Below the pieces are notes generated by a model. That model saw only the letters and a list, made by a program, of their open reading frames with translations. It searched no databases and was not told the origin of the DNA. From an uncultured Methylococcales bacterium (GTDB lineage: Bacteria; Pseudomonadota; Gammaproteobacteria; Methylococcales; Methylomonadaceae): DNA of 37,492 nucleotides. The stretch is taken from positions 1 through 37,492 of the forward strand of contig CAJVYL010000004.1 of the NCBI GenBank assembly GCA_913009265.1, given 5' to 3'. Each line of letters opens with the position of its first letter. Position 1 is the stretch's first letter. Positions 1 to 37,492 of this stretch are shown one piece after another. Made by a program: the position numbers and the translations under genes.

Positions 1-108
1 AGCTTAAAGAAAGTCGCTTCAGTACAAATGGAAAGCCCTGCAGGTATCTTTTCTAGAGGCCGTGTTAAATACATGACTCGTGGATTATCACCTGATGAAA
101 TGGAGTAA
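1..108 (+). CDS. C-terminal fragment, possible heme d1 beta-propeller protein (NirS/NirN/NirF-like)
   Basis: An open frame enters from the left edge and ends at a TAA at 106-108, leaving 35 residues. The segment SPAGIFSRGR resembles the last strand of the d1 propeller family; NirF in this same window ends with KPSGIFFSSRAHK at the equivalent place. It lies 4 bases before the next gene's start, so it is probably the preceding gene of the nir operon. In the Pseudomonas order this slot is nirS, but the classical NirS tail, as I recall it, is different, so NirN or another NirF-like paralogue is equally possible. The fragment is too short to settle the identity. Confidence 0.45.
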   Translation, partial: SLKKVASVQMESPAGIFSRGRVKYMTRGLSPDEME

Positions 109-112
109 GATT

Positions 113-412
113 ATGAAAATTTTACTTATTTCAATGGTTTTACTCAGTGTATCTACGGCTCAAGCGGCTAGTATTTATGCGGGTAAGGCAAAAGCAGCAG
201 CTGTTTGTTCACAATGTCATGGGGTTAGATCTACAAGTGCGGAAGCACCATTTCCTCCACTTGCTGGAAGGGATGAAGAGTATCTTGAAATGGCACTTAA
301 GCAATACCGTGATAAAACACGTATTTCAGATGTGATGAATAATATTGCAGGCTCATTAACTGATCGAGATATTAATAATATTGCTAATTATTATAGTCGT
401 TTAGGTAAATGA
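113..412 (+). CDS. Small periplasmic monoheme cytochrome c (NirM-like)
   Basis: This 99-residue protein starts with a signal peptide (MKILLISMVLLSVSTAQA) and carries one heme site, CSQCH at residues 32-36. The C-terminal half has the short-helix pattern of class I cytochromes of the c553/c4 type (LTDRDINNIANYYSRL). It would be an electron carrier in the periplasm, plausibly donating to nitrite reductase as NirM (c551) does in Pseudomonas. An upstream in-frame ATG at 80 is rejected: it would put hydrophilic residues before the signal peptide and overlap the previous gene, while the ATG at 113 has GGAG at 102-105. The stop overlaps nirC by ATGA, suggesting translational coupling. The heme protein call is firm; the NirM role is inferred from position. 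Confidence 0.85.
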   Translation: MKILLISMVLLSVSTAQAASIYAGKAKAAAVCSQCHGVRSTSAEAPFPPLAGRDEEYLEMALKQYRDKTRISDVMNNIAGSLTDRDINNIANYYSRLGK

Positions 413-717
413 GATATCTAATCATTGCACTGGCTTTTTCTGCCAGTGCAATGGCTGATAAAGCAATTGATTCCCCAAGTCTAGAAAGACAACAAGAATT
501 ACATAATATGCTTGCGCATGATTGTGGTTCTTGTCATGGATTAACCCTTAAAGGGGGCTTGGGACCATCTTTGTTACCCAAGGCTTTGGCTGGTAAATCT
601 GATCAGTTTCTTGTACATACCATTCTTGAAGGTAGAAAGGGTACGGCAATGCCACCTTGGAAACCTTTTATTACTGAACAAGAAGCCCTTTGGATAGTTC
701 AAAAATTACTAAAGTAG
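409..717 (+). CDS. nirC: Cytochrome c55X, NirC
   Basis: The gene encodes 102 residues with a short signal peptide (cleavage near residue 16), a heme-binding CGSCH at 39-43 and a probable axial Met in GTAMPPW. The stretch HDCGSCHGLTLKGGLGPSLL is typical of the cytochrome c55X (NirC) family, found in nir clusters and thought to serve heme d1 maturation or electron delivery to NirS. The start overlaps the stop of the previous cytochrome gene (ATGA). A long hairpin repeat follows directly, so distal operon expression either reads through it or restarts before nirF. Confidence 0.85.
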   Translation: MRYLIIALAFSASAMADKAIDSPSLERQQELHNMLAHDCGSCHGLTLKGGLGPSLLPKALAGKSDQFLVHTILEGRKGTAMPPWKPFITEQEALWIVQKLLK

Positions 718-722
718 AATAT

Positions 723-777
723 GGGGCGAAGGCTTTAGCCTTCAATTTATTATAATGAAGGCTAAAGCCTTCGCCCC
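723..777. repeat. Nested palindrome, family A copy 1
   Basis: Two perfectly complementary 22-base arms (723-744 and 756-777) flank an 11-base AT loop. Each arm begins or ends with GGGGCG/CGCCCC and contains its own palindrome, GAAGGC-TTTA-GCCTTC, so it can fold as one long hairpin or two small ones. It lies between nirC and nirF inside an otherwise tight operon. A closely related element is at 18081-18133 and a partial one at 9165-9201. It is probably a REP-type element; it may also attenuate transcription or stabilise the upstream mRNA. Confidence 0.85.
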
Positions 778-821
778 CACATAGTTTTCTAATCCAACCC
801 CCTCTCAATTTATATCAAAAT

Positions 822-1982
822 ATGTTCAAACTTAGTCTTTTATCACTCTTGTTTTGTCTTAATGCCCATGCTGAATTACGAGCAACAGGTGATTTAGGTG
901 TAGTTATTGAACGTGCAAAAGGTAGTGCTTTAATCATCAATACCAGCAAACAAAAGACTTTAGCCAAAATAGAAGCATTAGGTGATTTATCCCATGCTTC
1001 CGTGGTGTTTTCTCGTGACCAAAGATATGCATTTGTATTCGGTCGTGATGGTGGTTTAAGTAAAATTGATTTATTACAAGATAAAGTGGCTAAACGTATT
1101 ATTCAAGCAGGGAATAGTATTGGTGGTGCAATTTCTCAAGATGGTCAATTAATCGCAGTTTCAAATTACACACCTGGTGGCGTTAAAATATTCTCAGCTG
1201 AAACTTTGGAATTAATTGCTGATATTCCTGCCCAGTATGGTGATAATCAATTATCTAAAGTAGTAGGTTTGGTCGATGCACCAGGGCAGCGTTTTGTTTT
1301 TAGTTTATTTGATGCTAATGAGGTGTGGATTGTTGATGTAAAAAAACCAACTACTCCTGTTATTCAGAAATTTAAAAATATTGGTAAACAACCTTATGAT
1401 GCTTTATTAACACCTGATGGTCGTTATTATATTGCAGGCTTATTTGGTGAAAGAGGTTTGGCTTTATTAGATTTATGGAATCCAGAAACAGGTGTTAAAC
1501 GAATCTTGCCTGATTATGGCAAAGATGATGAAAAACTACCTGTTTATAAAATGCCTCATTTAGAAGGCTGGGCTGTTGCAGGTGACTTTATGTTAATACC
1601 AGCAATCGGTCAGCATGAAGTTTTAGTGATTGATACTAGGCAGTGGACTTTAGTTAAGCGCATACCTGTTATAGGCCAACCTGTCTTTGTAATGGCTAGA
1701 CCTGATGGACGGCAAATATGGGTGAACTTTGCCTTTCCTGATAATCAAAATTTACAAATTATAGATGCTAAAGATTTTAAAATCGTTAAATCTTTAATAC
1801 CTGGAAAAGCGGTGTTACATATGGAATTTACACCACGTGGTGAGCAAGTGTGGGTATCTGTACGTGATGATAACCAAGTCATTATTTATGACACAGAAAA
1901 CCATGCAGAGTTAAAGCGCTTATCGGCTGAAAAACCGAGTGGTATATTTTTTAGTTCGCGTGCCCATAAAACGGGTTTGTAA
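822..1982 (+). CDS. nirF: Heme d1 biosynthesis protein NirF
   Basis: The 386-residue product matches the NirF family in length and start-to-end pattern: a signal peptide (cleaved near residue 17), then WD-like blades of an eight-bladed propeller related to the d1 domain of cytochrome cd1, for example GAISQDGQLIAVSNYTPGGVKIF and the terminal KPSGIFFSSRAHKTGL. NirF is a periplasmic protein needed for a late step in heme d1 synthesis. No clear Shine-Dalgarno sequence precedes the ATG, but the signal peptide fixes the start. Two bases separate its stop from nirD. The upstream palindrome is the only sizeable spacer in the operon. Confidence 0.92.
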   Translation: MFKLSLLSLLFCLNAHAELRATGDLGVVIERAKGSALIINTSKQKTLAKIEALGDLSHASVVFSRDQRYAFVFGRDGGLSKIDLLQDKVAKRIIQAGNSIGGAISQDGQLIAVSNYTPGGVKIFSAETLELIADIPAQYGDNQLSKVVGLVDAPGQRFVFSLFDANEVWIVDVKKPTTPVIQKFKNIGKQPYDALLTPDGRYYIAGLFGERGLALLDLWNPETGVKRILPDYGKDDEKLPVYKMPHLEGWAVAGDFMLIPAIGQHEVLVIDTRQWTLVKRIPVIGQPVFVMARPDGRQIWVNFAFPDNQNLQIIDAKDFKIVKSLIPGKAVLHMEFTPRGEQVWVSVRDDNQVIIYDTENHAELKRLSAEKPSGIFFSSRAHKTGL

Positions 1983-1984
1983 TA

Positions 1985-2440
1985 ATGCTAAGTTCCTTGC
2001 ATAAGCAATTACTTAATGATTTCCAGCAAGATTTACCCTTATCAGCGACTCCATATCAGGATGTTGCAGATTCTTTAGGCGTTGCTGAAGATGAAGTTTT
2101 AGACGCTTTTAAAGAATTGCAGGATCAACAGTTTATTGCCCGTATTGGTTCTGTTATTGCGCCTAATTTAATTGGGACTAGTTCATTAGTCGCCATGTCT
2201 GTTCCAGAGAATCATCTTCAAAGTGTTGCTGAAATTATTAACCAATACCCTGAAGTTAATCATAACTATGAAAGAGATAATCGCTTTAATTTATGGTTTG
2301 TATTGGTTGCTAAAGACAGCGAGAGTTTACAACAAGTAATGGCTGATATGGAATTACAAACAGGTTATAAAATGTTGTATTTACCTTTATTGGCAGATTA
2401 CTTTATCAATTTAGGGTTTGAGTTAGATTTTGATGATTGA
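1985..2440 (+). CDS. nirD: Siroheme decarboxylase subunit NirD
   Basis: This 151-residue protein has the Lrp/AsnC-like fold of the NirDLGH proteins: an N-terminal winged helix (about 1-65) and a C-terminal RAM-like domain (about 70-150) with PEVNHNYERDNRFNLWFVL. Family knowledge: NirDLGH decarboxylates siroheme to 12,18-didecarboxysiroheme, the second stage of heme d1 synthesis, in the cytoplasm. It is closest in the window to NirG (both carry PEV-HNY and NLWFV/NMWFV motifs). The D/L/G/H assignment follows gene order and the pairwise resemblance of D to G and L to H. The stop overlaps nirL by 11 bases. Confidence 0.88.
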   Translation: MLSSLHKQLLNDFQQDLPLSATPYQDVADSLGVAEDEVLDAFKELQDQQFIARIGSVIAPNLIGTSSLVAMSVPENHLQSVAEIINQYPEVNHNYERDNRFNLWFVLVAKDSESLQQVMADMELQTGYKMLYLPLLADYFINLGFELDFDD

Positions 2441-2942
2441 TGGTGTTAGTCGACAGTTAATAGAACTGTTACAACAAGGTTTACCGCTGGTTTCGCGCCC
2501 TTATACTGAGATTGCTAAAAAACTTCATCTCACTGAAGATGAAGTACTTATACGGGTGGCTAAACTTAAACAGCAGGGTATTATTAAGCGTTTAGGGGTC
2601 GTAGTTAATCATAGGCGATTAGGTTATAAAGCCAATGCTATGGTGGTGTTTGATGTGCCTGATAGTTTAATCTCGCAAATCGGTGATCATGTCAGCCAAT
2701 TTAACTTTGTTAATTTGTGTTATCAGCGCCCAAGGCAGGGTGATCAATGGCCTTATAGCTTATATTGCATGATTCATGGTAAAAACAAAGAGACAGTTTT
2801 AAAGCAGTTAGATCATTTGATTGAGTCATGTGGATTGCAGCAGTTTAAACGCGAAGTATTGTTTAGCAAGCAATGTTTTAAGCAACGTGGCGCGCTTTAT
2901 CAAGCCTTAGAAAAACAACAAAAAGTTATAAGTAATGGATGA
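2430..2942 (+). CDS. nirL: Siroheme decarboxylase subunit NirL
   Basis: The 170-residue product is the partner type to NirD: a winged-helix N-terminus (LLQQGLPLVSRPYTEIAKKL) followed by a RAM-like half with GVVVNHRRLGYKANAM and the C-terminal KQCFKQRGALY. The motif (V/P)NH-RLGY is shared with NirH in this operon and marks the L/H subtype. It would form part of the NirDLGH siroheme decarboxylase. It overlaps nirD at its start and nirG at its end by 8 bases, consistent with coupled translation. In some bacteria NirD and NirL are fused; here they are separate genes in different frames. Confidence 0.87.
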   Translation: MMIDGVSRQLIELLQQGLPLVSRPYTEIAKKLHLTEDEVLIRVAKLKQQGIIKRLGVVVNHRRLGYKANAMVVFDVPDSLISQIGDHVSQFNFVNLCYQRPRQGDQWPYSLYCMIHGKNKETVLKQLDHLIESCGLQQFKREVLFSKQCFKQRGALYQALEKQQKVISNG

Positions 2943-3378
2943 AGTAGATAAACTAATCATTAATCACCTTCAAGGTGGTTTTCCTGTCTGTGACTCACCT
3001 TATCAAGTGGTTGCTGATCAATTAGGTTTAGCTGAAGCTGACTTAATTAATAGAATAAAGAATTTGTTAGATACAGGCTTACTCTCCCGTTTTGGTCCTT
3101 TATTTCATGCAGAACAAATGGGGGGCGCATTAACTTTAGCCGCTGTAAAAGCACCAGAACAGCAGTTTGATCAAATTGCTGAAATAATCAATTCCTTTCC
3201 TGAAGTTGCACATAATTATGCGCGTAATCATGAGCTTAATATGTGGTTTGTCATTGCAACTGATGTGCCTGAAAGGTTAACAGAAGTTATTAAGGAAATT
3301 GAACAGCAAACTAAATTAGCTGTTTATAACATGCCGAAAATAAATGAATATTTTGTTGGCTTAAAATTACAGGCATAA
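2935..3378 (+). CDS. nirG: Siroheme decarboxylase subunit NirG
   Basis: This 147-residue protein repeats the NirD architecture: DEVDKLIINHLQGGFPVCDSPY at the winged-helix start, then PEVAHNYARNHELNMWFVI and a short tail ending YFVGLKLQA. Its role is in the siroheme decarboxylation step together with NirD, NirL and NirH. It starts inside nirL and is followed by nirH after 2 bases. The D-L-G-H order matches Pseudomonas-type nir clusters; the labels depend on that synteny, since the subunits are paralogues. Confidence 0.87.
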   Translation: MDEVDKLIINHLQGGFPVCDSPYQVVADQLGLAEADLINRIKNLLDTGLLSRFGPLFHAEQMGGALTLAAVKAPEQQFDQIAEIINSFPEVAHNYARNHELNMWFVIATDVPERLTEVIKEIEQQTKLAVYNMPKINEYFVGLKLQA

Positions 3379-3380
3379 AC

Positions 3381-3863
3381 ATGGATGAATTAGACCGACA
3401 AATTATTACAGCCACTCAAGCAGGACTCCCCCTAGTACCTCAGCCTTATCAAGCAGTCGCTAATGAATTAGGTATCACAGCTGAATTATTGATGCAGCGC
3501 ATTAAATTAATGCAGCAACAACAAGTTATTCGGCGTATTGGTGTAGTGCCAAATCATTACCGTTTAGGATATAAATATAACGGTATGACTGTTTGGAATA
3601 TTGCTGATGAATATATAGATGATCTAGGTAAACAAGTGGGTGAGTTAGACTTTGTCAGCCATTGTTATCATCGTCCAAGGCATGAACCCGAATGGAATTA
3701 TAATTTGTTTGCTATGGTACACAGTAAAACAGAAGAAGGCGTAAACCAGAAAATACAAATCATTGTTGATTTACTAGGTGCATATAATTTAGGAAATGAT
3801 GTTTTATATAGTACTCGAATTTTGAAGAAAACAGGGTTAAGAATAGGAGCTAAGGGTGTTTAG
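3381..3863 (+). CDS. nirH: Siroheme decarboxylase subunit NirH
   Basis: The 160-residue product starts DELDRQIITATQAGLPLVPQPY and carries VVPNHYRLGYKYNGMTVW and the long HRPRHEPEWNYNLFAMVH segment, the L/H-type RAM half. It is the paralogue of NirL (CYQRPRQGDQWPYSLYCMIH at the equivalent site). It is expected to act in the NirDLGH complex. Its last 8 bases overlap the GTG start of nirJ, and its C-terminal codons supply the Shine-Dalgarno sequence of nirJ (TAGGAG at 3844-3849). Confidence 0.88.
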   Translation: MDELDRQIITATQAGLPLVPQPYQAVANELGITAELLMQRIKLMQQQQVIRRIGVVPNHYRLGYKYNGMTVWNIADEYIDDLGKQVGELDFVSHCYHRPRHEPEWNYNLFAMVHSKTEEGVNQKIQIIVDLLGAYNLGNDVLYSTRILKKTGLRIGAKGV

Positions 3864-4995
3864 ATTAAGTCAATATATGCGAGAAATTTTGCATCCAACG
3901 CCTTTAAAACCAGTAAGGAAACCTTCTGGCCCCGTTGTTATCTGGAACTTAATCAGACGCTGTAATTTAACCTGTAAACATTGCTATACCACTTCTGCAA
4001 ATGTAGATTTTCCTGGAGAATTAAGCACGCCTGAAATCTATCAGGTAATGGATAATTTAAAAGACTTTAAAGTCCCCGTGCTTATTTTATCTGGTGGAGA
4101 GCCTTTATTACATCCCGATATCTTTGATATTTCTCGACGTGCAAAAGATATGGGGTTTTATTTAGCACTATCTAGTAATGGCACACTTATTACTAAGGAA
4201 AATATTAAACAAATTGCAGAAATTAATTACCAATATGTGGGGGTAAGTCTTGATGGAATAGGGCAGACGCATGATAAATTTAGGCAAAAACAAGGTTCAT
4301 TTTCTGAATCTCTAGCAGGGATTGGCTTATGTCGTGATAACGGCATAAAGGCAGGTATTCGTTATACCTTAACTAAAGATAATGTACATGATTTTCCTGC
4401 CATGCTTAAGTTAATGGATGATGAAAATATAGATAAATTCTATTTATCACATTTAAACTATGGTGGAAGAGGCAATAAAAATCGTAAATCTGATGCTGAG
4501 TTTGCCATGACTCGTGATGTAATGGATCAGTTATTTGAACAATGTCTGCAATGGGAAAAGCAAGGCGCAGAAAGGGAAATTGTTACCGGTAATAATGATG
4601 CAGATGCCGTATATTTTTTACATTGGGTTAAGAAAAATTACCCAGATAAAGTTGAACATATTCAAGCAAAATTACAACAGTGGGGTGGAAATTCATCCGG
4701 TGTTAATGTGGCGAATATTGATAACTTAGGTAATGTACATCCAGATACCTTTTGGTGGAACCATAACCTAGGCAATGTAAAAACCAGAGATTTTTCTGAT
4801 ATTTGGCAAGATACATCAGATCCTCTTATGGCAGGATTAAAACAAAGTCCAAGACCATTAGAAGGACGATGTAAAACTTGTGCTTATCAACAAATATGTA
4901 ATGGAAATACCCGTGTAAGAGCTCATCAGCTATTTAATAACTCATGGGCTGAAGATCCTGGATGCTACCTTAAGTTGAGTGAAATAGTTGGTTAA
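3856..4995 (+). CDS. nirJ: Radical SAM heme d1 biosynthesis protein NirJ
   Basis: This is a 379-residue radical SAM enzyme with the 4Fe-4S/SAM motif C36-x3-C40-x2-C43 (CNLTCKHC), the GGE-like motif SGGEPLLHP and a cysteine-rich SPASM-type tail (CKTCAYQQIC and a later PGCYL). NirJ removes two propionate side chains from didecarboxysiroheme and installs the oxo groups' precursors on the way to heme d1. The start is GTG; it gives the family-typical opening with HPTP before the GPVVIWNL segment and has TAGGAG 6 bases upstream, so it is preferred over an ATG at 3877. nirE and a complete nirN are not found downstream, so those functions must lie elsewhere. Confidence 0.92.
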   Translation: MFRLSQYMREILHPTPLKPVRKPSGPVVIWNLIRRCNLTCKHCYTTSANVDFPGELSTPEIYQVMDNLKDFKVPVLILSGGEPLLHPDIFDISRRAKDMGFYLALSSNGTLITKENIKQIAEINYQYVGVSLDGIGQTHDKFRQKQGSFSESLAGIGLCRDNGIKAGIRYTLTKDNVHDFPAMLKLMDDENIDKFYLSHLNYGGRGNKNRKSDAEFAMTRDVMDQLFEQCLQWEKQGAEREIVTGNNDADAVYFLHWVKKNYPDKVEHIQAKLQQWGGNSSGVNVANIDNLGNVHPDTFWWNHNLGNVKTRDFSDIWQDTSDPLMAGLKQSPRPLEGRCKTCAYQQICNGNTRVRAHQLFNNSWAEDPGCYLKLSEIVG

Positions 4996-5119
4996 TCACT
5001 TTTTCATAATATTTTAATGAACTTGATTTTTTAGTCTATACTTTTATTTGTTTAAGCGCATATACATAATATTTTTAAGGTATATTTATAGATCAAATTT
5101 AATTAAAGGACGTTAATTA

Positions 5120-6433
5120 ATGAGGGTTTTTTATAAAGTTATATTTTTTGTTTTGTTATTTTTGTCGATTTCATTGGCAAAAGCAGATTCTTCTTTAAAC
5201 GAACAAGATATTCGACTAATAGTTAAAGAACTATTACAGGAAAAAGATTCAAAAATTCAATTATTAGAATCAAGAATACAACAATTAGAAGCCAAACTTC
5301 AAAACCAGAATGCTAGTGTAAATGTTGATAAGACAACAAGCGCAAATAAAGATCAAAAAACTATTGATAATAGTTTTAGCGACAAACTAGCAGAGATAGA
5401 ATCAGACGTTTCAGAATTAAAATCAACAGCAGCAGAAAATGGACTGGAAATTACTGGTTTTTTTGACTTTAGTGCAAGAACTGAAAATAGTGAAGAAAAT
5501 ACCTTTAGTCTGGGTGCTGTTGAGATAGACCTTGAATATGCTTATGGCGAACATTTTGCAGCCAGTTCGGCATTAGTGTGGGACGGTGACAGTGCCGAAA
5601 TAGGCGTAGCAGTTGTTGATTTCCATATGTTTGATGATGCTATCCCAGCAAGAGGACGTATTTTTTCTAGCCAAGGCTTTCATGTTCAAGCAGGTCGCTT
5701 CGATTTACCTTTTTCTACTGATTATCAATATTTTGCCGCACCCGATAGAATGACTGTTTCTGCACCTATGACTACTGAACGTATCCAGCAGGGAGGCTAT
5801 AACGGTGATGGTGTACGTTTTTATGGTAGTTGGAATATTGTTAATTATGCTGCATTTTGGACTAACTCTGTTTATGAAGATGAAGGAACCTCAGTAGGGG
5901 GACGTCTTGGTATCTCTTTGGGACAAAACAGTTACCAATTACATAATCAACATTCTAATGGCAATCTAGAAGTGGGGATATCTCACTTAACGGATCTTGA
6001 TGGTAGTGATAATGCCAGAAATAGTATTTATGCCGCTGATTTAACTTTCAATTATGGATTGCTTGCCTTACAAAGCGAATTGGCTTGGTTGGAATCTCAT
6101 GAAACATTATTTGATGCAAATGATGTTAATTTGGGGCGGCCTGATGAATTTTCATATCATGTAACACTGATTGCCGATTTAGCAACAGTTGTTCTATACC
6201 CTGTTAAAACTTATATTCGTTATGGGCAATGGAACCCAAGCCATTCACATATTGTTGATGGTGATGAGAGTTATGCGATTGAAGATATATCTCGTTTAAC
6301 GGTTGGTTTTAATTATACTATGAATGATTATTTACAAATCAAGTTTGAGTATTCAGATTCATTAGGGACTGAGACTGAAGAGTCAGACTTTGAAAAACAA
6401 TTAGGAACAGCTCAGTTAGTGGTGGCTTTTTAA
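5120..6433 (+). CDS. Outer-membrane porin with N-terminal coiled coil
   Basis: The 437-residue product has a signal peptide (cleaved after about residue 22, AKA-DSS), a heptad-rich coiled coil (about 30-65, LLESRIQQLEAKLQ), and then a long beta-barrel region of alternating hydrophobic and polar strands ending in the terminal Phe typical of outer-membrane barrels (AQLVVAF). The build resembles trimeric porins of the DcaP or phosphate-selective O/P type. The substrate cannot be read from sequence. It has a good Shine-Dalgarno (AAAGGAC before the ATG) and a 124-base upstream spacer that probably holds the promoter of the following four-gene cluster. The tetraheme cytochrome gene starts 7 bases after its stop. 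Confidence 0.82.
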   Translation: MRVFYKVIFFVLLFLSISLAKADSSLNEQDIRLIVKELLQEKDSKIQLLESRIQQLEAKLQNQNASVNVDKTTSANKDQKTIDNSFSDKLAEIESDVSELKSTAAENGLEITGFFDFSARTENSEENTFSLGAVEIDLEYAYGEHFAASSALVWDGDSAEIGVAVVDFHMFDDAIPARGRIFSSQGFHVQAGRFDLPFSTDYQYFAAPDRMTVSAPMTTERIQQGGYNGDGVRFYGSWNIVNYAAFWTNSVYEDEGTSVGGRLGISLGQNSYQLHNQHSNGNLEVGISHLTDLDGSDNARNSIYAADLTFNYGLLALQSELAWLESHETLFDANDVNLGRPDEFSYHVTLIADLATVVLYPVKTYIRYGQWNPSHSHIVDGDESYAIEDISRLTVGFNYTMNDYLQIKFEYSDSLGTETEESDFEKQLGTAQLVVAF

Positions 6434-6440
6434 AATAATT

Positions 6441-6941
6441 ATGAAAATACAAAGAAAATATTTTTACTTGCTTACACTTATAATCGGTTTTTTTTCCAAT
6501 AATATCTTTGCACAAGAAAACCCACATCAACTGGGTAACAATAATGATATCACTTGTATTAATTGTCATGTTCTTCAGCCTAATATTACAGAAGCCATTA
6601 ATACAAAAAATAACCATGTGGATTTAAATAAATTCAAAAAAGATGGTATTGAAATGTGTACAACGTGTCATTCGGAAGAAGAGGGGCATGTAGTCGGTGT
6701 GCCGTTAGATTTTTCTGTTCCTGCTGATTTGCCCTTGGGCTTAGATAAATCTGTATCATGTTTGACCTGTCATTATACGCATGGAAGTTTTGAAAGTGAC
6801 CGGCCGCAAGCCAGTTATAGCTTTATGGATAGTTTATTAAACTCCGAACGCTTACATAAAAGTTTTTTAATTCGCCGTAATAATGTCAACGGCGAATTAT
6901 GTTTAACTTGTCATAATACTAAACAGAGTAAACAACAATGA
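6441..6941 (+). CDS. Periplasmic tetraheme cytochrome c
   Basis: This 166-residue protein has a signal peptide (about 1-24) and four CxxCH heme sites at residues 39-43 (CINCH), 73-77 (CTTCH), 107-111 (CLTCH) and 154-158 (CLTCH). Extra histidines (H29, H59, H83, H114) could serve as distal ligands for bis-His hemes. It resembles the doubled-CxxCH class of small multiheme cytochromes, but I recognise no named member. There is no visible Shine-Dalgarno, so translation is probably coupled to the porin 7 bases upstream. Its stop overlaps the next gene by ATGA. The context (porin, HAMP protein, chemoreceptor) suggests a redox input to sensing rather than a terminal reductase; this is inference. Confidence 0.85.
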   Translation: MKIQRKYFYLLTLIIGFFSNNIFAQENPHQLGNNNDITCINCHVLQPNITEAINTKNNHVDLNKFKKDGIEMCTTCHSEEEGHVVGVPLDFSVPADLPLGLDKSVSCLTCHYTHGSFESDRPQASYSFMDSLLNSERLHKSFLIRRNNVNGELCLTCHNTKQSKQQ

Positions 6942-7513
6942 GTGACACAATAAAACCCAACAAAAGAAAAATAATTCTGATAGATAAGGCCTTTCAAGGT
7001 CGATTTATTGTTTCTGTTTTGGCGACCATTATTTTATTTGGTTTATGTTCTGCAGGTTTATTGTATTGGTTGATAAGTAGTGATTTAAACGTTCAATCAC
7101 AAGCAGCACATATTAATATTGCAAATACTTGGGAAAGGTTAGGCTTATCAATACTTCTTGGTAATATTGTTGCAGCGATTATTGCAGGCTTAACGGCAAT
7201 AATTGTGGTTCTTTATATATCGCATAAAATTGCAGGCCCCCTATATCGGTTTGAAACATTATGTAAAGAAGTAGGTGAGGGGAATTTAGATACCATTACC
7301 TATTTAAGAGAAGGTGATCAATTACAAGAACTAGCTCAATCTTTTTCAACAATGGTCGATAAGTTACGTGATAAACGTAAAAATAAGAATGAATTAGTTG
7401 CCGAAATTAATCAACAATTAGTAAGTTTAAAAAATAATGCTGAACTATCAATTGAACAGCAGGAATCAATTGAAAATATTGAATTGATTTTAAACAAAAT
7501 AAAGGAATCATAA
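6938..7513 (+). CDS. Small inner-membrane HAMP-domain protein without an output domain
   Basis: The 191-residue product has two membrane helices (about 23-45 and 69-97) enclosing a periplasmic loop of only about 25 residues, then a HAMP domain beginning [12 protein letters not shown] (about 98-150) and a charged coiled-coil tail of about 40 residues. There is no kinase, methyl-accepting or GGDEF domain. The loop is too small for a classic ligand pocket, so the signal may come from a partner, most simply the tetraheme cytochrome encoded just upstream with an ATGA overlap. The chemoreceptor gene follows after 5 bases. The function is unknown; a signal-relay subunit is a working guess. Confidence 0.75.
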
Positions 7514-7518
7514 AAATT

Positions 7519-9135
7519 ATGTTAAAAAATACATCTATTAAAACAGTTTTATTGACTATTTCTTTAATTCTTTTTGTTGCGAGTTCTTTTTTTGTTTTTA
7601 GGCTGTGGAATGGGTTTAATCAGATTGAGAGAGCAATATCCGAACAGAATAAAATTGAGCAATCAGTGATTGAATTACAACACGCTCGATTTCATGTCGT
7701 ACAAATTCAGCAGTTTCTCACTGATGTGGGGGCTACACGGATAAATGGTGGCTTTGAAGAGGCAAAAGGTAATATGGCTAGTGCTTTACAACGGCTTTCA
7801 ACTGTTGAAACAGTACGCCCTGAACTATCTAGTGACATTGAACAGGTTAAAGCTGGAATTGTAGCTATGCATCAGTCCGGCGTTACTATGGCTTGGGAGT
7901 ACATTAACAATGGTGTTGAAGCGGGTAATGCCATTATGACTGCCCCTGATACTGGCTTAGATGATACTGCAGAGCGTTTGGCAAAGCACCTTGATTTATT
8001 TTCTAAGCAGTTAAATACTGAATTAGAACAGTCGGACAAACAATTAGAAGGTTTGATTGCTAGTTCAAGTTTTATCAATATAACTTTAGCCCTTGTATTA
8101 ATGGTGTTCGTTATCGCGGGTTTATTGATGATTTATTTAAAAGTAGAACCCCCTTTAGTTGCATTAAAAAAATCCCTTGAAGATATAAATAGTGGTGGGG
8201 GCGATTTAACTCGTCGTATTCCTCACGAGGGTAATGATGAAATTGGTGAAATTATTATTAAATTTAATGATTTCTTATCATTAATACAAAGTTTAATGCA
8301 GTCTATTTTGATGGAAACTGATAACTTGGTATCCAGTTCAAACCGGTTAACAATAATGGCGCAGGATGCCAAAGAAGATATAGTGAAACAGCAGATTGGA
8401 ACTGATCAGGTTGCAACAACAGTTACGCAGTTATCGTCAACAGTACAAGAAGTAGCTATTAATACTAAGAATGCCTCAGAAACAGCCTCTCAGAGTAATT
8501 CTGAAACAGAAATTGGTAAAACAGTTGTCAATAATGCAGTTCAATCTATTTATACTTTATCAAGTGGAATTGATACGGCAAGCAGTGCTATATCAAAAGT
8601 AGAAGAGGATTGTAAAAATGTAAGTAGTGTACTTGATGTGATACAAAGTATTGCTGATCAAACTAATCTTTTAGCTTTAAATGCAGCAATTGAAGCGGCT
8701 AGAGCAGGTGAGCAAGGACGTGGTTTTGCAGTAGTTGCTGATGAAGTACGCACTTTAGCAAGTCGTACGCAAGATTCAACTCAAGAAATCCAATCTATGA
8801 TTGAAAATCTGCAACGAGGATCTAGAGACGCAGTAAAAGCAATGACGGATAGTGAGTCTCAGGCAAAAGAAACAGTTTCTGAAATTGAGTCTGCAGGTGG
8901 GGTTTTAGATAAAGTATCTAGTTTAGTCGGAAGTATTTCCGATATGAATACACAAATATCACATGCAGTTAACGAGCAACAGACAGTTGTCGAACATATA
9001 AATCAAAATGTTATAACAATTAATGATGTGACTAGGTCTTCAACAGAAGATACGGAAAAGACTGTGCAGGAAGCCTCTCAGCTACAAAGTATTGCGATGA
9101 ATCTGGAAGCTGCTATTTCTCAATTTAAAGTATAA
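7519..9135 (+). CDS. Methyl-accepting chemotaxis protein
   Basis: A 538-residue transmembrane chemoreceptor: TM1 about 9-28, a periplasmic all-helical sensor of about 150 residues (four-helix-bundle type), TM2 about 184-206, a HAMP domain about 208-262 and a cytoplasmic signalling hairpin. The hairpin tip is unmistakable ([20 protein letters not shown] at about 379-398, followed by [12 protein letters not shown]). It ends ISQFKV, with no C-terminal CheR/CheB docking pentapeptide. It would pass ligand or redox information to CheA/CheW, which are not encoded here. It is the last gene of the porin-cytochrome-HAMP cluster; repeats follow it. Confidence 0.93.
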
Positions 9136-9164
9136 GATTTAACAAATATATTGTCATTAGTACT

Positions 9165-9201
9165 GCCTTTGGGGCGCAGGATTTAACCTGCATTCTTGAG
9201 C
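9165..9201. repeat. Partial copy of nested palindrome family A
   Basis: The sequence ACTGCCTTTGGGGCGCAGG followed by ATTTAACCTGCAT is nearly identical to the reverse complement of the right arm plus flank of the element near 18105-18142. Only one arm is well preserved here, so this looks like a degraded or truncated copy in the opposite orientation. Confidence 0.6.
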
Positions 9202-9243
9202 GTAAGATCAGGCTAAAGAGAGTGTGAAAGTGTTCTGTTTTTG

Positions 9244-9276
9244 ACCTCCCCCTATAGAAAAGGGGGATAGAGGGGA
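9244..9276. repeat. Short inverted repeat, CCTCCCCCT / AGGGGG type
   Basis: A CCTCCCCCT arm pairs across a short AT loop with AAGGGGGATAGAGGGG. This kind of motif recurs in intergenic spacers of many gammaproteobacteria. It sits in the 228-base gap between the chemoreceptor and the histidine kinase genes. It has no T-tract, so it is not a convincing terminator. Confidence 0.5.
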
Positions 9277-9363
9277 ATTTTATAAAAACACAACACATTA
9301 ATTTGTAAGAGATAACTGTACTTAATCTTATAAAAACAAGTAAACATAAAGATTAGCTAGCTC

Positions 9364-11841
9364 ATGAAAAAAATCATCATTCAGTTTGTCTTACTACTGC
9401 TTTTACTTGGTACAGAAACTGCATTTTCAAACACACAATCATTAACTAATACTCATAACAAACAGCTAACTATAGGTGTTTTAGCTTTTCGGGCTAAAGA
9501 TATAACTGAAAAAAGGTGGCAATCGCTTGCAGAGCAGTTATCAACCGAAATATCTGGGTATCACTTTAGGATTATTCCTTTAAATTATTCTGAACTAGAA
9601 CAAGCTGTCATTGAAGAAACGATTGATTTTGTTTTAACCAATACAGCACATCATATTTTTTTACAGTCATTATTTCAGACTGTGCCATTAGCAACTTTAG
9701 AAAATTGGATTGACCAAAAAGCGGTTAGGCAATTTGGTGGGGTGATTTTTACTCTTGCAAAGAACAATGAGATTAATTCATTACAAGATTTAAAAAACAA
9801 AACCTTTGCTGCTGTAAAAAAAGGTTCATTAGGTGGATACCTTGCGGCTAAAGGAGAACTAATGAGCGCCGGCATTAATACTGAATCATTTTTTTCCAAA
9901 TTAACTTTTAGTGGAATGCCTCATGACCAAGTGGTTTTGATGGTTGCTAATGGAGAAGTTGAAGCGGGTACAGTTCGCGCAGGCGTGTTAGAAAGTATGG
10001 CTAAGTCAGGAAAAATTAACCTGAATGATTTTAAAATATTAAACGTAAAAACAAGTTCAGAGTATTTCCCTTATTTACACTCTACTGGGCTATATCCTGA
10101 ATGGCCCTTTTCTAAGCTCCACAATGTTGAGCTAGAAATAGCTAAACAAGTTAGCTTGGCTTTATTAAAACAGCCTCTTACGGTAACAACAACAGGCCAT
10201 TATTATAAATGGAATATTCCACTAGATTATAAACCGATAAATCAATTATTAAAGACATTAAAAATCAGGCCTTTTGATCATGAGACTGAATTTAATGTTG
10301 ATGATATTTATTTTAAGTATCAATATTTTATTAATGTATTGGTATTATTTATTTTAAGTGTTGCTTTATTTTATGGCATAAATTTACATAGATTAAATGG
10401 CTTGCTTAAACAGGCAAATATAAAAATAAAAATATCGAGTGAAGCCAAATATAAAAAACTAATTGAAAATCTACAAGTAGGCTATTTCTTTTACAGCCAT
10501 AATGTTAATGGTGTGTTTTTATATGTTAGTCCTTCAGTCTTTGATACTTTAGGTTATCAACCTGATGAGTTTCTAACGCATTGGGAAACATTTTTAACCA
10601 ATAACCCTATTAATAAAGATGCAGTAATAAAAACGGATCAAACACTAAAGGGTGAAAGTACTCCAGCTTATTACTTAGAGGTTTTTCATAAACAAGGACA
10701 TAAATGTACTTTGGAGGTTTCTGAAACAGCTGTTTTTGATGATTCTGGAAAAGTAATTGCTGTTGAAGGGATAGCGCATGATGTCACTGAACGGAAAGGT
10801 CTTGAAGATGAGTTAGAGAAAGAAAAGCAATTTTTAACGGCAGTGTTAGATAGTATTTCAGATACTATTATCGTTTGTGACAAAAATGGGGTATTGCAGC
10901 TCTTTAATCAGGCGGGGGTGGTACTGCATGGTGAAAAACATCAACCATTATTACCTTTGGATTGGAGTGATCATTACAACTTATATGAGGCAGATGGTAA
11001 GTCTAAATTAAAACTAGAAAATATTCCCCTATATAAGGCATTTACTCAAGGCTCTGTTAGTGAACAAGAGTTAATGATAAAGCCTAAAAACTCCCCTGCA
11101 GTATCAGTTATAGCCTCAGGCCGAGCGGTTATTGATAAAAAGGGGAATAAACTAGGAGCCGTTGTTTCTGTTCATGATATTACTGAAAGAAAAAAGAATT
11201 TAAAACAATTACAGAAATCCTTAAAAGAAAAGGAAATATTATTACGTGAAGTCCATCATCGCGTAAAAAATAATATGCAAGTTATTACCAGTTTATTATC
11301 ATTACAAATTCGTAAAAGTAGTGATGAGGTTGTAAAACAAGCTTTAGCTGAAGCACAGCATAGAGTAAAAGCCATGGCATCAGTTCATGAGTTACTTTAT
11401 CGCTCAAATGATCTGGCACAAATTGAAGCGAAAAAATTAATCAACAATATTTGTACAGATTTATTTAGGCTGTATCAAGAACAAGCAACACGTATTACTT
11501 TAAATATTGAGGTGGATGAGATTACTTTAGATTTAGATAAAGCTGTTCCTTTTGGCTTAATTCTTAATGAATTATTGAGCAACGCGCTTAAATATGCCTT
11601 TCCTGATCAAAACAAAGGTATCATCACCATTCAATTAACAGCAGATAATGATCAATACTTTCAGTTTGTGTTAAGCGATAACGGAGTTGGTATACCTAGT
11701 GAATATACAAATGAAAGCAGTAATAGCTTAGGGATGAAGTTAATTATGGCATTAAGTGATCAATTAAATGCTGAAGCAAAATTTGATGATAAACAAGAAG
11801 GGACTTGTTTTATTTTAACGTGTCGGTGTGTTCAGTCATAA
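9364..11841 (+). CDS. Membrane histidine kinase with PhnD-type periplasmic domain and two PAS domains
   Basis: An 825-residue sensor kinase. The order is: signal peptide (1-22); a periplasmic binding domain of the PhnD/phosphonate-like type (about 34-285, LTIGVLAFRAKDITEKRW and later FGGVIFTLAKNN); one membrane helix (about 322-342); two PAS domains (about 360-480 and 485-620); a HisKA_2 dimerisation domain with phospho-His in EVHHRVKNNMQVI (about 630); and an ATPase domain with N-box NELLSNALKYAF and SDNGVGIP. PhnD-like domains also occur in sensors such as TtrS, so the ligand need not be a phosphonate. The likely partner is the REC-PAS-GGDEF regulator encoded downstream past a kinase relic. 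No clear Shine-Dalgarno is visible. Confidence 0.88.
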   Translation: MKKIIIQFVLLLLLLGTETAFSNTQSLTNTHNKQLTIGVLAFRAKDITEKRWQSLAEQLSTEISGYHFRIIPLNYSELEQAVIEETIDFVLTNTAHHIFLQSLFQTVPLATLENWIDQKAVRQFGGVIFTLAKNNEINSLQDLKNKTFAAVKKGSLGGYLAAKGELMSAGINTESFFSKLTFSGMPHDQVVLMVANGEVEAGTVRAGVLESMAKSGKINLNDFKILNVKTSSEYFPYLHSTGLYPEWPFSKLHNVELEIAKQVSLALLKQPLTVTTTGHYYKWNIPLDYKPINQLLKTLKIRPFDHETEFNVDDIYFKYQYFINVLVLFILSVALFYGINLHRLNGLLKQANIKIKISSEAKYKKLIENLQVGYFFYSHNVNGVFLYVSPSVFDTLGYQPDEFLTHWETFLTNNPINKDAVIKTDQTLKGESTPAYYLEVFHKQGHKCTLEVSETAVFDDSGKVIAVEGIAHDVTERKGLEDELEKEKQFLTAVLDSISDTIIVCDKNGVLQLFNQAGVVLHGEKHQPLLPLDWSDHYNLYEADGKSKLKLENIPLYKAFTQGSVSEQELMIKPKNSPAVSVIASGRAVIDKKGNKLGAVVSVHDITERKKNLKQLQKSLKEKEILLREVHHRVKNNMQVITSLLSLQIRKSSDEVVKQALAEAQHRVKAMASVHELLYRSNDLAQIEAKKLINNICTDLFRLYQEQATRITLNIEVDEITLDLDKAVPFGLILNELLSNALKYAFPDQNKGIITIQLTADNDQYFQFVLSDNGVGIPSEYTNESSNSLGMKLIMALSDQLNAEAKFDDKQEGTCFILTCRCVQS

Positions 11842-11911
11842 AGGCTAAACTAATTGTTTCAGAAGTTATGGATAAGTAATCATTTTTAGTTTTTATCTGG
11901 GTTCACCTAAA

Positions 11912-11939
11912 GTAGATACAAGGCATGCCTTGTATCTAC
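11912..11939. repeat. Perfect 28-base palindrome, family B copy 1
   Basis: GTAGATACAAGGCA is followed directly by its exact reverse complement, TGCCTTGTATCTAC. A close relative with GTAGAGACAAGGC arms lies at 26356-26381 after prfC. It sits just downstream of the histidine kinase gene in a non-coding stretch, with no T-tract after it. Confidence 0.8.
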
Positions 11940-11977
11940 AGTTCTAAATAATACTGCTAGAGCTTATTCGACGGTTA

Positions 11978-12163
11978 ATATATAGCCATGTTAATGAATT
12001 ACTGAGTAAGACATTTAAATATGCATTTTCATAAACTAAACAAGATATAATTAACATTAGAATAATTAAGTATAGTGATGTAGATAAGAGTTTCTGCAAT
12101 GATATTGATCTTCATCATATCTGTTCACTCGCTATAACGTTAATTCTTGCTTTAAGTGAGTAA
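11978..12163 (+). pseudogene. Decayed C-terminal relic of a HisKA_2-type histidine kinase
   Basis: In the frame starting at 11990 the DNA reads VNELLSKTFKYAFS, a stop at 12032-12034, then TKQDIINIRII and finally CSLAITLILALSE with a stop at 12161-12163. This lines up in order with the intact upstream kinase: LNELLSNALKYAFPDQ, then NKGIITIQL, then NSLGMKLIMALSDQ. The middle, which should hold the DNGVGIP box, is shortened and unrecognisable. It is the remains of a duplicated kinase ATPase domain, with its 5' part lost or replaced by the palindrome. The surrounding 387-base gap (11842-12228) holds this relic, that palindrome and the leader of the next gene. Confidence 0.7.
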
Positions 12164-12228
12164 TTTTATGGTTAGTCAAAATTTACTCATAATAGAACGG
12201 TGTTTACCTTAAAGTTTAAAGAGGACAG

Positions 12229-13524
12229 ATGAACTCAATACGTATTCTCTTGGTAGAAGATGAACGCATTACCGCAATGGATGAGTGTGCTCTATTAGAA
12301 GAAATGGGGTATGAAGTTATCGCATCCGTAGCGTCAGGACAAAAAGCGATTGATAAAGCTTTAAGCGATAAGCCAGATATTATTTTAATGGATATTATGC
12401 TTGATGGTGATATGGATGGTATAGATGCAGCAGAAACTATTCGTCAAACCCAAGATATTCCTATTATTTTTGTTTCAGCACATTCTGATAGTGAGTTTTT
12501 ACAAAGAGCTAAGATCAGTGGCTCAGTTGGGTATGTATTAAAGCCTTTTAATAGAGAAAGTTTATCCATTAATATTGAAATGGCATTGCATAAGCATAAC
12601 CTCAATTATCAATTGCAGCAAAATCAAAAGTTTTTGCAAGAAGTAACTTCCGTGCTTACAGAAGGCTTGATTGTTATTGATAGTGAAGGTTATACGGTAT
12701 TTATGAACCCTGAAGCTGAAAAACTTTTAGGTAGAACCAAGGAAGAGATTAATCAACAGGGACTTGATCTGCATAGTGTTATTCACCAACACCCAGAAAA
12801 GAATGGGGAATCAGAAAACAACTGTCCCATTGTGCAAGTGTTTGAAACCAAGTTTCCCCAACGTATTGCAGATGATAACTTTATTAATAGGCAAGGAAAG
12901 TCATTTCCAGTTAGTTATTCAGCGGTACCCATGCAGTTACCAGAAGGTGGAATGGCTGTTGTTATTGCTTTTCAGGATATTAGCGAACGTAAAAAAGTCC
13001 TAGAAAAATTAGAACAAATGGCAACACATGATGCATTAACGCAGCTGTTTAATCGGGGATCACTCATTTCACAGCTAAGCGAAGAAATTAGCCGTACACA
13101 GCGATATGCTCGGCCATTATCAATTTTCATGCTTGATATAGACTATTTTAAAAAGGTAAACGATCAGTTTGGGCATCAAGCAGGGGATAACGTCTTACGA
13201 AATATTGCTAGGCAATTAGGTGAAATAGTACGAAAAACTGATATCGTGGCCCGATATGGCGGTGAAGAGTTTGTGATTGTTTTACCAGAAACATCCCATG
13301 AAAAAGCTCTGGAGCTGGCAGAAAGGCTTTGTACTATGATTGCTTCTATACCGGTTAATGTTACAAACAATACAACATTAAAAATAACACTTAGTATTGG
13401 TGTTGCTAGTTACCCAAATCATGCCTATGGACAGGAACAGCTATTAAATAGTGCTGATGAGGCTATGTATGAAGCCAAAAGAGCAGGGCGCAACCAAGTT
13501 AAGTCAGCTACGATTAATCAGTGA
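12229..13524 (+). CDS. Response regulator diguanylate cyclase (REC-PAS-GGDEF)
   Basis: A 431-residue soluble protein: a receiver domain (about 4-122, acidic D10/D11-type pocket and phospho-acceptor D55 in ILMDIML, K in YVLKPF), a PAS domain (about 140-255, ending DISERKK) and a GGDEF domain (about 265-428). The catalytic signature is GGEEF, with an RxxD inhibitory site five residues before it (RKTD), so it should make c-di-GMP with product feedback. A strong Shine-Dalgarno (AGAGGA) precedes the ATG. Position suggests phosphorylation by the PhnD-type kinase upstream. The next gene starts 1 base after its stop. Confidence 0.92.
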   Translation: MNSIRILLVEDERITAMDECALLEEMGYEVIASVASGQKAIDKALSDKPDIILMDIMLDGDMDGIDAAETIRQTQDIPIIFVSAHSDSEFLQRAKISGSVGYVLKPFNRESLSINIEMALHKHNLNYQLQQNQKFLQEVTSVLTEGLIVIDSEGYTVFMNPEAEKLLGRTKEEINQQGLDLHSVIHQHPEKNGESENNCPIVQVFETKFPQRIADDNFINRQGKSFPVSYSAVPMQLPEGGMAVVIAFQDISERKKVLEKLEQMATHDALTQLFNRGSLISQLSEEISRTQRYARPLSIFMLDIDYFKKVNDQFGHQAGDNVLRNIARQLGEIVRKTDIVARYGGEEFVIVLPETSHEKALELAERLCTMIASIPVNVTNNTTLKITLSIGVASYPNHAYGQEQLLNSADEAMYEAKRAGRNQVKSATINQ

Positions 13525-13525
13525 T

Positions 13526-16500
13526 ATGAACAGATTCTGCATGGTAATAGCTAACATATTTAATCAGTCAAAATATGTCTACTTTACCTTTGTAATTTCA
13601 ATAGTAATATCCATTTGTTCGGTCTACTTGCTTGACCAGTATAGTTATCAACAAAAACGTACTTCAGTTCATAAAATTGCTAGTAGTTATGTTAGTCATA
13701 TTAGGAATGATCTTAATCAGGCTTTATCTGCTACTTATCCACTAGCGGCATTAATTCGTACACAAAAAGGTGATGTATCAGGTTTTACTGAACTGGCAAA
13801 AGAAATGCTACCTCTATATCCTGGTATTGCAGCACTACAGCTTCAACCCGATGGGATTCTTAAACATGTTGTTCCTTTGAAAGGGAATGAGGGAGCAATA
13901 GGGCACAACCTATTACTTAACCCAGAAAGAACTAAAGAAGCCTTTCTTGCTCGCGATTCGGGTAAATTGACTCTTGCAGGCCCATTTAATCTTGTTCAAG
14001 GTGGTATGGGGGCTGCTGCTCGTCTGCCTATATACCTAGATACAGATGAAGGGAAACAGTTCTGGGGATTTGCTTCTGCCCTAATCCGCTTCCCTGATAT
14101 TTTAAATGCCGCAGACTTACCATCACTTGTTGATTTAGGGATAAGTTATCAACTTTCGCGAATTCACCCAGATACAGGTGAAGTCCATGTTATATCCACA
14201 TCAAACAATCCATTAATTGAAAACCCAGAAGTTTTTAATATTGATATACCCAATGGAAGTTGGACCTTTCAAGCTTTCCCTTCTGATGGATGGAGAGACT
14301 ATTTAATCTTAACAATTGGTAGTTTACTGGGTTTTCTCTTTGTTATTTTAGCAACCACTACCTCTGTTCTCTTCTTGCGATTAAGACAACATCATCAGCG
14401 ATTAGAACAGACTGTTATTGAAAGGACAAAATTACTTTATGAGAGTGAACAAAACTACCTTACCACTCTAAAATCGATTGGTGATGCTGTTATCGTTACA
14501 GATTCTAAAGGGCTAGTTACCTTTTTAAATCCTGTTGCTGAGGTGTTAACGGGTTGGCCGCATGAACAAGCCCAACAGAAAAATCTAACAGAAGTTTTTA
14601 ATATTGTTCATGCCCATACATTGAAGCCAGCTGAAAATCCGGTAGAGAAGGTGATAGAAACAGGCAAAATAGTTGGTCTGGCTAATCATACGATGCTTAT
14701 TTCTAAGAATGGTCTTGAATATCAAATTGCAGATTCAGGTGCTCCAGTTCTGTCTCCTAGTGGTGATATCTCGGGCGTTGTACTTGTTTTTCGAGATGTA
14801 ACTGAAGAATATGCACTGAATGAGAAACTTGAATCAAGCCAGTCATTTATCAGTACCTTATTACATACTTTACCAGATATGGTTTGGGTGAAAGATATAG
14901 AGGGTGTTTATTTATCTTGTAACGCTAAATTTGAGCGAATGATTGGGGCTGAAGAAAAAGAAATTATCGGTAAAACAGATTATGACTTTGTCGATAAATC
15001 GCTGGCTGATTCCTTTCGAGAGAATGATATGGTTGCGTTTAATGCAGGCGAGCCAATAGCAAATGAAGAGGTAGTTTCTTTTGCAAATGATGGGCATACT
15101 GAGCTTGTTGAAACAATCAAGACTACAATACTCGACTCTTCAGGGAAGTTAATTGGAATATTAGGTGTTGCTCGAGATATTACTCATTTTAAAAATGCTG
15201 AAGCAAAACTGATTGAGAGTGAGTCACGTCTTAAAGGCGCGCAAGAATACGCACAAATAGCGCATTGGTCTCTTCTACCTGATGTGCAAATAGCAGAATG
15301 GTCTGATCAGGTTTATAGCATTTTTGGTTTATCTCCAAGTATTAAACCAGGATCAGAAATACTTTGTGAAATTGCGCATAAGAATGATTTTCCTGCCTTC
15401 ATTAAGTCTGTTAAAAAAAGCTTTGATACAGGTAGTGAACATCATGTTGAATACCGAATTATTCGACCTAATGACGGAGAAAAACGATGGATAGAGTGTA
15501 GAGGAAGGCCTGTTTTTAATGATAATGGAAAGGTTGAGAAGGTTTCTGGTTTTATTCAAGATATAACAGAACGTAAAATAGAGGAACAAACCATACGGCA
15601 AAATGAAGAACGCTATGGAAAAATATTTGAAGGGTCATTGACAGAAATTTTTATCTTTGATGCTGAAACTTATCATTTTATTAAAGTGAACCATGGAGCT
15701 CTTGAGAATATTGGCTATACGGAAGAGGAGCTAGTATCTCTTACGCCGGTTGATATTAAACCTGAGGTATCAGTTGAACAATTTAATATTCTAGTTAAAC
15801 CTTTACGTACGGGCATAAAAGAAATCATCCATTTTGAGACGGTTCACCAGCGTAAAGATGGCACGCTCTACAACGTTGAAATACACCTTCAATTGACCAA
15901 CTTTATTGGTAAACCCGCATTTGTAGCAATTATCCTAGATATTACCGAACGTAAAAAAGCAGAGGAAAAACATAAGCTATCATCTAGAGTGTTTAGTGAG
16001 ACCCATGAAGGCATTGTTATTACAGATGTTAATCAAGATATTGTTGATGTTAACCCTGCCTTTTGCGATATTACTGGTTATAGTCGTCATGAAGTCATTG
16101 GTAAAAACCCTCGAATATTGGGTTCAGGCAAACAAAGTCCAGAGTTTTATATTGATATGTGGGAATGCCTTAATAAAAAGGGACATTGGCAAGGTGAAAT
16201 ATGGAATCGTACTAAATCGGGCGAGATGTATGCAGAGCTGTTAACTATTTCTATTCTTAAAGATGATTTGGGTAAGGTTGTTAATTATATTGGAGTGTTT
16301 ACTGATATTACTAGTAGTAAAAGACAGCAAGAACAGCTTCATTTGATGGCTCATTATGATGTGTTGACTGGTTTGCCCAACCGGGTTTTATTTGTAGATC
16401 GCTTCCATCAAGCTATTGCCCACAGTAAACGGACTGAATTTCAACTTGCGGTATGTTTTCTTGATTTGGATGATTTTAAACAAGTGAATGATAATTACGG

Positions 16501-18013
16501 ACATGAAATAGGCGATGCACTTCTAATTGAGGTAGCTAAACGTATTAAGTCCTGTATCCGTGAAGAAGATACTGCATCTCGGCAAGGAGGCGATGAATTT
16601 GCCTTACTACTTAATGATATAGAATCTTATTCGCAAGTCGAGCAAACATTAGAGCGAATACATAATGCTTTAGCTCAGCCCTATTTAATAGATGATTATC
16701 CTCATCAGATAATGGTCTCTAGTGGCGTGACACTTTATCCGTCTGATGACAGTGATATTGATACCTTATTGCGTCATGCCGACATTGCAATGTATAAAGC
16801 AAAACAAACAGGGCGTAACCGTTTTTGTTTGTTTAATATGGAGCAAGATAAAGAAGTCGTTCTTAGACATCATCGCCTAGACGAAATTGAGCAAGCACTA
16901 AGTAATAATGAATTTGAGTTGTATTATCAACCAAAAGTAAATATGGTAACCGGCAAGGTCTTTGGTGCTGAGGCATTAATACGTTGGATTCACCCAGAAA
17001 AAGGGTTGATAGCTCCGCTGGACTTTTTACCTATTATTGAAGGCACAGAGCTAGAAATAAAAATCGGTGATTGGGTGATTGAGCAGGCACTTAAGCAAAT
17101 TGAAAAATGGCATCAGCTAGATATCAATATTGAAGTGAGTGTCAATATTGCTTCACATCACTTATTGTCAGATAGTTTCTTTACTGAACTTGATACTGTA
17201 TTAACTAAATACTCGACTGTAGAGTCAAAGGACTTGCAATTAGAAATTCTAGAAAGTAGTGCTTTAGGTGATTTGAATGCCATTAGTTGTGTTATTAAAA
17301 ACTGTCAAAAGCTTTTAGGTGTAAAGGTAGCTCTGGATGATTTTGGCACCGGTTATTCATCATTAACACATTTAAGAAGTTTAACTGCTAATACTATTAA
17401 AATAGATCAAAGTTTTGTCAGAGAGATACTAGATGACCCAAGTGACTATGCAATTATTGATGGTGTTATTGGGCTTGCAAATTCATTTAACCGTGATGTT
17501 ATTGCTGAGGGTGTTGAAACAACAGAACATGGTTTAATGTTATTGATCATGGGCTGCTATGAAGCTCAAGGTTATGGTATTGCTAAACCTATGCCTGCTT
17601 CTGATTTCCCTAAATGGCTAGAAGGTTATAGACCTAACCAAAACTGGCTAGACTGCGTTCCGAGTAAGCTAACAGATAAAGAAATTAAAGTAATATTATT
17701 TAAATTAACCCAAACGCACTGGAAAAATTATTTTGTCTCAAATATTCAATCCTCTCCTGATGTTATTAGTGGTTGGCCTATTATGGATGGAAATAGCTGT
17801 CATGGAGATACATGGATTAAGCGAGCCAGACAAGAGCAGGTATTTTCAGAAATAGAGCTGGATAAACTTGAACAAGCGCATGAAGAGGTTCACCTTATTG
17901 CTGATATCATTCAGCATAAGTTTCAAGGTGGTGATATAGCTGATGCTCAAAAGCTATTGACAGAATTTCAGACAGTTTTTTATACGATGAATAAGGTACT
18001 AGAAAATATGTAA
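13526..18013 (+). CDS. Giant membrane c-di-GMP protein CHASE-(PAS)5-GGDEF-EAL-CZB
   Basis: The 1495-residue product has TM1 (about 18-37), a periplasmic CHASE sensor domain (about 45-225), TM2 (about 258-282) and five PAS-like modules (about 306-420, 443-560, 565-690, 693-815, 820-935). It ends with GGDEF (about 940-1110), EAL (about 1116-1360) and a terminal zinc-binding CZB-like domain (about 1391-1495). Both enzymatic sites look intact: GGDEF with RxxD (REED) five residues upstream, and EAL motifs EALIRW, DDFGTGY, KIDQSFV, EGVET. The CZB-like tail shows THW, SCHGDTW and AHEEVH (H, C, HxxxH). An in-frame ATG at 13451 lies inside the previous gene; the start at 13526, one base after its stop, is preferred. 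An ATG at 13541 is also possible. Confidence 0.9.
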   Translation: MNRFCMVIANIFNQSKYVYFTFVISIVISICSVYLLDQYSYQQKRTSVHKIASSYVSHIRNDLNQALSATYPLAALIRTQKGDVSGFTELAKEMLPLYPGIAALQLQPDGILKHVVPLKGNEGAIGHNLLLNPERTKEAFLARDSGKLTLAGPFNLVQGGMGAAARLPIYLDTDEGKQFWGFASALIRFPDILNAADLPSLVDLGISYQLSRIHPDTGEVHVISTSNNPLIENPEVFNIDIPNGSWTFQAFPSDGWRDYLILTIGSLLGFLFVILATTTSVLFLRLRQHHQRLEQTVIERTKLLYESEQNYLTTLKSIGDAVIVTDSKGLVTFLNPVAEVLTGWPHEQAQQKNLTEVFNIVHAHTLKPAENPVEKVIETGKIVGLANHTMLISKNGLEYQIADSGAPVLSPSGDISGVVLVFRDVTEEYALNEKLESSQSFISTLLHTLPDMVWVKDIEGVYLSCNAKFERMIGAEEKEIIGKTDYDFVDKSLADSFRENDMVAFNAGEPIANEEVVSFANDGHTELVETIKTTILDSSGKLIGILGVARDITHFKNAEAKLIESESRLKGAQEYAQIAHWSLLPDVQIAEWSDQVYSIFGLSPSIKPGSEILCEIAHKNDFPAFIKSVKKSFDTGSEHHVEYRIIRPNDGEKRWIECRGRPVFNDNGKVEKVSGFIQDITERKIEEQTIRQNEERYGKIFEGSLTEIFIFDAETYHFIKVNHGALENIGYTEEELVSLTPVDIKPEVSVEQFNILVKPLRTGIKEIIHFETVHQRKDGTLYNVEIHLQLTNFIGKPAFVAIILDITERKKAEEKHKLSSRVFSETHEGIVITDVNQDIVDVNPAFCDITGYSRHEVIGKNPRILGSGKQSPEFYIDMWECLNKKGHWQGEIWNRTKSGEMYAELLTISILKDDLGKVVNYIGVFTDITSSKRQQEQLHLMAHYDVLTGLPNRVLFVDRFHQAIAHSKRTEFQLAVCFLDLDDFKQVNDNYGHEIGDALLIEVAKRIKSCIREEDTASRQGGDEFALLLNDIESYSQVEQTLERIHNALAQPYLIDDYPHQIMVSSGVTLYPSDDSDIDTLLRHADIAMYKAKQTGRNRFCLFNMEQDKEVVLRHHRLDEIEQALSNNEFELYYQPKVNMVTGKVFGAEALIRWIHPEKGLIAPLDFLPIIEGTELEIKIGDWVIEQALKQIEKWHQLDINIEVSVNIASHHLLSDSFFTELDTVLTKYSTVESKDLQLEILESSALGDLNAISCVIKNCQKLLGVKVALDDFGTGYSSLTHLRSLTANTIKIDQSFVREILDDPSDYAIIDGVIGLANSFNRDVIAEGVETTEHGLMLLIMGCYEAQGYGIAKPMPASDFPKWLEGYRPNQNWLDCVPSKLTDKEIKVILFKLTQTHWKNYFVSNIQSSPDVISGWPIMDGNSCHGDTWIKRARQEQVFSEIELDKLEQAHEEVHLIADIIQHKFQGGDIADAQKLLTEFQTVFYTMNKVLENM

Positions 18014-18080
18014 AGGGTTTCAGTCTGCTCAAAGCATTTTTTGGTAGTGGGGCAAACCTGTTGTTAAAGATAGCCCATTA

Positions 18081-18133
18081 TTGGGGCGCAGGCTTTAGCC
18101 TGCAAAAGATGCAGGTTAAAACCTGCGCCCCAA
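18081..18133. repeat. Nested palindrome, family A copy 2
   Basis: The arms TTGGGGCGCAGGCTTTAGCC... and ...TTAAAACCTGCGCCCCAA pair almost completely (two mismatches in 23) around a 7-base loop. The left arm contains its own palindrome, GCAGGC-TTTA-GCCTGC. It lies between the convergent CHASE-GGDEF-EAL gene and rlmA, where it could also end transcription from both sides, although no T-tract follows. Confidence 0.85.
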
Positions 18134-18164
18134 AGGCAGTTATTAATGGCTGCCATTTATATTT

Positions 18165-18989
18165 TTATTCAGATTTCGCCAGTGTCAAAATAAAATCAGT
18201 TTCAATTTCTAGTCCTGTCGCTTTTTGAATATTATTAAGCATTTCACCTTTTGCGCGCCATGCGAAGGGAGTCATTTGCAATAAAGCCATTCTATGGTCT
18301 TGATCTGGTTTAATGGTATAGCTAATTCTTTGGCTTTCAATTTCTTTAAAACCTTCAGGTAAATCTACCGTAATATCATGTTCATTTACCTTTTTATAGA
18401 TAAATTCTTTTAATTGCCATAAGTGCCTTGGCCCTGGAGTAACTGTTAGTAATAAACCTTCAGATTTTAATATGCGTTTTACTTCATCATCATTTGAAGG
18501 GGCATAGACTCTTAAAAGTAGATCAAAGTAATTATCCGCATAAGGTAGTCTTGTATTACTGGCAACAATAAATCTTGCATTTTCTTGTTTTTTTGCAGCG
18601 GCAAAAATAGCATTTTTAGCGATATCTATACCATGCAAATCAAGATCTGCACTATTCTCACAAAATGCTTCAATTTGTCGACTGTAATATCCTTCACCAC
18701 ATCCCATATCTAAAATATGCATAGGTGAGCTTTCAGTTTTGTTTTTATCGATCAGTGCAGCAATGGCTTTTGCCATTGGTAAATAATATTCAGCTTCTAG
18801 AAAATTGCGGCGAGAACGCATCATTGCACGGCTATCACCAGGCTCTTTTGATTTTTTATGCTGTACTGGAAGCAGGTTTAAATAACCTTCTTTGGCCATA
18901 TCAAAATGATGTTTCTTTTTGCAATAATATCCCTTTGAAGGGAGATGTTGCATCAAAGGTGATTGGCAAATAGGGCAGATATAGGGCAT
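18165..18989 (-). CDS. rlmA: 23S rRNA (guanine-N1)-methyltransferase RlmA
   Basis: The 274-residue protein opens with the family's zinc-binding knuckle (CPICQSPL at 5-12, then YYCKKKHHFD). It continues with the diagnostic FDMAKEGYLNLL and SKEPGDSRAMMRSRRNFLEAEYY in sequence, and a class I methyltransferase fold with SAM motif ILDMGCGEGYYS. RlmA methylates G745 (or the equivalent) in helix 35 of 23S rRNA. It is a single gene on the minus strand, separated by repeat-rich spacers on both sides. No strong Shine-Dalgarno is visible. Length is close to the E. coli enzyme. Confidence 0.9.
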   Translation of the reverse strand: MPYICPICQSPLMQHLPSKGYYCKKKHHFDMAKEGYLNLLPVQHKKSKEPGDSRAMMRSRRNFLEAEYYLPMAKAIAALIDKNKTESSPMHILDMGCGEGYYSRQIEAFCENSADLDLHGIDIAKNAIFAAAKKQENARFIVASNTRLPYADNYFDLLLRVYAPSNDDEVKRILKSEGLLLTVTPGPRHLWQLKEFIYKKVNEHDITVDLPEGFKEIESQRISYTIKPDQDHRMALLQMTPFAWRAKGEMLNNIQKATGLEIETDFILTLAKSE

Positions 18990-19048
18990 GTAAAAAATAA
19001 TAAGGTTAGGTTATGTAGCAATGAATAAATCTACAGTACTGCTTTAAG

Positions 19049-19080
19049 CCCTCTCTTGCTGGAGAGGGTTTGGGTGAGGA
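19049..19080. repeat. Short hairpin motif CCCTCTC-ttgctg-GAGAGGG
   Basis: A 7-base perfect stem (19049-19055 with 19062-19068) is followed by TTTGGGTGAGGAG. This motif, with the GGGTGAGG tail, is a common dispersed intergenic repeat in gammaproteobacteria. It lies upstream of rlmA on that gene's 5' side and downstream of the RND gene. Confidence 0.55.
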
Positions 19081-19107
19081 GGATTTAATAAATTAATCAG
19101 GGAAACT

Positions 19108-19176
19108 GTAGAGCGGACTTTAGTCCGCCATGAATGCAATATCTACAATACCATTGCGGACTAAAGTCCGCTCTAC
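19108..19176. repeat. Nested palindrome with 21-base perfect arms (family C)
   Basis: Arms 19108-19128 (GTAGAGCGGACTTTAGTCCGC) and 19156-19176 are exact reverse complements around a 27-base loop. As in family A, each arm contains its own palindrome (GCGGACT-TT-AGTCCGC) with a central CTTTAG core. It sits between rlmA and the RND transporter gene, downstream of the latter, where it may act as a terminator or mRNA-stabilising element. Confidence 0.85.
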
Positions 19177-19229
19177 ATTTATAACTAAGCTGTGGTTTGT
19201 GTATAGTCACATTAATTAAAGCTCTTCTT

Positions 19230-22200
19230 TTATACAGAATGTGTTTTTATCAACTTAAAGTCTTCTAGAATACTATAAAGACAAGGAATAACAAACAGTA
19301 CTAATAAAGTTGAGGTAGCAATACCAAAGATAATGCTTATTGCTAATGGTATTAATATTTGCGCTTGTGGGCTTTGCTCAAACAATAGCGGTGTAAGGCC
19401 TGCAATAGTTGTTAGTGATGTTAAAAACACCGCTCTAAAACGTTCATAACTGGCTTTAGCCGCTGCTGCATGGGGCGTCATACCTTCTCGATTATGTTTT
19501 TTTACAAATTCAACTAATAAAATAGAGTCATTAACCACAATACCTGCAAGAGAGACAAATCCCAGCAAAGAAGGCATTGTAATATCGTGCCCCATTAGAA
19601 AGTGCCCCCAAATTACACCAATTAAAGCTAATGGAATATTAACCATAACAATAAGAGGTTCGGTATATGAGCGAAATTGTAGGCTGAGTAAAATAAATAT
19701 CCCCGCTAAGCCAAACAGCATACTTTTACGCATTGAATTACGAGTGAGGTTTCCTTCTTTAATTTCACCTTCAAAATTGACAGTAATTTCAGGATAACGT
19801 GTTTTAAAATCAATTAAATAATTGTTTTGCAGGTCTTGTAAAATTGCTTGGGTATTATTAATTTCTGCATCTATATCACCATAAAGTGTGACTGTACGCT
19901 GTCCATTAATACGTTGTATATGTGAATAATCCCTACTAGAAATAATTTCTGCAACATTAGATAAGGGAATCATCTGTCCTGTTTGTGGATGAATAATAGG
20001 GAAGTAATCAAAATCTGCCAGTTCATCTCTAGATTGCTCATCTAAAATAACAACTACTTCAAATGTTTCTAAGCCAACACTGGTTTCTAGTACCTCAATA
20101 CCTTGATAGGCTGCGCGTAATTGCAAAGCGATTGAGTGTGCATTAATACCTAATGCATAAGCACCTTGTTTTAAATGTAAGGTAAATTCGGGTTTGCCTG
20201 GTCTTAAGTCATCCATTAAATTACTGACACCAGGATAACCTTTTAACCAGCTTTGCATTTGATGTGATGCATGGGAGAGTTGTTTTAAATTTTCTCCTTG
20301 TAAACGAATATAAATGGCACGGCCAGCTGGACCTATAATAGGTTCTTTTATAGAAACCGTTAATGCTTCAGGAATATCACCTGTTATAGACCGCCATTGT
20401 TCAGCAATATTATTAATGGAGTCTTTACGTAGTTCGGATGTTAGAAGATCAGCACTGACTGTTGCGACGTGAGCACCCGTTTCAAATGCATCAGCATTCA
20501 TGCCATAACTTAGGGTGACTGCTTGAACAAGCTCTTCTCCATACTTGTCTTTATAATCTAAATTTAGCTGAGTTAAGCTCTGGTTTAATTGTTGTACTGT
20601 TTGTTCTGTTGCTGCCAGAGAGGTGCCTACTGGCATTAAAATTCTTGCTTGTAGAATATCACCTTCAATATCAGGGAATGCTGAAAACTTAACAATACCA
20701 GAGGCCAATAAACTCACAGATAAAAACAAAAAACCTATCACTGAGCCGATAAAGGCGTAACGGTAACGGATAAGAGTACTAACCCAGACATGAATACGTT
20801 CATGTAATTTATTAAAATATAGGGTGAAATTTTTTCTAACAGTAGATAGCGATTCAGTTCCTGATTTTTCTAAGGAATGCTTTAAATGATGAGGAAGTAT
20901 AAAAAAAGCTTCTACCAGTGAAATACTAATAACAGAAATTAAAACTAAAGGAATATTACGTAAATTTTGACCAATATCGCCACTGAGAAAAAGCAAGCCA
21001 ATAAAAATACACAATGTGGTAATAAAGGATGAAATAACACCACGAGCTACCGTTTGTGTGCCATCAATAGCCGCATTCATAGGTGATTTACCTAGGCTGA
21101 TTTGATGACCAATACTTTCGCTGATAACGATGGCATCATCCATTAAAATACCTAAAGCCAGTAACAGTGCAACCATTGACAACATGTTTATGCTGACACC
21201 GAATTGAGCTAGTAAATAAGCACTTGCAAGGAAGGAAACAGGTAAGCCCATAACCACCCAAAAAGCGTAGCGTCTGCCAAAAAACAGCCACATAACCCCA
21301 AAGACTAAGATTAAACCTTGCCAAGCATTACTTATTAATAATTGAATACGGCTTTTTATAATACTGGTGAAATCTTGAGTTAAGTCGAAGCCTACTTCGG
21401 CAGGTAAGTGTTGGCGTTCTTTTTCTATAAAAAGTTTAACGGCCTCTAAAATTCTTAAACTATCATCTCGTGAATTTTTCTTTATTTTTAAGAAAGCAGC
21501 TGGTTTTCCATTAAAAACTATATTGTCAGAAGTCTCGTCAAAGTCATCAACAATAGTTGCTATATCTGATAAATAAACTTCTGTACCTTGTTGACTGGTG
21601 AGCACAACAAGCTGAGCTAGTTCATCTATAGAACGTGCTTCATCATTAAATCGTATCTGATAATCTCTAGAAGGTGTATTAATTTCACCCGCTGGTAGGT
21701 CTATATCTTGTTGCCCAATAATTGTAGCTATATCTTGTACACTTACACCATATTGGCGTAGATTAGCCTGAGAAATTTGAATTTGAAATTGACGTTTTGC
21801 AAAGCCTTCAATTTCCACTAAAGGAATGCCAGGGTCTAATAACATTTTGGCTTTAATATTTTCAGCTAGGTCTTTTAGTTCCTGTCTTTTAATATCAGCT
21901 GTTAGCGCAATAGTTACTACATCTTGTGTGCGCCCAACTTCGCTGATGATAGGCTCTTCTATATCATCAGGAAAGCTATCAATTTCATCAACCGCACTGT
22001 TGATATCATCCATAAATACAGAGAAATCCCCAGCCTCAAACATTTTAATAATGGTAGTGGCGTAGGAATGGTGAGCTTGACAACTCACTTCTTCTACAAA
22101 GCTAATAGATTCAATCGCATCTTCTAAGGGCAAACATATCTTTTCTTCAATATCATTGGGTGTTGCACCGGGATAAACGATTTTTACTTCAACTTCATAT

Positions 22201-22319
22201 TGCTTTATCTCAGGTAGTGTTTCGCGTTTAATTGTCGGTAAAGTCGTTATGCCGATAAATATTAGAAACAGCATTAATAAGTTGGCTGCGGTAGGGTGTA
22301 CCGTAAAAAACCGAATCAT
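19230..22319 (-). CDS. RND-family efflux transporter, inner-membrane permease
   Basis: The 1029-residue product has the AcrB-like plan: an N-terminal TM helix (MIRFFTVHPTAANLLMLFLIF), two large periplasmic porter loops, and two blocks of TM helices around 330-535 and 850-1020. The proton-relay aspartates are present in GILMDDAIVISESI (TM4 equivalent), and GFVSLAGIVVNDSILLVEF lies in the second half. It belongs to the broad HAE/hydrophobe RND group; the substrate is unknown. Its ATGA start overlaps the stop of the adaptor gene, so the two are co-translated. No TolC-like outer-membrane gene lies nearby. Confidence 0.92.
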   Translation of the reverse strand: MIRFFTVHPTAANLLMLFLIFIGITTLPTIKRETLPEIKQYEVEVKIVYPGATPNDIEEKICLPLEDAIESISFVEEVSCQAHHSYATTIIKMFEAGDFSVFMDDINSAVDEIDSFPDDIEEPIISEVGRTQDVVTIALTADIKRQELKDLAENIKAKMLLDPGIPLVEIEGFAKRQFQIQISQANLRQYGVSVQDIATIIGQQDIDLPAGEINTPSRDYQIRFNDEARSIDELAQLVVLTSQQGTEVYLSDIATIVDDFDETSDNIVFNGKPAAFLKIKKNSRDDSLRILEAVKLFIEKERQHLPAEVGFDLTQDFTSIIKSRIQLLISNAWQGLILVFGVMWLFFGRRYAFWVVMGLPVSFLASAYLLAQFGVSINMLSMVALLLALGILMDDAIVISESIGHQISLGKSPMNAAIDGTQTVARGVISSFITTLCIFIGLLFLSGDIGQNLRNIPLVLISVISISLVEAFFILPHHLKHSLEKSGTESLSTVRKNFTLYFNKLHERIHVWVSTLIRYRYAFIGSVIGFLFLSVSLLASGIVKFSAFPDIEGDILQARILMPVGTSLAATEQTVQQLNQSLTQLNLDYKDKYGEELVQAVTLSYGMNADAFETGAHVATVSADLLTSELRKDSINNIAEQWRSITGDIPEALTVSIKEPIIGPAGRAIYIRLQGENLKQLSHASHQMQSWLKGYPGVSNLMDDLRPGKPEFTLHLKQGAYALGINAHSIALQLRAAYQGIEVLETSVGLETFEVVVILDEQSRDELADFDYFPIIHPQTGQMIPLSNVAEIISSRDYSHIQRINGQRTVTLYGDIDAEINNTQAILQDLQNNYLIDFKTRYPEITVNFEGEIKEGNLTRNSMRKSMLFGLAGIFILLSLQFRSYTEPLIVMVNIPLALIGVIWGHFLMGHDITMPSLLGFVSLAGIVVNDSILLVEFVKKHNREGMTPHAAAAKASYERFRAVFLTSLTTIAGLTPLLFEQSPQAQILIPLAISIIFGIATSTLLVLFVIPCLYSILEDFKLIKTHSV

Positions 22320-23689
22320 GGTTTAGCCTCTTGATATACCCAGTCAATAATCGATTGTTCACTACGCTTGTCATCAGTTAATTTAAGTGACATATCGGGT
22401 ATGGCTGGGAAAAGGTCAGATACTATTATTTTTTCACCCTCATTTAGCCCATGCTCAAATAAAGCCATTTTGCCTTGCACAAGACTAGGTTTAAGGGTCC
22501 TACGTTCTAATTTATTATCCTTGTTTACAATATACAATTCACCTTCATGCATTGCATCGCGAGGAATAACAAAAAATTGCTTAGCATTGCCTTTGATAGT
22601 GATTTCAGTGTACATACCTTCAAGAAGAGGGGGTTGAATACCTGGGACTATTTGAGCATTAGGTTTGTCCACGCTTACAAATACCCCTAGAGATCTAGTT
22701 TTAGGATCTATAGAACTACTAATTCTTTCTACTTTTGCTTGCCAATTGGCATTAAGGTTTTCAGTTAATTTAACCTTGGCGGTTAATCCTAAGTTAGTAA
22801 ATAACTCACTAGAAAAGCCACTTTGAAAAGCCTGTCGAATTAAGTTTTGATTGATTTTAAAATCTTTAGCAAGTTGGCGAAACTGTATAAGTGGAAACTG
22901 TGCATTTATAAGTACTTTATCGGTAGTTTGAGCCGTAAATAATAAACTGCCTTGACTGACATATTGATTGTTTTCAACATTAAGAGATGAAACTCTTGCA
23001 TTAAAGGGTAGGGTGATTGTTGTTCTATCTAAGTTTCGTTTTTGGCTAGAGGTAATGGCTTTAGTGCTAGCAAGGTTTGCCTCTATACTGTGCTGTTGTT
23101 GAGGTAAAGTTCTTAATCTATTGTTTAGAACCTGGACTTCTTGTTGCAGTTTTAAAACATCAGATTGCTTGGCATCAGCATTTGATTGCGAAACTAAATG
23201 TGTTTTGAGTAATTCTTTTAGGCGGTTAAATTCTTTCTTTGCTAGCGTTAATTTAGCTTTGACCAAGTTTAATTCAACACGCGTATTTTTAATATTTTCT
23301 TTAATCTCTTTAAGCTTTGCACGGTTATAGTTTGAGTCAGCTTTAGCTTGTTTTAAAGAGGATTGATAATCATCTGCTTCAATACGAATTACAACGGTAT
23401 CTTTGGCAAAAACCGCGCCGTCCTTTAGTTGCGGATGAAGGAAAATAATTTTCCCAGATACTTCTGATTTTGCTTCAAGCAAAATATCAGGCTTAACAAT
23501 ACCAAAACCTTTAATTGCAGGCCGAACGGTGTACTGTTTTACGCTGATGAAATTAGCTGAACTAATAAAGTCTTGTTTTGGCTCATGCTGCATAGAAGGC
23601 CGTGATTTGACAATGATAACGGCTAATAAAATACAAGCGACAACAATAATAGGGAAGGATTTACGCTGGCTAAACCAAGCTGGGATCAT
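22316..23689 (-). CDS. RND efflux periplasmic adaptor (HlyD/MFP family)
   Basis: A 457-residue membrane fusion protein: an N-terminal anchor helix (about 11-27), a lipoyl-like half (GKIIFLHPQLKDGAVFAKDTVV), a long alpha-helical hairpin (about 110-205, rich in K, Q and L), then the beta-barrel and membrane-proximal domains (LFTAQTTDKVLINAQFP onward). It bridges the RND pump to an outer-membrane channel in the periplasm. A clear AAAGGA precedes the ATG. It is the first gene of the two-gene efflux unit and follows a hairpin that ends the upstream lipoprotein gene. Confidence 0.9.
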   Translation of the reverse strand: MIPAWFSQRKSFPIIVVACILLAVIIVKSRPSMQHEPKQDFISSANFISVKQYTVRPAIKGFGIVKPDILLEAKSEVSGKIIFLHPQLKDGAVFAKDTVVIRIEADDYQSSLKQAKADSNYNRAKLKEIKENIKNTRVELNLVKAKLTLAKKEFNRLKELLKTHLVSQSNADAKQSDVLKLQQEVQVLNNRLRTLPQQQHSIEANLASTKAITSSQKRNLDRTTITLPFNARVSSLNVENNQYVSQGSLLFTAQTTDKVLINAQFPLIQFRQLAKDFKINQNLIRQAFQSGFSSELFTNLGLTAKVKLTENLNANWQAKVERISSSIDPKTRSLGVFVSVDKPNAQIVPGIQPPLLEGMYTEITIKGNAKQFFVIPRDAMHEGELYIVNKDNKLERRTLKPSLVQGKMALFEHGLNEGEKIIVSDLFPAIPDMSLKLTDDKRSEQSIIDWVYQEAKP

Positions 23690-23767
23690 TTTATATTCCT
23701 TTGTAGGTAAGCGCTTATAGTAGCTGAAATTTAACGGCTACTAAAGGAAAGATGATTTACTAAAGTG

Positions 23768-23813
23768 TCTTTGACTCAGTTAAGAATGTTTTTGTTAAGA
23801 ACTGAGTCAAAGA
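23768..23813 (-). terminator. Hairpin after the DUF2959 lipoprotein gene
   Basis: Perfect 14-base arms (23768-23781 TCTTTGACTCAGTT with 23800-23813) surround an 18-base loop. It begins 15 bases after the minus-strand stop at 23829 and precedes the efflux operon. No run of T follows in the minus direction, so a Rho-independent role is uncertain; it may also be a bidirectional structure or a binding site. Confidence 0.4.
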
Positions 23814-23828
23814 GAAGGGGGAAGCAGT

Positions 23829-24476
23829 CTATTTATTTTCCATTGAGCTAATAAATGTATTCGCTTCATTAATAGAGGATTCCATTGCTTCTATTAAATT
23901 AGAAACATCAGATTGTATTCCACTAAGTTCAGCTTTAAGAGAAGAGATGGCTCTAGCATTAAGGTTATGTTTTAAGTAAAGGACTTGGTCTTTAAACACA
24001 GCTAAAACAGGTGCTAATTTAGTTTCTGCACGTTCCATAGCTCTAATAAGTTGTTTGTACTGACGCTTAGTAGAAGTGAGCTGGTTTTGACTATTTCGTT
24101 TTAATGAGGCACTACTGTACTGGGCTATTTCTTCTTCCCACTCTTCAAATAATGCTTCTGAGACATCTTCAATATCAGAAATACGTTTTCTGACTAATTC
24201 TGCTTGAGAAATGCTATCTTCATATTCATCATTAAGTTTATTGTAAATGGCTTCTAAATCACCACCATTAAAGTTAGTAACTTCAGTAAACTGCGTTAAA
24301 GCTGATTTGAACTGTTCTTTGGTATCTTCCTGAGTATCACGCGCTTTTTCAACACGATGAATCATAAGCTCTCTTTTAGGTATTCCAACATTTTCTAGTG
24401 CGCTGTAATACATACTAGAACAAGCCGATAGGGACAAAAGGGCTAAAGTTAAAAAAATACGTGTAATAAAAGTCAT
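23829..24476 (-). CDS. DUF2959 family lipoprotein
   Basis: The 215-residue protein has a lipoprotein signal ending in the lipobox LSAC (Cys at about residue 19). The rest is almost entirely charged alpha-helix with coiled-coil character, including QAELVRKRISDIEDVSEALF and EEWEEEIAQYS, which are hallmarks of the DUF2959 family. No function is established for that family that I can state. It should be anchored to the outer or inner membrane facing the periplasm. AAGGA lies 7 bases before the ATG. It has its own spacer on each side and is probably monocistronic. Confidence 0.85.
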   Translation of the reverse strand: MTFITRIFLTLALLSLSACSSMYYSALENVGIPKRELMIHRVEKARDTQEDTKEQFKSALTQFTEVTNFNGGDLEAIYNKLNDEYEDSISQAELVRKRISDIEDVSEALFEEWEEEIAQYSSASLKRNSQNQLTSTKRQYKQLIRAMERAETKLAPVLAVFKDQVLYLKHNLNARAISSLKAELSGIQSDVSNLIEAMESSINEANTFISSMENK

Positions 24477-24507
24477 AAATATTCCTTGTTGTATGGTTTT
24501 TAGGCAT

Positions 24508-24678
24508 TATACCCAGATTCACACTTAGAAAATGGATATTGAGTGCTAGAGCTTGGTTTCTAGGGGCTTGCAAAAAATCTTAGCTTCACCCATAGGTTAA
24601 GTGGGTATTTTTTGTAAGTCCATAGGAGCCAAGAGCTGGTGCTCAGTGCCATTTTTCTAAGTGTGGATTTGGGTTATA
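24508..24678. repeat. Large imperfect palindrome of about 170 bp
   Basis: The left half (TATACCCAGATTCACACTTAG..., then TGAGTGCTAGAGCTTGG..., then GCTTGCAAAAAATC) matches the reverse complement of the right half over about 75 bases, at roughly three-quarters identity by eye. The outer 28 bases pair best (CACACTTAGAAAA). It occupies most of the spacer between the divergent DUF2959 and prfC genes. It is probably a MITE- or REP-like element without coding capacity. Confidence 0.75.
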
Positions 24679-24748
24679 TTAGAAATACTCTAATTATTAT
24701 AATCAGTTATAATTCGCGGTTATTTTAGATCAACAGATTATTCAACGA

Positions 24749-26329
24749 ATGTCAGAATTACTCTCAGAAATGCAGCGTCGTAGATCGTTTGCTATTATTT
24801 CGCATCCTGATGCCGGGAAAACAACAATTACCGAAAAATTATTACTTTTTGGTGGTGCTATCCAGTTAGCAGGATCAGTCAAAGGTCGTAAAGCAGCTCG
24901 CCATGCAACCTCTGATTGGATGGAAATGGAAAAAGAAAGGGGGATTTCTGTAACGACTTCGGTAATGCAGTTTGAGCACAATGATTGTGTTTTAAATTTA
25001 TTAGATACACCTGGGCATGAGGATTTTTCTGAAGATACTTACAGAACATTAACGGCGGTTGATTCTGCATTAATGGTTATTGATGTCGCGAAAGGGGTAG
25101 AGAATAGAACCATTAAATTAATGGAAGTTTGTCGATTAAGGACAACGCCTATTTTAACCTTTATTAACAAGCTTGATAGAGAAGGTAAAGAACCTATTGA
25201 GTTATTAGATGAAGTTGAATCTGTTTTAGATATTAAATGTGCACCTATGACTTGGCCTATTGGCATGGGTAAACGCTTTAAAGGGGTTTATCATCTCTAT
25301 AAAGATGAAGTGTTATTGTTTAGTGCGCAACATGCAGGAAAAATTGTTGAAGCTGAAGTTATTAAAGGCTTGGATAATCCAAAATTAGATGAATTATTGG
25401 GTGATCAGGCAGAAGAATTAAGAGAAGAAATTGAACTGGTACAAGGTGCTAGTCATGAATTTGATTTAGAAGGATATTTAAAAGGTGATTTAACACCGGT
25501 ATTTTTTGGCTCAGCAATTAATAATTTTGGAATTATTGAATTATTAGATGCGTTTGCTGAATATGCACCTTATCCAAAACCCAGAAATGCTGAACAACGT
25601 GAGGTTTCTCCTACGGAAGATAAATTCTCTGGTTTTATCTTTAAAGTTCAGGCAAATATGGATCCTTCACATCGAGATAGGATTGCTTTTTTACGTGTTT
25701 GTTCGGGTGTTTTCGATAAAGGCATGAAAGTTAATCATGTACGTTTAGGTAAAAAAATTCAGGTAAGTAATGCCATTACCTTTCAGGCTGATTCACGTAA
25801 AAGTGTTGAGGTTGCATATCCTGGCGATATTATTGGTTTACATAACCATGGGACTATAACAGTGGGTGACACTTTTACTGAAGGTGAAACTTTAAAGTTT
25901 GGTGGGATTCCATTTTTTGCACCTGAATTATTTCGCCGTGTTGTACTTAAAGATCCTTTACGAGCAAAAGCCTTACAAAAAGGTTTGGTTCAATTAACAG
26001 AAGAAGGCGCAACCCAGTTATTTAAACCATTAAAAAACAATAATTTAATTTTAGGTGCTATTGGGGTGTTGCAGTTTGATGTAACCGCTCATCGACTTAA
26101 AAGTGAATATAACGTTGAATGTATTTACGATAATATTGCTGTTAATACAGTACGCTGGATTACCTCTGATAATGCAAAAAAATTAGAAGAATTTAAAATT
26201 AAGGCATTCGATAACTTGGCAGAAGATGGTGGTGGGTATTTGGTTTATTTGGCTAATAGTCGGGTAAATCTACAATTAACTGAAGAACGCTGGCCTGATA
26301 TTACCTTTAGTGCAACACGAGAGTTATAG
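24749..26329 (+). CDS. prfC: Peptide chain release factor 3
   Basis: The 526-residue GTPase has all the G motifs: P-loop HPDAGKTT (about 20-27), the switch I region with [23 protein letters not shown] (G3) and NKLD (G4). These are followed by the beta-barrel and C-terminal domains of RF3 ([20 protein letters not shown] and [16 protein letters not shown]). RF3 releases RF1/RF2 from the ribosome after termination. Length matches E. coli PrfC. The start codon follows a palindrome-rich spacer and has no obvious Shine-Dalgarno. It is convergent with pntB. Confidence 0.97.
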
Positions 26330-26355
26330 TTTAAAAGTAATTTAATGGTGGGATG

Positions 26356-26381
26356 TAGAGACAAGGCACGCCTTGTCTCTA
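26356..26381. terminator. Hairpin between convergent prfC and pntB (family B palindrome copy 2)
   Basis: A 12-base stem TAGAGACAAGGC (26356-26367) pairs with 26370-26381 across a 2-base loop. It is followed by AACTTTTTT on the plus strand, a reasonable Rho-independent terminator for prfC. The core matches the palindrome at 11912-11939 (GTAGA-T/G-ACAAGGC), so a dispersed repeat seems to have been taken up as a terminator. Confidence 0.7.
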
Positions 26382-26395
26382 ACTTTTTTGAGTTT

Positions 26396-27790
26396 TTAAT
26401 TATTTAAAGCTTTAAGAACAGCTTGTAAACTCTCATTAGCATCACCAAATAGCATGCGTGTATTTTCATGCACAAATAATGGATTGCCAACGCCTGCATA
26501 ACCAGCAGCCATACTACGTTTTAATACAATAGTTGTTGAACTTTTCCAGCATTCCAAAACTGGCATACCTGCAATAGGGCTATTGGGATCATCTAACGCT
26601 GATGGATTAACAATGTCGTTTGCTCCTACAATAATTGATACATCCACATTAGCAAAATCGTCATTTATTTCGTCCATTTCATAAACTATATCGTAAGGTA
26701 TTTTTGCTTCCGCAAGTAATACATTCATATGTCCTGGCATTCGTCCTGCAACTGGATGTATACCAAAACGAACGGTTATATCCTTATTTTTTAGCAGTTT
26801 GGTCATTTCATTTACGGTATGTTGAGCTTGAGCAACGGCCATTCCATAACCAGGAATAATCATTATATTTTTTGCATTAGCTAACAGTTGGACAGTTTCT
26901 GCTATATCTATAGGGTTTATATCACCCTCAACAATTGCAGATTCTCCATTAGTTGTTGAACCAAAGCCTCCTGCTATTACACTAAGAAAGTGACGGTTCA
27001 TGGCGCGACACATAATGTAACTTAAAATAGCACCACTACTACCTACTAGAGCGCCGGTTACAATAAGTAAGTCATTGCCTAGCATAAATCCTGTTGCGGC
27101 TGCGGCCCAACCAGAATAGCTGTTTAACATAGAAACAACAACAGGCATATCTGCACCACCAATTGCCATTACCATATGCACTCCAAATGCTAAAGCAATT
27201 AAAGTCATAATGATAAGGGGGAGAATACCTCCACCTGTTTCAGCACTAGATAGAAATAAACTGCCTAGCCAAATAGTCAATATTAGTAAAGTAAGATTAA
27301 GCCAATGTCGGGCAGGTAAAAGAACGGGTTGCCCTGTTATTTTTCCACATAATTTACCAAAGGCAATTATTGAACCTGAAAAAGTTACCGAGCCAATAAA
27401 AATGCCGATATAAATTTCAACTAAATGAATAGTTTTTTCTACGCCTTGCAAAGAAATTGAATGGTCAATAAAGTTAGAATATCCAACTAATACAGCAGCA
27501 AGCCCAACTAAACTATGCATAATAGCAACCAGTTCGGGCATTTGTGTCATTTCAACTTTTGCTGCAGCTTTAGTACCTATAAAGCCACCTATTAACAGGG
27601 CTGGGATTAAGATAATATAAGACGTAACTGAATCACTTAATATAGTAGCAATTATGGCAATAGCCATACCAGCCATACCGTAATAGTTACCTCGGCGTGC
27701 TGTTTCTTGATGGCTTAAGCCGCTTAAACTTAAAATAAAAAGTATGGAAGCAACAACATAAGACATGATGAGTAAACCTTGAGATATCAT
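26396..27790 (-). CDS. pntB: NAD(P) transhydrogenase subunit beta
   Basis: The 464-residue membrane protein opens with a bundle of about nine TM helices (first at about 6-25, then [18 protein letters not shown]). It ends in the NADP(H)-binding domain dIII with [14 protein letters not shown], the [21 protein letters not shown] region and [22 protein letters not shown] split across it. PntAB couples hydride transfer between NADH and NADP+ to proton translocation. AGGAAAGGAAA precedes the ATG, and pntA ends 9 bases upstream. In a methanotroph it can interconvert NADH and NADPH made during C1 oxidation. Confidence 0.96.
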
Positions 27791-27799
27791 TTTCCTTTC

Positions 27800-29365
27800 C
27801 TACCTTTTAAACATTTCAAGCATTCGACGAGTAACTAAAAAGCCACCAGCGATATTAATGGATGCAATTAGAACTGCTAATCCTGAAAGTAAGCTAATAA
27901 CAAACCCTGGTGTGGATATTTGCACAACAGCACCAATAATGATGATGCCGCTAATAGCATTGGTTACACTCATTAGAGGTGTGTGTAATGATGCTGAAAC
28001 ATTCCAGATGACTTGATAGCCAATAAAACATGCTAATACAAAAACAGTAAAGTGAGACATAAATGATGCAGGAGCCACAGAACCTAATGCAAATAAAGCG
28101 CCGCCAATAATAAGTAGTATTAATAAGTGCTTAATTGGCTCTGGAATTATTGAGTTCTTTTTCTTTTCTTGTTTTGGCTGCTCACTTGGCGCTTCGGTCA
28201 GTGGTTTTGGTGCAGCTGAAACTGCAAGAGGGGGAGGTGGCCATGTGATTTTTCCTGCTTTAATAACAGTAGTACCCCGAATAACATCATCATCCATATT
28301 TACATCAATGATTCCATTTTTATCAGGGCTTAATTCAGTGAGTAAATGTTTTAGGTTGGTTGCGTATAATTGACTTGCTTGTGTTGCTAGGCGACTGGGT
28401 AAGTCAGTATAACCAATGATTGTTACCCCATGTTTTTGGATTACTTTATCTTTTTCAGTCAGTGCACAATTACCACCTTGCTCTGCTGCCAGGTCAACAA
28501 TCACGCTACCCGCTTTCATTGACTCTAACATGCCCTCAGTAATCAATTTAGGTGCTGGTTTTCCAGGAATAAGAGCGGTGGTGATAATTATGTCAACTTC
28601 CATCGCTTGTCTAGCGAATAAAGCCATTTCAGCTTCGATAAATTCTTTAGACATGGTTTTTGCATAACCACCTTGTCCAGAGCCTTCTTCTTTAAACTCT
28701 AACATAAGAAATTCAGCATCCATGCTTTCAATTTGCTCTTTTACTTCGGGGCGGGTATCAAAGGCACGAACGACCGCCCCCATGCTTTTTGCTACACCAA
28801 TGGCAGCAAGTCCTGCAACACCAGCGCCAATCACTAAGACTTTTGCAGGTGCAACTTTACCGGCTGCGGTAATCTGACCGGTAAAAAAACGTCCAAAATG
28901 TTGAGCGGCTTCAATAACTGCTCGATAGCCAGAAATATTTGCCATAGAACTAAGCGCATCAAGTTTTTGAGACCTTGATAGGCGAGGTACACTATCCATT
29001 GCTAAAACAGTGGCTTGTTTATCAGCCAGTTTTTGCATTAATAGTTCATTTTGGGCTGGCCAAATAAAACAAATTAAATGCCCATTTTTTGATAAAAGCT
29101 CAGTTTCATCAACCGCAAGTTCGGGGTGTTGTTCTGGAGGGCGTACTTTTAAAACAATATCGGCATTTTTCCATAATGTTTTTGCATTTTTACGTATGGT
29201 GCAGCCAGCTTCTTTATAAGCTTCATCAGAGATGCTAGCCCCGAGCCCTGCACCTGTTTCAACACTAATATCAAAGCCTAGTTTAATGATCTGTTCTGCA
29301 ATGGCTGGTGTGGTTGCAACGCGTTTTTCACCTGCATGAATTTCCTTAGGTATACCAATTTTCAT
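27800..29365 (-). CDS. pntA: NAD(P) transhydrogenase subunit alpha
   Basis: The 521-residue product begins [16 protein letters not shown], the standard PntA opening. It contains the NAD(H)-binding dI domain ([20 protein letters not shown], then [15 protein letters not shown]), a proline-rich linker ([14 protein letters not shown]), and about four TM helices at the C-terminus, so the alpha1 and alpha2 parts are fused as in E. coli. A GTG two codons upstream (29371) is rejected because it overlaps the strong Shine-Dalgarno GGGAGG at 29371-29376, which sits 5 bases from the ATG at 29365. It is the first gene of pntAB, divergent from the REC-GGDEF gene. Confidence 0.96.
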
Positions 29366-29533
29366 TTTCACCTCCCTAAATATTTATTAATAATTCTATT
29401 GTTGGAGGATAAGAGATAGGGTAGCTTTTATCAATAACTTTTTATGCTGTCTATCTATATAGCAGTGAGAAATTGTAAATAGTAGTCTAAACTGTGTATT
29501 GTATGGAGTAAGAATTTATAGGTTGGTTATAAA

Positions 29534-30463
29534 ATGAAAGTACTTATTGTTGATGATAGTAAGGTTATTAGGATGCTCGTTGCAGAATGTATTTCTTCTT
29601 TAGGGCATGATGTTATCCATGCTAAAAATGGGGATGAGTGCTTAGCTTGTATTGAAAAAACCTCTGTGGATCTGGTTTTGATGGATGTGGAAATGCCTGG
29701 AATGAATGGTTTTCAAACAACTAAGGCAATAAGGGAATTTAAAGCCGACGACTGGTTCCCTATTATTTTTCTTACCACTAAACAAGATGATGACTCTTTT
29801 ACTAGCGGCATATTATCAGGTGGGGATGCTTATTTAAATAAACCAATAAATCCTTTGCGTTTACAGTTGACCATTACTGCAATGGAGCGAATCTATAATA
29901 TGCGGTTAAAATTACAAACTGCTCAAAAAGGTTTAGTTGCAGCAAATAAAGAGTTAGAACACCTTGCCATGAATGACCAGTTAACAGGCTTGGCAAATCG
30001 AAGAAATTTTGATGACACCTTACTTAGCCAGTTTGGTTTGGCTAAGAGAAATAAAAGCCCTTTATCAGTCATTATTTGTGATATTGATTTTTTTAAAATT
30101 TATAATGATACCTATGGTCATCAACAAGGTGATGATTGTTTGGCTGCCGTTGCAAAAGCTATTGGCGAAGCGCCTGATCGACCAACAGATAAGGCCTGTC
30201 GTTATGGTGGTGAAGAATTTACTTTAATTTTGCCTGATACAGATTTGCAGGGTGGGTTGATTTTGGCGGAAAAAATAAGACAGGCGATTTTAAATTTAAA
30301 CATTCCGCATGAAGGATCTAAAGTTGCAGATTGTGTTTCTTTAAGTTTGGGGTTAGCAACTTATACTGGGCAGTTTCATAACCAAGATGAAGTGCTTAAA
30401 GCGGCAGATGAAGCTTTATACAGAGCTAAGGAAGGTGGTCGTAATCGTGTTGAAAGTTGTTAA
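29534..30463 (+). CDS. Response regulator diguanylate cyclase (REC-GGDEF)
   Basis: A 309-residue PleD/WspR-like protein: a receiver (about 1-118, D7/D8 pocket, phospho-acceptor D51 in VLMDVEMPG, K in YLNKPINP) and a GGDEF domain (about 140-307) with RYGGEEF and the RxxD inhibitory site (RPTD) five residues before it. It should make c-di-GMP when phosphorylated. No cognate kinase is adjacent. Its TAA stop shares a base with the ATG of the next gene (TAATG), which places it at the head of the H4MPT gene series. The 162-base spacer toward pntA probably holds its promoter. Confidence 0.92.
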   Translation: MKVLIVDDSKVIRMLVAECISSLGHDVIHAKNGDECLACIEKTSVDLVLMDVEMPGMNGFQTTKAIREFKADDWFPIIFLTTKQDDDSFTSGILSGGDAYLNKPINPLRLQLTITAMERIYNMRLKLQTAQKGLVAANKELEHLAMNDQLTGLANRRNFDDTLLSQFGLAKRNKSPLSVIICDIDFFKIYNDTYGHQQGDDCLAAVAKAIGEAPDRPTDKACRYGGEEFTLILPDTDLQGGLILAEKIRQAILNLNIPHEGSKVADCVSLSLGLATYTGQFHNQDEVLKAADEALYRAKEGGRNRVESC

Positions 30464-31401
30464 TGATTTTAGCTAAAGATTTTATAGAAACTGTTGAAGG
30501 TTTGGTTTTTGCTGTTGTAGAAAGTGGTTTAGAAGAAGACAAAGTACTTTGTTTTTTGCGATATATAAAACAGGGTAGTGCTTGGAAAAAAGTTAATACT
30601 GAACAAGCTAATCAATACTTATCAAAAAAATATCCTCATTATTTGTACTATTCCCCAGTTAAACAAGCACATTGTCATGCTTTAACATTAGCTCAAGTAC
30701 ATAAGCATCATCAACCCCAAAAACGTGTTAAACAATTATTAGAGTCTGGTAGTGACGATATTGTCGAAAAAGATTGTATTGCCCTTTGTTTATTATTTCA
30801 GCAACATGATTTAGATCTAGCTTTGCTTGGGGTTACTGGCTCAATCCTTATCTCCGCTCAGAAAACAACTTCAGATATTGATTTAGTATTTTATTCTCGA
30901 GATGTATTTAATCAAGCAAGAGCGATTACAAAAAAATTAATAGAACAAGGTAAATGCTCGCAATTGAGTGAGAAAGACTGGCTTGAGTCCTATGATCGAC
31001 GGCAGGGTGACTTAAGTTATAAGGAATATGTCTGGCATGAAAAACGAAAATTTAATAAAGCGATGATTAATCAACGTAAATTTGATTTAAGTTTGGTAAA
31101 TGTAGATAACACTGAACAAAATATAGATTTAATAGAATATAAAAAACTTGAAGCCATTGTGTTAAAAGTTCAAGTTGTAGGTGATAGCTTTACCTTTGAT
31201 TATCCTGCTAAATTTATTATTGATCATTCAGAAATAAAATCTATCGTTTGTTATACAGCAACCTATACAGGACAGGCTAAAGCTGGGGAATGGATAGAAG
31301 TCTCAGGCGTGGTTGAGCAAGCAACAGAAGGTGATAAACGAATTGTGGTTGGGTCTAGTCGTGAAGCTTGCGGTGAATATATTAAAGTGATTAATGCCTA
31401 A
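30463..31401 (+). CDS. Archaeal-like protein with a predicted nucleotidyltransferase domain
   Basis: The 312-residue product has an N-terminal region (about 1-95, KDFIETVEGLVFAVVESG) resembling archaeal proteins of the COG2413 type. A minimal pol-beta-like nucleotidyltransferase core follows, with TGSILISAQKTTSDIDLVFY (about 128-147, the GS...DxD metal-binding pattern), and a C-terminal beta-rich domain (about 230-312). An in-frame TTG at 30457 is rejected in favour of the ATG at 30463, which overlaps the previous stop and has GAAAG upstream. It lies two genes before beta-RFAP synthase and may belong to H4MPT synthesis, but the substrate is unknown. Confidence 0.75.
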   Translation: MILAKDFIETVEGLVFAVVESGLEEDKVLCFLRYIKQGSAWKKVNTEQANQYLSKKYPHYLYYSPVKQAHCHALTLAQVHKHHQPQKRVKQLLESGSDDIVEKDCIALCLLFQQHDLDLALLGVTGSILISAQKTTSDIDLVFYSRDVFNQARAITKKLIEQGKCSQLSEKDWLESYDRRQGDLSYKEYVWHEKRKFNKAMINQRKFDLSLVNVDNTEQNIDLIEYKKLEAIVLKVQVVGDSFTFDYPAKFIIDHSEIKSIVCYTATYTGQAKAGEWIEVSGVVEQATEGDKRIVVGSSREACGEYIKVINA

Positions 31402-32074
31402 GCTTCCAGAATTTTCAGCTGTTATTTTTGATATGGATGGTTTGGTCGTTGATACAGAACTTACTTACTGTATTGCTTGGCAAAAAGCATCTTTAGAAAT
31501 GGGCTGTGAGTTTTCTAAAGAGTTTTGTCTATCAATGTCTGGTTTGCATGCTGAAGATGTCGAAAAAAAACTTATTGCGCATGGAGGAGCTGAGTTTGAT
31601 CTTGCACATTTTGGCGCGCTAAGTGGTCAGTATTGGCGACAATATGTAAATGAATTTGGAATACCTGTAAAACAAGGTTTTATTAATTTATCAAAGCTAC
31701 TTAAAGCTAACAATATTGCATTCTGTTTAGCAACAAATAGTCGAAGGGTAAACGCACTTGAGTGTCTACAATTGGCGCTGATTGATAACGTTTTTTCAAC
31801 TATTGTTACGCGAGATGATGTAAAACATGGCAAGCCGGCAGCTGATATTTTTTTGTTTGCAGCAAAGACAATGGGAATACCTATTACCAAATGTTTAGTT
31901 GTTGAAGATTCTGCAACGGGTATTCAAGCCGCTGTAAATGCGAAAGCACCTTCCGTTTTTATTCCCTCTGTATTGCCTTTTGATGATACAGCAGCCAAGC
32001 AAGCAGATCATTTAATGAACAATCTTGATGAATTGGCAGAAATTATCTTTAGCTCATATCTTCATCCTGTATAA
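31394..32074 (+). CDS. HAD-superfamily phosphatase (beta-phosphoglucomutase-like)
   Basis: The 226-residue protein has all four HAD motifs: FDMDGLVVDTE (I), ATNSR (II), Lys in KHGKPAADIF (III) and VVEDSATG (IV), with a helical cap between I and II. It is a small-molecule phosphatase or phosphomutase of subfamily I. It overlaps the nucleotidyltransferase-like gene by 8 bases and precedes beta-RFAP synthase by 35 bases. Dephosphorylation of a methanopterin precursor is possible but unproven; the family is broad. Confidence 0.88.
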   Translation: MPKLPEFSAVIFDMDGLVVDTELTYCIAWQKASLEMGCEFSKEFCLSMSGLHAEDVEKKLIAHGGAEFDLAHFGALSGQYWRQYVNEFGIPVKQGFINLSKLLKANNIAFCLATNSRRVNALECLQLALIDNVFSTIVTRDDVKHGKPAADIFLFAAKTMGIPITKCLVVEDSATGIQAAVNAKAPSVFIPSVLPFDDTAAKQADHLMNNLDELAEIIFSSYLHPV

Positions 32075-32109
32075 TTTGTCGATATTTTCCCCAGACTTAA
32101 TATTTCAAC

Positions 32110-33066
32110 GTGCCTGATAGAAAAATTTCCGTTATTGCTCCAGCAAGATTACATATGGGTTTCATTGATTTAAGTGGATCATTGGGGCGACACTTCGGTA
32201 GCATTGGCGTTGCGCTTAATGAAATTAGTACTCGGCTTTCAATTACCAAGGCAGCTGAATTACAGGTTAATGGCCCATCTTCAGATAGGGCTATTAAATG
32301 TACTCAACGTTTATGTGGTCTTCTTAATGTGTCAGACCAAGTTAAAATCGATATTGAAGCAGCAATTCCTGAACATGTTGGTCTTGGGTCGGGTACTCAA
32401 ATGTCATTGGCTATTGGTTCTGTATTAAATGAGCTTTATGATTTAGGTTTAACTACACGTGAAATTGCACAATTAACTCATAGAGGCATGCGCTCAGGTA
32501 TTGGTATTGGTGTATTTGAACAAGGTGGTTTAGTTGTAGATGGTGGCAGAGGTGAGCAAACAGTTACGCCTCCTGTTATTTCACATATGGATATTCCAGA
32601 GCAATGGCGTTTTATATTGGTTTTTGACCAAAGAGGACAAGGCTTACACGGAGAGCAAGAAATAAATGCTTTTAAAGAGCTGCCTGTTTTTTCTCACCAA
32701 GAGGCTGCTAGGTTGTGTTATTTGTTGATGATGCAAGGGTTACCAGCTGTAGCAGAGCAAAATATAAATTTATTTGGTGATGTCATTACTCAATTGCAAC
32801 AGTCAGTAGGTGAGCATTTTGCATCAGTACAAGGTGGTATATTTACCAGTCCAGAAGTTGCAGAAGCAATGCAGTGGTTAGAGCAGCAAGGTGCTGTGGC
32901 AATTGGTCAAACATCTTGGGGGCCAACAGGGTTTTGTGCGGTTGATAGTGAGCAAAAGGCTGATGCTTTAGTATCTGAAATGCAGACTAAATTTGCTAAC
33001 TTTGACCACCTTAGCTTTGTTTCAGCAACTGCTAGAAATAGTGGGGGCGATGTTTTTTCAGTTTAA
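32110..33066 (+). CDS. Beta-ribofuranosylaminobenzene 5'-phosphate (beta-RFAP) synthase
   Basis: The 318-residue protein is GHMP-kinase-like. It opens with ISVIAPARLHMGFIDLSGSL and has the glycine-rich ATP/phosphate loop EHVGLGSGTQMSLAIGS (about 84-100) and RSGIGIGVFEQGG, all typical of beta-RFAP synthase. This enzyme joins PRPP and 4-hydroxybenzoate or p-aminobenzoate with loss of CO2, the first committed step of (tetrahydro)methanopterin synthesis. The start is GTG with no visible Shine-Dalgarno, suggesting low expression. The following ATP-grasp gene starts 18 bases after its stop. Confidence 0.93.
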   Translation: MPDRKISVIAPARLHMGFIDLSGSLGRHFGSIGVALNEISTRLSITKAAELQVNGPSSDRAIKCTQRLCGLLNVSDQVKIDIEAAIPEHVGLGSGTQMSLAIGSVLNELYDLGLTTREIAQLTHRGMRSGIGIGVFEQGGLVVDGGRGEQTVTPPVISHMDIPEQWRFILVFDQRGQGLHGEQEINAFKELPVFSHQEAARLCYLLMMQGLPAVAEQNINLFGDVITQLQQSVGEHFASVQGGIFTSPEVAEAMQWLEQQGAVAIGQTSWGPTGFCAVDSEQKADALVSEMQTKFANFDHLSFVSATARNSGGDVFSV

Positions 33067-33084
33067 AGTAATTGAATATTTATT

Positions 33085-34173
33085 TTGAATGATAAAAAAA
33101 TAATCCTAGTGGTTGCAACTTCAGGACGGTTGCTGGCTCAATTACTCCAAAAATCAGGTTTTACTCCACTGGTGATTGATTGCTTCGCTGATTTAGATAC
33201 ACAAAGCAATGCCAAACAAGTTATTGAAGTTAAAAGTTTAGATTTGCTTGAGGTTAAACAAGCTCTTGATGTTTTAAATCAAAAGTTTTTGATAGAAAAA
33301 ATTGTTTATGGAAGTGGGCTTGAAAATCAGCAAAAAACATTACAATTTTTAGAGCAACACTATACTGTTTTAGGTAATTCTTTCAGTGTTTTTTCGGCAA
33401 TACAAAATAAACAAATATTTTTTTCAAAGTTAAAGCAACACGCTATTTTATATCCCGAAGTCTCGTTTCAAGTCCCTGTTGATAATAGCAACTACTTGGT
33501 TAAGCCGTTGGCAGGTGAGGGTGGAATTGGTATTAAACGGTATGTTGCAGGTACTGGTGATTATTCTGGCTGTTACTGGCAAAAATACTATCAAGGGATA
33601 GCAAAGTCTGTCTTATTTGTAGCTAATGGGACTGAATATAAAATAATAGGTTTTCATAAGCAGTTTGTGACTAAGATTGGTAATAATGAGTTTGTGTTCT
33701 CGGGTGTAATTAATCAGCTTGATATGGATATAAAGCTTGATAACGTATTAACTGGAATCTTACAAAGATTGGTCACTGAATTTTCCTTAAAGGGAATTAA
33801 TTCTCTGGATTTTATAGATAATGCAGGGCAATGTTATGTGTTGGAAATAAATGCCCGACCATCAGCCAGTCTTAATTTATATAATCCTGATTTAATAGCT
33901 ATTCATATTAATAGTTGCTCGAGTAATAGCTGTTTAAACGATTTTAGCCCGTTAAAATCTTATCAAGCTTACAAAATCATTTTCTCAGAAGTAATATTAA
34001 CGATAAATAAGTCAATAGATTGGCCAAGCTGGATTGTTGATAGGCCGCAAGTTGGTTCAATTATTAACACAGGTGAGCCGATTTGCAGTATCATTGCTGG
34101 CGGTAAAAATGAACAGCAAGTAGAAGACTTGTTGCTATTAAGACAGCAACAATTAATGAATCTTATAAATTAG
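33085..34173 (+). CDS. ATP-grasp protein of the H4MPT gene island (OrfY-like)
   Basis: The 362-residue protein has an N-terminal Rossmann-like part ([16 protein letters not shown]) and an ATP-grasp core: the Lys and glycine loop in [18 protein letters not shown] and the metal-binding ExN in [16 protein letters not shown]. It resembles COG2232 carboligase-like proteins. In Methylobacterium, as I recall, a protein of this kind (OrfY) lies near mch. An in-frame TGA at 33073 and the absence of any ATG make TTG at 33085 the best start. It probably ligates an acid and an amine in cofactor assembly; the substrate is unknown. Confidence 0.82.
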
Positions 34174-34184
34174 GTAACTATAAA

Positions 34185-35168
34185 ATGCAATACACAGCGA
34201 GTGTAAACAAATTAACACAACCCTTAGTGCAAGAATTAATAGATAATTCTGATAAATTAAGGCTAGGTGTGCAAAAATTGCAAAATGGTTGCACTATTAT
34301 TGATGCAGGTATTGACGTGCCAGGCGGCTTGGAAGCAGGGCGTATTATTACTGAAATTTGTATGGGCGGGATGGGAACAGCATCAATCTCACAAAGTGCT
34401 TATACAGAAAACTGGCCATTAACAATTAATGTACATGCAACTAACCCTGTATTAGCTTGTTTAGGTAGTCAGTATGCAGGTTGGAGTTTATCGCATGAAA
34501 AATATTATGCTTTAGGTTCTGGTCCAGCTAGAGCAATGGCGACTAAACAAAAAGAGGGTGTGACTGTTCCTGTTGAAGCGTTATATACAGAATTAGAATA
34601 TCAGGACAGTGCTGACACAACAGCATTGGTCATCGAAAATGATAAAATCCCACCTGTTGAAATTATTGATAAAATCGCTACAGCGTGTGGAGTTTCTGCT
34701 GAAAAACTGACTATTATTGTTACTCCAACAAGCAGTTTGGCTGGTGGTGTTCAAGTCGTTGGTAGAGTTTTAGAAGTTGCTATGCATAAGGCTCATGAAT
34801 TACATTTTCCATTAGAGAATATTATTGATGGTACGGGTAGTGCGCCTATTTGTCCTCCACATCCTGACTTTGTAAAAGCGATGGGCAGAACAAATGATGC
34901 TATTTTATTTGCAGGGCAAGTTCACTTGTTTGTAAAAGGTAGTGATGAAGATGCTGAAAAATTAGCCAAAGAATTACCTAGCTCAACATCAAAAGATTAC
35001 GGCAAACCTTTTGCTGAAATTTTTAAAGCTTGTAACTACGATTTCTTTAAAATAGACGGTATGTTATTTAGTCCAGCAAGTGTGATTGTAACAGCAGTCG
35101 ATTCAGGTAAAAGTTTTAGAGCAGGCAAGTTAGATAATACCTTATTAGATCAATCGTTTGGTTTGTAA
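34185..35168 (+). CDS. mch: Methenyltetrahydromethanopterin cyclohydrolase
   Basis: The 327-residue protein matches Mch along its whole length, including [42 protein letters not shown], and [14 protein letters not shown] near residue 215. Mch hydrolyses 5,10-methenyl-H4MPT to a formyl-H4MPT, the middle step of H4MPT-dependent formaldehyde oxidation in the cytoplasm. It starts with ATG after TTAGGTAAC, 11 bases past the ATP-grasp gene. A 109-base tandem hairpin repeat follows its stop. Confidence 0.97.
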
Positions 35169-35184
35169 AATTAAGAGAAGATAG

Positions 35185-35402
35185 TTTTCACACAGAGGCA
35201 CTGAGACACAGAGAAAAGAGCTCTAGAAGCTATTCTTAGTGTCTCTGTGTCTTTGTGTGATTTATTTTGTTTTAAATAATTTATTAAAGTTGGTTTTCAC
35301 ACAGAGGCACTGAGACACAGAGAAAAGAGATCTAGAAGCTCTTCTTAGTGTCTCTGTGGCTTTGTGTGAGTTATTTTGTTTTAAATAATTTATTGAGGTT
35401 GG
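35185..35402. repeat. Tandem duplication of a 109-bp hairpin element
   Basis: Two copies, 35185-35293 and 35294-35402, are nearly identical. Each has an imperfect inverted repeat built from CACACAGAGGCACTGAGACACAGAG and a complementary TCTCTGTGTCTTTGTGTG arm, then an AT-rich tail ATTTTGTTTTAAATAATTTATT. The second copy's tail ends 3 bases before the TTG of the next gene and supplies its GAGG Shine-Dalgarno. The motif type is a widely dispersed REP-like element. It fills the only large gap (237 bases) between genes of the H4MPT series downstream of 29534. Confidence 0.9.
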
Positions 35403-35405
35403 TTT

Positions 35406-36326
35406 TTGGGTCGTATAGCAATTTTTACTGATGATCCTGGCTGGCATGGCAAGCAATTACGTCTTGCATTTGCTAGTAGGGGGTATTCCAGTGAGTATGT
35501 ATCATTAACAGAATGTGAAATCTCATTAGCTAATTCAGGCTTGCCAATATTTATACCAGGATTTGAGAATGGTATGCCCGATGCTGTGTTTGTCAGAGGT
35601 GTTCCGGGCGGAACCTTACAGGAAGTTGTCTTTTATCTAGATATTTTGCATGCATTAAAAGCAATGGGTATTCCTGTATACAATGATGGCTATGCAATAG
35701 AAAAAAGTGTAGATAAAGGCAGAACAAGTTTTTTGTTAAATAATGCAGCTATAAATACGCCAGTAACTTGGGTGTTAAAGGATCGAGCAAAAGCCCTACA
35801 GATTGCCGAAAATGAATTAAAGCAAGGGCATCAGTTAATCAGTAAGCCTCTTTTTGGTTCTCAAGGTGAGGGCGTTCGGCGAATAGAAAAAATGACTGAT
35901 TTATTTTGGTTGACTAGTAGTAATGGTGTGTATTATTTACAACGTTTTATTGAATGTGAAGGACAAGGATACTCTGATATTCGGGTCTTCATTGTGGCAG
36001 GTAAGGCCGTCGCGGCAATGAAACGTAGTGGCAAGTCTTGGTTAAATAATGTGGCTCGTGGGGCTAGTTGTGCAAAAGTAGAGCTAAACCTTGAATTATC
36101 AACTATTGCAATAGCTGCTGCGCAGGCATTATCAATGGATTATGCTGGAGTTGATGTTATAAAGGATTCGGATGGGAACTATAGTATTATCGAAGTTAAT
36201 AGTATTCCTGCTTGGAAAGGCTTGGAAAGTGTTTGTGATTTGAATGTTGCTGAAGCTTTAGTCGGTGATTTATTGGATCGTTATCTACAAGGTGACATTG
36301 TTAATATAGAGCGAGCTGTATCATGA
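35406..36326 (+). CDS. RimK-like ATP-grasp ligase of the H4MPT island (Orf5-like)
   Basis: The 306-residue protein is an ATP-grasp enzyme near RimK and MptN: an N-terminal domain (IAIFTDDPGWHGKQLRLAF), ATP-binding LISKPLFGSQGEGVRR (about 152-167), RVFIVAGKAVAAMKRSG and the ExN metal site YSIIEVNSIPAWKG near the end. RimK/MptN enzymes add glutamate; a role in finishing the H4MPT side chain is plausible but inferred. The start is TTG, with GAGG at 35394-35397 inside the tandem repeat. Its stop overlaps the next gene (ATGA). As I recall, the Methylobacterium gene order mch-orf5-orf7-fae is matched here. Confidence 0.83.
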   Translation: MGRIAIFTDDPGWHGKQLRLAFASRGYSSEYVSLTECEISLANSGLPIFIPGFENGMPDAVFVRGVPGGTLQEVVFYLDILHALKAMGIPVYNDGYAIEKSVDKGRTSFLLNNAAINTPVTWVLKDRAKALQIAENELKQGHQLISKPLFGSQGEGVRRIEKMTDLFWLTSSNGVYYLQRFIECEGQGYSDIRVFIVAGKAVAAMKRSGKSWLNNVARGASCAKVELNLELSTIAIAAAQALSMDYAGVDVIKDSDGNYSIIEVNSIPAWKGLESVCDLNVAEALVGDLLDRYLQGDIVNIERAVS

Positions 36327-37183
36327 TTACACAAGAACAACTGACGGATCTATATAAAGAAGCTTGTATTTGCGATGTGCAAGCATTTAAGCCGGGTAAT
36401 GTTAGTGTCTATAATGAAGGGCATGATATGACGGTTGATGATTTTATACTGAGTGCAAAGGTTAGTGCTGCTGCAGTAGCTAATACAGCGTATTCGCTTG
36501 GTGAAAAAATTTACTATGCAGTAAAGGCAACACGAGAAGCTGTTGGTTGTAATACTAATCTGGGGATTATTTTATTATGTGCGCCATTATGTCAGGCAGC
36601 TTACCAGCAGCAAAAAGGTCAGAGTTTAAGAGAGTCACTAGCAAATGTTTTACAAAACACTACTATAGAAGATGCTGATTGGACCTTTAAAGCCATAACA
36701 CTAGCTGCTCCTGGAGGTTTGGGGGAATCAAGTGAGCAAGATGTAAGTGAAGGTGCTGCTGTTTCGTTAGTTGAAGCGATGGAAATTGCAAGTGAAAAAG
36801 ATAGAATTGCGAAGCAATACACAACAAATTATAAAGATATTTTTGAATTTTCAGTTTTAAGGTATAATGATGCCTTCGTTAAGTTTGATGATCGGGCTTG
36901 GGCTGCTAGCGCTGTATTTACAGGGTTACTAAGTACTATTCCTGATAGTCATATAGAACGCAAATATGGCGACAAGTACTCAGGATGGGTACGTAAGCAG
37001 ATTATTACAGTCGACGATGCTTTGTTGAATACCAATAATCCTGAGCAATTAATACCTATGCTACATGAAGTAGATAGGGCGTTTAAGGATAAGAGTATTA
37101 ACCCTGGCACTACGGCCGACCTGACGGTGGCGACAGTATTGATAATTTTAATGGAAGCATTTTCTGTTAGGTGTACTAGCTAA
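36323..37183 (+). CDS. CitG/MdcB-like triphosphoribosyl-dephospho-CoA synthase homologue (Orf7-like)
   Basis: The 286-residue protein shows the CitG-family motifs: FKPGNVSVYNEGHDM (about 22-36), the NTNLGIILLCAPLC segment (about 76-89) and the C-terminal NPGTTADLTVATVLI. In citrate and malonate lyase systems this fold makes the phosphoribosyl-dephospho-CoA prosthetic group; here no lyase genes are present and the neighbours are H4MPT genes. It probably handles a ribosyl-phosphate step in the cofactor, but the reaction is not shown. It is coupled to the preceding gene by an ATGA overlap. Confidence 0.83.
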   Translation: MITQEQLTDLYKEACICDVQAFKPGNVSVYNEGHDMTVDDFILSAKVSAAAVANTAYSLGEKIYYAVKATREAVGCNTNLGIILLCAPLCQAAYQQQKGQSLRESLANVLQNTTIEDADWTFKAITLAAPGGLGESSEQDVSEGAAVSLVEAMEIASEKDRIAKQYTTNYKDIFEFSVLRYNDAFVKFDDRAWAASAVFTGLLSTIPDSHIERKYGDKYSGWVRKQIITVDDALLNTNNPEQLIPMLHEVDRAFKDKSINPGTTADLTVATVLIILMEAFSVRCTS

Positions 37184-37262
37184 TGCAGTAATGGAATGGT
37201 AAAATATTTTGAGACAGTTTTTTGTCTTTTTAACACTTTATTAATAATAGGATCAAGCTCAA

Positions 37263-37492
37263 ATGGCTAAAATTAACAACTTACGCGTAGGCGAATCTTT
37301 AAACGGTGACGGAAACGAAGTTGCTCATATCGACTTAATGATCGGGCCTCGTGGTTCAGCTGCAGAGTCTGCTTTCGCAAACTGCTTAACAAACAACAAA
37401 GACGGTTTTTCTAGCCTTCTAGCTGTTGTTGCTCCTAACCTTATGGTTAAGCCTGCAACTGTTATGTTCAACAAAGTAACAATCAAAGGTTC
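37263..37492 (+). CDS. fae: Formaldehyde-activating enzyme, N-terminal part
   Basis: The first 76 codons are present before the window edge. [20 protein letters not shown], then [22 protein letters not shown] and [21 protein letters not shown], are diagnostic of Fae, including the catalytic-site His in VAHIDLM. Fae condenses formaldehyde with H4MPT to methylene-H4MPT and is very abundant in methylotrophs. Consistent with this, the codons favour C-ending forms (AAC, TTC, ATC, GAC) much more than the neighbours do. AGGA at 37249-37252 serves as Shine-Dalgarno, and a 79-base leader suggests its own promoter. Confidence 0.96.

Follow-up and report, generated by a model that had tools for sequence, protein, structure and literature searches.

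The window, a 37,492-nucleotide stretch of DNA from an uncultured Methylococcales bacterium, harbors four consecutive genes, all on the + strand, coding for a porin-like outer-membrane protein, a tetraheme c-type cytochrome, a small membrane protein with a HAMP domain and a chemoreceptor. Such a set raises the question of whether an envelope redox protein could provide the input of a chemotaxis receptor. The list of open reading frames agrees with the original prediction of four same-strand genes with gaps of 7, −4, and 5 bases. Upstream of the porin gene, the window carries nirF-like to nirJ genes, and a PhnD-type kinase gene (9364–11841) is positioned downstream of the four-gene set.

The tetraheme gene (6441..6941) encodes a presumed periplasmic c-type cytochrome of 166 amino acids, the signal peptide of which was recognized by eye only. 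Four CXXCH motifs at residues 39–43 (6555..6569), 73–77 (6657..6671), 107–111 (6759..6773), and 154–158 (6900..6914), together with a match to Pfam Paired_CXXCH_1 (PF09699) of 41.5 bits against a cut-off of 20.6, group it with the doubled-CXXCH cytochromes and bear out its description as a four-heme protein. All four motifs were present in 22 of 23 tetraheme relatives, as labelled by BLAST. The protein scored 12.3 bits with the NapC/NirT family model Cytochrom_NNT (cut-off 24.1), and none of its segments exceeded the hydrophobicity threshold, i.e., it lacks the N-terminal membrane anchor of the NapC/NrfH/CymA type. It also differs from MtrA-type decahemes, having four CXXCH motifs and 30.2 bits with the DmsE-type decaheme model, for which the cut-off is 192.2. 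The literature searched yielded no function for this tetraheme and neither contradicts nor supports a sensing role.

The label "porin" is the least secure of the four. The corresponding gene (5120..6433) codes for a 437-amino-acid protein, which was so named owing to its hydrophobic N-terminus (residues 3–21), a coiled-coil-like stretch noted by eye and by weak coiled-coil matches, and a conserved C-terminal aromatic residue. This residue is phenylalanine in the window and in 21 of the 22 relatives listed, and tyrosine in the other one. A β-barrel is presumed from these features, and comparison with the Pfam and NCBIfam porin families and with PDB sequences gave zero matches.

The third gene (6938..7513) encodes a presumed inner-membrane protein of 191 amino acids with two hydrophobic segments (residues 24–42 and 77–95), a short presumed periplasmic loop, a HAMP domain (residues 94–145; 7217..7372), and a short tail; an output domain is absent. 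The two hydrophobic segments uphold the description as a small membrane HAMP protein, whereas the HAMP assignment itself falls just below the curated threshold (PF00672, 22.3 bits against 25; E 1.7e-4). The family profile of the protein matched HAMP-bearing structures weakly (best E 9e-4), and matches at E ∼1e-3 linked it to Tsr-type chains and to the sensory rhodopsin II transducer HtrII, which has two membrane helices followed by HAMP. HtrII runs on into an MCP signalling domain; unlike HtrII, the window protein ends ∼45 residues past HAMP. HAMP domains in characterized proteins are signal relays and, as the 191-amino-acid protein has no output domain, its final signalling step would need contact with a partner.

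A candidate partner is encoded by the next gene (7519..9135). Its 538-amino-acid product is a full methyl-accepting chemotaxis protein, as had been proposed, with an MCP signalling domain (8476..9033; 155.4 bits), a HAMP domain (27.6 bits), and hydrophobic segments at residues 9–27 and 188–206. The N-terminal sensor domain was named by no Pfam model above cut-off, but it contains the motif QxQQFLTDxxAT (residues 62–73; 7702..7737), which is common to most receptors adjoining such gene sets. The translated receptor contains no CXXCH, and heme within the receptor was therefore rejected. The genome of the window also encodes CheW domains, two of them within CheA-sized open reading frames.

Among the 151 genomes of the family of the window, apparently methane-eating bacteria, the tetraheme and its HAMP-only partner were found in the same 24 genomes and were adjacent in all 25 copies. 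These counts of co-occurrence and adjacency show that the linkage of tetraheme, HAMP, and porin genes is not a matter of chance, with the qualification that loci of the same genus are not independent and that 10 of the 25 family loci, one being a broken copy, belong to genus g11. The trio in the order porin–tetraheme–HAMP was seen at 23 of the 25 family loci and at both loci in other families. The genes were thus mostly kept together in homologous clusters rather than scattered, with the ordered trio at 25 of 27 loci and a chemosensory gene within ∼7 kb of it at 26 of 27; the exception was L053, where none was present on the 7.4-kb contig of the trio. The next gene downstream was a receptor at 19 of the 24 assessable family loci, spanning 8 of 10 genera, while MCPs account for ∼0.4% of genes. 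At 18 of these 24 loci, the directly downstream receptor had one common sensor domain.

The receptor-side partner was found to vary: it was the same 538-amino-acid receptor at some loci and a larger one sharing its sensor domain at others. Further neighbors of the trio were different receptors in gene runs with CheA/CheW, CheR/CheD, and genes of GGDEF-EAL-like type. In L048 and L051, a run of cheA, MCP, and cheW genes precedes the trio on the same strand, and in L060 cheR and cheD lie downstream of a broken trio copy on the same strand. Outside the family, a receptor with the sensor motif adjoins the trio in L080 and is ∼3 kb away in L081. Hence, of the proposed cluster of four genes, the trio has been kept together but the receptor partner changes between loci, and the conserved, closely spaced unit is the trio, not all four genes. 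Likewise, the reading of the set as a redox-taxis module retains the linkage of the trio to chemotaxis genes but loses the receptor as a fixed member.

It could be argued that the trio has no functional tie to chemotaxis and was conserved only as an inherited gene block. Such inheritance would agree with the large share of genus g11 and with the high mirror-tree correlation of protein distances (17 loci, with the masked L049 left out), which was not counted as evidence of a module because common descent predicts it. However, the directly downstream receptor recurs across most of the genera and with different receptors, and in two other families chemosensory genes likewise lie close to the trio. 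This explanation is already hard to hold and is considered very improbable. Co-regulation alone could also explain the gene neighborhood.

The other neighbors of the set in the window were not shared by its relatives. Labels of the window nir proteins appeared nowhere among the open reading frames listed up to 7 kb from the HAMP gene at 24 other trio loci, nor among those listed within the same distance at 11 distant-clade loci, several of the contigs being short; the nir genes do not look like module members and a link to nitrite respiration was rejected. A link to the PhnD-type kinase was discarded in the same way, with no such label among the open reading frames listed near the HAMP gene at these other loci, some of them on short contigs. 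A mobile-element origin was also set aside, as comparison of the tetraheme with plasmids and of the HAMP protein with phages gave zero matches.

The sensor domain is the part of the receptor most often traveling with the trio. It was shared by 18 of the 19 directly downstream receptors as against 23 of ∼362 other MCPs in the trio genomes, a comparison that favors the former since the sensor profile was seeded from trio-linked receptors. The figure of ∼362 is approximate because 3 of the 18 adjoining receptors are cut or masked and are probably absent from the 381 MCP matches; the 43 sensor-domain matches in trio genomes correspond to 41 genes, two of which were each matched in two pieces. The motif pattern recovers 17 of the 18 receptors, and that of L063, which deviates by one residue, was assigned by alignment and profile. 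This association, and the occurrence of the same sensor domain in receptors without a trio, would suit solute chemotaxis, in which a solute that is not redox-active would reach the sensor domain by way of the porin, with the cytochrome and the HAMP protein confined to modulating the receptor, e.g., as a redox gate. Of 14 trio-less contexts of such receptors, 13 were without a multiheme gene, indicating that the receptor can do without the cytochrome, and the remaining one is a trio fragment at a contig edge. On the other hand, the trios of L048, L051, and L065 adjoin receptors lacking the sensor motif; the trio is therefore not tied to one ligand-binding domain, and solute chemotaxis is regarded as an improbable account of it.

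The trio can be compared with known redox-sensing systems. In CetA/CetB of Campylobacter jejuni and CetA2/CetB2 of Magnetospirillum gryphiswaldense, the redox sensor and the membrane signaller are separate proteins (PMC12442639, PMC13401364), and the trio would similarly split the redox part from the membrane signalling part. The CetA/CetB sensor is a membrane-located PAS-FAD protein, whereas the candidate in the window is a tetraheme accompanied by HAMP-only and porin-like proteins, and no PAS match, hence no PAS-FAD protein of the CetA/CetB type, was obtained among the four window proteins. In DcrA of Desulfovibrio and GSU0582/GSU0935 of Geobacter, a periplasmic c-type heme feeds an MCP via HAMP (PMC8396549), and the heme-Cache family has c-type heme in extracytoplasmic sensor domains (PMC12889525). 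DcrA, GSU0582, and GSU0935 hold one heme inside the sensor domain of the receptor itself, in contrast to the window, where four heme motifs reside on a separate protein and the periplasmic domain of the receptor is without the CXXCH of the DcrA/GSU0935 type. The trio can be read as a redox or ligand input to chemosensory output, following CetA/CetB-like logic but employing a HAMP-only relay and a multiheme cytochrome.

Electron transport is a common role of doubled-CXXCH proteins, and a porin combined with a multiheme cytochrome is the typical signature of an electron conduit. An electron-transfer or detoxification system would account for the set if an oxidant entered through the porin, the tetraheme either reduced this oxidant or passed electrons on, the HAMP protein served only as a membrane anchor or assembly factor, and the receptor was co-located for swimming toward the same substrate. 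A precedent within Methylococcales is the Methylobacter porin-cytochrome cluster of the MtrAB/MtoAB/PioAB kind, with an outer-membrane barrel beside a multiheme cytochrome gene reported in PMC13322032. That cluster combines a decaheme of the MtrA type with an MtrB/PioB-type barrel, as opposed to four heme motifs and a 437-amino-acid protein for which family and PDB sequence matches to such a barrel were absent. Moreover, no second CXXCH protein, the sole type checked, was found among the open reading frames listed near 24 other family trios, the relay function of HAMP domains fits poorly with an anchor, and the CheR/CheD/CheA/CheW neighbors represent signalling machinery beyond a receptor. HAMP-only proteins are also paired with a multiheme cytochrome in another gene set, where kinases lie nearby in one case. 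The electron-transfer or detoxification reading is deemed rather unlikely.

This second gene set was found at four loci (L133, L139, L165, and L166), in which the HAMP-only gene is directly followed by a gene for a doubled-CXXCH heptaheme cytochrome. The heptaheme and tetraheme profiles align with an hhalign probability of 98.6. Compared with the trio, the set has seven heme motifs and a second small membrane protein, with propeller genes in L133 and L165; no porin-like gene or MCP was recognized at these loci. In L133, the pair lies near a histidine kinase/NtrC-type regulator set.

Two histidines distinguish the tetraheme-linked HAMP proteins. His58 (codon 7109..7111), in the presumed periplasmic loop, was conserved in 27 of 27 clade-1 (tetraheme-linked) sequences, as opposed to 10 Tyr and one gap in the 11 clade-2 sequences; His96 (codon 7223..7225), just past the second hydrophobic segment, was equally invariant in clade 1 and replaced by Asn in 11 of 11 clade-2 sequences. 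His58 was present even in L060, where the cytochrome is truncated. It was rejected as a hallmark of all cytochrome-linked HAMP-only proteins, being kept in none of the four heptaheme-linked ones: in L133 a His stands two columns off, and the other three have no loop His. The invariance holds only within the tetraheme clade and may reflect one ancestral event. For its four hemes, the tetraheme has only three invariant histidines outside the CXXCH motifs, and the HAMP loop has one, His58. A broader proposal, speculative and quite unlikely as a whole, would see HAMP-only proteins and doubled-CXXCH multihemes as a redox receptor of general use, divided between two proteins and able to feed different outputs, in which tetraheme and porin lead to chemotaxis (perhaps c-di-GMP) in methanotrophs and the heptaheme to a kinase/NtrC-type pathway. 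Given the histidine counts, the HAMP protein might then provide one heme with an axial ligand or compete for that ligand, and oxidation of the heme or its binding of NO/O2 would flip the HAMP switch directly.

Since the trio lies nearly always beside chemotaxis genes, it is probably a multi-part redox sensor for steering that has escaped recognition, as far as gene content and context can tell. That the trio serves as an envelope-spanning sensory input module for the chemosensory machinery has, in our estimate, about an even chance of being correct. We infer that the redox state of the cytochrome would be the signal and that the porin would let in the acceptor. In such a scheme, a small redox-active molecule, whether an acceptor, a donor, or an NO-like ligand, would pass through the porin into the periplasm and there oxidize, reduce, or bind the tetraheme. 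The altered tetraheme would dock on the HAMP protein, at its short loop, on the receptor sensor domain, or on both, and the HAMP protein would relay the change across the membrane, probably by touching the receptor through HAMP–HAMP or coiled-coil contacts. CheA activity would then be altered by the receptor, and the cell would steer, or change its c-di-GMP, by the surrounding redox state.

A system with this gene set was not described in the literature searched, in keeping with the original prediction. The redox- and energy-taxis receptors in the reports considered use one cofactor, housed either within the receptor or in a single partner; the proposed input would instead combine a multiheme cytochrome as a protein of its own with a HAMP-only relay and an outer-membrane protein. 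A cultivable strain carrying the block may well exist, given its presence in 24 of the 151 family genomes and a Methylomonas sp. among the relatives. If the proposal is true, HAMP-only proteins would gain a job, cells could steer by periplasmic electron flow itself, and there would be a concrete, testable answer to how low-oxygen methanotrophs position themselves with respect to oxygen on one side and methane on the other.

Four open reading frames on the forward strand were re-found at the places expected from the original prediction, separated by gaps of 7, -4 and 5 bases. The second (6441-6941, 166 aa) corresponds to the claimed periplasmic four-heme protein, as it contains four CXXCH motifs and a Paired_CXXCH_1 domain (41.5 bits; cut-off 20.6). 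Its signal peptide was called by eye, and no segment of the protein exceeded the hydrophobicity threshold. The fourth (7519-9135, 538 aa) is a full chemoreceptor, as proposed, with the composition of a normal MCP in a Pfam scan, and its N-terminal sensor region matched no Pfam model above that model's own cut-off. The third (6938-7513, 191 aa), described as a small membrane HAMP protein, has two hydrophobic segments (residues 24-42 and 77-95) and a HAMP match that scored slightly below the curated cut-off. The profile of its family weakly matched HtrII and Tsr-type chains (best E 9e-4), and the protein lacks an output domain. The first (5120-6433, 437 aa) had been described as an outer-membrane channel; it gave no match to porin families or the PDB, and the label "porin-like" is inferred from its hydrophobic N-terminus and conserved terminal aromatic residue (Phe in 21 and Tyr in one of the 22 relatives listed).

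Just upstream of these genes, the window carries a heme d1 set (80-4995) consisting of two small c-type cytochromes, a nirF-like gene, four nirD/L/G/H-like regulators and nirJ, of which NirJ was confirmed by family match and the others were recognized by eye. No such set was seen next to the porin-like, tetraheme and HAMP genes (the trio) at other loci. Together with methanopterin-type genes, also recognized by eye, this gene content is consistent with a gammaproteobacterial methanotroph. Further downstream, at 9364-11841, a phosphonate-type (PhnD-like) binding domain is fused N-terminally to a histidine kinase; next come genes of GGDEF and, as identified by eye, GGDEF-EAL type.

With the HAMP protein as query, the 151 genomes of the window's family yielded 25 close loci, spread over 24 genomes and all at E 2.3e-35 or better, besides generic HAMP matches and a distant group in genus g13. 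Run against a 151-genome family sample, the tetraheme profile returned the identical 24 genomes, again with 25 copies, and the two genes were thereby found to co-occur; G146, with a HAMP tail alone at a contig start (L122), was left out of the counts. The trio is present in the same order and strand at 22 of the 24 other family loci (23/25 including the window), the porin reading as two ORFs in L042 and L058, both counted. The exceptions are L060 and L064, the latter cut by a contig end. Trio junctions range from -64 to +18 bases, save two (-208 and +213) attributable to porins that read as split or to start codons set by the longest ORF. Beyond the family, at E 1e-8 or better, the tetraheme profile matched 2 of 368 other genomes of a class sample and none of 298 others of a phylum sample, and both outside loci (L080 and L081) hold the full trio. 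Across the genomes sampled, the trio is a genuine unit but a rare one, found mainly in the window's family. L060 (6926-9206) is the second trio copy of one genome and is broken, with a truncated cytochrome, no ORF labelled as porin and, by eye, a transposase-like gene nearby.

A receptor is the next downstream gene in 19 of 24 assessable family loci, and 8 of the 10 genera have one or more such loci. L047, which ends 162 bases past the HAMP gene, was unassessable, and three of the 19 receptors are incomplete owing to a contig end (L045, L061) or a masked stretch (L049). The 24 trio-bearing genomes contain 381 MCP-domain matches, ∼0.4% of genes if one gene is assumed per 1.05 kb. The binomial chance of such adjacency is ∼9e-42 over loci and ∼3e-18 over genera; the loci are not independent, and the order of magnitude alone counts. 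One sensor domain is common to 18 of the 19 adjacent receptors (the motif Q-x-Q-Q-F/W-L-T-D places 17 of them, and alignment and profile place L063), compared with 23 of ∼362 other MCPs of these genomes (Fisher p ∼1e-18, with a profile seeded from trio-linked receptors). The remaining architecture varies between 538-aa HAMP-MCP and longer forms, both scanned examples of the latter (L043, L044) containing PAS and HAMP.

Chemosensory genes lie within ∼7 kb at 26 of 27 loci, family and outside combined. On a single strand, L048 reads cheA, a 151-aa gene, MCP, cheW, MCP, trio, MCP, and L051 reads cheA, MCP, cheW, MCP, cheW, trio. Despite its broken trio, L060 retains cheR and cheD, in the same orientation, 3' of the HAMP gene. 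An MCP occurs upstream of the porin in L047, within 2 kb in L064 and, with a GGDEF-EAL-like gene, upstream in L065, and no chemosensory gene was present on the 7.4-kb contig of L053. Outside the family, a sensor-type MCP directly upstream of the trio (L080:2901-4949) bears a C-terminal hemerythrin domain, a hint of oxygen sensing. In L081, the trio is preceded by a GGDEF-EAL-like gene, and a sensor-type MCP lies in divergent orientation ∼3 kb away from the porin. The uncounted fragment L122 shows a HAMP tail and a sensor-type MCP, with cheD and cheR on the other strand.

The sensor domain also occurs without the trio, as 23 of the 44 family genomes (of 151) carrying it are outside the 24 trio genomes. 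No multiheme cytochrome was found near trio-less sensor domains in 13 of 14 selected contexts, the fourteenth being the truncated L122; the receptor can therefore exist without the cytochrome. Conversely, the trio adjoins other receptors in L048, L051 and L065. Hence, of the proposed four genes kept together, the trio held at 23/25 family and 2/2 outside loci, whereas the receptor partner varied. The evidence goes against a strict four-gene unit, and the receptor and the cytochrome block can be separated.

Among 20 tetraheme sequences, the invariant histidines outside CXXCH are H29, H83 and H114 only, which leaves one of the four hemes without an invariant second histidine. The 20 sequences also share Met72 and Lys140. 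The HAMP protein has two histidines, His58 in the loop and His96 past the second hydrophobic segment, and both are kept in 27/27 trio-type sequences. In the g13 clade, which has no cytochrome beside it, position 58 is Tyr in 10/11 (one gap) and position 96 is Asn in 11/11. His58 is not kept in heptaheme-linked HAMP proteins and is retained in L060 beside the truncated cytochrome. These histidines are candidates for a ligand or docking contact with the tetraheme protein, a lead and not evidence. The distant g13 clade (L066-L076, one genus) lacks an adjacent multiheme cytochrome, and the neighbors of L068 resemble, by eye, sugar-nucleotide and glycosyltransferase genes.

The HAMP-only profile matched 4 further genomes among 340 of a class sample and 23 others among 299 of a phylum sample, many of the phylum matches being HAMP domains of long proteins. 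Fourteen contexts were examined: those four, nine from the 23 (chosen mostly for their short open frames) and one from the family of G319. In four of them (L133:6023-7949, L139:1029-2929, L165:1173-3109 and L166:2866-4949), genes for a seven-heme cytochrome and another small membrane protein come directly after the HAMP-only gene; L139 is not independent, having been found with L133's own protein. The L133 cytochrome, the one scanned, is Paired_CXXCH_1, and the heptaheme and tetraheme profiles aligned with hhalign probability 98.6 (E 1e-15, 96 columns), to which shared CXXCH motifs contribute. Propeller proteins are encoded near the sets of L133 and L165; in L133, the same strand also codes for two kinases, one of them a PAS histidine kinase, and for an NtrC-type regulator. 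The set with its propeller genes or kinases is possibly a second split redox sensor. The main alternative for the trio is an electron-transfer or detoxification module with a merely co-located receptor. However, the HAMP-only/multiheme pairing recurs in this second gene set, once with kinases, which in a small sample favors a sensory over a purely respiratory role. No multiheme cytochrome was found in the other ten contexts on the stretches examined, some of them short. HAMP-only proteins have quite different partners: by eye, another type directly precedes a pilin-like gene (L134:7388-8502; hinted in L136 too), and one gene lies directly 3' of fliQ/fliR/flhB-like flagellar export genes (L164:3546-6293).

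In the titles and abstract openings searched, which mostly exclude subscription papers, no description of the trio with a receptor was found, and the available text of a Gallionellaceae survey lists multiheme and MCP genes without this gene set (PMC10734462). CetA/CetB likewise divides sensor and transducer between proteins but relies on PAS-FAD (PMC12442639, PMC13401364), where the trio has a tetraheme. In DcrA and GSU0582/GSU0935, the c-type heme is within the receptor itself (PMC8396549), and the heme-Cache family extends c-type heme sensing (PMC12889525). In Geobacter, EsnABCD connects chemosensory proteins with growth on electrodes; the MCP of that system has a GAF domain in the cytoplasm and lacks a periplasmic domain (PMC5585712). 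In Shewanella, congregation around minerals was absent from mutants without CymA, MtrBC/OmcA or an MCP (PMC5789149). The Methylobacter porin-cytochrome cluster is decaheme (PMC13322032), in contrast to the four heme motifs here.

For the sensory role, the porin-like protein would admit a redox-active or heme-binding solute, with which the tetraheme cytochrome would react; the HAMP protein would carry the resulting change through the membrane, and a receptor or a CheA/CheW array would act on it. Judged from gene order, conservation and domain content, the trio most likely reports on such a solute.
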